This document shows, piece after piece, positions 1-64,000 of a stretch of DNA of 64,000 nt (its first letter is position 1; the number at the start of each line of letters is the position of its first letter). The DNA lies in assembly GCA_017302655.1 (NCBI GenBank), contig JAFLDE010000004.1, positions 33,177 to 97,176 on the forward strand, given 5' to 3'. Position numbers and translations under genes: made by a program. The stretch is from Burkholderiales bacterium (lineage in GTDB: Bacteria; Pseudomonadota; Gammaproteobacteria; Burkholderiales; Burkholderiaceae_C). The notes below the pieces were generated by a model. The model did no database searches. It had not been told where the DNA came from and worked only from the letters and a program-made list of their open reading frames with translations.

Positions 1-102
1 GAGCGCACAGACCAGACCGAGGATGGCGAATGCCTGGATGGCCAGTCCTAGGCTCAGGCTTCTTGAAAGCGATTGACCCTGTGCCGCGATGGCTGCGCTC
101 AT
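1..102 (-). CDS. Sensor histidine kinase, N-terminal fragment (runs off window)
   Basis: Only the first 34 codons are present: an ATG at 102 reading leftwards with no stop before base 1. The peptide starts MSAAIAAQGQSLSRSLSLG and continues into a hydrophobic stretch (LAIQAFAILGLVCAL), the expected first membrane segment of a sensor kinase. Its start overlaps the stop of the response regulator by 4 bp (ATGA), which is the usual arrangement of OmpR-type regulator/kinase pairs next to metal RND pumps. No catalytic domain lies in the window, so kinase identity is inferred from position and the membrane segment. Confidence 0.6.
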   Translation of the reverse strand, partial: MSAAIAAQGQSLSRSLSLGLAIQAFAILGLVCAL

Positions 103-791
103 GGTTCGCGCGCCTCCAGCACATAGCCCATCCCCCGCGCGGTATGCAGCAGCGGCCGATCAAAAGGTACGTCCAGCTTGCCGCGCAGTCGTCGAACGGC
201 AACCTCAACGACGTTGGTTTCGCTGTCGAAGTTCATATCCCAAACCAGAGAGGCAATCTCGGTCCGGCTCAGAACCTCGCCCTGACGTCGCATCAGCAGG
301 GTAAGGAGGTTGAACTCCTTGGCCGTCAGCTCGATGCGTCGTCCCTGGCGCACGACCTTTCGCCTCAACAGATCCAGCTCTAGATCGGCGAGCTTGAGGG
401 TCGTCCCGGCGCCGACATGCGCTTCCTCGGCATGTGGGCGCCTGCGCAGCAGCGCCTGAATGCGTGCCAGGAGCTCGGGAAACGCGAAGGGCTTGAGCAA
501 GTAGTCGTCTGCACCAGCCTGCAAGCCGGTGACACGATCATCGACATCGGCACGCGCCGTCAGCATCAGAACCGGCGTGTGATGGGTGCCGCGAAAAGCC
601 TTGAGGAAGGCGATGCCGTCGATGCCGGGCAGCATGCGGTCCAGCACGACCAGGTCGTGAGCGTTCGTCGTAGCCGCATGCAGGCCGTCGACGCCGTTGT
701 GAGCGATCTCCACCGTGTAACCTGCCTCGGTCAGGCCCTGCCGGATGTAGTTCGCCAGCCTCCGCTCGTCTTCAACTACCAGGATCTTCAT
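99..791 (-). CDS. OmpR-family response regulator, heavy-metal type (CzcR/CusR/CopR-like)
   Basis: A 230-residue regulator. The receiver domain spans residues 1-115 with the acidic pair E7/D8, phospho-acceptor D51 in VVLDRMLPG, T78 and K100 in LLKPF. A winged-helix DNA-binding domain follows at about 130-226 (LTAKEFNLLTLLMRR, then VRRLRGKLDVPF and the C-terminal ARGMGYVLE). This is the CusR/CopR/CzcR pattern. It is the seventh gene of the minus-strand efflux cluster and is translationally coupled to the kinase, so it probably controls the cluster in response to periplasmic metal. The inducing metal cannot be read from the sequence. Confidence 0.9.
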   Translation of the reverse strand: MKILVVEDERRLANYIRQGLTEAGYTVEIAHNGVDGLHAATTNAHDLVVLDRMLPGIDGIAFLKAFRGTHHTPVLMLTARADVDDRVTGLQAGADDYLLKPFAFPELLARIQALLRRRPHAEEAHVGAGTTLKLADLELDLLRRKVVRQGRRIELTAKEFNLLTLLMRRQGEVLSRTEIASLVWDMNFDSETNVVEVAVRRLRGKLDVPFDRPLLHTARGMGYVLEAREP

Positions 792-833
792 GTTGGCGGC
801 GGGATGCGGACATCGCGTTGTGCCACCGTTTTG

Positions 834-1160
834 TCAAGCATCGCGAGCCAGTTCGCAGCTATTGACGTTGAGCAGCACCTTGGACTGCGGCTCAGGGGCC
901 TGCTTCGCCGGCATCGGGATGTACTTCCAGCGGGTCTGACCACTGGCACGGTAACTCACTGACACGTACTTGTCGCCAGGTCCCGCGCGTTTGCCACAGG
1001 CCGGGCGCTGGTACCAGCGCAACTCATCGTTGATGCTGCTGACCACACCCTTGCGCCAGCCGTCTTCCCAGGTGCGTCCGCCACTAAACGGTCGGCTGCT
1101 TGCGCAGCCTGCTAGCGTGATGACCGCCATGAGGGCGGCGAAGGAACTGGTAAGGCGCAT
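834..1160 (-). CDS. Small lipoprotein of the metal-efflux cluster
   Basis: About 108 residues from the ATG at 1160, chosen because GAGGAG lies a few bases upstream and because the protein then starts directly with a lipoprotein signal peptide (MRLTSSFAALMAVITLAGC). The lipobox LAGC predicts lipidation of the Cys; the next residues (ASSRP) do not suggest inner-membrane retention. The mature part has two Cys (RPACGKR, NSCELA) and no family I recognise. It lies between the response regulator and the His-rich periplasmic protein in one orientation, so an accessory role in metal handling is inferred from position only. Confidence 0.7.
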   Translation of the reverse strand: MRLTSSFAALMAVITLAGCASSRPFSGGRTWEDGWRKGVVSSINDELRWYQRPACGKRAGPGDKYVSVSYRASGQTRWKYIPMPAKQAPEPQSKVLLNVNSCELARDA

Positions 1161-1200
1161 GACGGGCTCCTCAAAGAAGGGGGCCGGAGCCCCCGTCAAC

Positions 1201-1584
1201 TCACTTCAGCGTGAAGCGGACATTGGCCGGCTTCTTGCCGGCCAGGGTTACGGTGGCGACCAGCTTGGTGCCAGGACCGAGCTTGAACGGACCTTCGGCT
1301 TCCAACCTGTCATCGCCGGCTGGCTTCAACACGGCCTCGGTCTTGTCTTTGCCGCTGAGCAGCGTCAGCTTGCCGCTGGCGCCTGCCGTCTTGGCCGCCT
1401 TGCCGTGATCGCGCACGTGCAAGACGATGCGCTCGGGCTTGGCCACCAGCTCCCAGTCCATGTCGCTGGCTTCCATCACGATGCCGCCATGCAGCGGCTT
1501 GTGCTCATGGGCTTCGCCGTGGGCCCAAGTGCTGCTGGCCAGAATCAGAGCTGCGACAGCGGTGAGGGTCTTCATGTTCTTCAT
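1201..1584 (-). CDS. Small exported His-rich protein of the metal-efflux cluster
   Basis: 127 residues from the ATG at 1584, which follows AAGGAA at good spacing; a longer in-frame start would run into the pump gene. The signal peptide ends around ASSTWA and the mature N-terminus is rich in His and acidic residues (HGEAHEHKPLHGG), a likely metal ligand patch. The remainder looks like a beta-rich domain resembling that of the 5857-6399 protein (ELV...IVLHV compared with ELVGV...ITLYL). It lies 34 bp downstream of the RND pump gene. Periplasmic metal binding or delivery to the pump is an inference. Confidence 0.7.
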   Translation of the reverse strand: MKNMKTLTAVAALILASSTWAHGEAHEHKPLHGGIVMEASDMDWELVAKPERIVLHVRDHGKAAKTAGASGKLTLLSGKDKTEAVLKPAGDDRLEAEGPFKLGPGTKLVATVTLAGKKPANVRFTLK

Positions 1585-1618
1585 GCGAGTTCCTTTCGGG
1601 GTTAGGGAAAGCGGTGGG

Positions 1619-4600
1619 TCAGAAAGCGTCGGCATGGCGGTCGTTCATCAGTCGCTCGATGTCGCGGCGCCCGAACAACCAGACCAGGGCCGGGGTAAGG
1701 AAGGTGTCCAGCAGGGTCGAGCTGATCAGGCCGGCAAAGATCACCACGGCCACCGGATGCAGAATTTCCGTCCCCGGGCGCTCGGCCTCGAAGAGCAGCG
1801 GCGCCAGCGCAAAAGCCGTTACCAGGGCGGTCATCAGCACAGGGCTGAGGCGTTCCAGCGAGCCGCGCAGCAGCATCTTGTGGTCGAAGGATTCGCCCTC
1901 GAAGCGCATCAGATTGATGTAATGACTGACCTTGAGGATGCCGTTGCGCACCGAGATACCGGCCAGGGTGATGAAGCCCACCAAGGCGGCAACCGATAGC
2001 GGCTGCCCGGCGAGTGCAAGACCCAGCACCGCACCGACCAAGGCCAGCGGGATGTTGGCCATGATCAGGAGCGCCAAGCGTGTGCTCTGGTAGCGGCTGA
2101 ACAGCACGACGAACATCAGCAGGGCGGACACGATGGATAGCAGGCCGACCAAGCGAGAGGCCTCCTCCTGCGCCTGGAACTGCCCGCCGAGGGTGACGAA
2201 GTAGCCCTCGGGCATCTTGGTGTCGGCAACGACCGCACGGATGTCCGCGACGATCTCTGACAGCGCTCGTCCTTGGGCGTTTGCCGACAACACGATGCGC
2301 CGCTTTCCGTCGTCGCGGCTGACCTGGTTAGGGCCGTCGCCTTCTTCGATCTGCGCCAGCTTGGACAGCGGCACCGCACCCTTGGGTGTCTCGATGAGCA
2401 CCTTGGAGAGCCCGTCGGCCGAGCGTGCCGATTCCGGCAGGCGCATCACCAGCGCGAAGCGCCTGCCGCCTTCGACGATCTGGGTGATCTTCTCGCCCTC
2501 GACCAGGGACTGAAGGGTCTGAAGCAGCTGCGGTGCCGGCAGGCCATAGGCGGCCGCGGCGTCGTAGTCGACCAGCACCTTGATTTGCGGCGCCAGCACC
2601 TGCTTCTCGATCTCCAGGTCGGCGACGCCCGGAATGGCCGCCAGCTTGCTACGCAGCAAGTCGGCCTGACCGCGCAGGGTGTCGAGGTCCTCGCCGAAGA
2701 TCTTGATCGCGATCTGCGAGCGAACACCGGAGAGCATGTGGTCGATTCGATGCGAGATCGGCTGGCCGATAGCGACTGCAGCGGGCAGGTTGATCAGACG
2801 CTTGCGAATGTCGGCGTTGATCTCGTCCATGCTGCGGGTGATCTCACCGGCTGGCTTGAGACCGACGTCGAGCTCGCTGACGTGAACACCCTCGGCATGC
2901 TCGTCGAGTTCTGCACGGCCGCTGCGCCGGCCGACATGGGTGACTTCGGGAACCTGCTTGACCAATACCTCGGCTTGGCGCGCGACCGCCGAAGACTCTG
3001 CGAGGGTGACACCGGGATTGAGCCGAAGGCCGATCAGCAGCGTGCCTTCGTTGAACGGTGGCAAGAAGGTAGTCGGAAAGAACGGCACCGCCGCCGCAGC
3101 AGCAAGCACTGTGACTACACCGGCGGCTAGCGCGGCGCGCGGGCGATTGAGCACCGCCTGCAGCGACTTCTCGTAGCGGGTCTTCAGCCAGCTCAGCAGC
3201 TTGGTGTCGCCGTGGTCCAGCGATTTCATGCGTGGCAGCAGGTAGGCGCTGAGCACCGGCGTCACCGTCACCGAAACGACCAGACTGGCGAGGGTCGAGA
3301 CGATGAAGGCAATGCCCAAGGGCACGAATAACCGACCCTCCATGCCCGGTAGCGCGAACAGCGGCACGAAGACCAGCACGATGATGACCGTGGCGTAGAG
3401 GATGGCCGAGCGCACCTCCATGGTGGCCATCGCAACCACTTCGAGCGGATTGAGTCGGTGGTCGTGGTGCTTGGCGCGATCCTCCTTGAGCCGTCGCATG
3501 ACGTTCTCGATGCCGACTACCGCGTCGTCTACCAGGCCGCCGATAGCAATGGCCAGACCGCCCAGGGTCATGGTGTTGATCGACAGGCCAAAGTACTTGA
3601 AGACCAGGGCCGTGATGAAGATCGACACCGGGATGGCCACCAAGGCGATGACCGTCGTGCGCAGATTCCCAAGGAACACCAGCAGAATCACTGCCACGAA
3701 GATCGACGCGCCGATCAGCTTGCCCTGCAGCGTGGTGATCGACGCCTCGATGAAGCTGGCCTGTCGGAACGTGACCTGGGGCTTCTCCATTCCGGTCGGC
3801 AGCGAAGCCTTCATTTCCTCCAAGGCCGTCTCGATCGAGCGGGTCAACGCGATGGTGTCTGCCGTGGGCTGCTTCTGGATTCCGAGGATGACCGCCGGTT
3901 TGCCTTCGAAGCCGGCGTCGCCGCGCTTCACGGCGGCAGCGAACCGTACCTCAGCCAGCTGTCGCAGCAGGATGCTCTGGCCGTTGCGCACGCCGACCGC
4001 CAGGTTCTTCAAAGCGTCCAGGCTGGACGTTCGACCGAGGTGGCGGATCAAGTACTCGCGACCGTTTTGTTCCAGGAAGCCGCCCGAGGTGTTCGAGGCG
4101 AAGCCTTTGATTGCCGCCTCCAGTTGCTCATGCGTGACGCCGAACTGCGCCATGCGCGCGGGATCGGGTTGCACCTGGAATTGGCGAACCTCGCCGCCTA
4201 TCGGGATGACCTGCGCCACGCCGGGGATGGCCATCAGGCGCGGACGCAGTACCCAGTCGCCGTACTCGCGCACTGCCATCGCGGAAATCTTGTTGGGATC
4301 GATCGGGATCGCGATCTGCAGGATCTCGCCCATGATGGAGCTGATTGGCCCCATTCGCGGCACGACGCCCTCAGGCAGGCCCTCCTCCATGCTGGAGAGT
4401 CGCTCTGAGACCATTTGCCGGGCGCGGAAGATCTCCGTGCTCCAGTCGAAGGTGACGTAGAGGAAGGACAGGCCGGCGCTGGAGGTGGAGCGAACTGACT
4501 CCACGCCGGGCAGGCCGTTCATCGTCGTTTCCAGCGGGAAGCTGATCAGCTGCTCGACCTCCTCAGCAGCCATGCCGCCCGCCTCGGTCATGATCGTGAC

Positions 4601-4738
4601 GGTCGGCTTGTTGAGGTCTGGGAACACATCCACTGGGGTGCGCGACAGGGTATAGGCGCCGTAGAAAACCAGCACCGCGGAGGCGATCAGGACGAGCAGA
4701 CGGTTGGCCAGGCTGCTCTGCAATAGCCACTTGAACAT
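1619..4738 (-). CDS. Heavy-metal efflux RND pump (HME-RND, CzcA-like)
   Basis: 1039 residues, full length for HME-RND inner-membrane proton/metal antiporters. An N-terminal membrane helix (LLQSSLANRLLVLIASAVLVF) is followed by a large porter domain, TM helices from about 340, a second periplasmic loop and the C-terminal TM block. The TM4 signature reads GGLAIAIGGLVDDAVV then IENVMRRL. Canonical CzcA has a DFG...VDGAVV motif and CusA has VDAAIV, so this pump belongs to the HME3-like group whose metal is poorly defined. It lies 9 bp after the adaptor gene, so the two are surely cotranscribed. Calling it CzcA would overstate its specificity. Confidence 0.93.
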   Translation of the reverse strand: MFKWLLQSSLANRLLVLIASAVLVFYGAYTLSRTPVDVFPDLNKPTVTIMTEAGGMAAEEVEQLISFPLETTMNGLPGVESVRSTSSAGLSFLYVTFDWSTEIFRARQMVSERLSSMEEGLPEGVVPRMGPISSIMGEILQIAIPIDPNKISAMAVREYGDWVLRPRLMAIPGVAQVIPIGGEVRQFQVQPDPARMAQFGVTHEQLEAAIKGFASNTSGGFLEQNGREYLIRHLGRTSSLDALKNLAVGVRNGQSILLRQLAEVRFAAAVKRGDAGFEGKPAVILGIQKQPTADTIALTRSIETALEEMKASLPTGMEKPQVTFRQASFIEASITTLQGKLIGASIFVAVILLVFLGNLRTTVIALVAIPVSIFITALVFKYFGLSINTMTLGGLAIAIGGLVDDAVVGIENVMRRLKEDRAKHHDHRLNPLEVVAMATMEVRSAILYATVIIVLVFVPLFALPGMEGRLFVPLGIAFIVSTLASLVVSVTVTPVLSAYLLPRMKSLDHGDTKLLSWLKTRYEKSLQAVLNRPRAALAAGVVTVLAAAAAVPFFPTTFLPPFNEGTLLIGLRLNPGVTLAESSAVARQAEVLVKQVPEVTHVGRRSGRAELDEHAEGVHVSELDVGLKPAGEITRSMDEINADIRKRLINLPAAVAIGQPISHRIDHMLSGVRSQIAIKIFGEDLDTLRGQADLLRSKLAAIPGVADLEIEKQVLAPQIKVLVDYDAAAAYGLPAPQLLQTLQSLVEGEKITQIVEGGRRFALVMRLPESARSADGLSKVLIETPKGAVPLSKLAQIEEGDGPNQVSRDDGKRRIVLSANAQGRALSEIVADIRAVVADTKMPEGYFVTLGGQFQAQEEASRLVGLLSIVSALLMFVVLFSRYQSTRLALLIMANIPLALVGAVLGLALAGQPLSVAALVGFITLAGISVRNGILKVSHYINLMRFEGESFDHKMLLRGSLERLSPVLMTALVTAFALAPLLFEAERPGTEILHPVAVVIFAGLISSTLLDTFLTPALVWLFGRRDIERLMNDRHADAF

Positions 4739-4747
4739 GGTGGCTCC

Positions 4748-5860
4748 TCAGCGGATCTGGTTGACGAGGGTCGCGCCCTCAACGACCACCAACTCGCCGT
4801 CCTGCAGTCCATGGGTGACGGCAACGCTGCTGCCATCCAGCGGCGTGGCCTGCACTACCTTGGGAACGAAGCGCTCCGGGGCCGCCTTGACCCAGACGAT
4901 GGTCTGGTTGGCTGGGTTCTTGGCCAGTGCAGCGGCGGGAACCGCCAGCGCTTCGACGCTGCTTCGGGTCTGCACCACGACCTTGGTGGGCTGGCCCACC
5001 GCCAACTGCATCTTGCTGTCCACCAGTGCAAACTGCAGCGGCAGGGCTTGGTCGCGCAGGCTGCCAGCAGCACCCAGGAAGCTCAGCGCTTGCCGCTGGC
5101 CGCTGCCGGCCAAGTAGGCCTTGCCGACATCTCGCGCCAGCTCAGTGTCGTAGGCTAGCGCCTCGACCCGCAGCCGCTTAGGGTCGACCACCTCGAACAC
5201 TAGGTCGCGCGCATCGACGACCTGGCCGGCCAGCGCATTGGCGGATGCGATGACACCGGCGACCGGCGAAACCAGCGCTTCGCGGCCGCTGAGACCGGCA
5301 CCCAATGCCTTGATGCGCTCGCGGTGGCTGGCCAGCTCGCTCTGGGCCGCCTCGATCTCACGACGCGGCACCGTGTCGGACAGCTCCTGCAGGCGAGCCA
5401 GGCGCTTCTCGGCCAGGCCGAGGCTGGCGCGAAGCTCGGCGATCTGCGCGGCCTGGCCCGAGCGTTCCAGCGCGCCGGCAACCGGCTCCACATAGGCCAG
5501 TACCTGACCGCGACTGACCCTTTGCCCGAGGGCTGGCAGACCATTGGGCGGCGCCAGCAGGCGGCCGGCCTGCGTCGCCTGCACCTTGCCGCCGGCATTG
5601 GGATCCATGATGACCATACCCTGCAACTCGAAGGCGCGTGGCAGTGCGGCCTTGCTGACCGGCTGGGTGCGCACACCCATCTGGCGCTGCGCCGGCTTGG
5701 GCAGGAAGACCGAGCCATCGGGCTGCCGCTGCGGCCCACCGGCCGTCACCGGCGCGGCTTCATCGCCGTGGTCATGTCCAGGGCCAGCCCAAGCCGGAGC
5801 GAGGGAGAGCGCGATGGCCGAGGCCAGCAGGCTTGCGATTCGTTTCGGCGAGTTCTTCAT
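4748..5860 (-). CDS. RND periplasmic adaptor subunit (HlyD/CzcB-like)
   Basis: About 370 residues from the ATG at 5860, which overlaps the preceding stop as ATGA. The signal peptide (KRIASLLASAIALSLAPAWA) is followed by a metal-ligand-like start GPGHDHGDEAAP. Then come a lipoyl/barrel-sandwich half (about 80-130), an alpha-hairpin with coiled-coil character (LRASLGLAEKRLARLQEL to ELASHRERIKALG), the second lipoyl half (ALVSPVAGVIA) and beta-barrel/membrane-proximal domains. It bridges pump and outer-membrane channel. The Ig-like N-terminal domain seen in some CzcB proteins is absent here and appears to be supplied by the separate upstream gene. Confidence 0.92.
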   Translation of the reverse strand: MKNSPKRIASLLASAIALSLAPAWAGPGHDHGDEAAPVTAGGPQRQPDGSVFLPKPAQRQMGVRTQPVSKAALPRAFELQGMVIMDPNAGGKVQATQAGRLLAPPNGLPALGQRVSRGQVLAYVEPVAGALERSGQAAQIAELRASLGLAEKRLARLQELSDTVPRREIEAAQSELASHRERIKALGAGLSGREALVSPVAGVIASANALAGQVVDARDLVFEVVDPKRLRVEALAYDTELARDVGKAYLAGSGQRQALSFLGAAGSLRDQALPLQFALVDSKMQLAVGQPTKVVVQTRSSVEALAVPAAALAKNPANQTIVWVKAAPERFVPKVVQATPLDGSSVAVTHGLQDGELVVVEGATLVNQIR

Positions 5861-6399
5861 GCTGCTTTCCCAAACTGAGACTTCTTCTTGCGGCGGCTCC
5901 AAAGGACGACAGCGCCGAACACGACGGGGCCAGCAACGATTGCAGGTGCAAGAGCCACCCAGTTGCGGCGATGGACATGGGGCTCCTCACCAGCCTCGCC
6001 ATGCAAATCCAGCTCGCCGGCAAGCAGGTCGGCATCGCTCTCGGTGCTCACCGTTGCGGTGATGGGTATCACGCCGGGCTTTGGCGCTTGCGGCAGTTCA
6101 ACGCGGAAGCTGCCGTCTGGCTGGGCGACTGCCTGCAGCTTGGTGCCGGCGAATTCGATCTCCAGTTGGGCCTTGGTGACCGGCACATTGCTGGCTGCTT
6201 GGTCCAGGTAGAGGGTGATGGTTTTGCCATCGAGAACACCGACGAGCTCGAAGCTATCGGACTGGGCGACGAAGCGTGGCAGCGACGGGCCGCTGGCCGT
6301 TGGTGCCTCATCGCCGTGGTCGTGGCCGGGACCGGCCCACACGGGACCAAGCAAGGCACTGCCAAACAGCAGCGCGGGGAGGAGATGTTTGAGTTTCAT
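5857..6399 (-). CDS. Membrane-anchored His-rich protein, CzcB N-terminal-domain-like
   Basis: 180 residues. A signal peptide ends at VWA and leads to GPGHDHGDEAPTASG, almost the same as the mature start of the adjacent adaptor. A beta-rich domain follows (FELVGVLDGKTITLYLDQA ... GVIPITATV), then another His patch (LHGEAGEEPHVHRR), a single TM helix (WVALAPAIVAGPVVFGAVVLW) and a basic tail RRKKK. Topology is periplasmic with a C-terminal inner-membrane anchor. The domain resembles the N-terminal extension of some CzcB adaptors, so this looks like that domain as a stand-alone protein. ATGA overlap with the adaptor gene implies matched expression. Confidence 0.8.
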   Translation of the reverse strand: MKLKHLLPALLFGSALLGPVWAGPGHDHGDEAPTASGPSLPRFVAQSDSFELVGVLDGKTITLYLDQAASNVPVTKAQLEIEFAGTKLQAVAQPDGSFRVELPQAPKPGVIPITATVSTESDADLLAGELDLHGEAGEEPHVHRRNWVALAPAIVAGPVVFGAVVLWSRRKKKSQFGKAA

Positions 6400-6417
6400 G
6401 AGATGAATCGCTAGGGC

Positions 6418-7698
6418 TTAGGGCTGACCTGGCAGCAGGCCCAAGGCCTGGCGCAGGGTGGCGATTGCGTGATGGACTTCGATCCGGGCGCGGGCCTGCT
6501 CGCGCTGGGCCGTGGCGGCTTCGAGCTCGACGCGCAGTCGGGTGGGCAGATCGGTTTCGCCCAGTCGGAACGATTTGTCGAAGAAGCTGCGGCTTTCCTC
6601 GGCAAGGCGGGCGCGCTCACTGGATGTGGCCAGGACCGTGCGCGCTGCGCTCAGGGCAGCTCGGGCACTGCGCACGGAGGCCTGCAGGCGCTCCTGCTCG
6701 CGCTCTGCAGCCACTTCGGCTTCGATCTGCTCTGCACCTGCATTGGCGATCGCGGCACGATGCTTGTCGCTGCTGCCGAGTGGGAAGCGCAGGCCGATGG
6801 TTACCGACCCGCTGTTCGCCTCCCCGCGTGCAGCTCGCTCGCGGGTTTGCAGCAGCGTCAGCTCAGGATTGCCTCGCGATTGCACCCGAGCGAGAGCTGC
6901 CGCGCTCTTGGCCGCCAATGACTTGGCTTGTAGGGACTGCAGTTGCGGATGAGGTAGGCCAGCGGCGTCAGACGCGGGCTCGGCCTCAGCGTCCTCCGCC
7001 ACCTGCAGCGGTGCATCCAGCGCCACGCCAAGAAGAGCGCGCAAGGACTGCTCGCTCGCCAGGGCCTTTGCCCGCAGCTGCGCGTACTCCCCTTGTGCGG
7101 TGGCTGCCGCGCCGTCTGCCTGGTGCTGGTCGGCTTTGGACAGCTCGCCGGCCTTGACGCGACGGGCGACGTCGGCCGACAGGCGCTGACTGGCCTGCCA
7201 GCGGGTATCCGCTGCGGCCAACTCTTCCTGGTCGCGGCGCAGGGTCCACCAAGCATCGCGCAGAATCTGTGCCAGGTGCCATTGCGCGAGCAGGGCCTGG
7301 GCGTCCGTGCCCCGGGCCAACGCGTCGGCGAGATCCTGCGTGCGCCGGCGCTCGCCAGGCAGCCATAGCGGCACGGCGACACCAAACTCCAGCTCGCGAG
7401 CACCCTGGCGGGCGTTGAACCGATCGCTGCGGACCGAGGCCTCCAGCGCCGCAGGCTCTGGCGTCCAGGCCTGCGCAGCCTGCCTGAGGGCTTGGCTGGC
7501 ATCGCGCCGCTGCGCTAGAGCGCGGGCTTCTGGTTGCCGCTCCCAGGCTTGAACAAAGGCCTGCTGAAGCGTGAGGGGCGACGAAGCCGTCGCCGAGGTT
7601 TGGGCGCGACTGGGCGCGCCTCCGAAAGCCAACGCGAGGACAGCTATGGCTGCCAGGATCAAGCGCGCAGGCGGTCGACTTTGAATAGACCGAGACAT
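6418..7698 (-). CDS. Outer-membrane channel of RND efflux system (TolC/CzcC family)
   Basis: 426 residues from the ATG at 7698, chosen for the upstream GGAG and because the protein then begins with a clean signal peptide (LILAAIAVLALAFGGAPSRA). The rest is the alpha-helical repeat structure of outer-membrane efflux proteins: heptad-rich, Ala/Arg/Gln-rich helices (LEFGVAVPLWLPGERRRTQ; VTIGLRFPLGSSDKHRAAI), with the paired beta-segments of each repeat visible. It completes the tripartite pump with the two following genes. It is separated from the upstream CzcI-like gene by about 118 bp holding two inverted repeats. Confidence 0.88.
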   Translation of the reverse strand: MSRSIQSRPPARLILAAIAVLALAFGGAPSRAQTSATASSPLTLQQAFVQAWERQPEARALAQRRDASQALRQAAQAWTPEPAALEASVRSDRFNARQGARELEFGVAVPLWLPGERRRTQDLADALARGTDAQALLAQWHLAQILRDAWWTLRRDQEELAAADTRWQASQRLSADVARRVKAGELSKADQHQADGAAATAQGEYAQLRAKALASEQSLRALLGVALDAPLQVAEDAEAEPASDAAGLPHPQLQSLQAKSLAAKSAAALARVQSRGNPELTLLQTRERAARGEANSGSVTIGLRFPLGSSDKHRAAIANAGAEQIEAEVAAEREQERLQASVRSARAALSAARTVLATSSERARLAEESRSFFDKSFRLGETDLPTRLRVELEAATAQREQARARIEVHHAIATLRQALGLLPGQP

Positions 7699-7748
7699 CC
7701 GATGCTCCGAAGTGGGAAAGAACCACGGGGAGATCGGCGCAGAGACCG

Positions 7749-7766
7749 TCACGGCAGTTGCCGTGA
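7749..7766. repeat. 18-bp palindrome upstream of the efflux operon
   Basis: Perfect inverted repeat with arms TCACGGCA and TGCCGTGA separated by 2 bp, 51 bp upstream of the outer-membrane-factor start. The 8-2-8 layout resembles the palindromic boxes bound by CusR/CopR-type regulators, although the base sequence differs from the TGACA-type cop box. It could be an operator for the cluster's own response regulator, or an RNA hairpin in the leader. Confidence 0.5.
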
Positions 7767-7806
7767 GCGCCCGGCTCGTCGCCTGGCGTGTCGTTAAGAG
7801 AAAGGT

Positions 7807-7827
7807 CCCTCGCCGATCAGGCGAGGG
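7807..7827 (-). terminator. Hairpin overlapping the CzcI-like stop codon
   Basis: Perfect 8-bp arms CCCTCGCC and GGCGAGGG around a 5-nt loop. The stop codon of the CzcI-like gene (7817-7819) lies in the loop. On the minus strand the stem is followed by ACCTTTCT, only a weak U-tract. A leaky terminator or attenuator between the CzcI-like gene and the pump genes is a reasonable reading. Confidence 0.5.
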
Positions 7828-8185
7828 TTTGCCACTGAGGCCGCTCGGGCCTGGGTTGGATCAGCAGCAAACGCCGCGCGACGTGTTCATCGATCCAGCG
7901 CGTGTCTGCTCCGTCGGCAACGAGACTGACAGTTGCCACTGGAATGGGGGTCAAGTGCCCATGGCAGTGGTTGCCGCAATCAGCGTCGTATCCCGCTTCG
8001 AAAATGATCCTCGAGTCAGGCTCCGACTCGTCGGCCGTCGTCACATCGCTCTGGGCATGTGTCTTGGAATGCAGCACATGCTCATCGAACGATTCGTGCT
8101 CATCACCGCAATAAGCGCCGATGGCTGCCCAGCTGAACTGGATCGGCAGCAGGGCGATCAGCAAGATGAGCAACCAGCGATTCAT
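7817..8185 (-). CDS. CzcI-like metal-resistance regulatory/periplasmic protein
   Basis: 122 residues with the N-terminal hallmark of the CzcI family: a short hydrophobic lead LLILLIALLPIQFSWAA followed by an early Cys and His/acidic residues (AYCGDEHES). Further possible ligands are DADCGNHCHGH in the middle and scattered His. In Cupriavidus, CzcI precedes czcCBA and modulates its expression, and the position here is the same. The gene starts 34 bp after the transglutaminase-like gene on the same strand, so both may be read from the MerR-type promoter further upstream. Its biochemical role is not settled even in the reference organism. Confidence 0.75.
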   Translation of the reverse strand: MNRWLLILLIALLPIQFSWAAIGAYCGDEHESFDEHVLHSKTHAQSDVTTADESEPDSRIIFEAGYDADCGNHCHGHLTPIPVATVSLVADGADTRWIDEHVARRLLLIQPRPERPQWQTLA

Positions 8186-8219
8186 GACGACAGTCTAACC
8201 AGAGTGATTTATCCAAGAC

Positions 8220-8996
8220 TCAGCGCGGCCCACCGACGGCGACGCCGCTGGAGGAGCTCCGCTCGGGTTGGAATTGGCGAATGGTCTCAACGCGCTCATT
8301 CATTTGATGGCGCACGTGGTGCTCGAACAACCACTGTTTGAGCGGCGGGAGATTGACACCGCGAGCCTTGTAGAAGGCGTCCGGGTCGTCAAACAGCCCG
8401 AAGTCCTCCGCAATGCCCTCTCGCTGGATATAGGTTGAGCGACCACTCCAGGCGACCTCGGGCTGCTGCAGGTTTGTCGTTGCGACGCCGTAGCCGCAGA
8501 AGCGCTGCGCCGTCGGGAAGCGTTGCTGCAGTGCGCTGAGGTAGGGCTGATCGAGGATGAAGCCCTCCAGCTCGATCCAGCGTCCGTCAACCCAGACCTC
8601 GACCCAGCTGTGCAGGATGCGCTGCGGCGTGAGCGGGTAGGCCCACGGCGGGATGGCGCCGCGCTGCAACTGCTTGTTGATGGTGAAGCCATGCAGGCGG
8701 CAGGGCACGCCCAGCGCACGCAACAAGGCCATCAGCAGGGTGGACTTGGTGTTGCACTGACCGTAACCATCGGCGAGAACGCGCGATGCGGGCAACTCAT
8801 CTCGAGCGTTGTAGCCGAAGCGGATATCGCTGCGCACGAACTCGTAGGCTGCACCGACGCGCTCCAGCAGTGGCAGCTCGCTCCAGCCGCGGTCCGCGAT
8901 CAGTTGGACGATGCCGGTGTGTTCGAAGTCCAGCAGTGGCGTGCGCTTCAGGAGCGATGGCTGATCTATGACGTCGGCGCGCTTGAACTGGGTCAT
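8220..8996 (-). CDS. Transglutaminase-like cysteine-protease-fold protein
   Basis: 258 residues from the ATG at 8996; an upstream start would run into the MerR operator. The transglutaminase-like core is clear: the nucleophile Cys in DGYGQCNTKSTLLMALLRALG, the catalytic His in ILHSWVEVWVDGRW, and an acidic residue after it (ELEGF, where Asp is more usual). There is no signal peptide, so it should be cytoplasmic. It is divergent from a CadR-type MerR gene, which shares its promoter, and lies directly upstream of the CzcI-like gene. Function in metal response is unknown; protease, peptidase or cross-linking activity cannot be distinguished. Confidence 0.82.
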   Translation of the reverse strand: MTQFKRADVIDQPSLLKRTPLLDFEHTGIVQLIADRGWSELPLLERVGAAYEFVRSDIRFGYNARDELPASRVLADGYGQCNTKSTLLMALLRALGVPCRLHGFTINKQLQRGAIPPWAYPLTPQRILHSWVEVWVDGRWIELEGFILDQPYLSALQQRFPTAQRFCGYGVATTNLQQPEVAWSGRSTYIQREGIAEDFGLFDDPDAFYKARGVNLPPLKQWLFEHHVRHQMNERVETIRQFQPERSSSSGVAVGGPR

Positions 8997-9022
8997 GGTG
9001 GGCTTTCTGGTCGAATGCCGGC

Positions 9023-9053
9023 ATTGAAAACCTTGAACCAGGTACAAAGTCAA
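9023..9053 (-). promoter_or_regulatory. MerR-type promoter/operator with 19-bp spacer
   Basis: Reading on the minus strand, a -35 TTGACT (9053-9048) and a -10 TTCAAT (9028-9023) are 19 bp apart, the overlong spacing typical of MerR-activated promoters. In the spacer sits a dyad TTGAACC / GGTACAA (9033-9047, one mismatch, 1-bp centre). The promoter faces the transglutaminase-like gene. The MerR-family gene begins 18 bp to the other side, so it is very likely the regulator. Confidence 0.7.
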
Positions 9054-9070
9054 GACCTGCAGGAGATAGT

Positions 9071-9544
9071 ATGAAGATTGGCGAACTGGCCAAGGCCACC
9101 CAGACCCAGACGGAAACGATCCGCTACTACGAGCGCGAAGGCCTGCTTCCCGCGGCGCCGCGCACCGACTCGAACTACCGCCGCTATGGGCCTGGCCATG
9201 TAGAACGGCTGGCTCTGATCAGGCGCTGTCGGTCGCTGGACATGAGCCTGGATGAGGTGCGAGAACTACTCCGCATCCGGGACGACCCGGACGCCGGATG
9301 TGGCGAGGTGAATGATCTACTGGATGAGCACATCGAGCATGTCAGCGTCCGGCTCAAGGAGCTCAAGGCATTGCGGGGGGAGTTGCAGGCTTTGAGGGCG
9401 CGCTGCACCAACCCTCAGAGTGCCAAGGCCTGCGGCATTCTTGAAGGGCTTCGGCAAGGTGATGGAGCGGCGCCTCATGCCTCGGGCAACCATCTGTCGC
9501 ACACGCATTCGCGCGGAACTATTCGCTCTCGTGGTCCTGGGTGA
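9071..9544 (+). CDS. MerR-family metal-responsive regulator, CadR-like
   Basis: 157 residues. Winged-helix domain at 1-70 (MKIGELAKATQTQTETIRYYE), dimerisation helix (about 80-110), then the metal-binding loop. Cys77 sits in CGEVNDLLDEHIEHV, and Cys112 and Cys121 flank the loop (RCTNPQSAKACGIL). Position 14 is Thr rather than the Cys of PbrR, so it resembles CadR (Cd/Zn) more than the lead sensor. A short His-containing tail (HASGNHLSHTHSRG) matches the His-rich tail common in CadR. AGGAG lies 7-8 nt upstream. It probably activates the divergent transglutaminase-like gene and possibly the CzcI and pump genes beyond. Confidence 0.9.
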   Translation: MKIGELAKATQTQTETIRYYEREGLLPAAPRTDSNYRRYGPGHVERLALIRRCRSLDMSLDEVRELLRIRDDPDAGCGEVNDLLDEHIEHVSVRLKELKALRGELQALRARCTNPQSAKACGILEGLRQGDGAAPHASGNHLSHTHSRGTIRSRGPG

Positions 9545-9589
9545 CATGCAGCTCGGATTTGACCGTCAAGGGGCTTCGACCTTTCCGGC

Positions 9590-9925
9590 ATGGATCTTCT
9601 GAAGACTTTTTCCCTCTTCGTCGCTACGGCGATCGCCGAGATCGTCGGCTGTTACTTGCCTTACCTTTGGCTGAAGCAGGATCGGTCCGCCTGGCTGCTT
9701 TTGCCGGCGGCGTTCAGCCTCGCGCTGTTCGCCTGGCTGCTGTCGCTGCACCCCACGGCCGCAGGGCGGGTCTACGCCGCCTACGGCGGTGTCTACGTCG
9801 GCGTCGCCATCGTCTGGCTAATGCTGGTCGACAAAGTCCGGCCGACAACTACCGACTGGGTCGGCGTCGCCGTCAGCCTGCTGGGCATGGCCATCATCAT
9901 GTCCGGGCCACGATCGAATCTGTGA
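9590..9925 (+). CDS. YnfA/UPF0060-family small membrane protein
   Basis: 111 residues, the family's usual length, with four TM helices. Family signatures are [19 protein letters not shown] near the N-terminus, [15 protein letters not shown] in the middle and [16 protein letters not shown] at the C-terminus. UPF0060 proteins are distant relatives of the small multidrug resistance (EmrE) family; their substrate is not established. It lies 45 bp after the CadR-like gene on the same strand and may be cotranscribed. No clear Shine-Dalgarno is seen before the ATG. Metal efflux cannot be claimed. Confidence 0.85.
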
Positions 9926-10144
9926 AGCAGCACTGACAACTGGAGACCAGGGGCATGCGGACAGCCAGACCTTTGGCCCGCAGCGTTGTTCAGAGCTTCG
10001 CCTTCTTGCTAGGCCGCCTGTCACGCTGAGGCGCCGCTGATTCTGAATACCATCCGTCGCCATGACGGATTGAGGCGGGCAGTCCCGGGGCCAAGATCCA
10101 CCTGGAATTCGGCACAAAGCCGACCCGACCAAGGATCAGGCCCG
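9926..10144. other. Intergenic stretch ahead of the transposase, with a small inverted repeat
   Basis: 219 bp without a supportable gene. It contains an inverted repeat ATCCGTC / GACGGAT at 10052-10070 (5-nt loop) and the transposase ribosome-binding site (AAGGA about 10 bases before 10145). I could not find a left terminal repeat of a Tn3-type element or a resolvase gene here. The inverted repeat might be part of a resolution or regulatory site, but nothing shows this. Confidence 0.4.
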
Positions 10145-13105
10145 ATGAGCAGCATCCATGAAACTGCCTATCCGCAGCTGCGTGCCGACTTCGCCGAGAA
10201 GGACCTTCTGGCGCTGTTCACACCCACGCCGCAGGAGCGACGATTTATCGCCGAAGCGTACCGGCGCGTCACCACGCAGGCCCTGATTGCTATCCAGCTC
10301 AAGGTGCTGCAGCGCCTGGGTTACTTCACCATGATGATCGACGTGCCCGCGGTGATCGTTGGGCATGTCTGCCGGCGCCTGCGCATCCCGGTCTTGTCTT
10401 CCGCCGCGTTGAAATCCTATGACGAGTCCGGCAGCAAGTCGATCCACCAGCGCCTGCTTCGCGAATACGTTGGGCTGCGTGTGCTGGGGACTGATGGGCA
10501 TGACTGGCTGGAGGAGCAAGCCATCAAGGCGGCTCAGACCAAGCAGGAATTGCCGGACATCATCAATGTGTTGTTGGAAGAGCTGCTTCACCATCGCTAC
10601 GAGCTACCCGGCTTCGTCACCTTGTCGCGCGCCGCGGCTCGTGGTCGAACCAAGGTCAATGGGGAAATCCAGCGCCGGATTGACGCCTCGCTCAACGACC
10701 AGCAGCGCGGCCAGATCGACCATCTGTTCACCACGCGTGCCGGCCGCAGTCAGTGGGAGCAGCTCAAGCGCGAGCCCAAACAGCCCACCGTGCGAGAGGT
10801 GGCGAGCTATTTGACACACATAGAGGCCATGCGCAGGCTGGCCGACGCGCTGCCCAAGCCCGAGGACGTCCCCGTGTCCAAGCGTACCCAGTTCGTGCTC
10901 GAAGCGCGGGCTCTGAATGTGCGCGAGATGATGGCCCTCAAGCCCACCAAGCGCTATGCGCTGGCGGTCCTGCTGATTCAGGCCCAGTTGCAAAAGGCTG
11001 TGGACGACGTCGCGGAGATCTTCATCCGCACCGTCCGCAACATGCACAACCTGGCCCGCGAGCGCCTGAAGCAGTACCAGCTGGAGCATGTCGAACTGGG
11101 TGAGGCCTTGATCGCGCAGTTCCGGGAGATGCTGACGGCCTTCGAGGACGAGAGCAGCGATCCCGAGCGCGTCCAGAGGATGCGCGGCATGCTGGGCGAA
11201 GACCCTGCGGGCTGGATCGAGCGCTGCGACGAGCACATCGCATTCGCTGGGAACAACTACTACCCGTTCATGCTGCAGCCCTACCGCAGCAAGCGGGCCT
11301 TGCTGTTCCAGTGTCTCGACGCCATGCTGCTGAAGTCCTCGTCGCCCGACGACAGCCTGCTGCGCGCGATCGCCTGGATGAGCCAATACCGCTCCAGCCA
11401 CAAGGAGCATGTGCGGGCCGATGCCGGCTTTGGTGTCGTCGACCTCGACTGGCTGACCGACAAGAAGTGGCGTGCGCTGATCGAGGGAAGCGACGCTTCC
11501 TCAGGGCTCGTTCACCGGAAGTACCTCGAGCTGTGCGTGTTCTCCCACGTCATGGAGGAGCTGAAGTCGGGCGACCTGTATGTGCAAAACAGCGATCAGT
11601 TCGATGACTACCGCGACCATCTGGTGAGCTGGGAGCAGTTCGATGCCGAGGTAGGGGATTACAGCGCCATGGTGGGCCTGCCGGCCGATGGCAGTGCGTT
11701 GGTGGCGCTTCTCAAGCAGCAGTTGCTGGACCTGTCGCAAAAGGTCGATGACCAGTTCCCGGACAACGAACACGTGGCGATCACCGAGACCGGCCTGCTG
11801 ATCCGGCGCACCGATCGCATGCCACCGCCGGAAGGTTTGCCTGAGGTCGATCAGGCCATCACGAACTCGATGGCCACCACCAGCATCCTGGACGTGCTGA
11901 CGGAAACGGAGCGTTGGCTCGACTTGCACAAGCTATTTGGACCCCTCTCAGGCTTTGAGAGCAAGGTCGACGACCCGCGCAAGCGGTTCCTGACCACCTT
12001 GTTCTGCTACGGCTGCAACCTGGGTCCGACCCAGACGGCCCTGTCGGTCAAGGGCCTCTCCAGAAAACAGGTGGCGTGGCTGAACTTGCACCATGTCACC
12101 GAAGAGCGCCTGGACAAGGCGATCTTCAAGGTAGTCAATTCGTACAACCGCTTCTCGTTGCCGCAGTACTGGGGCACGGGCAAGAGCGCCTCGGCCGACG
12201 GAACCAAATGGAATGTGTACGAGCAGAACCTGATGTCCGAATACCACCTGCGCTACGGCGGCTACGGCGGTATCGGGTATTACCACGTCTCCGACATGTA
12301 CATCGCGCTGTTCGGCAACTTCATCCCTTGCGGCGTCTACGAGGCGGTCTACATCCTTGACGGCCTGGTCAAGAACGAGTCAGACATTCAGCCGGACACG
12401 CTGCACGGCGACACCCAGGCCCAGAGTGCCCCTGTGTTCGGCTTGGCGCATTTGCTTGGCATCAAGCTAATGCCCCGCATCCGCAACATCAAGGAGTTGA
12501 TCTTCTTCAAGGCAGAGCCAGGCGTGCCCTACAAGCACATTCAAAGCCTGTTCCGCGGCACGATCGACTGGGATCTGCTGGCCTTGCACTATCGGGACAT
12601 GCAGCGCGTGGCCGTGTCCATCAAGCTGGGCAAGATCACGCCGTCCATGATCCTGCGGCGCCTGGGTACCTTCAGCCGCAAGAACAAGCTGTACTTCGCC
12701 TTCAGGGAGCTCGGGCGGGTGATCCGCACGATGTTCCTGCTGAACTACATCAACGATGCGGAGTTGCGTCGCTCGATCCACGCCGCGACCAACAAGAGCG
12801 AGGAATTCAACAACTTCGTGAAGTGGCTGTTTTTCGGCGGGGAGGGCACCATTGCGGAGAACCTGCGTCACGAGCAGCGCAAGGTCATCAAGTACAGCCA
12901 GCTGGTGGCCAACATGGTCATCCTGCATAACGTGCAATGGATGTCACGCAGGCTCAAGGAGCTCCAGAGCCAGGGCTTCCAAGTCGGCGAGCCGGTGCTC
13001 AAAGCGCTGTCGCCGTACCGGACCGCGCACATCAACCGCTATGGTGACTACACGCTGGATCTGTCTCGGCCGGTCGAGCCCATTGACTACAAGATCAAAT
13101 TCTGA
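10145..13105 (+). CDS. tnpA: Tn3-family transposase TnpA
   Basis: 986 residues from the ATG at 10145 (preceded by AAGGA), the normal size for TnpA. The N-terminal DNA-binding half (PTPQERRFIAEAYRRVTTQ) leads to the DDE catalytic half: first Asp at about 685 in SADGTKWNVYEQ, second at about 756 in TLHGDTQAQS, and the Glu near 886 in NKSEEFNNFVKWLFFGGEG. The frame is intact with no internal stop, so the enzyme could be active. No resolvase or integrase gene accompanies it, unlike standard Tn3 units. It sits at the edge of the metal-resistance region and may have brought that region in. Confidence 0.96.
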   Translation: MSSIHETAYPQLRADFAEKDLLALFTPTPQERRFIAEAYRRVTTQALIAIQLKVLQRLGYFTMMIDVPAVIVGHVCRRLRIPVLSSAALKSYDESGSKSIHQRLLREYVGLRVLGTDGHDWLEEQAIKAAQTKQELPDIINVLLEELLHHRYELPGFVTLSRAAARGRTKVNGEIQRRIDASLNDQQRGQIDHLFTTRAGRSQWEQLKREPKQPTVREVASYLTHIEAMRRLADALPKPEDVPVSKRTQFVLEARALNVREMMALKPTKRYALAVLLIQAQLQKAVDDVAEIFIRTVRNMHNLARERLKQYQLEHVELGEALIAQFREMLTAFEDESSDPERVQRMRGMLGEDPAGWIERCDEHIAFAGNNYYPFMLQPYRSKRALLFQCLDAMLLKSSSPDDSLLRAIAWMSQYRSSHKEHVRADAGFGVVDLDWLTDKKWRALIEGSDASSGLVHRKYLELCVFSHVMEELKSGDLYVQNSDQFDDYRDHLVSWEQFDAEVGDYSAMVGLPADGSALVALLKQQLLDLSQKVDDQFPDNEHVAITETGLLIRRTDRMPPPEGLPEVDQAITNSMATTSILDVLTETERWLDLHKLFGPLSGFESKVDDPRKRFLTTLFCYGCNLGPTQTALSVKGLSRKQVAWLNLHHVTEERLDKAIFKVVNSYNRFSLPQYWGTGKSASADGTKWNVYEQNLMSEYHLRYGGYGGIGYYHVSDMYIALFGNFIPCGVYEAVYILDGLVKNESDIQPDTLHGDTQAQSAPVFGLAHLLGIKLMPRIRNIKELIFFKAEPGVPYKHIQSLFRGTIDWDLLALHYRDMQRVAVSIKLGKITPSMILRRLGTFSRKNKLYFAFRELGRVIRTMFLLNYINDAELRRSIHAATNKSEEFNNFVKWLFFGGEGTIAENLRHEQRKVIKYSQLVANMVILHNVQWMSRRLKELQSQGFQVGEPVLKALSPYRTAHINRYGDYTLDLSRPVEPIDYKIKF

Positions 13106-13119
13106 TTGCCTGACAATGA

Positions 13120-13163
13120 CTTAGGGGCATTTCTGCGGATTTTTCAGGAATCACGGCCAACCC
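13120..13163 (-). repeat. Putative right terminal repeat of the Tn3-family element
   Basis: Begins with CTTAG, the inner end typical of Tn3-family 38-bp repeats, 15 bp after the transposase stop, and ends with CCAACCC at 13157-13163 (GGGTTGG on the other strand). The middle has the A/T-rich and CTGCGG-type tracts expected of such ends. It is assigned by position and resemblance only, because no partner copy was seen in the window. Confidence 0.35.
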
Positions 13164-13165
13164 TC

Positions 13166-13435
13166 ATGTTGACCGGATTCATGTGGCTGCCTTGTGCCTG
13201 GCTGATGCGGCACTGGATCGCGGCCTTCCACGCCGTGGCGCGTACCCTGCTGCTGCTCGGCGCCTGGCTGCTGGCGCCGTCCGAGGGCTACCTGTGGGCT
13301 CCGATCATCGTGCTGAGCCAGTACATCATCACCATCCTCGTGCTCGAGTGGCGCTGGGCAGGCTTGCGTCACAACACCAGCCCCGTGTCGACGCCAAGCC
13401 TCGCCGCACCCGAAGGCGGTGCAGCCATCGCCTGA
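13166..13435 (+). CDS. Short membrane protein or truncated gene remnant at the transposon edge
   Basis: 89 residues from the ATG at 13166 (or 84 from 13181). Two hydrophobic helices are visible: WIAAFHAVARTLLLLGAWLL and APIIVLSQYIITILVLEW. The reading frame stays open upstream through the putative transposon end to 13106, and no Shine-Dalgarno precedes either ATG, so this may be the 3' remnant of a larger membrane-protein gene cut by the insertion. I do not recognise the family. Confidence 0.4.
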   Translation: MLTGFMWLPCAWLMRHWIAAFHAVARTLLLLGAWLLAPSEGYLWAPIIVLSQYIITILVLEWRWAGLRHNTSPVSTPSLAAPEGGAAIA

Positions 13436-13536
13436 AACTGGGGGCGACAGGCGCGTGCATGAGCCCTATGCAGCCCGCAGGCTCGTTGGCACGTCACAGC
13501 CCCTTATGCTCCGCGCCCCTGTTGGAACCGACGCCC

Positions 13537-13821
13537 ATGATTCGCCTTGCCGCCACCCTGACCCCTCTGCTGTTGACCGCCGCGTGTGCAACGGATCCTG
13601 GCCCCGCACAGAGCGCTGCCGCTCCAGAAGCCGGCACCGCGCAGGCTGCGGCAGGCAAGCCCAGCGTCAACGAAGTCTGCGAGTGGGCTGCACCCACGGG
13701 TTCGCGCTTCAAGCAGAAGGTCTGCTGGACCGATGCAGAGGCAGCGCAGGCCAAAGACCAGGCGCGCCGCTTCAAGGACTCCTTCGAGCGCACGCCCGCC
13801 GTGCAACCGAAGGGCCGCTGA
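13537..13821 (+). CDS. Small putative lipoprotein
   Basis: 94 residues. The signal peptide MIRLAATLTPLLLTAACA ends in a lipobox TAAC, so lipidation at Cys17 is likely. The mature protein is an Ala/Pro-rich linker followed by a short domain with two Cys (NEVCEWAAPTGSRFKQKVCW) and a basic, charged tail. The ATG at 13537 is chosen because it opens directly on the signal peptide. No family recognised. It is convergent with queG, 42 bp away. Confidence 0.6.
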   Translation: MIRLAATLTPLLLTAACATDPGPAQSAAAPEAGTAQAAAGKPSVNEVCEWAAPTGSRFKQKVCWTDAEAAQAKDQARRFKDSFERTPAVQPKGR

Positions 13822-13863
13822 GGACTCTTGCCGTCCGGCCATGCTGACCCATCAAAGCCTGCG

Positions 13864-14943
13864 TCAGCATCTCGGGGCCAGAGCCCAGGCGATGTGAGTC
13901 GCAACCAGCGGCGAAGCCGTCGGGAGCGCCTCTTGAAGGGGCTCGCGAAGGCGCATGTCTTCGCGCTGATGCAAAGCATTGCCCAAGGCCACCGCGAGGT
14001 TGCGCCGCCAGCGTTCGAAGCCGATGCGCCGGACGGGTGAGCCTTCCGTGCGGCGCAGGAACTCGCCCTCATCCCACCGCCAGAGCGCGAGCAGCGTGGG
14101 GCCGCTCAGCCCCTCGCGCGGGTCGAAGTCGGCAAGCGGGCTGCGCTGCGCGTACTTGTTCCAGGGGCAGACGAGTTGGCAGTCATCGCAACCGTAGATG
14201 CGGTTGCCCATCAAGGGACGCAACTCCACCGGGATTTCGCCTGCGTGCTCAATGGTGAGGTAGCTGATGCAGCGCCGCGCATCCAATCGGTAAGGCGCCA
14301 GGATGGCGCCGGTCGGACAGGCATCCAGGCAGGCGCTGCAACGGCCACAGTGCTCACTCAGTGGCTCACTGGCGGGCAGCGCCAGGTCGATGTAGATCTC
14401 GCCCAGAAAGAACATCGACCCCGCATCGCGTTGCAGCAGCAAGGTGTGCTTGCCGCGCCAGCCCAGACCAGCGCGCGTGGCCAACTCCACCTCGAGCACG
14501 GGTGCGGAGTCGGTGAAGCAGCGATGGCCAAAGGGCCCGATCTGCACCGCCAGTTGGTCGGCCAGGCGCTGTAGGCGCTGGCGCAGCACCTTGTGGTAGT
14601 CCCGACCTCGTGCATAGAGGCTGATCTGCGCGCTGTCCGGGCGCTGCAGGCCCGCCCACTCGATGGCCTGCCAGCCCGCCGGCGTCTCTCGCGGCAGGTA
14701 GTCCATGCGCGCACAGATCACACTGGCCGTTCCCGGCACCAGTTCGGCGGGCCGGGCGCGGCGCAGGCCGTGCCGCGCCATGTAATGCATGCTGCCGTGG
14801 AAGCCGGCGTCCAGCCAGGCGCGCAGACCGGGCTCAGCGTGAGCCAGGTCGATGGGGGCGATGCCGATTTGGGAGAATCCCAGCGCCCTGCCCCAGGCTT
14901 GCAGCTGGGTCACCAGCGCTGCGGGGTTCGCGACCTGAGACAT
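13864..14943 (-). CDS. queG: Epoxyqueuosine reductase QueG
   Basis: About 359 residues. QueG is a cobalamin- and 4Fe-4S-dependent enzyme that reduces epoxyqueuosine to queuosine in tRNA. The N-terminal DUF1730 domain (GFSQIGIAPIDL; SVICARMDYLP) is followed by two ferredoxin-type clusters: CGRCSACLDACPTGAI and CDDCQLVCPWNKY. A short C-terminal helical repeat region follows. The ATG at 14943 is used; a TTG at 14964, preceded by GAAGG, is an alternative that would extend into the divergent tsaE. The start codon overlaps that of tsaE on the opposite strand. Confidence 0.95.
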   Translation of the reverse strand: MSQVANPAALVTQLQAWGRALGFSQIGIAPIDLAHAEPGLRAWLDAGFHGSMHYMARHGLRRARPAELVPGTASVICARMDYLPRETPAGWQAIEWAGLQRPDSAQISLYARGRDYHKVLRQRLQRLADQLAVQIGPFGHRCFTDSAPVLEVELATRAGLGWRGKHTLLLQRDAGSMFFLGEIYIDLALPASEPLSEHCGRCSACLDACPTGAILAPYRLDARRCISYLTIEHAGEIPVELRPLMGNRIYGCDDCQLVCPWNKYAQRSPLADFDPREGLSGPTLLALWRWDEGEFLRRTEGSPVRRIGFERWRRNLAVALGNALHQREDMRLREPLQEALPTASPLVATHIAWALAPRC

Positions 14944-15418
14944 GGCTGAAATTCTAGAAACCAAGCACCTTCATTGGCCTGACGAGGCCGCCACGCAAGC
15001 CGCCGCCGAAGGCCTGGTGCCCAACGCGCCGTTGGCCGGCGCCCTCATCACGCTGGAGGGCGGGTTGGGTGCCGGCAAGACCACCTTCGTGCGCCATCTG
15101 CTGCGCCGCTTGGGCGCGGAGGGTCGCATCAAGAGCCCCAGCTACGCCGTCATGGAAAGCTACGAGTTGCCCACCTTGAAGGCCCTGCACTTCGACTTCT
15201 ACCGCCTGAGCGACCCACGCGAGGCTGAAGATGCCGGTTTTCGCGAGTTGCTGGCCGGACCGGCGCTCAAGCTCTGCGAATGGCCCGGTCATGCCGGTCC
15301 CTTGCTTGAACGCGCGGACCTGCGCCTACTCCTCGAAGCCGACGAGCACGAAGGGCGCCACGTCACGGCCGAAGCGTTGAGCGTGCGCGGCAGTGCCTTG
15401 CTGCACTTTCTGAAATGA
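14942..15418 (+). CDS. tsaE: tRNA threonylcarbamoyladenosine biosynthesis ATPase TsaE
   Basis: 158 residues. TsaE is the P-loop ATPase that works with TsaB and TsaD to make t6A37 in ANN-decoding tRNAs. The Walker A motif is GGLGAGKTTFVRHLL, and the family motifs SPSYAVMESYE, LHFDFYRL and CEWPGH are all present. Neither this start nor the divergent queG start has a convincing Shine-Dalgarno; the two start codons share the CATG at 14941-14944. The stop overlaps the amidase start as ATGA. Confidence 0.95.
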   Translation: MAEILETKHLHWPDEAATQAAAEGLVPNAPLAGALITLEGGLGAGKTTFVRHLLRRLGAEGRIKSPSYAVMESYELPTLKALHFDFYRLSDPREAEDAGFRELLAGPALKLCEWPGHAGPLLERADLRLLLEADEHEGRHVTAEALSVRGSALLHFLK

Positions 15419-16767
15419 AGCGCCGCCTGCTCATCGCGCTCGGGTCGGCGACCTGGACCTTGCCGCTGCTGGCCAAGCCAGACGATCCTCGACTGGTGGC
15501 CGTTCGCGTCTGGCCGGCGCGGGACTACACGCGCGTCACCCTGGAAAGTGACAAGCCGCTGCAGGCGCGCCACTTTCTCACCCCCGACGGTCCGAACCGG
15601 TTGGTGCTGGACATTGAGGGGCTGGACTTGTCGCCTCAACTCAAGGAACTCGTGGCCAAAACGCAGCCGGACGACCCGAACATCGCCGGCGTGCGGGTAG
15701 GACAGTACCTGCCCCGAGTGGTACGGATCGTGTTTGACCTGCGCCAGCCGATCGCACCGCAGGTGTTCACGCTCAAGCCCGTGGCGGCCTACCAGCACCG
15801 ATTGGTGCTGGATCTGTACCCGAAGCAGCCCGCCGCTGATGACCCGCTGCTGGCGCTGATCGAGGAGCGAGAGAGAGAAGACGCGCGCCAAAGCGCAAGA
15901 GAGAGCAGCAGCCCGCCCACTTCGAAGGCGGAGTCGTCGCCGAGTGCCAATGTCGCCTCTGCTGCCGCAATCTCCCCCGCGACCCAGCCCGAGCCGCCCA
16001 AGCCAACTCCCGCACCCCTGCCCCGCCTGCCACGCCATGGCCGCATGGAGCGTCTGGTGGTGGTGGCGCTGGACGCGGGTCACGGCGGCGAAGATCCCGG
16101 CGCCATCGGCCCCACGGGCTTGCGCGAAAAGGACGTGGTCTTGGCCGTGGCCCGGATGCTGCGGGAGCGCTTGGAGGAAGTGCCTGGTCTGCGTGTCCTG
16201 ATGACGCGGGACGGCGACTACTTCGTCCCCCTGCAGGAGCGCGTGCGCAAGGCGCGCAAGGTGGGCGCTGACCTGTTCGTCTCCATCCATGCCGACGCCT
16301 TCATGCGCCCGCAGGCACGCGGCGCCTCTGTGTTCGTGTTGAGCGACGGCGCTGCCACCAGCGCCGCTGCGCGCTGGATGGCGCAGCGCGAGAACGCCGC
16401 CGACGCGGTCGGCGGCCTCAATGTTGGCGCGGTGAAGGACCGGGTGGTCCTGCAAACATTGCTTGACATGAGCACCACGGCCCAGATCGAGGACAGCCTG
16501 AAGCTTGGCGCGGATGTGCTGGGCCAACTGGGCAAGGTTGGTCGGCTGCACAAGCCCCGCGTCGAACAAGCCGGGTTCGCCGTGCTCAAGGCACCGGACA
16601 TTCCCTCCATCCTGGTCGAGACAGCCTTCATCTCCAACCCGGAGGAGGAAGCCAAGCTGCGTGATTCCGCCTACCGCAGGCGTCTGGTGGACGCCATGGC
16701 CCGCGGCCTGCTGCGCTACTTGGCGCGCCGCCCCGCACTGCGACGGGACGTGAAACCTTCGACCTGA
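15415..16767 (+). CDS. amiC: N-acetylmuramoyl-L-alanine amidase with AMIN domain
   Basis: 450 residues. A signal sequence (LLIALGSATWTLPLLA) is followed by an AMIN domain at about 25-135 (VRVWPARDYTRVTLESD; RVVRIVFDLRQPI), a Ser/Pro/Ala-rich linker, and an Amidase_3 catalytic domain. The zinc ligands are visible in ALDAGHGGEDPGA, the Glu of LREKDVVLAVA and SIHADAF, with the catalytic Glu in ILVETAFISNPEEE. This is the AmiC/AmiB pattern used in septal peptidoglycan splitting. It is coupled to tsaE by an ATGA overlap, a common neighbourhood in beta- and gammaproteobacteria. Confidence 0.93.
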   Translation: MKRRLLIALGSATWTLPLLAKPDDPRLVAVRVWPARDYTRVTLESDKPLQARHFLTPDGPNRLVLDIEGLDLSPQLKELVAKTQPDDPNIAGVRVGQYLPRVVRIVFDLRQPIAPQVFTLKPVAAYQHRLVLDLYPKQPAADDPLLALIEEREREDARQSARESSSPPTSKAESSPSANVASAAAISPATQPEPPKPTPAPLPRLPRHGRMERLVVVALDAGHGGEDPGAIGPTGLREKDVVLAVARMLRERLEEVPGLRVLMTRDGDYFVPLQERVRKARKVGADLFVSIHADAFMRPQARGASVFVLSDGAATSAAARWMAQRENAADAVGGLNVGAVKDRVVLQTLLDMSTTAQIEDSLKLGADVLGQLGKVGRLHKPRVEQAGFAVLKAPDIPSILVETAFISNPEEEAKLRDSAYRRRLVDAMARGLLRYLARRPALRRDVKPST

Positions 16768-17069
16768 GGACCTGTGTAAGGCGGGACTCTAGGCGCTTGA
16801 GCACATGGAGGGACGGGGCCGAGCGCAGCAACCGCTTGCGGGAGCCCGCGCCTGGTCTCTTCCGTGCGCTCTCATCGGCATGGACCTGACCGCCCGCACC
16901 CGCGTGGCAAGAGAGGACCCAGGACTGAGGCCCCTCTCCCTGAGTATTTATTCGGAGCCGGCACGGGCGACCCGATCTGTAACATTTCGTTCATGCATAC
17001 AGCCACCGGGTTTCCCCACGCACCCCGTTCCGCCCGACCCTTCGCGGCCCCGGCCTCCTGCCTCTTGCC
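16768..17069. other. 302-bp intergenic region, nothing identified
   Basis: Lies between the amidase stop and the next small gene. It contains an A/T-richer patch around 16945-16995 (GAGTATTTATTCGG, then TGTAACATTTCGTTC), which could hold a promoter, but I see no convincing -35/-10 pair, hairpin terminator or RNA gene. Short open frames here lack ribosome-binding sites. Confidence 0.4.
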
Positions 17070-17282
17070 ATGAACCAAGCTTGGAAGCACTCGCCCACGG
17101 CCCTGCTGCTCGGCGTGCTGATGCTGGCATGGTGGCTCTGGCCCGGCAAGGACGGCGTCCCGCCCAAGACGCAACTCATGGCGCAGGATCCGGCGGCACT
17201 GTTGCGCGATCAAGCACCCGCAGCCGGAGGCGCTGCAAACGCCGCACCGCCCGCGTCTGAGGCCAGCCAAGCGCGCACATGA
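17070..17282 (+). CDS. Small putative membrane protein, unknown
   Basis: 70 residues. One TM segment (TALLLGVLMLAWWLWPG) near the N-terminus is followed by an Ala/Pro-rich tail (AAGGAANAAPPASEAS). No clear ribosome-binding site precedes the ATG and no family is recognised. It is convergent with upp, 29 bp away. It might be a real small membrane protein or chance; the hydrophobic-then-disordered layout makes it plausible. Confidence 0.4.
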   Translation: MNQAWKHSPTALLLGVLMLAWWLWPGKDGVPPKTQLMAQDPAALLRDQAPAAGGAANAAPPASEASQART

Positions 17283-17311
17283 ACCGAACCTGACCCGACC
17301 CGACCGAGTCG

Positions 17312-17941
17312 CTACTCCTTGGTGCCGAAGATCTTGTCTCCGGCGTCACCCAGGCCTGGAATGATGTAGCCCTGCGCGTTGAGGTGCGAGTCGACGGCGG
17401 CGGTCCAGCAACGCACATCGGGGTGCGCAGTTTGCAGGGCCTTCACGCCCTCCGGCGCGGCCACCAGCACCAGCGCCCGCACGTCCTTGCAACCGCGCGC
17501 CTTGAGCAGATCGACGGTGGCGATCATGCTGCCTGCCGTGGCCAGCATGGGGTCGATGATCAGCGCCGTGCGCTCGTCGAGTTGGCCGACGAAGCGGTCG
17601 AAGTAGTTGACCGGCTTGAGCGTCTCGTGGTCACGCGCCAAGCCCACCACACTCACTTTGGCGTTGGGCAGGATGTCGAGCACGCCATCCAGCATGCCCA
17701 GGCCGGCACGCAAGATTGGTACCACGGTGACCTTGCGGCCGGCGATCTGGTCGATCTCCGTGGGCCCGCTCCAGCACTCGATGGTGATCTTCTCGGTGGG
17801 GAAGTCGGCGGTGGCCTCGTAGGCCAGCAACCGCGCCACCTCCTGGGTCAGCTCGCGGAACTTCTTCGTGCTGATGTCGGCTTCGCGCATCAGGCCAACC
17901 TTGTGCTTGACGAGCGGGTGCTTGACTTCGATGACGGACAT
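17312..17941 (-). CDS. upp: Uracil phosphoribosyltransferase
   Basis: 209 residues, the exact family length. It converts uracil and PRPP to UMP in pyrimidine salvage. The N-terminal [22 protein letters not shown], the PRPP-binding loop ([15 protein letters not shown]) and the C-terminal uracil-binding region ([17 protein letters not shown]) are all present. It begins 8 bp after rlmB ends on the same strand, so the two probably share a transcript. Confidence 0.97.
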
Positions 17942-17949
17942 GACGGGTC

Positions 17950-18702
17950 TCAGCCTCTCTGGCGAAGGGATTCGTACAGGCAGATGCCGGCGGCCACGGA
18001 GACGTTCAGGCTCTCCACAGCGCCTCGCATCGGGATGGAAACCAGGCGGTCGCAGGTCTTGGACGTGAGCTGGCGCAGGCCCCTGCCTTCGGCCCCGAGC
18101 ACCCAGGCCAGCGGGCCGCCCAGGGGCGCCTGGTAGATCGAGCCCTCGGCCTGATCCGAGGTACCCACGCAGACGATGTCGCGCTCCTTGAGCTCGCCCA
18201 GGGTGCGCGCGAGGTTGGTGACCATCAGGTAGGGCACGCTCTCGGCGGCGCCGCTGGCCACTTTGGCCACCGTGGCGTTCAGGCCCACCGCGTGGTCACG
18301 CGGTGCCAGCACGGCATGCGCGCCGGCGCCGTCGGCCACGCGCAGGCAGGCACCGAGGTTGTGCGGGTCGGTCACGCCGTCCAGCACCAGCAGCAGGGGC
18401 GTTTCACCGCGCGCCTGCACGTCATCGAGCAGATCGTCGAGGGAGTGCTGCTGCTTGATCGGCTCCACCTTGGCCACGATGCCCTGGTGGCGATCGCTGC
18501 GCGCCAGGCGGTCGAGTTGCAAGACCTCGGTCTCGGCGGTCTTGATGCCGGCTTCTGCGGCGCGTGCCAGCAGGCTTTTCATGCGCGCATCGCGCCGGCT
18601 GGCGTCGAACAACACCAACTGGACGCTGCCGGGGGCAATCTTCAGCCGCGTACTGACAGCATGGAAGCCGAACAGCACGCTGCGGGGTTTGGATTCGGTC
18701 AT
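17950..18702 (-). CDS. rlmB: 23S rRNA (guanosine-2'-O-)-methyltransferase RlmB
   Basis: 250 residues from the ATG at 18702. RlmB is a SPOUT (TrmH-type) methyltransferase that modifies G2251 of 23S rRNA. The N-terminal substrate-binding domain ([13 protein letters not shown]) is followed by the knotted SAM domain with motif 1 [14 protein letters not shown], motif 2 [10 protein letters not shown] and motif 3 [17 protein letters not shown]. The start overlaps the stop of the upstream DUF1624 gene by 4 bp. An in-frame upstream extension exists but reads across that gene in the wrong frame. Confidence 0.94.
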
Positions 18703-19406
18703 GCGGCCATTGTCCGTTGCCACAGCGTCAGCAGGCCGATGAGCACCGGCTGGTGCAGCAGGTAAAAGCTCAAGGGCCACTGGCCCAGGCGAACCAACGG
18801 AGCCGGGGCGCTGCCGGCCAGCCAGCCGCGCAGCGAGGTCGACTGGGCGGCCACCAGGCCCACCAGCAGCGGCGCCGCCCAGGGCAGCAGCGGCACGTAG
18901 TCCTCGGTGACGGGCTTGTGCGTCACCAGGCCCGCCCAGTTGGTGAGGCGGGAGTCGAAAACGGGGTGCTGCACGGCGTGCGGCAGGGCCACGGCGGCGG
19001 CCGCCAGCAACAGAAGCGCGGGGCTTGGCAGTCGCGCCAGGCCAAATTGCGCCAGCGGCAGCAACACCGCGAAAGCGTGCAACACGCCAAAGCTGATGTA
19101 ACTCTTGGGGAAGGCGAGCCAAGACCCGACGCTGACCAACAGCGCCGCCCCGGCCACTTGCATCCAGCGGCGCCAGAACGCGGCGGGCTCGCGCTGGCGC
19201 GACACACCGAGCGCCAGCCCCGCCCAGAACAGAAACCCGGACAGGATGGCGACGCGCTGCCCGATCCATAACGGGTCCGAGTAGAAGTTCCACGTGGTGA
19301 CGCGGAACCACGCCAAGTCAAAGCAGAAGTGGAAGGCCGCCATCCACAGCATCCAGGTCGCGCGCAGCGCATCCAAGCGGGGCAAGCGGGGGTTCAGCTG
19401 GGGCAT
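18699..19406 (-). CDS. DUF1624 / heparan-alpha-glucosaminide N-acetyltransferase-like membrane protein
   Basis: About 235 residues from the ATG at 19406. The start RLDALRATWMLWMAAFHFCFD is the DUF1624 signature, in which the His is thought to be catalytic in the eukaryotic homologue HGSNAT. Roughly seven TM helices follow, ending in WPLSFYLLHQPVLIGLLTL, which resembles acyltransferase-type membrane proteins. The acyl acceptor is unknown. It is cotranscribed with rlmB and upp and diverges from the PEP-CTERM gene. Confidence 0.85.
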   Translation of the reverse strand: MPQLNPRLPRLDALRATWMLWMAAFHFCFDLAWFRVTTWNFYSDPLWIGQRVAILSGFLFWAGLALGVSRQREPAAFWRRWMQVAGAALLVSVGSWLAFPKSYISFGVLHAFAVLLPLAQFGLARLPSPALLLLAAAAVALPHAVQHPVFDSRLTNWAGLVTHKPVTEDYVPLLPWAAPLLVGLVAAQSTSLRGWLAGSAPAPLVRLGQWPLSFYLLHQPVLIGLLTLWQRTMAA

Positions 19407-19431
19407 GGCGCGCAGTGTCGCCGCGCCATTC

Positions 19432-19445
19432 GGGGCATTTGCCCC
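19432..19445. promoter_or_regulatory. 14-bp palindrome upstream of a sigma-54 promoter
   Basis: Perfect inverted repeat GGGGCATTTGCCCC, ending 43 bp before the -24 element. It could be a binding site for the sigma-54 activator (PrsR-type in PEP-CTERM systems), although such sites are usually further upstream. It also lies just upstream of the divergent DUF1624 start. Confidence 0.35.
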
Positions 19446-19488
19446 AACTCTGATCCGGCCGCCCTGGGGGTTCGACGCCTGCACTCAT

Positions 19489-19504
19489 TGGCACGGCACT
19501 TGCC
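19489..19504 (+). promoter_or_regulatory. Sigma-54 promoter (-24/-12) of the PEP-CTERM gene
   Basis: TGGCACGGCACTTGCC matches the RpoN consensus TGGCAC-N5-TTGC without mismatch in the core. The -12 GC falls at about 19502-19503, putting the transcription start near 19514, about 20 bp before the ATG at 19535, with a ribosome-binding site (TTGGAG) between. RpoN-dependent, PrsK/PrsR-linked expression of PEP-CTERM proteins is known in several proteobacteria. Confidence 0.75.
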
Positions 19505-19534
19505 CTTGCAGCTCCAACCTCTTGGAGTGTCCCC

Positions 19535-20347
19535 ATGCGCCTCGCCGTCCTCGCCCTGTCTCTTCTTGCGTGGAATGCCCACGCGCAATCGTCGCTCCCT
19601 GCGGGTTGGCAATGCACCGGCGTGTGCGGCTGGATGGCGGCGCAGGGCGACATCGGCGCTTCACCGGAAGCCCAGGTGGGCTATGGCTTTCTGAGCACCG
19701 CCGGCTCCACGGTCTACGGCAGCTCGCCCTTGCAACTCGACCCGAACAGCCGGGGCAGCGGCACGGAGACCAACGGCTCTCGCTTGCTCAGCCCGTCGTT
19801 CTCGCTGGTGGCAGGAGAGACCTTCCGCGCGCACTTCAACTACGCCTCGACCGATGGCAAGGGCTTCGACGACTACGCCTGGGCGCGCTTGGTGCGGGCC
19901 GACACCGGCGCCCTCGTGCAGTGGCTGTTCACGGCGCGCAGCTCCAACAGCGGCACGCGCAACATCGTGCCGGGCGACGTGCTACCCCGCGACGCGTTCG
20001 ACCCCCGCACGGTGCTGGTGAACTACGACGAGTACGAGTTCAACACGCGCGATGCCGCGCAGCCGATCGACTGGACGCCCCTGGGCTTCAGCAACGGAAG
20101 CTGCTGGCGCAGCAATGCGGCGGGCTGCGGCTTCACCGGCTGGCTGACCGCCGAGGTGCAGGCGCCCAGCAGCCAGAGCTATCGGTTGGAGATCGGCATC
20201 GTGAACTGGGGCGATGAGGCCTACGACAGCGCCCTCGCCTTCGACCTCGCCGGCCTGGCGCCGACGGTGCCCGAGCCGCGCAGCGCGGCCCTGCTCGGCT
20301 TGGGGCTGGGCTTGCTGCGGCTGACGGCCCGGAAGCGCCAGACCTGA
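19535..20347 (+). CDS. PEP-CTERM sorting-domain protein (NF038132-like)
   Basis: 270 residues. A signal peptide (MRLAVLALSLLAWNAHA) is followed by a Gly/Ser-rich extracellular domain with a CTGVCGW pair at the start and a later Cys pair (GSCWRSNAAGCGF). The domain pattern (AGETFRAHFNYASTDGKGFDDYAWARL) resembles the NF038132 group. The C-terminus is a textbook exosortase signal: VPEPRSAALLGLGLGLLRL followed by basic residues. It should be exported, cut at the PEP motif by an exosortase and released or anchored with exopolysaccharide. No exosortase gene lies in the window, so the enzyme must be elsewhere. Confidence 0.85.
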   Translation: MRLAVLALSLLAWNAHAQSSLPAGWQCTGVCGWMAAQGDIGASPEAQVGYGFLSTAGSTVYGSSPLQLDPNSRGSGTETNGSRLLSPSFSLVAGETFRAHFNYASTDGKGFDDYAWARLVRADTGALVQWLFTARSSNSGTRNIVPGDVLPRDAFDPRTVLVNYDEYEFNTRDAAQPIDWTPLGFSNGSCWRSNAAGCGFTGWLTAEVQAPSSQSYRLEIGIVNWGDEAYDSALAFDLAGLAPTVPEPRSAALLGLGLGLLRLTARKRQT

Positions 20348-20420
20348 ATCGGCACGGAACGCTTCGCCAGCAGGCGGTGGGCGGCAGGGTCGCGGCGGGG
20401 TCCTGCTATCTTTGCCGTTG

Positions 20421-21191
20421 ATGACCGCCTCCACACCGACGTCCCCCGGGGTGCACCAAATTGCGCCCGACCGCCCGCTGCACTGGCTGTGGCAGGGCAT
20501 GACCGACTTCCGCCGCTGCCCGTTTCCCGGGCTGGTGCACGGCTTCCTGATGTGGGCCTTTGGCGTCACCTTGCTGACGCTGTTCGGCCAGCGCTTTTGG
20601 CTGTTGGCCGGGGCCTTGAGTGGTTTCCTGCTGGTGGCCCCGCTGCTGGCCACGGGGCTCTACGCAGTGAGCCGCGAGTTGCGCGCCGGGCGCAAAGTGG
20701 TGCTGGCCACGGCGCTTCGCCAGTGGACGCCCAACCATCCTGCGCTGATGCGGTTCGGCGTGCTGCTGGCGCTGGCGGGCACGGGCTGGGTGCTGACCTC
20801 GGCGGCGCTCATCACCCTCATGGCGCCTGCGCCGGTGAACAGCCCGGGTGACTTCCTGCGCGTCGTTGTGCTGGCGCGCGAGGGCTGGTTGTTCGAGCTG
20901 TGGCTGCTGCTGGGCGCGCTGCTGGCGGCGCCGGTGTTCGCCTCCAGCGTGGTATCCATCCCGCTCTTGCTCGACCAGCGGGTGACCCTGCTCACGGCGG
21001 TGCTCACCAGTTGGCGCGTGGTATTGCAGCAGCCCGGCACCATGGCCATCTGGGCGGGCCTGTTGATGGGGCTCACGGTGCTGGCCCTGCTGCCGCTGAT
21101 GGTGGGCTTGATCCCGGTGATGCCGGTGCTGGCACACGCCAGCTGGCATGCCTACACGGACTTGGTAGAGCGCCCCAAGGCGGCCGCGTGA
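20421..21191 (+). CDS. DUF2189 multi-pass membrane protein
   Basis: 256 residues from the ATG at 20421. About six TM helices, with the DUF2189 features PLHWLWQGMTDFRRCPFPGL at the start, LLVAPLLATGLYAVSRELR, and SWRVVLQQPGTMAIWAGLL followed by PVMPVLAHASWHAYTDLV at the end. No function is established for the family. The stop overlaps the next start by one base (TGATG), so it is translationally linked to the DUF2788 gene. Confidence 0.88.
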   Translation: MTASTPTSPGVHQIAPDRPLHWLWQGMTDFRRCPFPGLVHGFLMWAFGVTLLTLFGQRFWLLAGALSGFLLVAPLLATGLYAVSRELRAGRKVVLATALRQWTPNHPALMRFGVLLALAGTGWVLTSAALITLMAPAPVNSPGDFLRVVVLAREGWLFELWLLLGALLAAPVFASSVVSIPLLLDQRVTLLTAVLTSWRVVLQQPGTMAIWAGLLMGLTVLALLPLMVGLIPVMPVLAHASWHAYTDLVERPKAAA

Positions 21192-21403
21192 TGGGCGGTT
21201 TCAACGAGGAGCAAATCGCGCAGTTCGGCCTGACATTCGGGGTCGGGGCGTTCATGCTCTACATGGTGTTCATCATCCTGCAACTGGCGCGGGAGTCGAA
21301 GGCAGGCAAGTTCGGCACATTCGTGCTGTTCCTGGCCCTGGGGGTCGGTATCCTGGGCTTCGCGATGAAGGGAGTCATCAAGTGGTGGATGGGCGTCGAG
21401 TAG
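21191..21403 (+). CDS. DUF2788 small membrane protein
   Basis: 70 residues, the family's normal size. Two TM helices (LTFGVGAFMLYMVFIILQL and GTFVLFLALGVGILGFAM) are joined by a short basic loop (ARESKAGK). Family function unknown. It starts at TGATG with the preceding stop and overlaps the following HtrA gene by 22 bp in another frame, making a tight three-gene unit. Confidence 0.85.
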   Translation: MGGFNEEQIAQFGLTFGVGAFMLYMVFIILQLARESKAGKFGTFVLFLALGVGILGFAMKGVIKWWMGVE

Positions 21404-22488
21404 TTCGCCGTTCTGCGCTGGCGGTGCTGGGCCTGGGTCTGCTGGCCAACGGCTACGTGCTGGGCCGAGGCGGGGTGCACGCGCAGCCCCGCGCGGTGAC
21501 CCCGCGCGGACCGCTGGAAGCCGACGAGGCGGCCCATGTGGCGCTCTTCAAGCGCGTCTCGCCCTCGGTGGTGCACATCACCACCACGCAGGCGCAACGG
21601 GACTTTTTCTCGCGGCAGGTCTTCGAGGCACCAGCGGGCACAGGCTCGGGCTTCATTTGGGACGACGACGGCCACGTGGTGACCAACTTTCACGTGATCA
21701 ATGGGGCAAGCAGCGCCAAGGTCCTGCTCTCCGATCAAAGCGAGTACGCCGCGCAGCACGTGGGCTCGTTCCCGGACCGGGACCTGGCGGTGCTGCGCAT
21801 CGAGGCGCCGGCCGACAAGCTGCGAGCGATCGCCGTGGGCACCAGCCGCGACCTGCAGGTGGGCCAGCGGGTCTACGCCATTGGCAACCCCTTCGGCCTG
21901 GACTTCACGCTCACGACGGGCATCGTGTCGGCGCTGAACCGCGAGATCGAAGGCATGAACCGGCGCTCCATCCGCGGTGCCATCCAGACCGACGCGGCCA
22001 TCAACCCCGGCAACAGCGGCGGCCCCTTGCTTGACTCGGCCGGCCGCCTCATCGGCGTCAACACGCAGATTTACAGCCCCAGCGGCGCCAGCGCCGGCAT
22101 CGGCTTCGCGATTCCCGTTGATGAAGTCAACCGCGTGGTACCGCGCCTGATCCGAGACGGTCGCTTCATCCGCCCCAGCCTGGCCATTCGCCCAGGCAAT
22201 GCCCGGTTGTCGCGCGCACTGAACCTGCCCAAGGGCGTGCCCGTGGTGCTGGTGCAGGAAGGTTCGCCCGCAGCGCGTGCCGGTCTGCAGGCCTTCCGGC
22301 AACGTCGCGACGGCGACATCGAACCCGGCGACGTCATCACTGCCTTGGGCGAGGTGGCCGTGGCCGATTGGGACGATTTGCTCACCGAGCTGGAAAAGCG
22401 CCAGGTGGGTGAGAGCGTACGACTCAGCCTCTGGCGCTCCGGGCGTACACGGCAACTCAGCGTGCTGCTGCGCGCTGAGCAACCTTGA
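21382..22488 (+). CDS. HtrA/Deg-type periplasmic serine protease (S1C)
   Basis: 368 residues from a GTG at 21382 (a second GTG at 21385 is possible). An N-terminal membrane anchor or signal (SALAVLGLGLLANGYVLG) is followed by the trypsin-like domain with triad His in VVTNFHVI, Asp in PDRDLAVLRI and Ser in NPGNSGGPLLD. One PDZ domain follows (about 275-365; VPVVLVQEGSPAARAGL, EPGDVITALGEVAV). A single PDZ with an N-terminal anchor resembles DegS/AlgW more than DegP. It would act in envelope protein quality control or regulated proteolysis. Confidence 0.93.
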   Translation: MVDGRRVVRRSALAVLGLGLLANGYVLGRGGVHAQPRAVTPRGPLEADEAAHVALFKRVSPSVVHITTTQAQRDFFSRQVFEAPAGTGSGFIWDDDGHVVTNFHVINGASSAKVLLSDQSEYAAQHVGSFPDRDLAVLRIEAPADKLRAIAVGTSRDLQVGQRVYAIGNPFGLDFTLTTGIVSALNREIEGMNRRSIRGAIQTDAAINPGNSGGPLLDSAGRLIGVNTQIYSPSGASAGIGFAIPVDEVNRVVPRLIRDGRFIRPSLAIRPGNARLSRALNLPKGVPVVLVQEGSPAARAGLQAFRQRRDGDIEPGDVITALGEVAVADWDDLLTELEKRQVGESVRLSLWRSGRTRQLSVLLRAEQP

Positions 22489-22503
22489 TCAGCGCTGCAG
22501 GCC

Positions 22504-25500
22504 ATGCCCGCAAGCACCGCCTGGCACCGCTTCGGTCCGGCCGTGCTGGTCTTGCTTGGCTGCCTGCTGGTGGGGTCGGGCGTCGGCCACCTGGCACGAA
22601 CGCGCGACCTGGCCCAACGCGAAGCCGAGGTTCGCGTCCAATTGCAAGCCGCGCGAGACCGGCTCGCCAAGGTCGCCGAGACCACCTTCGCCGCCACGGC
22701 GAGCCTTGAGACCCTGCTGCGCGTGCACGGCGGGCTGGACGAGGCATCATTCCGCGCGGCGGTCGAGGTGCTGCTTCGCGAGCAGTCTCAACTGCGCAAT
22801 GTGGTGGCGGCTCCAGGCGACGTGGTGGCCTACGTTCACCCCTTGGCCGGCAACGAGCGCGTCCTGGGCCTGGACTACCGGCAAGTACCCGTCCAGTGGC
22901 AGCAGATCCTGGCCGCGCGGCAGGATGGCAACCCAATGATCTTTGCTCCCGTTCGGCTGGTGCAGGGTGGCCTCGGCGTGGTGCAGCGGCGCCCCATTTT
23001 TTTGGCGAATGGCAACCAAGGCGAGCTGAGCTACTGGGGCACGGTTTCGGCAGTGGCGGACCTCGAACGCTTCATTCAACAGGCCGCGCTGCCCGAAGGA
23101 GCGCTGCGCCTGGCGTTGATGGCAGAAGGCACGAAAGGCGCCATCCCGCAACTCATCTGGGGCGAGGGCTCGCTCGGTGCGGAGCGACATCTGCGCGATG
23201 AGGTCAGCGCCTCGGGTGCGCGCTGGGTGTTGCTGGGCAGCCCGCGCGAGGGCTGGTGGCGACCGTGGTGGCAGTCCTGGTGGATCTGGATCACGGCAGC
23301 TGCCAGCCTGCTTCTGGTGCTGATGACCTTCCTGCTCACCCAGCGACGCCTGGCCTTGCAGAACGAGGTAAGGGCGCACCGCGAGAGCCGGCAGGAGACC
23401 GAACAAGCCCGGGAACGCCTGCAAGCACTTTTGCGCACCGCCAGCGACTGGTACTGGGAACAGGATGCGGATTTGCGCTTGAGTTTCATCTCGGCCTCGG
23501 CGGAGTTGGACTCCGCCGGCGTGCCGCAGGCTCCGCTGGGCAAGACCCGCTGGGAGCATCCACAGCGTGTGCACGGTCTGCCCGATGAAGCCGCTTGGCG
23601 AGCGCACCGCGAGCAGCAGTTGCGTCGCGAGCCTTTCCGCGACTTCGACTATGCAGTGCGCAGCCAGGATGGCAGCTTGCGCTGGCTCAGCGTGGCGGGT
23701 GAGCCGGTGTTCGACGCGCAGGGGAAGTTCCTGGGCTACCGCGGCACCGGTCGCGACATCACCGCCTACCGTGCGGTGCGCCAGCGCCTGCAGGACGTGC
23801 TCGATGCGGCGGTGCAGGTCGGCATCATCGCCATCGACACCAGCCAGCGCGTCACCCTGTTCAACCGTGGTGCGGAGCGCCTGTTGGGGCACGGAGCCAG
23901 CAGCGTGCTGGGCAGCCGGGTGGATGCCCTCCACCAGCGACAGGAGTTGGAGGCGCGGCGCCTGCAGATGCAGGCGCAACTGGGCCACCGACCCGAGACG
24001 CCCGAACTGGTGGTGGCATGGGCAGAGTCCGGCCCCCCAGAGCAGCAACATTGGACCTTGATGCGAAGGGACGGCAGCGAGTTGCAAGTCTCCTTGCAAC
24101 TCAGCGCGCTGCACGACCAGGATGGTCGGCCGACGGGGCACCTTGGCGTGCTCACCGATCTGAGCCTTCAGTTGCAGGCGCAGGCTGAGACCCGGTCAAG
24201 CGCGGCCCGCCTGACCTCGCTCATGGCAGCGCCGGTGCAAGCTGCCATCATCGCCATCGACCTCGAAGGGCGGATCACGCTGTTCAATCAAGGCGCCGAG
24301 TTGATGGTGGGCTGGCGCGCTGAAGAGATGCTGGGACAGGCACCGACGTGCTTGCACGTGCCCGAAGAATTGCAAGCCCGCTGCGAGGCACTGGCCAAGG
24401 AGCTCGGTGAGCCGGTCAGTCCCTTGCGCTTCTTCGCCCAGCATGCGCAACGTGAACGGCCCGAGCCGCTTCATTGGACCTATCGGCACCGTGATGGTCA
24501 CCTGCTTACGGTGTCGCAAACCTTGGCCTGCCTGCGTGACGCCCAGGGTCACATCAATGGCTATCTGGGCATGATGATCGACATCAGTGCGCAGCGCGCC
24601 GCTGAAGAGCGGCTGCGCACCGCCAACGCGCGCTTGAGCGCCGTGCTGGATGCATCGCTGGAAGTGGGCATGTTGGTCATCGACCCGCAAGGCAAGGTCA
24701 CCGTGTTCAATCGTGGTGCCGAGCGCATGCTGGGCTACAGCGCCGCCGAGATGCTGGGTCAATCGGCCCTGCGACTGCATGATCGCCAGGAGCTGCGGGA
24801 ACGGCACGAAGCGCTGCAGCGTGAGTTGGGCCATGAATGCAGCGTCTTTGAGTTGTTTGCACGCCAGGCGATGCAGCCCCCTGGATTTCGCACGCGGAAC
24901 TGGCTCTATGTGCGCAAGGATGGGCAGCGCCTGCAGGGCTCGATGTCACTCGCACCAATCTGCCTGGAGTCTGGGGAACAGCTGGGCTTTCTGGCCATGG
25001 GCCGCGACATCGGCGACCAACTCGCGGCCGAACAGGCCGAGCGCCAGGCACGGGATCGCCTTCAGGCCGTGCTCGACGGCGCACTCGAGGTCGCCATCGT
25101 GGTCTGCGACAACCAGGGTCACATCACGCTCTTCAACCGGGGCGCTGAGCGGCTGTTCGGCTACCCGGCGCATGAGGTGCTCGGGCGCCCCACGCTGATG
25201 CTTCAGGATCGCCAGGAGCTGGAGCAACGCCGCGGCATGCTGGAGCAGCAGTTGGATCGCCCGCTTCGACTCCCCGAGGCCATGACTCTGGCCCTGCGCC
25301 AAGGAGGTTCAGCACTCAGCCATTGGCATTTCGTTCGCAAGGGTGGCGATCGTTTCATTGGCGCCTTGCGCTTGAGCGCCCTGCGCGACCCGGCAGGGGG
25401 TCCGCCCAGCTACTTGGCGGTGGTGCTCGACATTTCCGAGCAGTTGAGCGCCCGCGAAGCCTTGGAGCAGCTGAACCGCGAACTGGAGCAACGTGTGGAA

Positions 25501-26331
25501 GCTCGCGGTCGCGACTTGGCCCAGGTCCAGGAAGGCTTGATGCGCAGCGAACGGATGGCGGCCCTGGGCTCACTCGTCGCGGGCGTGGCGCACGAGCTGA
25601 ATACGCCCTTGGGCACCGCCATGACCGCCGCTTCGACCCTGCACGACCGCAGCCTGGAGCTGATGCAAGCCTTGAAGCAGCAGCAGCTGCGCCGCTCCAC
25701 CCTGGAAGCTTATGGCCGCGACACCGAACAGATGGCGGAGCTGTTGATGCGCAGCCTGCGCAACGCCAGCGACCTGGTGTCTCACTTCAAGCAACTCAGC
25801 GTGGACCAGACCGGCGACCAGCGACGCAGCTTTCAGTTGGACACGGTCGTGTCCGACGTGCTGTCGGTATTGCGTCCGCAACTCAAGCAGGGCCGGCTGC
25901 GCGTCGAAACCGATATCGAACTGCCCCAGCCCATCGACGCCTACCCGGGCGAGTTGGGCCGGATGCTCACCAACCTCATCCTCAACGCCCAGTTGCACGC
26001 CTTCGCGCCCGACGAGGAGGGCCTCGTGTTGATCCGTGCCCGTCCGTTGGATGACACACGCTTCCTGCTGCAACTGAGCGACAACGGCTGCGGCATGAGC
26101 GACGAGGTGCGGAGGCGGGCCTTCGATCCCTTTTTCACCACCCGACTCGGTTCGGGCGGTTCCGGCCTCGGCTTGAACATCGTCTTCAACATCGCCACCG
26201 GTGTGCTCGGCGGAGAGGTGGAACTGATCAGCGAACCCGGCAAGGGCTCGCTTTTCGAGTTTCGGCTGCCTTATCAGGCGCCTCAGCGTCACCAACCTGG
26301 CGCCGACATGCTCAGCGGCACCACGCCCTAG
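22504..26331 (+). CDS. Multi-PAS sensor histidine kinase with periplasmic sensor domain
   Basis: 1275 residues. TM1 (about 12-27), a periplasmic CHASE-like region to about 260, and TM2 ([19 protein letters not shown]). PAS1 lies at about 300-425. Then come four tandem copies of one PAS type, starting at residues 428, 569, 710 and 852 (spacing 141, 141 and 142), each with a [13 protein letters not shown]-type core. A coiled coil ([16 protein letters not shown]) leads to the kinase core: phospho-acceptor H1030 in [13 protein letters not shown]-box [20 protein letters not shown] and [13 protein letters not shown]. No receiver domain and no regulator gene adjacent, so it is an orphan kinase. Its end overlaps the convergent purL by 20 bp. 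Confidence 0.93.
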
Positions 26332-29300
26332 CGTTGGCGAACATGCGCAGCCAGGGGCTGACGCCACCGAGCTCGCGGCCACCACGCCAGCTGAACTGGG
26401 CGTTGCGGAACACGCGCTCGGGGTGCGGCATGAGCGCGGTGAAGCGCCCATCCGGTGTGGTCACCGCGGTGAGACCGCCGGCGCTGCCGTTCGGGTTCGC
26501 GGGGTAGGCCTCGGTGGGCTGGCCGGCGCCATCCACGTAGCGCATCGCACACAGCGCTTGGGCGGCATCGCCCTGAACGCTGAAGTCGGCCCGCCCTTCG
26601 CCATGCGCCACCGCGATGGGCAGGCGACTGCCCGCCATCCCGCCCAGGAAGATCGACGGCGAGGCCAGGACCTCGACCATGGCCAGACGCGCTTCGAACT
26701 GCTCGCTGGCGTTGCGCACGAACTTCGGCCAGGCCTCGGCGCCGGGAATCATGGCGGCCAGGGCGGCGAGCATCTGGCAGCCGTTGCAGACGCCCAGGGC
26801 GAAGGTGTCCGGCCGGGCGAAGAAGGCCTCGAACTGCGCCCTCAGACCGACGTTGAAGAGGATGGAGCGTGCCCAGCCCTCGCCGGCGCCCAGGGTGTCG
26901 CCATAGCTGAATCCGCCGCAGGCCACGAAGCCCCGGAAGTCGGCCAGTTGATGGCGACCGGCTTGCAAATCGCTCATGTGCACGTCCACCGCTTCGAAGC
27001 CGGCGAGGTGCAGGGCGTAGGCCATTTCCAGGTGCGAGTTCACGCCCTGCTCTCGCAGCACCGCCACGTGCGGGCGCTGCCCTTCGGGTGCAGACACTGG
27101 GGTTTCGTCAAAGCTCAGATGGAAATGCAAGCCCGGCGCCTGCGAATCGCAGGCGGCCGCGTACTCGGCGTCGGCGCAGGCGGGGTTGTCGCGCTGGCGC
27201 GCAATCTGGTGGCTGACCGCCTCCCATTCCTTCAATGCCTCGCCCAGCGGCAGCTTAAGCAGGCAGCGGGTGTCGGCCCAGACGCTGATCGCGCCGTCCG
27301 TCGTCGGCTTGCCCACCACGTGCGCGCAGGCGCTCAGGCCATGGCGGCGCAGCACGGCGAAGGCGGCATCGCGCTGGGCCGCGGGCAGTTGCAGCAGCGC
27401 GCCCAATTCTTCGTTGAACAGCGCACGCAGCAAGGCTTCGTGCCGCAGGCCGCTGACCTGCTGCGCCCAGTTCTTGGCATCGCCGCCCTCTTCCACCGGC
27501 AGTCCAGCGGCGATCAGCAGGTCCAGGTTCAGCGCCAGCCCGAGCCGACCGGCGAAGGCCATTTCACTGGCGGCTGCCCAGAGGCCACCGTCGCTGCGAT
27601 CGTGATAGGCCAGCAGCATCGGACGCAGCTCGTTCACTGCGGCCACCAGGGACTTGAGCAGGCCGGCGTCGTCCAGGTCGGGCACCGCACCGCCGAACTG
27701 CGATTCGGTCTGCGCCAGCACCGAGCCACCCATGCGCGCCCTGCCCCGACCCAGATCGACCAGGATGAGCACGCTGTCGTCGTCCACCAACTGGGGCGTG
27801 AGGCAGCCTTCCACGGTGGGCAGGCTGGCGAAGGCCGAAACGATGAGCGACACCGGCGCGACGACCTTCTGGCCATCCCATTGCGTGCGCATGGACAAGG
27901 AGTCCTTGCCCACCGGGATGCCGATGCCGAGCGCCGGGCAGAGTTCGAGACCCACGGTCTTCACGGTGTCGAACAGCGCGGCGTCCTCGCCGGCTTCACC
28001 GCAGGCAGCCATCCAGTTGGCCGAAAGCTTGACGCGCGACAACTCGATGGGCGCGGCCAGCAGGTTGGTGATGGCTTCGGCCACCGCCATGCGGCCCGAG
28101 GCGGGCGCGTCCACGGCGGCCAGCGGCGTGCGCTCGCCCATGCTCATGGCTTCACCGGCCAGGCCCTGGTAGTCGGCCAGGGTCACCGCGCAGTCGGCCA
28201 CCGGAACCTGCCAGGGGCCGACCATCTGGTCGCGATGGCTGAGGCCACCCACGGTGCGGTCGCCGATGGTGATGAGGAAGCGCTTGCTGGCCACCGTGGG
28301 GTGGCGCAGCACGGCGCGTGCGGCGCGCTCCAGCTCGATGGCGTCGGCATCGAAGCGGCCGGCCTCGCGGACCACGCGGTGCACGTCGCGGGTCATCTTG
28401 GGCGGCTTGCCCAGCAGCACGTCCATCGGCATGTCGATGGGCGTGTCGCGACCTTCGTCGGCGAGCACCAGCTGCTTCTCGTCCGTCACGGTGCCGACCA
28501 CCGCGAAGGGGCAGCGCTCACGCTCGGCAAAGGCCTGGAACTGCGCCAGCGAAGCCGGCGCGATGGCCAGCACATAGCGCTCCTGGCTTTCGTTGCACCA
28601 GATTTCCTTGGGCGCGAGGCCTTCCTCGTCAAGCGGCACGGCGCGCAGGTCGAAGCGGGCGCCCTTGCCGGCGTCGTTCACCAGTTCCGGGAACGCGTTC
28701 GAGATACCGCCGGCGCCGACGTCGTGGATGGCGAGGATGGGGTTCTCACTGCCCAGCTGCCAGCAGCGGTTGATGACCTCTTGCGCGCGGCGCTGGATCT
28801 CGGGGTTGCCGCGCTGCACCGAGTCGAAGTCGAGCTCGGCACTGTTGCTGCCGGCCGCCATCGAGCTGGCGGCGCCGCCGCCCATGCCGATGCGCATGCC
28901 CGGGCCGCCCAGCTGGATGAGCAGCGTGCCGGCCGGGAAGGCGATCTTGTTCGTCAGGTCGGCGCGGATGGCGCCCAGGCCGCCGGCAATCATGATCGGC
29001 TTCAGGTAGCCGCGTTGCACGCCGCTCACCGCTTGCTCATAGGCGCGAAAGTAGCCGAGCAAATTGGGACGACCGAATTCGTTGTTGAAGGCCGCGCCGC
29101 CAATCGGCCCGTCGATCATGATCTGCAGCGGGCTGGCAATGTGGCCCGGCCGGTTTTCTGGCGTTTCCCAACGCTCAGTCAGGCCGGGTAGGCGCAAGTG
29201 ACTGACGGTGAAGCCCGTCAGACCAGCCTTCGGCCGCGCACCACGGCCGGTGGCGCCCTCGTCGCGGATCTCCCCACCGGCTCCGGTGGCGGCACCCGCA

Positions 29301-30247
29301 AAGGGTGCGATGGCCGTCGGGTGGTTGTGCGTCTCCACCTTCATCAGCACCTGGGCCTGTTCGGGCACGCTGATGTAGCGACCATCCTCGCTCGGCTGCC
29401 AACGCTCAATGGCATGGCCTTCCATGATGGCGGCGTTGTCGGCGTAGGCCACCACGGTGTGCTGGGGCGAGGTCTTCTCCGTGTGCCGGATCATGCCGAA
29501 CAGCGAATGCGGCTGCGGCTGGCCATCGACCACGAAGGTGGCGTTGAAGATCTTGTGACGGCAATGCTCGCTATTGGCCTGCGCGAACATCATCAGCTCG
29601 ACGTCGCTGGGGTTGCGTTGCAGCTTGGTGGCGAAGGCGTCAAGCAGGTAGTCGATTTCGTCTTCGGACAGTGCGAGGCCCCATTCACGGTTGGCGCGCT
29701 CCAGGGCCGGTCGGCCTTCGCCGAGCACATCCACCCGCGCCAAGGGCTGTGCGTCGCGCGCTTCGAACAGGCGCCGGGCCTCGTCGGCGCTCCGGAACAC
29801 CGACTCGGTCATGCGATCGTGAAGAGCCGCCGCGCAGGCCTGCCATTCCGTGTCGCTGAGCGGTTTGGCCGATCCCAGCAGAGGCTTGTCGAGCTCCAGT
29901 TGGTACTCGGTCACACGCTCGACATGCTGGATGGCGATGCCGCAGTTGTGCGCGATGTCGCTGGCCTTCGAAGCCCAGGGGCTCAAGGTGCCCAGGCGCG
30001 GCGTCACCACGACGCATTCGCCCTGACCTGCCGCCGGCGCCGCAGGCCCGTAGGTGAGCAGAGCAGCCAGCCGCTGGAACGTCGCCTCGTCCAAAGCCTC
30101 TGCACTGCTGACCCAATGCACGAAGCGCGCGCGCACGCCTTTCACTCGAGGCACTGCCGCTTGAAGGCGACTCAGCAAGCGCTGGGTGCGAAAGGCGGAG
30201 AGTGCGTCACCCCCCTCGAAACGGTGCAGTCGGTGATGGAGGGCCAT
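26312..30247 (-). CDS. purL: Phosphoribosylformylglycinamidine synthase (PurL, single-chain)
   Basis: About 1311 residues from the ATG at 30247. It makes FGAM from FGAR, glutamine and ATP, step 4 of purine synthesis. The long proteobacterial form is present: N-terminal PurS-like part, two AIRS-like ATPase halves ([46 protein letters not shown]-type loop) and a C-terminal glutaminase domain with Cys in [14 protein letters not shown], preceded by [21 protein letters not shown] 27 bp upstream falls inside a strong hairpin and is rejected. The gene is single-copy in form, on the lagging orientation to its neighbour kinase, and convergent with it. Confidence 0.97.
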
Positions 30248-30271
30248 GTCAGCGTGCGGAGCGGGAAACGG

Positions 30272-30298
30272 CACCGGCCACGGGGAACGTGGCCGGTG
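30272..30298 (-). terminator. Strong hairpin between the amidohydrolase gene and purL
   Basis: Perfect 11-bp stem (arms CACCGGCCACG and CGTGGCCGGTG) with a 5-nt loop, 34 bp after the amidohydrolase stop and 25 bp before the purL ATG. On the minus strand it is followed by CCGTTTCCC, a weak U-tract. It probably ends or attenuates the salvage operon before purL; it also sits in the purL leader. Confidence 0.55.
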
Positions 30299-30331
30299 GC
30301 ATGGAGGATGCGGGATTCTACGGAGTGGGAC

Positions 30332-31648
30332 TCAGTCGCCCGCCTTCATTTGTGCGACGGTCTCTTCCACTTGGGCAAGGACCTTCGAGAGGTCGAAGCG
30401 AGTCAGTTGGCGCTGCTTCAGCACACGATCGCCCTGCACCCAGACGTCGCTCACGTGCTCGCGCGCCGCCACGTAGGCGAGTTGTGCGTCGGGGTGGTAG
30501 ACCGGGCGGCATTCAGGTGCCGAGAGGTCGACGGCGATGACGTCGGCGAGCTTGCCCACTTGGATCGAACCCAGGTCGGCTTCGCGGCCCAGGGCCTTGG
30601 CGGCGTTGATCGTGGCCATTTCGAGCGCACGGCGCGCCGGCACCACGGTGGGCTTGCCGGTCGAGCCCTTGGCGAGCAAGGCGGCTTGGCGGATTTCCTC
30701 GAACATGTCCTGGCGGTTGTTGCTCGCGGCGCCGTCGGTGCCGAGAACAACGTTGACGCCCGCGGCATCGAGGTCAGCGACGCGGCAGATGCCCGAGGCG
30801 AGCTTCAGGTTGCTGCTGGCGTTGTGCGCGATGTGCACCCGGTTCCTCGCCAGCATCGCGATCTCGTCGTCGGTCAAGTGCACCATGTGCACGGCGATCA
30901 TCTTCTCGTTCAGCAGGCCGAGCTTTTCCAGCCGGGCCAGGGGGCGCATGCCGAACTGCTTGAGGCTGCCCTCGACCTCGTCGAGCGTCTCGTGGATGTG
31001 GCAATGCACCTGCAGGCCTTCGCGCTCGGAGAGCTGGCGCAGCTTGACGAAGGTCTCGTCGCTCACCGTGTAGGGCGCATGCGGGCTGCTGGTGAACTGC
31101 AGCAGTTTTTCGCCCTTGAACTTGGCGTAGGCGGCCTCGCCCTTGGCGATGTAGTCGTCGGGGCCGCTGGCGTAGCCGGTGGGGAAGTCGATGACGTTGA
31201 TCGACACCGCGCAGCGGATGCCGGCTTGCAGCGCCGCCTCGGCCATGGCCTCGGGGAAGAAGTACATGTCGTTCAGCGTGGTCACGCCGCCGCGCAGGGC
31301 TTCGGCGGCGCTGAACAGGCTTCCGAGGCGGGTCCATTCGTGGCTCACCCAGCGCTTCTCCAGCGGCCAGATGTGGTGGTTCAGCCAGTCCATCAGCCCG
31401 AGGTCGTCGGCCACCCCGCGCAGCAGGCTCATGGCGCTGTGGGTGTGGCTGTTGATGAGGCCGGGCATCAGCACGTGCTCGGGCAGCGCGACCGGCTCGG
31501 CGTCGGCATGCTGGGCGCACAGCGCCGTCGCGTCACCCACGGCGGCAATGCGCTCACCTTGCAGCAGGACGGCTTGCCCGGTCTGCACGCTGCTTCCAGG
31601 TTCCATGCTCAGCAGCCAGCGCGGCAACAGCAAGGTCTTGGGGCTCAT
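30332..31648 (-). CDS. MTA/SAH-deaminase-type amidohydrolase (TRZ/ATZ family)
   Basis: 438 residues from the ATG at 31648 (AAGGAG upstream). Metal-dependent amidohydrolase fold with zinc ligands in GLINSHTHSAM, His in VHCHIHETLDE, His in RVHIAHNASSN and Asp in VVLGTDGAASNN. The motifs NHHIWPLEKRWV and the length fit S-adenosylhomocysteine / 5'-methylthioadenosine deaminases, though guanine or triazine deaminases are related. It is the third gene of a nucleoside-salvage operon, with the start overlapping the stop of the nucleoside hydrolase by 4 bp, which favours a nucleoside substrate. Confidence 0.85.
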   Translation of the reverse strand: MSPKTLLLPRWLLSMEPGSSVQTGQAVLLQGERIAAVGDATALCAQHADAEPVALPEHVLMPGLINSHTHSAMSLLRGVADDLGLMDWLNHHIWPLEKRWVSHEWTRLGSLFSAAEALRGGVTTLNDMYFFPEAMAEAALQAGIRCAVSINVIDFPTGYASGPDDYIAKGEAAYAKFKGEKLLQFTSSPHAPYTVSDETFVKLRQLSEREGLQVHCHIHETLDEVEGSLKQFGMRPLARLEKLGLLNEKMIAVHMVHLTDDEIAMLARNRVHIAHNASSNLKLASGICRVADLDAAGVNVVLGTDGAASNNRQDMFEEIRQAALLAKGSTGKPTVVPARRALEMATINAAKALGREADLGSIQVGKLADVIAVDLSAPECRPVYHPDAQLAYVAAREHVSDVWVQGDRVLKQRQLTRFDLSKVLAQVEETVAQMKAGD

Positions 31649-32601
31649 GTTCGTTCTCCTTGGTTGAGCCAGGCCCTCAGGCACAGCTCGGTGATGGCGG
31701 GGGCGTTGGCGTCGACGGCCACCGCGTGCTCGGGCAAATCGCGCCAATCGGCGCCGCCCAATCGTTGCCAATCTTGCGTGGTCTGGCCATGGGCCAGGCC
31801 ACCCTCCACCACCCGCACCGGGCCCTGGCGCCATTGCAGCGTTGTCGGCGCCAGCAAGGGCATGAGCGCGATGGCGTCGTGCGCCACCAGCACCTCCTGG
31901 CCGTAATGGCGGTGGTAGAAGTCGATGTAGGGCATGGCCGCCCGGTGCAGCAATCGGGCCACGGCATCGCCATCCGCCAACGCCGCCAGCGCAGCGCGCG
32001 GCATGCGCACTCGCTGCGTCGCGTCCAGGCCCACCACATGCAGCCGGCGCCAGGGGGCGGCGAAGACTTCGTCGGCTGCGCGGGCGTCGTTGAAGACATT
32101 CGCCTCGGCGTTGGGGGTGACGTTGCCGCCCTGCCCGTGCAGGCCGAAGGCACCGCCCATCAGGGTGACGCTGGCCAGGCGCTGCGGCAAGTCAGGGTCC
32201 AGGCGCAAGGCTTGCGCCAGGTTGGTGAAGGGGCCAACGGCCGCCAGGTGCAAATCCGGCTCTTTCCGAGCCGCGCGAATGATGGCCTCGGCCGCAGGCA
32301 TCTGCTCCGCCTGCCGACGCGGTGCGGGCAACGAAGCCGCATGCCCCCCCAGGCCGTCGCCCCCATGCACCTCGGGCGCAAGGCGCGGCGAACCCTGCAA
32401 CGGACCTGCCGCACCCGCATGCACCGGAACGTCGAGGCCCAGCAAGGCACACAGGCCCAGCGCATTGGCAGTGGTGGTGCGCACATCGGCATTGCCAAAG
32501 ACCGTGGACAGACCGACCAGCTCAAAGGCCGGGCTGCGCGCGATCAAAGCCAGGGCGAGCGCGTCGTCCACGCCCGGGTCGGTGTCGAACCAGAGCTTCA
32601 T
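31645..32601 (-). CDS. Nucleoside hydrolase (IunH/RihA-like)
   Basis: 318 residues. The calcium-binding signature WFDTDPGVDDALALAL starts at residue 4, and the family's LAAVGPFTNLAQAL and NVFNDARAADEVF motifs follow, with the late Asp in VAHDAIALMPLL. It hydrolyses N-ribosides to base and ribose. It overlaps ribokinase upstream and the amidohydrolase downstream by ATGA, so the released ribose could be phosphorylated by the neighbouring enzyme. Base preference cannot be read. Confidence 0.92.
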   Translation of the reverse strand: MKLWFDTDPGVDDALALALIARSPAFELVGLSTVFGNADVRTTTANALGLCALLGLDVPVHAGAAGPLQGSPRLAPEVHGGDGLGGHAASLPAPRRQAEQMPAAEAIIRAARKEPDLHLAAVGPFTNLAQALRLDPDLPQRLASVTLMGGAFGLHGQGGNVTPNAEANVFNDARAADEVFAAPWRRLHVVGLDATQRVRMPRAALAALADGDAVARLLHRAAMPYIDFYHRHYGQEVLVAHDAIALMPLLAPTTLQWRQGPVRVVEGGLAHGQTTQDWQRLGGADWRDLPEHAVAVDANAPAITELCLRAWLNQGERT

Positions 32602-33503
32602 GCGATGGCAAGCAAGGCCTGCACCTCGGCACGGCTGGGCATCGCATCTTGAACGCCTGAGCGGGACACCGCCAGGGCGGCGGCGGCTTGAGCGAAGGTC
32701 AGCGCCTCGGGCACCGACTGCCCCTCCGCCAGCGCAGTGACCAGCGCACCCACCAGGGTGTCGCCGGCACCGACGGTGTCCACGGCCTTCACCGCACGGG
32801 CCGGGTCGCGGCGTACCCCTGACTCATCGGCCCAGACCAGGCCATCCGCACCGAGGGACAGCAGGACGGCGCGGGGGCCCTTGGCGCGCAAGGCTTGGGC
32901 CAAACCTTCGGGTGCACCATCGCCCGCCTGAAGCAAGGCGCCAGCTTCCAGCCGGTTCACCACCAGAAGATCCACCAAAGGCAGGAGCGCAGCCCCTTCG
33001 GCGCGGAACGGGGCGGCGTTGAGGAGCACGCGCACGCCGGCCGCGCGGGCACGCTCGAAAGCTCGCGCCAGGCTCACCAAGGGCAACTCCTGCTGGGCCA
33101 CCAGCCAACGCACGCCAGCGAGCGGCAAGGCCTCGACTTGCTGCAGGGGCAAGCTACCGTTGGACCCGGCCACCGTGACGATTTGGTTTTCGCCGTCTTC
33201 AGCACCAACCACGATCAGGGCCACGCCCGGGGCTTCGTCAGCGGGCTGAGCCACCAAGGAGGTGTCCACCCCTTCGGCTTGCAATTGCGCGACCAGGGCT
33301 TCGCCGAGTTCCATGCGGCCCACACGGGCAGCCAGACTCACCTGGGCCCCGAGCCTGGCGGCAGCCACGGCTTGGTTGGCGCCCTTCCCGCCCAGGCAGG
33401 AAGCGAAGCGTTGGCCACGCAGCGTCTCGCCTGGGAGCGGCAGTCGGGGCGCGTGCACCACCAAGTCGCGGTTCACGCTGCCCAGTACGAGGATCTCAGC
33501 CAT
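32598..33503 (-). CDS. rbsK: Ribokinase
   Basis: 301 residues, PfkB fold. N-terminal motif GSVNRDLVVHAPRLPLPGE, the substrate-binding GGKGANQAVAAARLGA and the C-terminal PfkB signature DTVGAGDTLVGALV with catalytic Asp are present. It phosphorylates ribose to ribose-5-phosphate. It is first in the operon with nucleoside hydrolase and amidohydrolase, and lies just downstream of the gltA terminator on the same strand, so it needs its own promoter or read-through. Confidence 0.93.
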   Translation of the reverse strand: MAEILVLGSVNRDLVVHAPRLPLPGETLRGQRFASCLGGKGANQAVAAARLGAQVSLAARVGRMELGEALVAQLQAEGVDTSLVAQPADEAPGVALIVVGAEDGENQIVTVAGSNGSLPLQQVEALPLAGVRWLVAQQELPLVSLARAFERARAAGVRVLLNAAPFRAEGAALLPLVDLLVVNRLEAGALLQAGDGAPEGLAQALRAKGPRAVLLSLGADGLVWADESGVRRDPARAVKAVDTVGAGDTLVGALVTALAEGQSVPEALTFAQAAAALAVSRSGVQDAMPSRAEVQALLAIA

Positions 33504-33516
33504 GTCGCCCCCAATG

Positions 33517-33542
33517 AAAACGCCCCCGGCGAGCGGGGGCGT
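33517..33542 (-). terminator. Rho-independent terminator after gltA
   Basis: On the minus strand, arms ACGCCCCC and GGGGGCGT (8 bp, 7-nt loop) are followed directly by TTTTC. It starts 16 bp after the gltA stop, a good intrinsic terminator for the sdh-gltA operon. Confidence 0.85.
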
Positions 33543-33557
33543 CGGGCCACGAAGTGA

Positions 33558-34871
33558 TCAACGCTGCGCCAGCGGCGTCACGTTGCGGCTCTTGGCGCCC
33601 ACGAAGAGTTGCCGCGGACGGCCGATCTTGTACTCAGGATCGCCAATCATCTCGTTGAGCTGAGCGATCCAGCCCACCGTGCGCGCCAGCGCAAAGATGG
33701 CCGTGAACAGCGGCACCGGGATGCCAATCGCGCGTTGCACGATGCCCGAGTAGAAGTCGACGTTCGGGTAGAGCTTGCGGGCGACGAAGTATTCGTCTTC
33801 CAGCGCGATCTTCTCCAGTTCCATGGCCAGCTTGAACAGCGGGTCATCCTGCAGGCCGAGTTCGTTCAGCACCTCGTAGCAGGTTTCGCGCATGAGCTTG
33901 GCACGCGGGTCGTAGTTCTTGTAGACCCGGTGCCCGAAGCCCATCAGCTTGACACCGCTGTTCTTGTCCTTGACCTTGCCGATGAACTCACCAATCTTGG
34001 CCACGCCGCCCATTTGCTGGATGTCGCCGAGCATCTCCAAGCAAGCCTCGTTGGCGCCACCGTGGGCCGGGCCCCAAAGGCAGGCCACGCCTGCCGCAAT
34101 GGCCGCGAAGGGGTTGGTGCCGGAGGAACCGCACAGGCGCACCGTGCTGGTGGAGGCGTTCTGCTCGTGGTCGGCGTGCAGGGTGAAGATGCGGTCCATC
34201 GCGCGCACCAACACCTCGTTCGGCTTGTACTCCTCGCAGGGCGTGGCAAACATCATGCGCATGAAGTTGCCGGCGTAGGACAGGTCGTTCTTCGGGTAGA
34301 TGTACGGCTGACCCACGGTGTACTTGTAGGCCATGGCCACCAGCGTCGGCATCTTGGCGATCAAGCGGATCGCCGCGATTTCGCGGTGCTCGGGGTTATG
34401 GACGTCGGTGCTGTCGTGATAGAAGGCCGAGAGCGCCCCCACGAGGCCGGTCATCACGGCCATCGGGTGGGCATCGCGACGGAACCCGCGCAGGAAGAAC
34501 TGCATCTGCTCGTTGACCATCGTGTGGCGCATCACACGCTGGTTGAACGCTTCCTTCTGACTGGCGTTGGGCAACTCGCCGTACAGCAGCAGGTAGCAGG
34601 TCTCCAGGTAATCGCAGTTCACCGCCAGTTGCTCGATGGGGTAACCGCGGTAGAGCAACTCGCCCTTGTCACCATCGATGTACGTGATGGTGCTGTTGCA
34701 AGAAGCGGTGGAAAGGAAGCCGGGGTCGTAGGTGAACTTGCCGGTCTGCGCGTACAGCTTGCGGATGTCGATCACATCCGGGCCGATGGAGCCCTTGTAG
34801 ATGGGCAACTCCATGCTGGGGCTGCCGTCGCTGAAGGCCAGCGTGGCTTTGATGTCGGAAGGGGTCATCAT
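33558..34871 (-). CDS. gltA: Citrate synthase (type II, hexameric)
   Basis: 437 residues. Catalyses oxaloacetate plus acetyl-CoA to citrate. Motifs include [31 protein letters not shown], the catalytic His in [31 protein letters not shown], and [15 protein letters not shown] with Asp in [10 protein letters not shown]. The length and N-terminal domain are those of the NADH-sensitive Gram-negative form. AAGGAG lies just upstream of the ATGATG start. It is last in sdhCDAB-sdhE-gltA, followed by an intrinsic terminator. Confidence 0.98.
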
Positions 34872-34887
34872 GGTGGGCTCCTTGGGT

Positions 34888-35166
34888 TCAGTGATTCTGT
34901 GACGGTGCCGGTCGGCGCATCAATGCCAACAATGCATGAACCTCGGCTCGGTTCAGCACGCCTTCTGGTTCGCGGCGTGCGAGCAGCAGGTCGAGCAGAT
35001 CGTTGTCGGACAGGTCCATCAGAGCGGAAAGCGCTTCACCCTGTTCGCAACTGATACGGCCCTCGTGCTCGGCGAAGAATCGCTCGATGAACAGGTCGTT
35101 CTCCAACAGCCCGCGGCGGCAGCGCCAGCGCAGCTTGGAGAGCGAGCGTTCGTCGAGCAGGTTCAT
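34888..35166 (-). CDS. sdhE: FAD assembly factor SdhE
   Basis: 92 residues. SdhE promotes covalent flavinylation of SdhA; the conserved RGxxE motif appears as [14 protein letters not shown], and the C-terminal [14 protein letters not shown] matches the family. There is no Shine-Dalgarno: the start codon is the last ATGA of an 8-bp tandem repeat that begins at the sdhB stop, so translation is probably coupled to sdhB by re-initiation. gltA follows 16 bp later. Confidence 0.93.
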
Positions 35167-35210
35167 ACAGTCATACGGTCATACGGTCATACGGTCATAC
35201 GGTCATACGG
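35163..35210 (-). repeat. Six-copy 8-bp tandem repeat linking the sdhB stop to the sdhE start
   Basis: On the plus strand the unit is TCATACGG, six copies in a row, the copy nearest sdhE having one change (TCATACAG). On the coding strand each unit carries ATGA. The first ATGA contains the sdhB stop; the last is the sdhE start. In between, each ATG opens a three-codon frame (Met-Thr-Val) whose stop overlaps the next ATG. Confidence 0.95.
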
Positions 35211-35910
35211 CGCGGCGCACCATCAGTTCCTTGATCTTGCCGATGGCCTTGGTGGGGTTCAGACCCTTGGGGCAGACGTCGACGCAGTTCATGATGCTGT
35301 GGCAGCGGAACAGGCGGTACGGGTCTTCCAGGTTGTCCAGACGCTCCGAGGTCGCCTGATCGCGGCTGTCGGCAATGAAGCGATAGGCCTGCAGCAAGCC
35401 AGCGGGACCCACAAACTTGTCCGGGTTCCACCAGAAGCTCGGACAGCTCGTGCTGCAGCTGGCGCAGAGGATGCACTCGTAAAGACCGTCCAGTTCCTCG
35501 CGCTCCTCGGGGGACTGCAAGCGCTCCTTTTCAGGCGGAATGCTGTCGTTGATGAGGTAAGGCTTGATCGAGTGGTACTGCTTGAAGAACTGCGTCATGT
35601 CGACGATCAGGTCGCGCACGACGGGCAAGCCCGGCAGGGGCTTGAGCGTCACCACCTGCGGCAGTGAGCGCATATTGGTCAGGCAGGCCAGTCCGTTCTT
35701 GCCGTTGATGTTCATCGCGTCCGACCCACACACGCCTTCGCGGCAGGAGCGGCGGAAAGACAGCGTGGGATCGACGGATTTCAGCTTGAGCAAGGCGTCC
35801 AGCAGCATGCGTTCGGACCCGTCGAGTTCCACCTCGAGGGTCTGCATGTAGGGCTTGGCGTCCTTGTCGGGGTCGTAGCGGTAGACCTTGAAGGTGCGCT
35901 TGTCGGCCAT
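35203..35910 (-). CDS. sdhB: Succinate dehydrogenase iron-sulfur subunit
   Basis: 235 residues from the ATG at 35910, preceded by GGAG at 6 nt; an ATG 12 bp upstream is less well placed. The 2Fe-2S site reads [21 protein letters not shown], split over residues about 54-75, and the 4Fe-4S/3Fe-4S sites are [16 protein letters not shown] and [17 protein letters not shown]. It passes electrons from SdhA flavin to quinone in complex II. The C-terminal VRRAV and stop lie inside the first unit of the tandem repeat. Confidence 0.97.
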
Positions 35911-35924
35911 CTTCTTCTCCATTC

Positions 35925-37685
35925 TTAGAACGTGCGCACCTTGGGGGGGATGCTCTCGACGGTGAGCGGCTGCATCTTCACCGGCTTGTAGGACAGCTTC
36001 GAGCCTTCGGAGTACCAGAGCGAGTGCTTCATCCAGTTGGCGTCGTCGCGGTTCGGGTAGTCGTTGTGGGCGTGCGCACCCCGGCTCTCCGGGCGAGCTG
36101 CGGCGGAGACGATGGTCGCTTGCGCAGCCTCGATGAGGTTCTCGACCTCCAGCGCCTCGATGCGTGCGGTGTTGAAGACCTTGCTCTTGTCCTTCAGGCC
36201 GATGGACTTGACGCGCTCGCGCAGCTGCGCGACCTTGGCCACGCCTTCGTCCATGCTGGCTTGGGTGCGGAACACCCCCGCGTGCTTCTGCATGGTGGCA
36301 CGCAGATCGTTGGCCACGTCCTGCGCGTACTCGCCGTTGCTCGCGCCGTCCAGTCGCGCCAGGCGCGCCAAAGTGCGATCGGCCGCATCCTTGGGTACCG
36401 GCTTGAACTCGCGGTTCTTCAGGTTGAAGTCGACGATGTGGCGACCGGCTGCGCGACCGAAGACGACCAGGTCGAGCAGCGAGTTGGTGCCCAGGCGATT
36501 GGCGCCGTGGACGCTGACACAGGAGCATTCGCCCACCGCGTACAGCCCATTGATGATGTTGTTGGGGTTGTCGCCCTTGGGCGTGACGACCTGACCATGG
36601 ATGTTGGTCGGGATGCCCCCCATTTGGTAGTGGATGGTCGGCACCACCGGGATCGGTTCCTTGGTGATGTCGACGTTGGCGAAGTTGTGACCGATCTCGA
36701 ACACCGAGGGCAGGCGCTTCAGGATGGTGTCCTTGCCCAGGTGGGTCATGTCGAGCAGCACATAGTCCTTGTTCGGACCGCAGCCGCGCCCTTCCTTGAT
36801 TTCCTGGTCCATCGAACGCGACACGAAGTCGCGCGGCGCCAAGTCCTTCAACGTCGGCGCGTAGCGCTGCATGAAGGCGTCACCGTTGGCGTTGCGCAGG
36901 ATTGCCCCCTCGCCTCGGCAGCCTTCAGTGAGCAGCACGCCGGCACCGGCCACCCCGGTCGGGTGGAATTGCCAGAACTCCATGTCTTCCAGCGGAATGC
37001 CGGCACGCGCCGCCATGCCCAGGCCATCCCCGGTGTTGATGAAGGCATTGGTGCTGGCCGCGTAGATGCGTCCGGCACCGCCGGTGGCCATCAGGACGGT
37101 CTTGGCTTGCAGGATGTGGACTTCGCCTGTTTCCATCTCCAGCGCCGTGACCCCGACGCAGTCGCCGTCTGCGTCAAGGATCAGGTCGAGCGCCATCCAC
37201 TCGACGAAGAACTGCGTGCGCGCCTTGACGTTCTGCTGGTACAGGGTGTGCAGCAGCGCATGGCCGGTGCGGTCCGCCGCCGCGCAGGCGCGCTGTACGG
37301 GCTTCTCGCCGTAATTGGCGGTGTGGCCACCGAAGGGGCGCTGGTAGATCGTGCCGTCCGGGTTGCGGTCGAAAGGCATGCCCAGGTGTTCGAGCTCGTA
37401 CACCACCTTGGGCGCCTCGCGGCACATGAACTCGATGGCGTCCTGGTCGCCCAACCAATCCGATCCCTTGACGGTGTCGAAGAAGTGGTAGTGCCAGTTG
37501 TCTTCGCTCATGTTGCCCAGCGAAGCCCCGATGCCCCCCTGCGCCGCCACGGTGTGCGAACGGGTGGGGAAGACCTTGGACAAGCAGGCCACGTTCAGGC
37601 CGGCCTGCGCCAGTTGCAGCGACGCGCGCATGCCGGAGCCGCCCGCACCGACGATGACGACGTCGAATTTTCTTGTAGTCAGCAT
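35925..37685 (-). CDS. sdhA: Succinate dehydrogenase flavoprotein subunit
   Basis: 586 residues. FAD-binding start [20 protein letters not shown], the flavin-linking His in [18 protein letters not shown], active-site motifs [20 protein letters not shown] and [15 protein letters not shown], and [10 protein letters not shown]. Oxidises succinate to fumarate on the cytoplasmic face of complex II. It follows sdhD by 4 bp and precedes sdhB by 14 bp. Confidence 0.98.
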
Positions 37686-37689
37686 GGCT

Positions 37690-38049
37690 TCACAGCCTCC
37701 AGAGCACTTGAACTGCCCAACCGGTGCAACCCACCAGCCAGACCAAGGTGAAGACGTGCAGGCACAGGCGGATGCCCACCGGCTTCACGTAATCCATCCA
37801 GATGTCACGAACGCCCACCCACGCGTGGTAAGCCAGCGAGACGATCAGCGCGAAAGTCAGAACCTTCATCCACTGCGCAGAGAAGATGCCGGACCAGCGC
37901 ACATAGTTCATTTCGCCTGGTGCCAGCACTTGCGCGAGCAGCGCCAGCGTGAACAGGGCCATCAGCGCGCCAGTGACGCGCTGGGCCAGCCAATCGCGCA
38001 AGCCATAACTCGCCCCGGTGACGAGGCGCTTGTTTCCATAAGTGCTCAT
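37690..38049 (-). CDS. sdhD: Succinate dehydrogenase membrane anchor subunit D
   Basis: 119 residues with three TM helices (RVTGALMALFTLALLAQVL; VLTFALIVSLAYHAWVGV; LCLHVFTLVWLVGCTGWAV). The haem-ligand His lies in SLAYHAWVGVRDIWMDYVKP, the pattern seen in proteobacterial SdhD. It anchors SdhAB and helps form the quinone site. It lies 13 bp after sdhC. Confidence 0.93.
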   Translation of the reverse strand: MSTYGNKRLVTGASYGLRDWLAQRVTGALMALFTLALLAQVLAPGEMNYVRWSGIFSAQWMKVLTFALIVSLAYHAWVGVRDIWMDYVKPVGIRLCLHVFTLVWLVGCTGWAVQVLWRL

Positions 38050-38062
38050 CGTTGCGCCTCCC

Positions 38063-38488
38063 TCAGTACAGGCCGAACAGCTTGGCGCCCAGCAGCGCGG
38101 TCAAAAGCAGGCTGAGCGTGAGCACCACCACAGCGCTGGACCGACCTTGCTCTTTGCTTACTGAATGCGTCGCATCCATCCACAAGTGGCGCATCCCCGC
38201 CAGGAAGTGATGCAGGTACGCCCAGATCAGCGCCAGCACCGCGAGCTTTACGAGCAGCGCAGGCACGAAGCCAATGCCAGCCTCGAAGGCGCTGCGGAAC
38301 ACCTCGAAACTGATCTCGCTCGTCACGCTGGTGTCGAACAACCAGACGATGAAGGGCAGCAACAGAAAGAGGAGCAAGCCGCTGATGCGGTGCAGGATGG
38401 ACACGAAACCAGCCACTGGCAGCCGGTATCCCGGCAAGTCAGTTAACACATGGACGTTCGTGTAGACGGGACGGGGCTTGGTGCTCAT
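38063..38488 (-). CDS. sdhC: Succinate dehydrogenase cytochrome b556 subunit
   Basis: 141 residues, three TM helices. Family motifs are RPVYTNVHVLTDLPGYRLPV at the start (PRP and quinone-site residues), SILHRISGLLLFL with quinone-site Ser/Arg, and the haem His in LHHFLAGMRHLWMD. First gene of the sdhCDAB-sdhE-gltA operon, divergent from mdh. Confidence 0.95.
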   Translation of the reverse strand: MSTKPRPVYTNVHVLTDLPGYRLPVAGFVSILHRISGLLLFLLLPFIVWLFDTSVTSEISFEVFRSAFEAGIGFVPALLVKLAVLALIWAYLHHFLAGMRHLWMDATHSVSKEQGRSSAVVVLTLSLLLTALLGAKLFGLY

Positions 38489-38687
38489 CGGCAGGCCTCG
38501 GGGCGAAGGATTCGTTATTGGAAGAAACAGCGGCCGGCGATTCTAGGCATGGGCATTACAGCGGCCTGACGATGGGGGTCTTCGTTTCATAGAGGAGACA
38601 GCGCCTGTACCGAGTGGAAACCCGGCCTAAACTCGCCCGCCTTTGCCTTCCCACCCCCATTCCTAGCCACTACCCCGGAGTCTCTCC
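38489..38687. promoter_or_regulatory. Divergent sdhC / mdh promoter region
   Basis: 199 bp between the two starts. For sdhC, a -10-like TAGAAT lies at 38540-38545 on the minus strand. For mdh, a -10-like TAAACT lies at 38628-38633. Neither has a good -35, as is common in such promoters. GGAG precedes the mdh ATG. No regulator gene is present in between. Confidence 0.45.
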
Positions 38688-39674
38688 ATGAGCAAGAAGC
38701 CCGTTCGCGTCGCCGTCACCGGCGCCGCTGGCCAAATTGGTTACGCCCTGCTGTTCCGCATCGCCTCGGGCGAAATGCTGGGCAAGGATCAGCCGGTGAT
38801 CCTGCAACTGCTGGAGATCCCTGACGAGAAGGCCCAGAACGCACTCAGGGGAGTGATGATGGAACTGGAGGACTGCGCGTTCCCGCTGCTCGCCGGAATG
38901 GAAGCGCACAGCGATCCCATGACCGCGTTCAAGCACACTGACTACGCGCTGCTCGTCGGCGCCCGCCCGCGCGGCCCTGGCATGGAGCGCGCCGACCTGC
39001 TGGCCGCCAATGCGCAGATCTTCACCGCGCAGGGCAAGGCACTGAACGCCGTCGCCAGCCGCAACGTCAAGGTGCTGGTGGTTGGCAACCCCGCCAACAC
39101 CAACGCCTACATCGCCATGAAGAGCGCACCGGACCTGCCGCGCGAGAACTTCACCGCCATGCTGCGCCTGGACCACAACCGTGCCGCGTCGCAGATCGCC
39201 GCGAAGACCGGCAAGCCGGTCGGTGCCATCCGTAAGCTGGCCGTTTGGGGCAACCACTCGCCGACCATGTACGCCGACTACCGCTTCGCGACGATCGACG
39301 GCGCGTCGGTGAAGGACATGATCAACGACCAGGTCTGGAACGCGGACACCTTCTTGCCCACCGTCGGCAAGCGTGGCGCCGCCATCATTGCTGCGCGTGG
39401 CCTGTCCAGTGCCGCTTCCGCCGCCAATGCCGCCATCGACCACATGCGCGACTGGGCTCTGGGCACTGGCGACGAGTGGGTGACCATGGGCGTGCCCAGC
39501 AACGGTGAATACGGTATTCCGAAGGACGTGATGTTCGGCTACCCGGTGACCTGCGCCGGCGGCAAGTACAAGATCGTCGAAGGCCTGCCCATCGACGCCT
39601 TCTCGCAAGAGTGCATCAACAAGACCCTGGCCGAGTTGCAAGGCGAGCAGGACGGCGTCAAGCACCTGCTTTAA
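38688..39674 (+). CDS. mdh: Malate dehydrogenase (NAD)
   Basis: 328 residues, the cytoplasmic-type (YP_C-like) MDH of betaproteobacteria. NAD-binding [19 protein letters not shown], substrate-binding [27 protein letters not shown], and the catalytic His in [14 protein letters not shown]. It oxidises malate to oxaloacetate for the adjacent citrate synthase. GGAG ribosome-binding site; followed by a clear intrinsic terminator. Confidence 0.98.
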
Positions 39675-39697
39675 TTCGCCCGACGCAACTCCTGAAG

Positions 39698-39728
39698 AGC
39701 CGGCCCGCGTCCAGCGCGCCGGCTTTTT
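39698..39728 (+). terminator. Rho-independent terminator after mdh
   Basis: Arms AGCCGGC and GCCGGCT (7 bp) with a 13-nt loop, followed by TTTTT. It begins 23 bp after the mdh stop. The next gene starts at 39731, right behind the U-tract, so its expression depends on read-through or an internal promoter. Confidence 0.85.
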
Positions 39729-39730
39729 CA

Positions 39731-40714
39731 ATGATGCACCCCAAGCTTGCTCTGTTTGCCGGCGAAGCGCCGCCCCGCCGACTGCCGGTCGTCGACCACT
39801 ATTGCGGCATCGAGAAATTGATGCGCAAGAGCCTGCAATTGCAGGCCGGGCGCGGTCCCGTGTTCGATGTGACCTTGGATTGCGAGGACGGCGCCGCCGT
39901 GGGTGCCGAAGCCGAGCACATCCAATTGGTGTGCGAGCTGATGGCCAGCGCTGACAACCACCATGACCGGGTGGGGGTGCGCGTCCATCCCATTGACCAC
40001 CCTGCTTTCGAGATGGAGTTGGACACCCTGGCGCGTGCATCGAGGGCGGCCGCCTATCTGATGCTGCCCAAGGTCGAGTCAGCCCAGCAGTTGCATCGTG
40101 GCGTTGCCGCCGTGAAGGCCGCATGGGGTGCCAGAACACCGCCCCCCTTGCAGGTATTGATCGAGACCCATGGCGGCCTGCGCGAGGTGGAAGCCATCGC
40201 GGCACAGCCCGAAGTCGAGTCGCTTTCGTTCGGCCTGATGGACTTCGTCTCCGGGCACCATGGCGCCATTCCTCGCAGTGCCATGACCATGGAGGGTCAG
40301 TTCAGTCACCCGCTCGTCAGACGGGCCAAGCTGATGATCAGCGCAGCCGCGCTCGGCCACGGCAAGGTGCCTTCCCATTGCGTCGTCACTGAGTTAAAGG
40401 ACAAACATCGCCTGCAGGCGGCGGCTGGGCGTGCGTGGCGAGAGTTCGGCTACCTGCGGATGTGGAGCATTCACCCGGACCAGATCGAGCCAATCCTGGA
40501 GGCGTTCTCGCCCAGTGCGGCTGAGGTTGACGAAGCCATCGAAGTGCTATTGGCCGCTCAGGAGGCCCAGTGGGCACCGATCCGGCACCGCGATCACCTC
40601 CATGACCGGGCGAGTTACCGCTACTTCTGGTCGCTGCTCGATCAGGCGCATGCGACGGGCCAGCCATTGCCGGAAGTCGCCCTTTCACGATTTTTCACTC
40701 CTGGAAATCGCTGA
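39731..40714 (+). CDS. HpcH/HpaI aldolase / CitE-like CoA-ester lyase
   Basis: 327 residues from ATGATG at 39731. TIM-barrel lyase of the CitE group: metal/acid residues in FDVTLDCEDGAA and the arginine-bearing VGVRVHPIDHPAFEMEL, with the Glu-bearing PLQVLIETHGGLREVEAIA and the SFGLMDFVSGHHGAIP segment. Substrates of such stand-alone CitE proteins include malyl-CoA, citramalyl-CoA and relatives; which one applies here is not visible. It follows mdh beyond a terminator, an arrangement common in this order. Confidence 0.85.
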   Translation: MMHPKLALFAGEAPPRRLPVVDHYCGIEKLMRKSLQLQAGRGPVFDVTLDCEDGAAVGAEAEHIQLVCELMASADNHHDRVGVRVHPIDHPAFEMELDTLARASRAAAYLMLPKVESAQQLHRGVAAVKAAWGARTPPPLQVLIETHGGLREVEAIAAQPEVESLSFGLMDFVSGHHGAIPRSAMTMEGQFSHPLVRRAKLMISAAALGHGKVPSHCVVTELKDKHRLQAAAGRAWREFGYLRMWSIHPDQIEPILEAFSPSAAEVDEAIEVLLAAQEAQWAPIRHRDHLHDRASYRYFWSLLDQAHATGQPLPEVALSRFFTPGNR

Positions 40715-40787
40715 CACGGACGCTCACGCGGCGGCTGCACAAGGGACAGAGAATTCAGCCCTTTCTGCTGAATGGACTCGACGGACC

Positions 40788-41285
40788 ATGCGCGCCACCT
40801 CTGCCCTTCTCACGACCCTGATTCTTTCGCTCCCGCTGTCCGGCGTGGCCCAACAAGCGAATCCAGGCAACGGCGCGAAGGCCGTGCCTGCGAAGTCGGC
40901 CAAGGCGTCGAAGAAGAAAGCACCCGTTGAACCCATCGAGCCCGAAGTCATCGAAGAAGAGCGGCTAGCTGTCGCCCCTCACGTGATGGTGGGCGATTCG
41001 CACTGCGAGTTCGGTCACCGCATCCGGGTCGAGGCCCACCCGAAACTGGCCGGTCGCTTTTTGCTGGAGCACCGAGGCGCCAAGCATGTACTCACGCCGC
41101 ACCCCACGACGACCGGAGTGGTTCGCCTGGAGGCGCGGCATGCCGGTCTGGTTTGGTTGCAGGTTCCGGTGAAGTCGATGCTGCTGGACGCGAAGAAGGG
41201 CCAGCGCGTCGCCGACAACTGCATGCATGCACATCAAGTCGCCGAAGTCGAGGCGAACCGTGAGCAAGCCACGGCGACGCAGTGA
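40788..41285 (+). CDS. Exported hypothetical protein
   Basis: 165 residues from the ATG at 40788. The signal peptide (MRATSALLTTLILSLPLSGVA) is followed by a Lys/Ala-rich linker (KAVPAKSAKASKKKAPVEP) and an acidic patch, then a compact domain with two Cys (DSHCEFGHRIRVEAHP; DNCMHAHQ) that could form a disulfide. No recognised function. It ends 153 bp before rpsU. Confidence 0.7.
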   Translation: MRATSALLTTLILSLPLSGVAQQANPGNGAKAVPAKSAKASKKKAPVEPIEPEVIEEERLAVAPHVMVGDSHCEFGHRIRVEAHPKLAGRFLLEHRGAKHVLTPHPTTTGVVRLEARHAGLVWLQVPVKSMLLDAKKGQRVADNCMHAHQVAEVEANREQATATQ

Positions 41286-41293
41286 TCTTCCGG

Positions 41294-41299
41294 TATACT
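41294..41299 (+). promoter_or_regulatory. -10 element of a probable rpsU promoter
   Basis: TATACT, five of six to the consensus TATAAT, in the 153-bp gap before rpsU. No convincing -35 is seen at 16-18 bp. It would give a leader of about 130 nt. Confidence 0.4.
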
Positions 41300-41438
41300 C
41301 GCGCGCTTTGCTAGCAAACCCCCGCAACGATTTGCGCAGCTGCGGCACCAGTCTGGAACTTGGTTTGTGGTCCGGACCCAGAAGCCGATATCCCCTGGCA
41401 AGCCCCTGCGTGAACACCGAGCGAAACCGAAGGAACCC

Positions 41439-41651
41439 ATGACCACCATCCGCGTCAAAGAGAACGAGCCGTTCGACGTCGCCCTGCGCCGCTTCAAGCG
41501 CACCATTGAAAAACTTGGCCTGCTGACCGACCTTCGCGCCCGCGAATTCTTCGAGAAGCCCACCGCCGAGCGCAAGCGCAAGAAGGCCGCCGCCGTGAAG
41601 CGCCACTACAAGCGCGTGCGCAGCATGCAGCTGCCCAAGCGCATGTACTGA
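41439..41651 (+). CDS. rpsU: 30S ribosomal protein S21 (bS21)
   Basis: 70 residues from the ATG at 41439 (AAGGAA upstream). The sequence [19 protein letters not shown] and the basic tail [18 protein letters not shown] are typical bS21. It binds near the 3' end of 16S rRNA and helps initiation. It is followed by an intrinsic terminator and yqeY, but dnaG and rpoD, often next in this order, are not here. Confidence 0.98.
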
Positions 41652-41674
41652 GCCCGACCGATGTCGGCTTGACG

Positions 41675-41698
41675 AGGCCCGCCCTGTGCGGGCCTTCT
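41675..41698 (+). terminator. Rho-independent terminator after rpsU
   Basis: Perfect arms AGGCCCGC and GCGGGCCT (8 bp) with a 5-nt loop, then TCTC; 23 bp after the rpsU stop. Confidence 0.75.
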
Positions 41699-41720
41699 CA
41701 TTTCCAGACCTCTTCACCCC

Positions 41721-42173
41721 ATGAGCCTCAAAGACCGCATCACCGAAGACATGAAGAGCGCCATGCGCGCTAAGGAAACCGACAAGCTCGGCACCATCCG
41801 CATGCTGTTGGCCGCTGTGAAGCAAAAGGAAGTCGACGAACGCGTGGTGGTCAACGACACCGATCTCGTCGCGATCGTCGACAAGCTGATCAAGCAGCGC
41901 AAGGACGCTCAATCGCAGTTCGCTGCGGCGGGACGCCAGGACCTGGCCGACAAGGAAGCCGCCGAAATCGACGTGCTCAAGGTCTACCTTCCCGAACGCT
42001 TGGACGCTGCCGGCGTCGCGGCCGAGATCGCCGCCCTGGTGCTGGAATTGGGCGGCGGTCAGAAGCTGGTTGCCGCCGACATGGGCAAGGTGATGGGGGC
42101 TGCCAAAGCCAAGCTTGCAGGCAAGGCTGACATGGCCATGGTTTCGGCCGCCGTGAAGCAGGCCCTCTCATGA
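41721..42173 (+). CDS. yqeY: GatB/YqeY domain protein
   Basis: 150 residues, the YqeY family length. The start MSLKDRITEDMKSAMRAKETD and the pattern TIRMLLAAVKQKEVDER, VDKLIKQRKDAQSQF, YLPERLD and GKVMGAAKAKLAGKADM are diagnostic. It shares the tail domain of GatB that binds tRNA, but its stand-alone role is not settled. It commonly neighbours rpsU. Its stop overlaps the next start as ATGA. Confidence 0.95.
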   Translation: MSLKDRITEDMKSAMRAKETDKLGTIRMLLAAVKQKEVDERVVVNDTDLVAIVDKLIKQRKDAQSQFAAAGRQDLADKEAAEIDVLKVYLPERLDAAGVAAEIAALVLELGGGQKLVAADMGKVMGAAKAKLAGKADMAMVSAAVKQALS

Positions 42174-42532
42174 GCTATCCCCTGCCCATCCAGCGCCTGA
42201 CCGATGAAGTCAGCGCCGCACCGCAGATGGACGCCAGCCAAGTCACCGAAGTGGCGGCCGCGGGCTTCAAGTCCATCATCAACAACCGCCCCGATTTCGA
42301 GTTCGAGGACGATCAGCCGACCAATGCCTCCATCGAAGCCGAGGCATTGAAAGCGGGCCTGGCCTACCGCTTCTTGCCAGTGGATGGCGGCTACCAAAGC
42401 CCAGAGGAAGCCGCGCAGCTGGCCGATCTGCTGCTGGAGTTGCCAAAGCCCATTTTGCTGTTCTGCCGCTCAGGCACACGCTCCACGCGCCTGTTCATGA
42501 TGGCGGTGGAAAACCTGAGGGAGCGTGGCTGA
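42170..42532 (+). CDS. TIGR01244/DUF442 protein (phosphatase-like, beta-lactamase-hydrolase-like)
   Basis: 120 residues. The start YPLPIQRLTDEVSAAPQMD and the loop LLFCRSGTRSTRLFMM, a Cys-X5-Arg phosphatase-type P-loop (CRSGTRS), define the family. Relatives occur fused or next to persulfide dioxygenases, suggesting a role in sulfur transfer or phosphatase activity; none is shown here. It is coupled to yqeY by an ATGA overlap. Confidence 0.82.
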   Translation: MSYPLPIQRLTDEVSAAPQMDASQVTEVAAAGFKSIINNRPDFEFEDDQPTNASIEAEALKAGLAYRFLPVDGGYQSPEEAAQLADLLLELPKPILLFCRSGTRSTRLFMMAVENLRERG

Positions 42533-42602
42533 TCGCTCCCCTACAGTGCCGCTAGTGAAGGAGCGGCATGTGTGGACATCGCCGCGTGACTTGGAGCGGC
42601 GT

Positions 42603-43175
42603 ATGCAGGGTTTGTTGGCGGTATCACGGTCGATCGATCGCTTGAGCAGCGGGATCGGCCACTTTGTACGCTGGCTCGTGTTGGCGTCGGTGCTCATCAG
42701 CGCCGGCAACGCCGTCATGCGCAAGGCGTTCAACATCGGCTCGAACGCATACTTGGAAGTTCAGTGGTATTTGTTCTCCACCGTGTTCCTGCTGGGCGCT
42801 GGCTACGTGTTCCTCAAGAACGCTCACGTCCGGATCGACTTCATAGCCGGAAAGCTGTCGCCCCGAGTCAACGCATGGATCGACATCGTCGGCATCGTGG
42901 CGGTCATCCTGCCCTTGTGCTGGATGCTCATCACCTTGTCCTGGCCGGTGTTCCACAACGCCTGGGTGTCGGGTGAGATGAGTCAGAACGCGGGCGGCCT
43001 GGTGCGTTGGCCAGTGCTGCTGCTGATGCCTGTGGGCTTCGGACTTCTTTTGTTGCAGACAGCCTCGGAACTCATCAAGCGCTTTGCGTTCCTGAGCGGC
43101 CACCTGGCCCACGCGATCACTCCAGAAGTCAAGGCTCACGAAGTCGACTCTCATGCCGAGGGGGCAGCAGCATGA
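42603..43175 (+). CDS. TRAP transporter small permease (DctQ-like)
   Basis: 190 residues from the ATG at 42603, chosen for the GGAG 8 nt upstream. Four TM helices, with the DctQ motif LEVQWYLFSTVFLLGAGYVF followed by NAHVRIDFIAGKLSPR. Partner of the large permease next to it, whose start overlaps this stop as ATGA. It forms the membrane part of a sodium-coupled TRAP importer with the binding protein encoded convergently at 45023-46108. Confidence 0.93.
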   Translation: MQGLLAVSRSIDRLSSGIGHFVRWLVLASVLISAGNAVMRKAFNIGSNAYLEVQWYLFSTVFLLGAGYVFLKNAHVRIDFIAGKLSPRVNAWIDIVGIVAVILPLCWMLITLSWPVFHNAWVSGEMSQNAGGLVRWPVLLLMPVGFGLLLLQTASELIKRFAFLSGHLAHAITPEVKAHEVDSHAEGAAA

Positions 43176-44974
43176 CGCTCTGGGTCGCACAGAACTTCGT
43201 GCCATTGATGTTTCTTGGGCTCCTGCTCGTGCTCCTGTCGGGCATCCCGGTGGCGTTTGGATTGGCCGCGACCGGACTGGCCTTCGGCTTTCTCGGCATG
43301 GAGCTGAGTCATCTTCATCCAGAGGTGCTCTCCATCAGCGCCAGCCTATTTCAGGCGCTGCCCTTGCGTGTCTTCGGCATCATGCAGAACGACACACTGC
43401 TCGCCATTCCATTCTTCACACTCATGGGCATCATCCTTGAGCGATCTGGCATGGCTGAGGAACTGCTCGAGACGGTGGGGCAGGTGTTCGGCCCTGTTCG
43501 TGGCGGCTTGGCTATCGCTGTGATCCTGGTCGGTGCCTTGCTCGCCGCCACAACTGGCGTGGTGGCCGCCGCCGTGATCAGCATGGGGCTTATCTCGCTG
43601 CCGATCATGCTGCGCTACGGCTACAACCGATCGATTGCCACCGGCACCATCACCGCCAGCGGCACCTTGGCACAGGCCATTCCTCCCTCTCTGGTGTTGA
43701 TCGTGCTGGCCGACCAATTGGGTCGTTCGGTGGGCGACATGTACGCCGGCGCTCTCGTACCAGGATTGATGCTGGTGGGTCTGTACCTGCTGTTCATCGT
43801 GGCCATCGCCATCGTCAAGCCGGCCTGGGTGCCAGCCCTGCCGGCGGAAGCGCGGATCTACAAGGAGGCAGACGGTTCGGCGGGCTACCGCTCTTTGGCA
43901 CTGCTGCTCTTGATCTGCATCGGCGCCGGCTGGCTGTGGCATGCGAATCACGAGTCGCTGATCAACCCCCTGATCGAGCGCACCTTGCCAGCACCGGAGG
44001 ACGAAATCCTCATCCTGTCGATGACCGTGGCTTTCTTGCTGGCCTGGGGCTTGGCTCTGGCCAATCGGTTTCTCGGCCTGAACCTGCTGTCTCGTCTGGC
44101 CCAGCAAGTGACCTTTGTGCTCATTCCGCCCCTTGTCCTGATCTTCCTGGTGCTTGGGACGATCTTTCTGGGCGTGGCGACGCCGACCGAAGGTGGCGCC
44201 ATGGGTGCCGTCGGGGCCCTGATCATGGCCTTGGCCAAGGGGCGACTGAGCTTCACGCTGATGAACCAGGCGCTCGACAACACGGTCCGCCTGTCCTGCT
44301 TTGTGCTCTTCATCCTCATCGGCTCGACCGTCTTCAGCTTCACCTTCAACGCGGCCGACGGTCACATCTGGGTCGAGCACCTGTTTGACAAGCTGCCCGG
44401 CGGGGCGCTGGGCTTCCTGATCGTCGTGAACATCCTGGTGTTCGTGCTGGGCATGTTCATCGACTTCTTCGAGATCGCCTTCATCGTCGTGCCGATCCTG
44501 GCGCCGGTGGCGGCCAAGATCCTGCCGGAAATGGTGCCGGGCCTCAGCCCTGACATGGTCATGATCTGGTTCGGCGTGATCCTCGCGATGAACCTCCAAA
44601 CCTCCTTCCTCACGCCGCCCTTCGGGTTTGCGCTCTTTTACCTTCGCAGCGTCGCGCCGGGTCGTGACTACCGGGATCGGGTCACCGGTGCCACCATCCC
44701 AGCGGTCACCACCGCCCAGATCTACAAGGGATCGATCGCCTACATCGTCATCCAAGTCATCATGGTGGCGGTGGTGATCGCCTACCCACAACTGGTAGCC
44801 GGCAACATCGAGGTCACCCAAAAGGTCAACGTGGAAGAGGCCGAGGCGCAGATGGCGCCCAAGGACGACCTGTTCGACGTAGCACCGATCGACCCGATGG
44901 AGGTTGCGTCGGAACCTGCGTCTGATGTGCCCAGCAGCGCGGAGCCGCCAGCCTCCGAAGCTTCGATGCCATAA
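43172..44974 (+). CDS. TRAP transporter large permease (DctM-like)
   Basis: 600 residues, longer than typical DctM (about 430), as in the TakM/mannitol-chloroaromatic group. Family motifs: LLSGIPVAFGLAATGLAFGF, PFFTLMGIILERSGMAEELL, GTITASGTLAQAIPPSLVL, and GVATPTEGGAMGAVGALIMA, with NLQTSFLTPPFGFALFYL near the end. An extra acidic, Pro/Ala/Ser-rich cytoplasmic tail of about 60 residues follows the last TM helix. It couples with the DctQ-like subunit. Confidence 0.94.
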   Translation: MTLWVAQNFVPLMFLGLLLVLLSGIPVAFGLAATGLAFGFLGMELSHLHPEVLSISASLFQALPLRVFGIMQNDTLLAIPFFTLMGIILERSGMAEELLETVGQVFGPVRGGLAIAVILVGALLAATTGVVAAAVISMGLISLPIMLRYGYNRSIATGTITASGTLAQAIPPSLVLIVLADQLGRSVGDMYAGALVPGLMLVGLYLLFIVAIAIVKPAWVPALPAEARIYKEADGSAGYRSLALLLLICIGAGWLWHANHESLINPLIERTLPAPEDEILILSMTVAFLLAWGLALANRFLGLNLLSRLAQQVTFVLIPPLVLIFLVLGTIFLGVATPTEGGAMGAVGALIMALAKGRLSFTLMNQALDNTVRLSCFVLFILIGSTVFSFTFNAADGHIWVEHLFDKLPGGALGFLIVVNILVFVLGMFIDFFEIAFIVVPILAPVAAKILPEMVPGLSPDMVMIWFGVILAMNLQTSFLTPPFGFALFYLRSVAPGRDYRDRVTGATIPAVTTAQIYKGSIAYIVIQVIMVAVVIAYPQLVAGNIEVTQKVNVEEAEAQMAPKDDLFDVAPIDPMEVASEPASDVPSSAEPPASEASMP

Positions 44975-44977
44975 GCG

Positions 44978-45003
44978 CCAAGGGCCCCTTTCGGGGCCCT
45001 TGG
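44978..45003. terminator. Hairpin between convergent TRAP permease and binding-protein genes
   Basis: Perfect 11-bp stem (CCAAGGGCCCC and GGGGCCCTTGG) with a TTTC loop, 3 bp after the permease stop and 19 bp before the convergent binding-protein stop. There is no U-tract on either side, but the position and strength suggest a two-way terminator or RNA 3'-end. Confidence 0.6.
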
Positions 45004-45022
45004 TGTGCTGATCACGCAGTTC

Positions 45023-46108
45023 TCAGAGCTGAGTGATCTTGCTTTGCATGTAGCGGTCGAAGATGGCCTCGGTGTAGCGGAACCAGCGGTTGCTCTCCTT
45101 CCGGAAAGCCGAGTAGTCGTCGTACACCTTCTTCCAGTTGGGGTTCTTGGCTGAGATCTCGCTGTAGAGGGCCATCGACTCCTTGAACGCGAGATCGAGC
45201 ACCGGGATCGGCATCTGCACCAGCTTGGTCTTGTTGGCCAGCAGTTGCGTCAGCGCGACCGGATTGCGTGCGTCATATCGCGCCTGCATCTCGGTGTGCG
45301 CATAGGCCGATGCAGCCTCCACGATGGCCTTGTTCTCAGCACTCAGGCCTTCGTAGGCCTTGGTATTGATGTACAGGTCGAGTTGAGGACCACCTTCCCA
45401 CCAGCCGGGGTAGTGGTAGAAAGGCGCGACCTTGAAGAAGCCAAGCTTCAAGTCGTCGTACGGCCCCACCCATTCGGCGGCATCGATCGTGCCCTTCTCG
45501 AGTGCTTGGTAAATCTCGCCGCCGGGGATGTTCTGCGGCACACCGCCCATGCGCTCCAGCACCCGGCCGGAGAAGCCGCCAATGCGCATCTTCAGACCCT
45601 TCACGTCGGCGACGCTCTTGATCTCCTTGCGGTACCAGCCGCCCATTTGGGCGCCGGTGTTGCCCATCGGGAAATGGATGATGTTGTACTTCGCGTAGAA
45701 CTCCCGCATCAGCTTCAGACCATTGCCTTCGTACTGCCAGGCGGTCATCTGGCGGCTGTTCAAGCCGAAGGGGATGGCACAGCCAATCGCGAAGGTCTCG
45801 TCCTTGCCGAAGAAGTAATACGGCGCGGTGTGGGCCATTTCCACGGTGGCGTTCTGCACACCGTCCACCACCCCGAAGGCCGGCATCAGCTCGCCACCAG
45901 CGTGCACCGAGACTTGAAACTTCCCGCCGGACATTTCCCCCACTTTCTTGGCGAACACTTCGGCCGCGCCGTAGATGGTGTCCAGTGCCTTCGGGAAGCT
46001 CGATGCCAAGCGCCAACGCAAGGTAGCCTGCGCGTGCACGGCCGGGGCAGCGCCCGCAGCCAAGATGCCGGCCAAACCGGCCTTGCCAACAAATGAACGA
46101 CGTTCCAT
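45023..46108 (-). CDS. TRAP transporter substrate-binding protein (TakP-like)
   Basis: 361 residues. The twin-arginine-like start MERRSFVGKAGLAGILAAGA suggests Tat export. The DctP fold follows, with features of the alpha-keto-acid-binding TakP / DctP7 group: LRWRLASSFPKALDTIYGAAE, KGLKMRIGGFSGRVLERMGG with the substrate-binding Arg, and AAEWVGPYDDLKLGFFKVA. Its gene faces the permease genes tail to tail instead of sharing their operon. Ligand unknown; 2-oxoacids are a fair guess from the family. Confidence 0.92.
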   Translation of the reverse strand: MERRSFVGKAGLAGILAAGAAPAVHAQATLRWRLASSFPKALDTIYGAAEVFAKKVGEMSGGKFQVSVHAGGELMPAFGVVDGVQNATVEMAHTAPYYFFGKDETFAIGCAIPFGLNSRQMTAWQYEGNGLKLMREFYAKYNIIHFPMGNTGAQMGGWYRKEIKSVADVKGLKMRIGGFSGRVLERMGGVPQNIPGGEIYQALEKGTIDAAEWVGPYDDLKLGFFKVAPFYHYPGWWEGGPQLDLYINTKAYEGLSAENKAIVEAASAYAHTEMQARYDARNPVALTQLLANKTKLVQMPIPVLDLAFKESMALYSEISAKNPNWKKVYDDYSAFRKESNRWFRYTEAIFDRYMQSKITQL

Positions 46109-46193
46109 TCCGCAAGTCTCCTCAAGGGTGGGGGGAAAACGCGCGAATTCTAGGAGGCGACCTCTAATTCCCGGTGGGGGAATGCCCTGTCGG

Positions 46194-46218
46194 AAAAACG
46201 GGCACCGCTGCCGGGTGC
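46194..46218 (-). terminator. Probable terminator after pmbA
   Basis: On the minus strand, arms GCACC and GGTGC with a 7-nt loop are followed by CCGTTTTT. It lies 2 bp after the pmbA stop. The stem is short, so it is moderate. Confidence 0.45.
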
Positions 46219-46219
46219 G

Positions 46220-47581
46220 TCAGGCCCCCGCCAGCTTCATGCGACCGACGAGCACCGACCCAATGGTCTTCGCACCTGTCGTGTAGGCATCGGCCCCGAT
46301 ACCGACGATGTCCTGCAGCATCTGGCGCAGATTGCCGGCGATGGTCACCTCCTGCACCGGGAAGGCGATCTCGCCGTTCTCCACCCAGTAGCCGCTGGCG
46401 CCGCGCGAATAGTCGCCGGTGACGTAGTTGACGCCCTGCCCCATCAGCTCCGTCACCAGGAGACCCCGATGCAGGCGCCTGACCATGACGGCCAGGTCGT
46501 CGCCGGGCGCTGTGGCGCGGCTGCGCATCACCAGGTTGTGCGAGCCGCCGGCATGGCCGGTGGTCTTGAGGCCCAGCTTGCGGGCCGAGTAGCTGGAGAG
46601 GAAGTACCCCTGCAACACGCCCCCTTGCACCACGCTGCGGGGCCGCGTACGCACGCCCTCTTCGTCAAAGGCCGAACTGCCTTTGCCCTTGGCGACGAAG
46701 GGATCCTCGTCCACCTCGACATGGGGTGCAAGAACCGCTTGCCCCAGGCTGTCGGTGAGGAAGCTGGTCTTGCGGTACAGCGCGCCACCGCTGGTGGCCT
46801 GCACCAGAGCGCCGAGCAAGCCGGCCGCGACCTGGTTCTCGAACAGCACCGGCACCTCGGCAGTAGCCACGCGGCGCGCCTTCAAGCGGGAGAGCGCTCG
46901 CTCGGCCGCATAGCGGCCTACGGCCTCCGGCGAGGCCAGTTCGCCGGCATCGCGCATCGAGCTGTACCACGCGTCGCGCTGCATGCCAGCACCACGCCCG
47001 GCAATGGGAGCCACCGAGATCGAGTGCCTGCTGCTGGCATAGCCGCCGCTGAAGCCACGGCTATTGCCCGCCCAGAAATGCGACTGCTGCGCCGACACCG
47101 CCGCGCCCTCGCTGTTGGTGATGCGCTTGTCCACGCCGAGCGCTGCCGCCTCACAGCGCAGCGCCAGCTCGACCGCCTGCTGGGCGTCGATGGCCCAGGG
47201 ATGGAACAAATCGAGGTCGGGCGCGGGTTCGAGCAGCAGGTCTTCTGCGTCCGGCAGACCGGCCGCCGGGTCCTCGGCCGTGAAGCGGGCGATGTCGTAG
47301 GCCGCTTGCACCGTCGCGTCCAGCGCTGCCGCAGAGAAATCAGACGTGCTGGCGTGGCCGCGACGCTGACCCAGGTAGACCGTCACACCCAGCGACTTGT
47401 CCCGATTGCGCTCGACGTTCTCGAGCTTGCCGAGCCGTGCCGACACCGACAGCCCGCTGCCCTCGCTGACCTCGGCCGCCGCATCGCTCGCGCCCTTGTC
47501 CCGCGCCAGTTGAAGGGTGCGTTCCACGAGTTCCTGGAACTCGGCGCGTGAGTGGGCGAAGCCCTGGGAAGCAGCGGTCAT
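46220..47581 (-). CDS. pmbA: Metalloprotease-related protein PmbA/TldE
   Basis: 453 residues from the ATG at 47581; in-frame ATGs at 47611 and 47626 would begin inside or against the divergent darP start. Motifs: ARDKGASDAAAEVSEGSGLSV, ERNRDKSLGVTVYLG, TKGEGSSAFDEEGV-type segment (here GKGSSAFDEEGVRT) and the C-terminal GVNYVTGDYSRGASGYWVEN. TldE pairs with TldD to process microcin-type peptides or unfolded proteins; TldD holds the metal site. tldD is not in the window. Confidence 0.93.
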   Translation of the reverse strand: MTAASQGFAHSRAEFQELVERTLQLARDKGASDAAAEVSEGSGLSVSARLGKLENVERNRDKSLGVTVYLGQRRGHASTSDFSAAALDATVQAAYDIARFTAEDPAAGLPDAEDLLLEPAPDLDLFHPWAIDAQQAVELALRCEAAALGVDKRITNSEGAAVSAQQSHFWAGNSRGFSGGYASSRHSISVAPIAGRGAGMQRDAWYSSMRDAGELASPEAVGRYAAERALSRLKARRVATAEVPVLFENQVAAGLLGALVQATSGGALYRKTSFLTDSLGQAVLAPHVEVDEDPFVAKGKGSSAFDEEGVRTRPRSVVQGGVLQGYFLSSYSARKLGLKTTGHAGGSHNLVMRSRATAPGDDLAVMVRRLHRGLLVTELMGQGVNYVTGDYSRGASGYWVENGEIAFPVQEVTIAGNLRQMLQDIVGIGADAYTTGAKTIGSVLVGRMKLAGA

Positions 47582-47615
47582 CGAAGGGGGTCTGGGCAGA
47601 GGGTCCGTCATTATC

Positions 47616-48182
47616 ATGAGCCGCATGCCGAATAACGACCGCCCCCGCCGTGCCCGACCCGGGCCGCCCTCCCACGAACTCGACGACTACGAAGGCCCTT
47701 CGCGCAGTCAGCTCAAGCGCGAAGCCGATGCACTGCAGAAGCTGGGACAGGAGCTGCTGGATTTGCCCGACTCGCGGCTCGATGCCATCGGCATGGACGA
47801 GGCCCTGCGCCAAGCGCTTCGCGAAGCCAAGAAGATAACCGCCCACGGTGGCCGCAAGCGCCAGCTGCAATACATCGGCAAGCTGATGCGCCAGGTGGAT
47901 GCCGACCCGCTGGCTGAAGCCGTGGCAGCGTTCAAGCTTGGGCACGCGCACGACCAGCTACGCCTGCATCGGCTGGAAGCCCTGCGAGAAGAGCTGCTGG
48001 CCAGCGACGATGCGCTGCAGCGCTACATCAGCGAGCACCCGGGCGTGGACGTGCAGCAGCTGCGCAGCCTGCTTCGCTCGGCACGCAAGGACGCCGCCGC
48101 CAACCCCGAAGCGCGCAGCGGCCGCGGCTTTCGCGAGCTCTTCCAGTTCCTGAAGGCGCAGCCGGAGCCGAGCGATGCTTGA
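47616..48182 (+). CDS. darP: Ribosome biogenesis factor DarP (YjgA, DUF615)
   Basis: 188 residues from the ATG at 47616 (or 47625). Family motifs SRSQLKREADALQKLGQEL, LREAKKITAHGGRKRQLQYIGKLMR and a C-terminal GRGFRELFQFLKAQ. DarP helps late 50S assembly. It diverges from pmbA with overlapping or adjacent starts, a conserved neighbourhood. Its end overlaps mog by 8 bp. Confidence 0.95.
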   Translation: MSRMPNNDRPRRARPGPPSHELDDYEGPSRSQLKREADALQKLGQELLDLPDSRLDAIGMDEALRQALREAKKITAHGGRKRQLQYIGKLMRQVDADPLAEAVAAFKLGHAHDQLRLHRLEALREELLASDDALQRYISEHPGVDVQQLRSLLRSARKDAAANPEARSGRGFRELFQFLKAQPEPSDA

Positions 48183-48747
48183 GCCGGTGCGCATCGGTCT
48201 GGTCAGTTGCTCGGACCGCGCGAGCAGCGGCGTCTACGAGGACCAAGGCCTGCCTGCGCTGCGCGACTGGCTGACGCAGACCTTGAAGAACCCCATCGCC
48301 TTCGAGCAACGCCTGATTCCTGACGAGCGCGCCATCATTGCCGCCACCTTGCGCGAGCTGGTGGACGCAGCGAGCTGCCATCTGGTGCTGACCACGGGCG
48401 GCACGGGGCCCGCGCCACGCGACGTGACCCCTGATGCCACGCTGGACGTGGCCGAGCGCGAGATGCCAGGCTTTGGCGAGCAGATGCGGCAGATCTCGCT
48501 GCGCTTCGTGCCCACGGCCATCCTGTCACGCCAGGTGGGCGTCATCCGCGGCGGCGCCCTCATCCTCAATCTGCCCGGCCAACCCAAGGCCATCGCCGAG
48601 ACCTTGGGCGGCTTGCCCGACTGCCCCGGCATCTTTGCCGCCGTGCCCTACTGCGTCGATCTGCTGGGCGGCCCGTACATCGAAACCGACCCAGACCGCT
48701 GCAAAGCCTTCCGGCCGAAGAGCGCGCAGCGCCCTCCGACCGGCTGA
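48175..48747 (+). CDS. mog: Molybdopterin adenylyltransferase Mog
   Basis: 190 residues. MogA fold with IGLVSCSDRASSGVYEDQG, the nucleotide-binding VLTTGGTGPAPRDVTPDATL, and LNLPGQPKAIAETLGG. It adenylylates molybdopterin before Mo insertion. It overlaps darP and is convergent with the S9 peptidase, 7 bp away. Confidence 0.95.
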   Translation: MLEPVRIGLVSCSDRASSGVYEDQGLPALRDWLTQTLKNPIAFEQRLIPDERAIIAATLRELVDAASCHLVLTTGGTGPAPRDVTPDATLDVAEREMPGFGEQMRQISLRFVPTAILSRQVGVIRGGALILNLPGQPKAIAETLGGLPDCPGIFAAVPYCVDLLGGPYIETDPDRCKAFRPKSAQRPPTG

Positions 48748-48754
48748 ACCTCAC

Positions 48755-50821
48755 TCAGGGCTTGGTGATGGCTTCCTTCAGGCCGGGCACGAACTCGGCG
48801 CCATGCACCACCTGAGCGGTGGATTGGCGCTGGGTGTCACCCAGCGGCTCCACCCGACCGCCCAGGCAACGACCGAGGAAGGCCTCAGAAACGGCGAAGA
48901 AGCCGATGCGGTTGCCAGGCTTGGCGAAACCATGGCCTTCGTCCGGATAAAGCACATAGGTGACCGGGATCTTCTTCGCCTGCATGGCTTGCACGATCTG
49001 GTCACTCTCGGCCTGCTTCACGCGGGGGTCGTTCGCACCCTGGCCGATGAGCAGCGGCCGCTGGATCTGGTCGGCCTTGTAGAGGGGTGACGCGGCACGC
49101 AAGATGGTGCGGCCCGCCTCCGTCGCCGGGTCGCCCATGCGCAGCGCGAACTGCTTGCGCCCGGCTTCCCAGTAAGGCGGGATGGTGGCCAGCAGGGTTT
49201 CGAGATTGGACGGACCGACGATGTCCACGCCGCAAGCGAAGGTGGTCGGCGTGAAGGCCAGACCGGCCAGGGTGGCATAGCCGCCGTAGCTGCCGCCCAT
49301 GATGGCCACCTGGTCGGCACGGGTGACGCCCTGCTTGACGGCCCAGTTCACGGCATCGATCAGGTCGTCGTGCATGGCCAGGCCCCATTGCTGGTTGCCG
49401 GCGTTGAGGAATTTCTTGCCGAAACCGGTCGAGGCGCGGAAGTTCACCGACAACACGGCGTACCCGCGGTTGGCGAGCCACTGGTGCATGCCGTTGTAGC
49501 CATAGCCATCGCGCGCCCAGGGACCGCCGTGCACCAGCAGCACCATGGGCACCGCCTTCTCGGGCTTGCCATCACCGTTCCTGTCGCTGCCCTGCGGCAG
49601 ACTCAGGTAACTGGGCAGGGTCAGGCCGTCGCGGGACTTGATCTCCAGCGGGTGCATGGGCACCAGCGGCGCACCTTGCAGCTCGGGGCGAGCCACATAG
49701 AGCGGCGTGAGCTGGCGAGCCTTGCGATCGAACAGATAGGTGGCGGACACCTTGGAGACCGCGTCGATGCCGACGATCCAGCGGTCATCGGCGCGCGTGC
49801 GGCTGGCCACAAACACCTCACCCTGGCCCAAGTTCTTTTGCAGCCACTGGAAGTCGGCCTTCAAGCCGGCGTCGAGGAACTGCCACTCGTTGGTGAGGTA
49901 GTTCACCGCATAGGCCTGCACCTCGCCGGTGACCGGGTGGCGAAGCGTGCCACCGAGATCGGCACGCGCGTCCTGTCCGATCAACTTTCGCTGGCCCGTG
50001 GCCACGTCCTCCGCGAACAGGGCGGTGGTGTCGCGATCGCGCGAGTCGGTCCAGTACAGGGTCTTGCCGTCGGACGTGAAGCCCAACGGCGAGGTCGCGG
50101 CATCTTCCAGCGTGGTGCTGACCAGGGGCTTGTCGGCGACCTTGCCATCCTCGATGCGGAAGTAGTCCGAGCCGCCAGCGGCATTCGGACGCACCGCACC
50201 GCGAAGGCGCAGATCCTCGTCGGCCAAGAAGCCGGCATAGCCATCGCCCTTCATCACCAGCTGCAACTCGCCGGTTTGCAGGTTCAGCAGGTGCACGTCA
50301 TGCCAGCGCGGGTCTCGGTTGTTGATGCCGACCAGCGCTTCGTTGAGTCGCTTGTTCGAAAGGCCGATCACTCGCACCCGTACTTTGTCAAAGGGCGTGA
50401 AGTCCTGTTTCTCGCCCGTGGCGACCTTGACGCCATAGAGGCGGAAGTTCTCGTCCCCGCCCTTGTCCTGCACGAACAGAACGCGTTCGCTGTTGCCGGA
50501 CCAGAAGTAAGCGGGAATGGGGCGGTCGGTCGAGTCGGTCACCGGCTTGGCGGCCGAAGGTTGATTGACCGGCGCCACCCACACGTTCATCACCCCCTTC
50601 AGCGGAGCGAGCCAGCTCAGCCATTGGCCGTCGGGGCTCAGTTGAGCGCCGGCCTTGGTCGGGTTGCCAAACAGAGCCGCCCGTGGAATCAGTGGCGTAT
50701 CGCCCACGGTGAGCGTGGCCTGCTGGCCTTGTGCCAGGACTTGGAGGGGAAGCGCAGCAGCCAGCGCAAAAGCCAAGGGAACGAAGGTCGCCGTGCCGCG
50801 GCGGGTCAGACGGATGGACAT
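48755..50821 (-). CDS. S9-family prolyl-oligopeptidase-like serine peptidase
   Basis: 688 residues. A signal peptide (FVPLAFALAAALPLQVLA) suggests export. An N-terminal beta-propeller (AQLSPDGQWLSWLAPLKG ...) is followed by an alpha/beta-hydrolase domain with nucleophile Ser in IMGGSYGGYATLAGLAF, Asp in GQGANDPRVKQAES and His in YPDEGHGFAKPGN. It fits acylaminoacyl/dipeptidyl peptidase-like S9C enzymes; the exact bond cleaved is not evident. Confidence 0.92.
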   Translation of the reverse strand: MSIRLTRRGTATFVPLAFALAAALPLQVLAQGQQATLTVGDTPLIPRAALFGNPTKAGAQLSPDGQWLSWLAPLKGVMNVWVAPVNQPSAAKPVTDSTDRPIPAYFWSGNSERVLFVQDKGGDENFRLYGVKVATGEKQDFTPFDKVRVRVIGLSNKRLNEALVGINNRDPRWHDVHLLNLQTGELQLVMKGDGYAGFLADEDLRLRGAVRPNAAGGSDYFRIEDGKVADKPLVSTTLEDAATSPLGFTSDGKTLYWTDSRDRDTTALFAEDVATGQRKLIGQDARADLGGTLRHPVTGEVQAYAVNYLTNEWQFLDAGLKADFQWLQKNLGQGEVFVASRTRADDRWIVGIDAVSKVSATYLFDRKARQLTPLYVARPELQGAPLVPMHPLEIKSRDGLTLPSYLSLPQGSDRNGDGKPEKAVPMVLLVHGGPWARDGYGYNGMHQWLANRGYAVLSVNFRASTGFGKKFLNAGNQQWGLAMHDDLIDAVNWAVKQGVTRADQVAIMGGSYGGYATLAGLAFTPTTFACGVDIVGPSNLETLLATIPPYWEAGRKQFALRMGDPATEAGRTILRAASPLYKADQIQRPLLIGQGANDPRVKQAESDQIVQAMQAKKIPVTYVLYPDEGHGFAKPGNRIGFFAVSEAFLGRCLGGRVEPLGDTQRQSTAQVVHGAEFVPGLKEAITKP

Positions 50822-50954
50822 GGAGAAAGGTCGCCAGAGCGAACTGGGGTGGATGAAGCCGCACAGCTTACTGACCCGGTCGCACGCCGCCCCGCAGCCT
50901 GCGATCGAAGGTCAGAAACGGCGCATGAACAGCCCAAGTGGCCGCATGAAGGCT

Positions 50955-51617
50955 TCAGCGCGGCCGAGACACCACCGGCAAGTACTGCGGCGCCGTCACA
51001 CCCATGCTGACGTAAAGACTGGTGATGGCCTCGGCACTCAGTTCGGCCGGGCTGACCCAGTCTTCGGGCACGAACAGCAGGCCGCCGCCCACCGGCACTG
51101 GCGCGGTAGGCACCAGCACCACCAGGCAGGGGCGGCCGTCCACCAGCACCGTCTCGGGCGAGCTCTGCAGGCCCAGCACCGCGCTGTGCGGCTTGTCCCG
51201 CCCGCCGAAGTGGCACCACACGGGCTGCATGGCGCGCGTGCCCTCGGGGTCACGTCGGGACATCAACTCCACGAAGCGCTGGGCCAGTTCGTACACGCTT
51301 CGCACGAGCGGGATGCGGCGCATCACGGCGTTCAGCAGGTCCACGAGGCCGCGCTGCAGCCCCAGCTCGGTGAGCAGGCCCAGCAGCAGGATGCCCACGC
51401 CGATCAGCCCGATCCCCAGGACGTAGCCGAGCAGTTCCGACTCGGCCACGCCCAGGCCGATGCGCCCCAGCCATTCGCCGAAGGGGCTCGCCGGCCCGAC
51501 CCAACTGCGAAGCAACGCAAAGGCCCAGCCAAAGACCAGCACCGTGGCGGCAAGCGGCAAGGCCGCCAGCAAGCCGGTGATGAAAACACGCAGCAGGTGG
51601 CGATGAACCTGGCGCAT
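50955..51617 (-). CDS. DUF502 membrane protein
   Basis: 220 residues from the ATG at 51617, where TGATG joins it to the cysE stop. Two TM helices at the N-terminus (VFITGLLAALPLAATVLVFGWA; VLGIGLIGVGILLLGLLTE), then the conserved RIPLVRSVYELAQRFVELM and VPTAPVPVGGGLLFVPE of DUF502. Function not established. Confidence 0.88.
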   Translation of the reverse strand: MRQVHRHLLRVFITGLLAALPLAATVLVFGWAFALLRSWVGPASPFGEWLGRIGLGVAESELLGYVLGIGLIGVGILLLGLLTELGLQRGLVDLLNAVMRRIPLVRSVYELAQRFVELMSRRDPEGTRAMQPVWCHFGGRDKPHSAVLGLQSSPETVLVDGRPCLVVLVPTAPVPVGGGLLFVPEDWVSPAELSAEAITSLYVSMGVTAPQYLPVVSRPR

Positions 51618-52393
51618 CAGGAGGGACGCACGAGGCGGCTGAGTTGCTCGGCGTCGAAGTGCTCGTCGCAGGCAGCGTCGAGCGGCACGCAATCCTCGCG
51701 GGCCTCCGCGGCTTGCAACTTTTGGATGGCCGCCCAGAGAAGTGCGATCTGGTGCTCATGGCCGGAGGCGGAGTCGATCAAGCCCTTCATGGCGAGAGCG
51801 ACCGGGTCGTCGCCTTGCGTGACACCGTAGGCTGAGAAACCCATGCGCGCGGCGGCTTCCTCGCGCGCCTGTTCGCGGCTGGCTTCGATGATTCGCGCGG
51901 GGTTGCCCACTGCCGTGGCGCCGGGCGGCACTGCCTTCGTGACCACGGCGCCCGAGCCGATGCGCGCGCCCTCCCCCACCGTGAAGCCTCCGAGCACGCA
52001 GGCATTGGCGCCGACGACCACACCGCGCGCCAGGGTCGGGTGGCGCTTCGCGCCTTTCACCAAGGTGGTGCCCCCCAGGGTCACGCCCTGGTAGATGGTG
52101 ACGTCGTCATGCACCTCGGCCATTTCGCCAATGACCACGCCCATGCCGTGGTCGATGAAGACGCGGCGCCCGAACTGGGCGCCGGGATGGATTTCGATCC
52201 CGGTGAGCCAACGGTTCAGGTTCGAGATCCAGCGGGCCAGGGTGGTGAAGCCGTGCCGCCAGAACCAATGGGCGCGGCGGTGCAGGATCAGGGCATGCAG
52301 GCCCGGATAGCACAGCAACACCTCCCAACTCGACCGCGCGGCGGGGTCTCGTTCCAGGATGGTGGCGATGTCTTCATGAATGCGGCTGAACAT
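51617..52393 (-). CDS. cysE: Serine O-acetyltransferase
   Basis: 258 residues. Makes O-acetylserine for cysteine synthesis. The N-terminal helical part starts [19 protein letters not shown]; the left-handed beta-helix hexapeptide repeats include [26 protein letters not shown] and VTLGGTT. A non-standard C-terminal extension of about 80 residues (to [14 protein letters not shown]) follows; the regulatory Ile tail of E. coli CysE is missing. GGAG upstream. Confidence 0.94.
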
Positions 52394-52445
52394 GGGTTCT
52401 CCAGAGGGCGGGCAGTGTAGGAAGGCGCGAGGTCAAGGGCGGCCT

Positions 52446-53210
52446 TCAACAACAGCGACGCTCGATGGCTCTGGCAATGCCGCGCAGGATGTGGATCTCC
52501 TCCTCCTGCAGCTGGGCGCGGTTCAGCAACTGGTTCAGACGCGGCATCAACTTCTTGGGGGCGGCCGGATCGAGGAATCCCAGCTTCACCAAGGCGCCCT
52601 GCCAGTGGGTGAGCAGACCCTGCACTGCGCGGGCGTCGGCCACGGCCGGTTCGGCCGTGCGCGGCTCCACCACGAATCCTCCCAGGCTCTGGCGCCGCTC
52701 GTAGGCCAGCAGTTGCACGGCCTGGCCGAGGTTCAGCGAGCCGTAATCGGGGGAGGTCGGGATGGAGAGCAGCGCGTGGCAGCGGTACACGTCCTCGTTG
52801 GCCATGCCGAAACGCTCGCTGCCAAACAGCAGCGCCACCGATCGCTGCGCCAATTGCGGCAGGTGCTCGCGCGGGGCATGGCAGGGCGGGCCGAAGTCAC
52901 GCGGCGTCATGGCGGTGCCCAGCAGACAGTCCACCCCGGTCAGCGCGTCTTCGAGGCGATCCACGACCGTGGCGCCGGCCAGCACATCGGCGGCGCCGCT
53001 GGCGAAGGCCAGGGTTTCCTCGTGCGTCAGCACGTCGGCGAAACGGGGCCTCACGAGCACCAGGTCATGAAAGCCCATGACCTTCATGGCGCGCGCGGCG
53101 GCGCCCACGTTGCCACGCTGGCTGGTTTCCAACAGGATGAAACGTGTGGTCTGCACGAGAGCCGGGCCTGCGGCCCTCAGTAGAATCCCGCCCCATTCTG
53201 CCGGGCGCAT
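52446..53210 (-). CDS. trmJ: tRNA (cytidine/uridine-2'-O-)-methyltransferase TrmJ
   Basis: About 254 residues from the ATG at 53210, or about 236 from a GTG at 53156, which fits the family start better but has no ribosome-binding site. SPOUT motifs: [35 protein letters not shown] and [19 protein letters not shown]. Modifies position 32 in the anticodon loop. Divergent from suhB, an arrangement seen in related bacteria. Confidence 0.93.
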
Positions 53211-53275
53211 GGGTTCCCCCAAGCCGCGGCCGCTCTTTCTCCCTGCCAGCCCACCCTCTTCCCGCAAGGAAATCC

Positions 53276-54112
53276 ATGTCCTCTGCAGCGATGCATCCCA
53301 TGCTCAATGTGGCCGTGAAGGCCGCCCGCGCCGCCGGTTCCATCATCAACCGGGCTTCCCTGGACCTGGAGAGCATCAAGGTGGGCGCCAAAGGCGTGAA
53401 CGACTTCGTCACCGAGGTCGACCACGCGGCCGAGGCAGTCATCATCAAGACCCTGCTCGACGCCTACCCGCAGCACGCCATCCTGGCCGAAGAGTCCGGC
53501 AAGGAGCACGGCAACCAGCGCAGCGATTACCAATGGATCATCGATCCGCTGGACGGCACGACCAACTTCATCCATGGCCTGCCCGTCTATGCGGTGTCGA
53601 TCGCCCTGGCCTTCAAGGGTGTCGTGCAACAGGCGGTCGTCTACGACCCGACGCGCAACGACCTCTTCCATGCCAGCAAGGGGCGCGGCGCTTACCTGAA
53701 CGACAAGCGCCTGCGCGTCAGCCGCCGTACCCGACTGGCCGACGCCCTAGTGGGCACCGGCTTTCCTTTCCGAAAGGGCGACAACTTCCAGCGCTACCTC
53801 AAGCTGTTCGAAGCCGTGATGCAGCAGACCGCCGGCGTGCGCCGCCCGGGCGCGGCCAGCTTGGACCTCTGCTATGTCGCCGCGGGTTGGTACGACGCCT
53901 TTTTTGAGACTGGGCTGTCGCCCTGGGACGTGGCGGCTGGCTCGCTGATCATCACCGAAGCGGGTGGCCTGGTGGGCAACTTCACCGGCGAGGCTGATTT
54001 CCTGCACCAGCGCGAATTGTTGGCCGGCTCGCCAAAGATCTACGCGCAGTTGGTGACGCTGCTGCAACCCTACAGTCGCGTCATCTCCAGCGAAGACAGC
54101 AGCCCGGAGTGA
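53276..54112 (+). CDS. suhB: Inositol monophosphatase family protein SuhB
   Basis: 278 residues from the ATG at 53276 (AAGGA upstream); an ATG at 53291 is also possible. Metal sites: Glu in [27 protein letters not shown] and the late Asp in [11 protein letters not shown]. SuhB also acts in rRNA transcription antitermination with Nus factors. It is convergent with the REC-Hpt gene, 3 bp away. Confidence 0.95.
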
Positions 54113-54115
54113 TCC

Positions 54116-54838
54116 TCAGCGGAGCGGCGGAAGACGCTCCGCCAGCACCTTCAGCGCTGCGCTGAGGCCTTCCCACCGGGCTTGGCCGTCGGGCGGCCAA
54201 GTGGCTTCGGCGCAGGCACGCTCCAGTTGGAGCGCCATTTCAGCCTCGGCGTGCGCACGCAGCAAGCGAAGGCTCCCTTTGAGGTTGTGCGCCACACGGC
54301 GCAGGTGGCCGGTGTCCGAGGCCGCGCACGCGCGATCACCCTCGCGAAGGTCCTGCGGCCACTGCAGCAGACAGGACTCGGTGAACGCGCCTCGGAGCGC
54401 TTCATCACCAGCAAATGGGTCTGCCTCTGACAGCCCCTGCCGTACGGTCTGGCCGCCCTGTGGGCTTGCCAGCATGTCCTTCACACCAGCCACGAAGTCC
54501 GCCAACGACATGGGCTTGGTGAAGACACGCTCAACCCCCAAGGCCTGCAGCCGCACCTGTCCCTCCTGCCCGACCCCTGCACTGAATACGGCCAGCCTCG
54601 CACAGCCCCGCAACTGCGGGCGATCCTGCAGAACGGCCAACAAATCGAAGCCCGACTGGCCAGGCATCATCAGGTCGGTGATCAGAAGCTGCACGGGGCC
54701 GACTGCCAGCACACCAAGCGCCTCGGTCACCGACTCGCAGGCCAGCAACTCGATTGGCTCGTCTTCCAGAGCCAGGGCAACGAGCGAGCGAATCGGCGCG
54801 TCGTCCTCCACCAACAGCACGCGGGGCTTGGTACTCAC
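54116..54838 (-). CDS. Response regulator with C-terminal Hpt domain
   Basis: 240 residues from a GTG at 54838, 7 bp after the upstream stop. The receiver (about 5-125) has E/D pair in VLLVEDDAP, the phospho-Asp in LLITDLMMPG, Ser/Thr in AVFSAG and Lys in VFTKPMSL. The C-terminal Hpt helix bundle carries HNLKGSLRLLRAHAEAEM, with phospho-accepting His. There is no DNA-binding or enzyme output domain, so it probably works as a relay or phosphate sink between the cluster's kinase and receivers. Same strand as the excisionase-fold REC protein. Confidence 0.88.
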   Translation of the reverse strand: MSTKPRVLLVEDDAPIRSLVALALEDEPIELLACESVTEALGVLAVGPVQLLITDLMMPGQSGFDLLAVLQDRPQLRGCARLAVFSAGVGQEGQVRLQALGVERVFTKPMSLADFVAGVKDMLASPQGGQTVRQGLSEADPFAGDEALRGAFTESCLLQWPQDLREGDRACAASDTGHLRRVAHNLKGSLRLLRAHAEAEMALQLERACAEATWPPDGQARWEGLSAALKVLAERLPPLR

Positions 54839-54845
54839 GACGCGA

Positions 54846-55466
54846 TCAAGCAGGCGCCAATGCGGCGGCCAGAACGCCGGGCAGGTCTTGCACGAGGCGC
54901 GGTTTGTGCACGACCGGAAGCCCCTCCAGAGCGAAGGCGTAAGGCACCAGGTCGGCTGGTTCGAGAGAGGTGAGGACCACCAAGCGCGACTTGGCAAAGG
55001 CGGGTTGCGAGCGAAGGCTGGAGATCAAGGTGGCGCCGTCCATGCCCGGCAACAAGATGTCGATCAGCAACACATCCGGCTGAAGCTGCCCTGCCATCGC
55101 CAAGCCGGCAAATCCATCGTCAGCCAAATGCAACTCGACCTCTGGATGGCGCTGACGCAGCAGCAGGGACACCAGGTTCTGGAAGTGCCGCGAGTCCTCG
55201 ATGTAGAGCAGCTTGCGAGGCGCAGCTGTCTTGTTGCCGCGCGCAATTTCGACGGCCGCCGCGCCGGGAGCACCGGTCTGTCGCTGTGAAAGCCAAGCCT
55301 CCACCGAGGCTCGGCTGATGCGGCGATGACCACCCGGCGTGCGCCAGGCTTGCAACTCGCCCCTATCCACCATCAGTTGCACCGAGCGCACCGCCATGCC
55401 AAGTTGGCGCGCGACATCCAAGGTGCTGAGGGCTTGTCCGTCGTTTGCTTCATCCACGGGGTTCAT
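54846..55466 (-). CDS. Excisionase/MerR-fold DNA-binding protein with receiver domain
   Basis: 206 residues from the ATG at 55466 (an ATG at 55484 would add 6). The N-terminal HTH_17-type domain reads LSTLDVARQLGMAVRSVQLM then DRGELQAWRTPGGHRRISR. A linker leads to a receiver with LLYIEDSRHFQ, phospho-Asp in LLIDILLPGMDG, Thr in VVLTSLE and Lys in VVHKPRL. An excisionase-type DNA-binding head on a receiver is uncommon; the order is reversed compared with OmpR/NarL regulators. It is the only obvious transcription factor of the cluster and probably controls the divergent promoter region. Confidence 0.88.
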   Translation of the reverse strand: MNPVDEANDGQALSTLDVARQLGMAVRSVQLMVDRGELQAWRTPGGHRRISRASVEAWLSQRQTGAPGAAAVEIARGNKTAAPRKLLYIEDSRHFQNLVSLLLRQRHPEVELHLADDGFAGLAMAGQLQPDVLLIDILLPGMDGATLISSLRSQPAFAKSRLVVLTSLEPADLVPYAFALEGLPVVHKPRLVQDLPGVLAAALAPA

Positions 55467-55493
55467 GCGTGCATTATTCATCATATTTATCGA

Positions 55494-55521
55494 TTGACAA
55501 CGTCGAATTGCATAATATCAT
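55494..55521 (+). promoter_or_regulatory. Promoter in the divergent AT-rich signalling-cluster spacer
   Basis: TTGACA (55494-55499), a perfect -35, and TATCAT (55516-55521) 16 bp later, 31 bp before the GTG of the REC gene. The whole spacer 55467-55552 is strikingly AT-rich for this genome and also serves the divergent excisionase-REC gene. Confidence 0.6.
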
Positions 55522-55552
55522 TTTTATCACATCAGCTCTGGGGTGCATCACC

Positions 55553-55942
55553 GTGGCCCAATCCAATGCCGTCATTCTTCTGGTCGAAGACCACGCCGAC
55601 ATCCGCCGCCTCGTGCGCATGACGCTCGAAATGGAGCCGTGCACCGTCCTGGAAGCGGGAGATGTCCAGGAAGCGACCGCTTTGCTGAACACCTGCCGCC
55701 CCGATCTGGCGCTGCTGGACGTCATGTTGCCCGGCCCGCGGAACGGCCTCAGCCTGTGTGCCGAACTGCGAGCGTCCTTTCCAGATTTGCCGATTCTCAT
55801 GCTGTCTGCTTTGCATGCCCCCTCCGACCGGGACGCCGGCTCCAGTGCAGGGGCCACTGACTACCTGTCGAAGCCCTTCAGTCCCCTGGGCCTCCTGGAC
55901 CGCGTTCGCGCCCTCCTTCCCTCACCTGCGAGCCAGCCATGA
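55553..55942 (+). CDS. Stand-alone receiver-domain response regulator
   Basis: 129 residues from a GTG at 55553 (GGGG about 10 nt upstream). Complete receiver: E/D pair in ILLVEDHADIRRLV, phospho-Asp in LALLDVMLPG, Ser/Thr in LMLSALH and Lys in YLSKPFSPLG. No output domain. The stop overlaps the HD-GYP start as ATGA, so the two are made together. In effect this is a split RpfG-type receiver / HD-GYP pair. Confidence 0.9.
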   Translation: MAQSNAVILLVEDHADIRRLVRMTLEMEPCTVLEAGDVQEATALLNTCRPDLALLDVMLPGPRNGLSLCAELRASFPDLPILMLSALHAPSDRDAGSSAGATDYLSKPFSPLGLLDRVRALLPSPASQP

Positions 55943-56718
55943 GTTCCCGCGAGGAGACCACGTCATTCAGCGAGCAGGCCAGTCGCCAGATGGAAGCCCT
56001 GCTGGGTGACCTCGGACGCATGTACAAAGAGCGCAACGACGCCTTGAGAGAGGTCGCACTGGCCCACCACGAGGCCTTGATGCGTCTGGCTCGGGCGGCT
56101 GAACTGCGCGACGACGACACCGGCGTGCACATCGTGCGCATCGGGCGCCTGGCCGAGACCTTGGCGCTGGCCCTGGGCAGCGAGCCCGCGTGGGCCACCC
56201 AGCTGCGTCATGCCGCGCCCATGCACGACCTGGGCAAGCTGGGCATCCCCGACGCCGTCCTGAAGAAGCCTGGCTCGCTGAGTCCGGAAGAGCGGCGCGA
56301 GATGAACGAGCATCCCCGCATCGGCGCAGAAATCCTGGGCCGATCGCGCATCGGTTTGTTTCGCCTCGCTGCGGAGGTTGCCTACACCCACCACGAGCGC
56401 TGGGACGGCGCCGGCTATCCCAATGGTCTGTCGGGCGAGGACATTCCACTTTCTGGGCGCATCGTGGCCGTCGTGGACTTCTACGACGCCCTGCGCATGG
56501 ATCGCTGCTACCGCCCCGCCTTCAGCGAAGCAGACACGCTCGACATGCTCAGGGGCCAGCGTGGCAAGGCATTCGATCCCCACATCGTTGACGTCTTTCT
56601 CGCCCACTCCGAGTCCATCGCCTCGCTTCGCGACAGCTTGAACGACGCCAAGCTCGACTTCGACGATCTGATGGCCCAAGCCCCTGAGCAACTGAGCGAT
56701 CTCTTCACCACCCCTTAA
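55939..56718 (+). CDS. HD-GYP domain protein, probable c-di-GMP phosphodiesterase
   Basis: 259 residues. An N-terminal helical segment (EALLGDLGRMYKERNDALREV) leads to the HD-GYP domain: LRDDDTGVHIVRIGRLAE, the HD pair in PMHDLGKLGIPDAVL, HHERWDGAGYPNGLSGEDIP with the GYP signature, and VAVVDFYDALRMDRCYRPAF. All ligands seem present, so c-di-GMP breakdown is likely. The receiver usually fused to such domains is encoded by the gene just before it. Confidence 0.92.
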   Translation: MSSREETTSFSEQASRQMEALLGDLGRMYKERNDALREVALAHHEALMRLARAAELRDDDTGVHIVRIGRLAETLALALGSEPAWATQLRHAAPMHDLGKLGIPDAVLKKPGSLSPEERREMNEHPRIGAEILGRSRIGLFRLAAEVAYTHHERWDGAGYPNGLSGEDIPLSGRIVAVVDFYDALRMDRCYRPAFSEADTLDMLRGQRGKAFDPHIVDVFLAHSESIASLRDSLNDAKLDFDDLMAQAPEQLSDLFTTP

Positions 56719-56730
56719 GCTGCACGCACC

Positions 56731-57537
56731 ATGCGCTTCCGCCAAGCCTTTCGCCATTTCGTGCTGCCCGTATTGGGTGGCTTGCTCTGTCTCCAAGCCT
56801 CGGCCGGCCCCACTCTGCAGCGCATCCAAGCGCGGGGTGAGGTCAACGTGTGCATCTGGCCCGATTACTACGGCATCAGCCTGCGTCACCCTGCCACGCA
56901 GCAGCTGACAGGTTTGGACGTCGATCTGGCCCGCGCCCTGGCACAGGACCTGAAGGCGGAGGTGCGCTGGGTCGACTCCTCGTTCGTGACGCTGGTGGAT
57001 GACCTGCTGAAGCAGCGTTGCGACGTCGCCATGTTCGCCGTCGGCATGCTGCCCGCCCGCATGGAGAAGCTGCGCTTCAGCCGCCCTTACCTCCAGAGTG
57101 ACATCTACGCCGTGAGCACCCGCACCAGCCGCGTCGTTCGCCGTTGGGATGACATCGACCAGCCGGGCGTGAACGTGGCGGTACAGGCCGGCACCTTCAT
57201 GGAGCCTGTGATGCAGCAGCACCTGAAGCATGCGCGCCTGGTTCGCGTCAGTCCGCCGGCAACACGCGAGCGAGAACTGGAGTCGGGTCGTGTCGACGTC
57301 TTCATGACCGACTACCCCTACAGCCGGCGTCTGCTTGACAACGCCGACTGGGCCCAACTCATCTCTTCGCCGAGGCCCTTTCACGTGCTTCCGTATGCCT
57401 ACCCGGTAGCCCCCGGTGACGACGAGTGGCATGCCACCGTGGACGCTTTCGTCGCCCGCATCCAGGGCGATGGACGCCTGGCCGCCGCAGCGCGCCGTCA
57501 CGGGCTCACCCCCATCGTGGTCAAGGGTCGAGAGTAA
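56731..57537 (+). CDS. Periplasmic solute-binding protein (SBP_bac_3), no transporter
   Basis: 268 residues. The signal peptide ends near LCLQASA. The amino-acid-binding-protein fold shows in RIQARGEVNVCIWPDYYGIS, LTGLDVDLARALAQDLKAEV, CDVAMFAVGMLPARMEKLRFSRPY and RELESGRVDVFMTDYPYSRR. No ABC permease or ATPase lies nearby. It sits between HD-GYP and sensor-kinase genes with short gaps (12 and 30 bp), so a role as ligand sensor for the kinase is more likely than import. Confidence 0.9.
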   Translation: MRFRQAFRHFVLPVLGGLLCLQASAGPTLQRIQARGEVNVCIWPDYYGISLRHPATQQLTGLDVDLARALAQDLKAEVRWVDSSFVTLVDDLLKQRCDVAMFAVGMLPARMEKLRFSRPYLQSDIYAVSTRTSRVVRRWDDIDQPGVNVAVQAGTFMEPVMQQHLKHARLVRVSPPATRERELESGRVDVFMTDYPYSRRLLDNADWAQLISSPRPFHVLPYAYPVAPGDDEWHATVDAFVARIQGDGRLAAAARRHGLTPIVVKGRE

Positions 57538-57567
57538 GCGCGCACTGAGGCAAGGCCATCCGCGGTC

Positions 57568-60003
57568 ATGAAAACGCTCCTGCACCGCGCTGCTGCTGCG
57601 CTCACTTTGCTGATGGTGCTCGGCTTGGCGCTCGTGGCGCGCTTTGACTGGATTCGCTTCGAGGGCACGCTGAACCAACGCCAGACCCTCTTGGCCCGAG
57701 TGCTGGCGGACCAGACGAGTCGATATCTCGACCTGGCCGTGCTCGCCGGGGCACAAACCGGCTTGCGCCTGTTGGAAGACGGGCGAAGCGACGAATCGTC
57801 GCAGAGCCAGGCCTTGCGAACGGCGCTCGCCTACCAGGGCGAGGTTCGAGCGCTCACGCTCATCGACGAGACCGGACTGGTGCTAGCCAGCACCGAAGCG
57901 GCTGATGTCGGTCTGCGGCTGCCCCTCGACGCCTGGCGCAAGAACGCCTACCCCAATCGCCAGGGCGCGTGGTTGGGCCCTTTGCTTCATGTGCGCGGGC
58001 TCGCGGACCTGCAGGGCGGCCCGGTGCCCCCAGGGCGCGAACTGCTTCCCCTGCTGCAAAGCATCAGCTCAGGCGACCGAGGCTGGTTGCTGCTTACGCA
58101 GCTGAACCCGGAACGCTTTGCCACCGACCAGTTGCAGACCCTTTCGGGCCAACAGGATGCCGTCGCCTTGTTGCTGCGCACGGACGGTCAACCCATCGTG
58201 GGCTCCGTCGAAATCTCCGCATCCGCCAGCTGGGGCAAGCTGGCGCCTCTCACCCGATTCCTGCCCGCTCAGGAGTTTGGCCAATGGAGCGGGGATGGCC
58301 TGCGACCCGGCACGCAGCACGCCGCGTTCCGCCTGGTGCGTGGATGGCCACTCTTGACCGTCGTCGAGAGCGGTCAATCCGACGCGATTCGCGCGTGGTG
58401 GGACCAATCGGGAGACTTGCTGCTGGCCTGCGCGCTGGCAGGAGCGGCTCTCATCGCCGCACTCTTGCTGGCAGCGCGCGTGCAGTCTGGGCGAGAGCAC
58501 GCCCTGGTGCAGCGCGACCACGCCCGAGCCGAGGCGACGGCCCGCGAAGAGCAACTCCAGGTCATCGTGCAAAGCCTTCAAGAAGCCGTGTTTCGAACCG
58601 ACGAGGACGGCCGGGTCGCCTTTGTGAGCGATCAGGTGGAGCGGCTCACAGGTCGCATGGCGGCGGCCTGGGTAGGACGACCACTGGTCGAACTGGCGGC
58701 GCTGCCCCAGCGTGCCAAGCTCGCAGCGCTCATGAACGAGGGCAGCCAGCAAGCGACCGCTCAGGAAGCCAAGCGCATGCTGCTGGACTTTCAGGACCCC
58801 GACAACGACCAGGTCCATTTCCTGGACATCAGCTTGCGAGCGCTGCGCCGCGATGGAAGGCTGCTGGGCTACGCCGGCAGCTTGGGCGACGCCACCGGGC
58901 GAGTGCGCGCTCAGCGCTCGTTGCAAGCGCAACTCTCCTTCCTGCAGCAAGAGCTGGAGGTGAGCCCCTTGCCCACGTCGGTGGTGGACCTGCAGCACCG
59001 CTATGTGTTCGTCAATCATGCCTGGGAGCAGTTCCACGGCCGCGACCGCAGCGAGGTCCTGGGCACCCTGGTGGGCTTCGGGCTCAGCGCAGCACAGCGC
59101 AGCCTGCACGAGAGCATGGATGCGGAGCTGGTGACCAGCGGCAAACCGGTTCGCTATGAGGCCAGGATGCCCGGCATCGACGGGCGTGAACACGACCTGA
59201 TCGTCTTCAAGATCCTGCTTCCCGGAGATTCGCAGCAAGGTCCACGCATCGTCACCAAAACCCTAGACGTGACCGAACTGCGCGACGCCGAGCGGGCCAA
59301 CCGCGACGCACGGGAAGCTGCCGAGGAGGCCTCCAAGCTCAAGAGCGAATTCATCGCCAACATCAGCCACGAGTTGCGCACGCCGCTGCAGTCCATCATC
59401 GGCTTCTCGGAGCTCGGTGGCGCCAGGTCCGCAGAGCAACCACGCCTTCAGCGCATGTTCGTCGACATCCATGGCGCCGGTCGGCGCATGCTCCATCTGG
59501 TGAACGACCTGCTGGACGTGGCCAGACTGGACAGCAGCGTGGGCTCCATTCAGCTGCAGGACGCCGAACTCTCGTCCCTGATCGCACCCGTGGCTGAAGA
59601 GTTGGCCCCTCTGCTGACCGCCCGCTCGCTGACGCTTTCCGTGGACATGCCCACGCAAGCGACGCAGTTGCGGGTCGACGCCGCTCGGCTGCAACAGGTG
59701 CTGCGCAACCTGCTGGCCAACGCCATCAAGTTCTCGCCACCCGGCTCGCACATCACCTTGCGTGCCCATGGCGCGAATGGCGGCTTGTGCTTCCAGGTCG
59801 ATGACGAAGGGCCGGGCATCCCTGAGGCGGAGCTGGAGGCCATCTTCGAGCCTTTCACCCAGTCCAGTCGCACCAAGGACGGCTCAGGTGGCACGGGCTT
59901 GGGTCTGACCATCAGCCGCAAGATCGCTCAGGCACATGGAGGCCGGCTCTGGGCTGAAAACCGCCAAGAGGGCGGCGCGCGTTTCGTGCTCGAGCTTCCC
60001 TAG
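57568..60003 (+). CDS. Sensor histidine kinase with periplasmic domain and PAS domains
   Basis: 811 residues. TM1 (LTLLMVLGLALVARF), a periplasmic domain of about 255 residues, and TM2 (LLACALAGAALIAALLLAA). Two PAS domains follow (about 325-445 and 465-575). The kinase core has phospho-acceptor His in FIANISHELRTPLQSIIGFSEL, N-box VLRNLLANAIKFS, DEGPGIPEAELEAIFEPF and SGGTGLGLTISRKIAQAHGG. No receiver or Hpt is fused, so it must signal to the separate receivers in the cluster. Its TAG stop shares the CTAG with the convergent EAL gene. Confidence 0.94.
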   Translation: MKTLLHRAAAALTLLMVLGLALVARFDWIRFEGTLNQRQTLLARVLADQTSRYLDLAVLAGAQTGLRLLEDGRSDESSQSQALRTALAYQGEVRALTLIDETGLVLASTEAADVGLRLPLDAWRKNAYPNRQGAWLGPLLHVRGLADLQGGPVPPGRELLPLLQSISSGDRGWLLLTQLNPERFATDQLQTLSGQQDAVALLLRTDGQPIVGSVEISASASWGKLAPLTRFLPAQEFGQWSGDGLRPGTQHAAFRLVRGWPLLTVVESGQSDAIRAWWDQSGDLLLACALAGAALIAALLLAARVQSGREHALVQRDHARAEATAREEQLQVIVQSLQEAVFRTDEDGRVAFVSDQVERLTGRMAAAWVGRPLVELAALPQRAKLAALMNEGSQQATAQEAKRMLLDFQDPDNDQVHFLDISLRALRRDGRLLGYAGSLGDATGRVRAQRSLQAQLSFLQQELEVSPLPTSVVDLQHRYVFVNHAWEQFHGRDRSEVLGTLVGFGLSAAQRSLHESMDAELVTSGKPVRYEARMPGIDGREHDLIVFKILLPGDSQQGPRIVTKTLDVTELRDAERANRDAREAAEEASKLKSEFIANISHELRTPLQSIIGFSELGGARSAEQPRLQRMFVDIHGAGRRMLHLVNDLLDVARLDSSVGSIQLQDAELSSLIAPVAEELAPLLTARSLTLSVDMPTQATQLRVDAARLQQVLRNLLANAIKFSPPGSHITLRAHGANGGLCFQVDDEGPGIPEAELEAIFEPFTQSSRTKDGSGGTGLGLTISRKIAQAHGGRLWAENRQEGGARFVLELP

Positions 60004-62420
60004 GAGCCGGTCAATCGGGCTTCGAAGTCGTCCACCGGCATGGGCCGGCCAAAGTGCCAGCCTTGACCCAGATCGCAACCGAGTTGGCGCAGTTGCGCAT
60101 GCTGGGCATCGGTCTCCACCCCTTCGGCCACCACCTGCAAGCGCAGTGCCTGCGCCATGCCGATGATCGCGCGGACCAAGGGCTCGGCGTCCTGGCTGCC
60201 AGCACCAAGATCCTTCACGAAGCTCTGGTCGATCTTCAGCACATCGATGGGGAAGCGGCGGAGGTAAGACAGGGAGGAATAGCCGGTCCCGAAGTCGTCG
60301 ATGGCCAGGCGCACGCCGAGTTGGCGCAGCGCCAGGAATTGCTGCAGGGTCTGGCCGTGGTCGTCGAGCAGCAAGGATTCAGTGACTTCCAGCTCCAGCG
60401 CTGAAGCCGGCACGCCATGCGCGGCCAGCGCATCGGCCACCCGGTCGGCGAAGTGGCCGCGACGGAACTGGCGAACCGAGACATTCATCGCCAGGTGCAG
60501 CTCCGGGTGCCCAGCGTCCCGCCAGCGGCGTAGCGCCGCGCAGCATTGCTCGAGCACCCAATCACCGATCGGCTCGATGAGTCCGCTGTCCTCGGCCAAC
60601 GGGATGAATTGCGCAGGAGACACCGCGCCCAAGGTCGGGGAATGCCAGCGCAGCAAAGCCTCGGCGCCCACGAGGCGTCCGTCTACCAGTCCACGCTTGG
60701 GTTGGAAATGCAGGCTCAACTCAGCATCCGGCAGGGCACGGCGCAGCGCTCCCAGCAGGCGCACACGCTCCTCCGCGTCACGGCTCATCTTGGCGCTGTA
60801 GAAAGTATGGAAGCCGCGGCCCATCTCCTTCACCCGATGCAGAGCCGTCTCGGCGTGCTGCAGCAGCGAGTCGATTTCGTCACCGTCTTGCGGGAACAAG
60901 CTCAGACCCAAGCTCGCCCCCAGGTTGAGCTCCAAGTCTCCGACGCGGAAGGGATGGCGGAACAAGCCCAGCAGCTTGTCGGCCAAGGCCTCCGCTTCCG
61001 CGAGGTCACGCCCCCCCTCCAACAAGAGGCCAAATCGATCGCCACTCAGACGCACCACCAGGTCCCCCGCCCGCAGTCGATCGCGCAGACGCTCGGCGCA
61101 CGCGTTCAAGAGGGCATCGCCGATGACCGTGCCGTAGGACTCGTTGATGAGGCCGAACTGATCCAACCCCAGGCAGCCCACCAGCACCAAGCCGCCCCGT
61201 TCACTCACCCGCGCCACGGATTCAGCCAGGCGCTCGCTCATGAGCAAGCGGTTGGGCAGACCGGTCACTGGGTCATGACGCACCAGTTGCTCGATGCGCT
61301 GCGCAGCTTCGCGGCTTTCGGTGACATCCAGCAGCGTGCCCACTCGCCGGGATGGCAAGCCATCGCCGGCGCTTGCTGCCAGTGCCTGAGCCTGCACCTG
61401 AAGCCGAAACACGCGCTCACCCGAAACGGTGCCGAGCGGAAGTTCCAGGTCGGCAATCTGCTGGGGCTGGGCGAGTACCTGCCCGCGCAGCTGGGCGAGC
61501 GCGGCGCTGGTCTCTGCAGGCAAACCGGCGAGCAACTCTGAAAGAAGCGCCTCACGCTGTTCGCCACTGCCGAACCAATCGGCCAACTCCGGCGACCAGC
61601 GCAGCCGATCGCTGCCCGGTTCCCATTCCCACCAGCCCACCCGACTGGCCTGGCTGACCAGGCGAAGCTGCTGTTCGTGCCGCAGGCCTTCCTGCACTGC
61701 CTGCCGCTGACGGCGAAGGTCCACGTCGATGCAGTACATCTCGGGCTCGCCCCAGCCATTGCGCAGCATCACGTGGCTGGAATACACCGGCACCAAGCTG
61801 CCATCACGCCGCTGAAGCTCCAACTCCGCGGCCGGAATTTCCTCGCCATGCTCGATCCAACGTGCATGCAGGCGCACCACCTCGCCGCGCATGGCCGGCG
61901 GGATGATCAACTCCTCCAGCTGCCGGCCCAGCGCCTCCTCGCGCTTCCATCCGTAAAGGCGCTCGCTGGCCTCGTTCCAATAAATGACGCGGCGCTGGTC
62001 GTCATAGCCCTGCACGGCGGTGTGCGGGGTCTGGTCGAAGGCCGCACGGAAGCGTTGCTCGGCGTCGCGCCAGAGATCCAAACGGGTGCCCTCGCCTGGC
62101 AGGTCGGTGAGCGCACCGCACAACTGGCCGCCCCTGGCCACCACACTCAGCCGCGCCCACAGGCCGGCAGCAGGCCCGCCCGCCAACTTGAAGCGCCGGT
62201 TCAAGCGGCCGCCGCGAACCAGCGTGCTGCGCAGTGCGGCCAGCACGGCATCGCGTTCTGCCGGGTCGATGAGGCGGATGAAGCGCATGAGGCTGGTGCG
62301 CTCGCTCAAGCCCAGGGCTTGCGCCACATCGGCATCGAGCAACAGCCGCGCCCCCTGAGCCTGCCAAGCCCCAGCAAATCCATCGCAAGTCCAGTCACCC
62401 GGACTTCGATCCTCACGCAT
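60000..62420 (-). CDS. PAS-GGDEF-EAL protein, probable c-di-GMP phosphodiesterase
   Basis: 806 residues from the ATG at 62420. PAS-type segments lie at about 125-370. The GGDEF-like domain has SGDRF in place of GG(D/E)EF (VVRLSGDRFGLLLEGG), so cyclase activity is unlikely. The EAL domain looks complete: GAEALLRWHSP, LAMNVSVRQF, LELEVTESLLLDD, AIDDFGTGYSSLSYLRR, LKIDQSFVKDL and VVAEGVETDAQ. The degenerate half may bind GTP and regulate the phosphodiesterase. It is convergent with the kinase and divergent from mutS (98 bp). Confidence 0.93.
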   Translation of the reverse strand: MREDRSPGDWTCDGFAGAWQAQGARLLLDADVAQALGLSERTSLMRFIRLIDPAERDAVLAALRSTLVRGGRLNRRFKLAGGPAAGLWARLSVVARGGQLCGALTDLPGEGTRLDLWRDAEQRFRAAFDQTPHTAVQGYDDQRRVIYWNEASERLYGWKREEALGRQLEELIIPPAMRGEVVRLHARWIEHGEEIPAAELELQRRDGSLVPVYSSHVMLRNGWGEPEMYCIDVDLRRQRQAVQEGLRHEQQLRLVSQASRVGWWEWEPGSDRLRWSPELADWFGSGEQREALLSELLAGLPAETSAALAQLRGQVLAQPQQIADLELPLGTVSGERVFRLQVQAQALAASAGDGLPSRRVGTLLDVTESREAAQRIEQLVRHDPVTGLPNRLLMSERLAESVARVSERGGLVLVGCLGLDQFGLINESYGTVIGDALLNACAERLRDRLRAGDLVVRLSGDRFGLLLEGGRDLAEAEALADKLLGLFRHPFRVGDLELNLGASLGLSLFPQDGDEIDSLLQHAETALHRVKEMGRGFHTFYSAKMSRDAEERVRLLGALRRALPDAELSLHFQPKRGLVDGRLVGAEALLRWHSPTLGAVSPAQFIPLAEDSGLIEPIGDWVLEQCCAALRRWRDAGHPELHLAMNVSVRQFRRGHFADRVADALAAHGVPASALELEVTESLLLDDHGQTLQQFLALRQLGVRLAIDDFGTGYSSLSYLRRFPIDVLKIDQSFVKDLGAGSQDAEPLVRAIIGMAQALRLQVVAEGVETDAQHAQLRQLGCDLGQGWHFGRPMPVDDFEARLTGS

Positions 62421-62517
62421 GGATGCTTGTTCCAACGACTTCCCCCTGAGTTGGACTGACCCGACCGCCTGCACGCCCCTCAGGATAATCCGCCGCCCCC
62501 CCTTTTGACCATGCCCC

Positions 62518-64000
62518 GTGTCTGAGCACAACGCTTCACTGGAACACCACACCCCCTTGATGCAGCAATACCTGCGCATCAAGGCCGAGCACCAGGACCT
62601 GCTGGTGTTTTTCCGCATGGGTGACTTCTACGAGCTGTTCTACGAGGACGCCCGCAAGGCCAACCGCCTGCTTGACATCACGCTCACCGTGCGTGGCAGC
62701 AGCGGTGGCGAGCCGGTGGTGATGGCCGGTGTGCCGGTGGTGTCCCTGGAGGGCTACCTTGCCAAGCTCATCAAATTGGGGGAGTCGGTGGCGGTGGCCG
62801 AGCAGGTCGGCGAGGTGGGCGCCAGCAAAGGCCCGGTTGAACGCAAGGTGGTGCGCATCGTCACCCCGGGCACCATCCTGGAACCGGAGCTGCTGCCCGA
62901 CAAGCAGGATCAGCCACTGCTCGCGCTGCACGGCCTGCGTGGCCGCTTCGGCCTGGCCTGGGTGTCGCTGAGCCAAGGCGAGATCGGCCTCACCGAGTGC
63001 GACGCCGCCGAGCTGCCGGCCTGGCTGGCGCGCTTGGCGCCCGCCGAACTGCTGTTCGCGCGCGACCACGCCGCGCTCGGCCAGACCGAAGCGCTGGCCG
63101 GCTTGCGCGCCGCGCAGACGGCACGCCCACACTGGCAGTTCGAACCCGCGCTGGGCGCACACAAACTCTGCGAGCAGCTCGGCGTGGCCAGCCTGCAAGG
63201 GCATGGCGCCGAGTCCCTGGCGGCCGCCCAGGCCGCCAGCGGCGCGCTGCTGGCCTACCTGGAGCACACCCAGCAGCGCGCGCTGGCCCATGTGCGCAGC
63301 CTGCAGGTGCATCTGGGCAGCGAACTCGTCCTGCTGCCACCGGCTACGCAGCGCAATCTGGAGCTCACGCAGACCCTGCGCGGCGAGGACGCGCCGACGC
63401 TGCTGTCGCTGCTCGACACCTGCCGCAGCGGCATGGGCAGTCGAGCGCTGCGCCACTGGCTGACCCATCCGCAGCGCGACCGCAGCACCGCCAGTGCCCG
63501 CCTGGCCGCGATCGGCGCCCTGCAGGAGGCGGGTGTCGAGCCGCTGCGCGAGGCGCTGCGTCAGGTCAGCGATGTCGAGCGCATCACCTCGCGCATCGCC
63601 TTGCGCCAGGTGCGCCCGCGTGAGCTCTCCGGCCTGCGCCACACGCTGGCCACGCTGCCGGCGCTGCGCGCGGTCGTGCCCTTCGGCACGGCGCTGCTCG
63701 ACCAGTGCCTGGCCGACCTGTCGCCCGAGCCCGCCATCGCCGAGCTGCTGTTGCGCGCGGTGGCCGAGGAGCCCGCCGTGCTGTTGCGCGACGGCGGCGT
63801 GATCGCCACGGGCTTCGATGCCGAGCTGGACGAGCTGCGCGCCATCGGGCAGAACTGCGACGCTTTCCTGCTTGAGCTGGAGACCCGCGAGCGCGCTCGC
63901 ACCGGGATCGGCAACCTGCGGGTGCAGTTCAACAAGGTGCATGGCTTCTACCTCGAGGTCACCAGCTCGGGGCTGGACCGCGGGCCCGCCCACTACCAGC
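62518..64000 (+). CDS. mutS: DNA mismatch repair protein MutS, N-terminal part (runs off window)
   Basis: 494 codons to the window end with no stop. The GTG at 62518 is taken as the start; an ATG at 62560 in the same frame is possible. The start region reads [19 protein letters not shown], and the mismatch-binding Phe-X-Glu lies in [18 protein letters not shown]. Domain II ([19 protein letters not shown]) and the lever/clamp region ([29 protein letters not shown]) follow. The ATPase domain is outside the window. Confidence 0.97.

Follow-up and report, generated by a model that had tools for sequence, protein, structure and literature searches.

The succinate dehydrogenase cluster studied here raises the question of how sdhE can be translated, as its start lies 36 nt beyond the stop of sdhB, behind a weak ribosome-binding signal, and the space between the two genes is taken up by a tandem repeat in which stop and start codons overlap. 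The cluster lies in a stretch of 64,000 nt from a Burkholderiales bacterium that was analyzed as a whole and is called the window below. The gene order is sdhC-sdhD-sdhA-sdhB-sdhE-gltA, with successive gaps of 13, 4, 14, 36, and 16 nt, and the features are as follows (window coordinates).

38063 to 38488, minus strand: sdhC (named by position), Pfam Sdh_cyt
37690 to 38049, minus strand: sdhD (named by position), Pfam Sdh_cyt
35925 to 37685, minus strand: sdhA, Pfam FAD_binding_2 and Succ_DH_flav_C
35203 to 35910, minus strand: sdhB, succinate dehydrogenase iron-sulfur subunit, 235 aa, Pfam Fer2_3 and 4Fe-4S families
35163 to 35210, minus strand: stop-start ladder of six 8-bp units, five CGTATGAC and the last TGTATGAA (coding strand)
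35195 to 35206, minus strand: mini-frame 1, Met-Thr-Val-stop, its ATG overlapping the sdhB stop by 4 nt
35187 to 35198, minus strand: mini-frame 2, Met-Thr-Val-stop
35179 to 35190, minus strand: mini-frame 3, Met-Thr-Val-stop
35171 to 35182, minus strand: mini-frame 4, Met-Thr-Val-stop
35163 to 35174, minus strand: mini-frame 5, Met-Thr-Val-stop, its stop overlapping the sdhE start by 4 nt
34888 to 35166, minus strand: sdhE, flavinylation factor, 92 aa, Pfam Sdh5
33558 to 34871, minus strand: gltA, citrate synthase, with the expected Pfam family, 16 nt after sdhE

A ladder of overlapping stop and start codons

The first-pass annotation of this DNA described the repeat as filling the space from the sdhB stop to the sdhE start exactly. 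This is borne out by TRF, which places a repeat at exactly 35163-35210 (period 8, 6.0 copies, 97% matches) with a score of 89, the highest among the 41 rows for the window, and by the positions of the six ATGA motifs on the minus strand (35203-35206, 35195-35198, 35187-35190, 35179-35182, 35171-35174, and 35163-35166). Comparison of the window with itself at a shift of 8 gives 33 successive identical bases at the ladder; at the remaining shifts from 4 to 14, the longest runs are 7 to 10 bases. A first-order Markov model predicts about 3e-11 six-copy ATGA arrays of period 8 per 64 kb. No second run of at least three ATGAs at spacing 8 was found elsewhere in this genome, and a genome-wide repeat family was rejected as the source of the ladder because of this single array.

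The coding strand of sdhB ends with ...GCC GTA TGA, and this TGA (35203-35205) lies within the first of the six ATGAs; the sdhE start is at 35164-35166, across a gap of 36 nt. Units 1-5 each read Met-Thr-Val and stop inside the following ATGA, so that they are chained by 4-nt ATGA overlaps, and unit 6 opens the 92-aa SdhE frame. The frame coordinates confirm the five mini-frames that had been annotated between the two genes. The roles assigned to the units need a correction, however: the middle four are indeed both stop and start, but unit 1, taken as a stop only, is also a start, and unit 6, taken as a start only, is also a stop, which gives five mini-frames and six overlaps. All six ATGAs form the 4-nt overlap known from termination-reinitiation, with sdhB and sdhE themselves 36 nt apart.

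That sdhE has no Shine-Dalgarno (SD) sequence is in agreement with the pairing energies with the anti-SD sequence, which are only −1.0 kcal/mol for the 22 nt upstream of sdhE compared with −5.9 to −11.4 kcal/mol for sdhC, sdhD, sdhA, sdhB, and gltA; about 6% of 1500 random 20-mers from the window pair as weakly as sdhE does. No unusual RNA structure was found at the junction (z +1.1; 179 of 200 shuffles at least as stable), and structure was rejected as the basis of the feature because the junction folds no better than shuffled sequence. Four of five congeners have an SdhB C-terminus identical to this one, the fifth has a single differing residue, and the SdhE start agrees with that of the closest congener; therefore, neither gene looks truncated. 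Elsewhere in the window, two genes labelled ribokinase-like and nucleoside-hydrolase-like from their sequences share a simple 4-nt ATGA at 32598-32601, equivalent to a ladder of one step.

The sdhB-sdhE junction in relatives

The ladder is absent from the sdhB-sdhE junction of all five congeners compared, in which sdhE starts at −1 nt (TGATG; four congeners) or +2 nt (one congener). In these five, the 20 nt before the sdhE start closest to the sdhB stop pair with the anti-SD at −4.5 to −7.9, and it follows that the ladder separates sdhE from the stretch that provides this pairing. None was seen by eye in 80 further sdhB-sdhE loci, the best 80 of 426 relatives; the record titles of the best SdhE relatives bear mostly Burkholderiales names. 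The start-finder worked in 71 of the 85 loci outside the window, and in these the closest-start gap ranges from −11 to +37 nt.

Judged from these junctions, the sdhB-sdhE ladder is confined to one species among the genomes compared, and because the relatives show non-repetitive junctions, it is recent and species-specific within that set. A non-repetitive gap in close relatives had been named in advance as grounds for giving up the stepping mechanism. Such gaps are what the five congeners have, but a recent origin does not by itself refute the mechanism. An ATGA overlap as the forerunner of the array is our inference; the junctions of the congeners are TGATG or have the +2 gap, and none is intermediate in form.

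A possible relay of ribosomes

We suggest that sdhB and sdhE once shared an ATGA stop-start overlap and that recent slippage turned it into the six 8-bp units. A ribosome ending sdhB would re-initiate at the overlapping ATG, make Met-Thr-Val, and terminate in the next ATGA, and five such cycles would bring it to the sdhE start. The ladder would thus maintain the translational coupling of the two genes over 36 nt with no need for an SD sequence. Each extra step should lower the yield of SdhE. Since a period of 3n+2 puts each ATG in frame with the next TGA, the chain would reach the last unit at any copy number, and expansions and contractions would be tolerated; a 3n+1 period skips every other unit, and a 3n period would extend the downstream protein. 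The earlier claim that the period allows the copy number to change without damage to either protein holds insofar as both proteins are spared, but a tandem duplication of any period at the junction spares both genes, and it is the step to the next unit for which 3n+2 is needed.

In E. coli, re-initiation at a distance of 38 nt was down by 80-90% for two gene pairs and fell to nothing for a third (PMC10666635), and at 40 nt it was below 3% (PMC2268962). Therefore, a ribosome leaving sdhB should rarely reach sdhE unaided. Scanning over longer gaps is argued for by other work cited in PMC10666635. Each step of the ladder is the commonest type of overlap found in prokaryotes. The stepping by re-initiation proposed in the first-pass annotation is thus supported indirectly by the 36-nt gap, the missing SD sequence, the congeners' starts at −1 or +2 nt, and the recurrence of ladders elsewhere (see below).

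Other considerations weigh against a relay. Drop-off of peptidyl-tRNA or loss of ribosomes may occur at every three-codon frame, and five steps could therefore yield very little. Ladder-free closest-start gaps of up to 37 nt occur in the wider relatives, so sdhE need not be tightly coupled. The array is also nearly perfect and present in one species among those compared, as would be the case for young neutral slippage. Taking both sides together, we hold, with a modest leaning, that a slippage-expanded ATGA overlap whose ladder relays ribosomes across the 36 nt is the best explanation, and the ladder probably acts as such a relay. That ribosomes use the steps, that the yield falls with copy number, and the direction in which copy number changed in the relatives are what we infer.

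Ladders at other junctions of the family

Genomes of the same family were searched for four ATGAs at a fixed spacing of 7, 8, 10, or 11 nt, none of which is divisible by 3. Matches were found in 19 of 399 genomes at spacing 8, 32 of 393 at 11, 8 of 393 at 7, and 5 of 329 at 10, and a control with the backwards pattern matched 2, 4, 4, and 1 genomes at spacings 8, 11, 7, and 10, respectively, the spacing classes being alike (p 1.0). Many of the arrays are intergenic or antisense. A junction was called strict when the upstream stop lies in the first ATGA and the downstream start in the last, and a strict ladder was called Pfam-supported when both genes also have Pfam matches. Besides sdhB-sdhE, six further junctions are Pfam-supported, one with 8-bp and five with 11-bp units.

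Spacing 8: POR-domain gene, then MFS_4 transporter (two species), Pfam on both sides
Spacing 11: Spermine_synth/Amino_oxidase (spermidine synthase/amine oxidase), Pfam on both sides
Spacing 11: TPR protein/MutL, Pfam on both sides
Spacing 11: isochorismatase/FAD-binding, Pfam on both sides
Spacing 11: SoxZ/SoxA, Pfam on both sides
Spacing 11: AroE/MtgA, Pfam on both sides

No Pfam-supported strict ladder was found in the family search at spacings 7 and 10. Such ladders therefore occur in 8 of 792 genome searches at spacings 8 and 11 and in none of 722 at spacings 7 and 10 (Fisher p 0.008), or, counted as independent loci, seven against none (p 0.016), a contrast that comprises few loci and in which the same genomes recur across searches. 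The gaps at these ladders are 29-52 nt, and the downstream anti-SD pairing is −0.6 to −1.6, with the exceptions of SoxA (−7.6) and MtgA (−4.4); this weakness is partly due to the composition of the repeat itself.

Strictness by ORF length was scored with one script for all sets, at a threshold of 60 aa on both sides with 90 aa as the alternative. At spacing 8, 4 of 19 family loci are strict at ≥60 aa and 3 at 90 aa (one gene pair is common to two genomes); at spacing 11, 10 of 30 loci are strict at ≥60 aa and 7 at 90 aa in a set that leaves out three places (G313, G025, and one in G329); at spacing 7, there is one, at 60 or 90 aa, among 24 loci holding 14 distinct arrays; and at spacing 10, none of five loci. 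Both flanking frames were run against Pfam at L097, L100, L101, L378, L389, L391, L395, L397, L400, and L404, only the downstream frame at L380 and L405, and neither frame at L098, L382, and L383; since these last five strict loci lack a two-sided run, the eight Pfam-supported genomes are perhaps a slightly low count. L389 has a Pfam match on neither side, and L378 (spacing 7), which is strict by ORF length, has one upstream only. An order-wide search matched 17 of 399 genomes (12 of the 399 being family members already searched), and none of the 17 further loci examined holds a strict ladder.

We rejected the reading of the whole 11-bp excess (32 of 393 genomes against 4 with the backwards pattern) as ladders and counted only strict junctions, because some of these arrays are found at histidine kinase genes or a short distance upstream of them and are perhaps operators. 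At L380 and L405, where Pfam identifies a histidine kinase, ATGA recurs every 11 bp at the gene start or shortly upstream of it; at L386, L398, L403, and L406, the same spacing is followed shortly downstream by a long frame, and response-regulator operators are possible. L136 (G466) holds one array of 24 ATGACCTA copies without clear genes in ladder register, and G251 has short arrays of the 7-bp units ATGACGA/ATGACGG at six places (L357, L365, L370, L375, L378, and L379).

Viral contigs were searched as well, and for each spacing 80 loci were listed of at least 120 stretches. Among the loci listed, there is no strict junction at spacing 8 or 10 and at least one at spacing 11 (L489). In L489, at 5109-5156, five perfect 11-bp ATGAGCAAGAT units separate a phage terminase gene from an ORF of 79 aa. 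Of its five relatives (57-63% identity), four have no ladder, two of these being alike at the junction, and the sequence of the fifth ends 12 nt after the stop. In a group of IMG/VR phages (L276-L279, L187, and L190), whose gene names and Bacteroidetes host are our own reading, the TerS-TerL gap carries ATGACCCA arrays of 7 or 13 copies, and in L279 this gap has a repeat with a period of 7 (ATGACCA), in which alternate steps are skipped. The copy number is 7 in each of three near-identical phage contigs that carry an ATGA array.

Copy number and alternative explanations

Copy number differs between related species at several of the family junctions. At POR/MFS_4, both genes are open in all three species compared: G265 carries 8 copies, G090 carries 6, and G790 (L151) has just one ATGA overlap; a second in-frame ATGA follows 9 nt on in the G790 MFS frame. 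The isochorismatase/FAD ladder of G328 has 4 copies; three species (L694-L696; 86-90% protein identity) have one ATGA overlap at this junction, both genes being open in G328 and in these three, and seven more distant species have a 4-nt gap; in this genus 20 of 22 genomes matched, and of 13 loci inspected 11 had a readable junction. At AroE/MtgA, an 11-nt ladder is found in all seven species compared of one genus, again with both genes open: five species have 2 units, one has 3, and one has 4, and ATGA and the 11-nt spacing are constant in all seven, with the spacers similar in five and different in two. The relatives of SoxZ/SoxA were uninformative. For the variable junctions, an overlap that came first and expanded later would be the simplest order, which is not proof of it. 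The prediction that copy number can differ with both genes intact is thereby upheld at junctions other than sdhB-sdhE (8, 6, and 1; 4 and 1; 4, 3, and 2).

These comparisons bear on the proposal that nothing beyond neutral slippage is involved. A duplication at a stop-start overlap spares both genes, the mini-frames would do nothing useful, and sdhE would depend on ribosomes that drift onward after the sdhB stop or on weak initiation of its own. This is consistent with a nearly perfect repeat in only one species among those compared, with the varied gaps tolerated in relatives, and with the phage TerS-TerL ATGA arrays of period 8, one of which has a period of 7 and skips alternate steps. Neutral slippage is opposed by the spacing contrast (8/792 against 0/722, p 0.008) and by AroE/MtgA, where ATGA and the 11-nt spacing are kept in 7/7 species and spacers differ, though five are similar. 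We consider it a possible but somewhat unlikely explanation.

It could also be proposed that the ladder is an evolved rheostat, in which copy-number variation within populations sets SdhE:SdhB and reversible tuning is the selected function. The differences between related species at comparable junctions with open genes would agree with this, as would the copy changes of promoter tandem repeats in a mycobacterium, at 1e-2 to 1e-3 per chromosome (PMC12817950). However, all three near-identical phage contigs have the same 7 copies, and 48 bp of 8-bp repeats perhaps slip too rarely. We consider a selected rheostat distinctly unlikely. Dose tuning of SdhE:SdhB by copy number as such would follow if the steps lose ribosomes and is speculative.

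A DNA element, in which the direct repeats would be the binding site of a regulator or contain a promoter of sdhE-gltA, is very improbable. OmpR-family operators are direct repeats of an 11-bp type, and some 11-bp ATGA arrays lie at or upstream of histidine kinase genes (L380 and L405); promoter activity has been reported for the MIRU-bearing senX3-regX3 intergenic region (PMC4213456). However, the 8-bp period of the ladder does not match the helical turn, about which OmpR-type repeats are spaced (such operators being possible for some of the 11-bp arrays elsewhere), the array is the only one in this genome, and the exact fit of the first unit to a stop and of the last to a start is not expected of an operator. 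The chance of an assembly error in repeat length is negligible in spite of the draft state of the genome (203 contigs), as comparable arrays occur in other genomes and 48 bp is shorter than ordinary reads.

Comparison with known systems

We return to the relay as the preferred reading. Its new aspect is that the ladder is not a one-off but recurs at six more junctions of the family, a wider occurrence than the first-pass annotation could know, and we found no earlier description of such short stop-start ladders in the open-access literature. How translational coupling works has not been firmly established (PMC12548453), and the ladder offers a natural measuring rod, as the yield plotted against step number would give the re-initiation efficiency per step with the proteins unchanged. 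It also suggests a way for coupled genes to move apart and stay coupled and, for design, a compact means of setting the ratio of two proteins. A more general proposal, which we regard as rather unlikely, is that stop-start ladders form a recurring, selectively kept class of relay, in which ATGA overlaps would give rise to tandem 3n+2 units again and again at junctions of unrelated operons and the units would bridge gaps that would otherwise break coupling, the copy number being a heritable, protein-neutral dial on the ratio of the two products.

Termination-reinitiation at short overlaps such as ATGA is well described (PMC6728339, PMC10666635), and the same signal is present in each of the six ATGAs of the ladder. 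The cases described in these papers involve one overlap and two genes, whereas the ladder is a tandem chain of three-codon frames over a long gap. The mgtQ ORF of Salmonella, like the mini-frames, is a very short ORF between two operon genes and promotes translation of the next gene (PMC8092293). As described there, however, mgtQ is a single ORF without a repeat and frees a sequestered ribosome-binding site, and the ladder RNA has no unusual structure. Phase-variable tandem repeats (PMC12817950) resemble the ladder in that copy number could alter expression, but the repeats in that account are in promoters, whereas the ladder lies between two genes, where any effect would be a graded loss per step.

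The nearest known kind is the mycobacterial MIRU, as in senX3-regX3, where several units lie between two operon genes and the unit lengths differ between two strains (PMC12548453, PMC4213456). By our own arithmetic, the MIRU unit lengths of 77 and 53 bp are both 3n+2. A unit ORF coupled to the next frame by a −4 nt overlap, as set out in PMC12548453, is found in the ladder as well. In contrast, the units of MIRUs in these reports are 53 or 77 bp long, mycobacterial, and apparently mobile, whereas ladder units are 8 or 11 bp long and apparently of local origin, and their sequence differs between loci; the sdhB-sdhE unit is 8 bp, the best SdhE relatives bear mostly Burkholderiales names, and instead of a dispersed mobile family there is one array in the genome. 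The present ladders would work like MIRUs but are not MIRUs.
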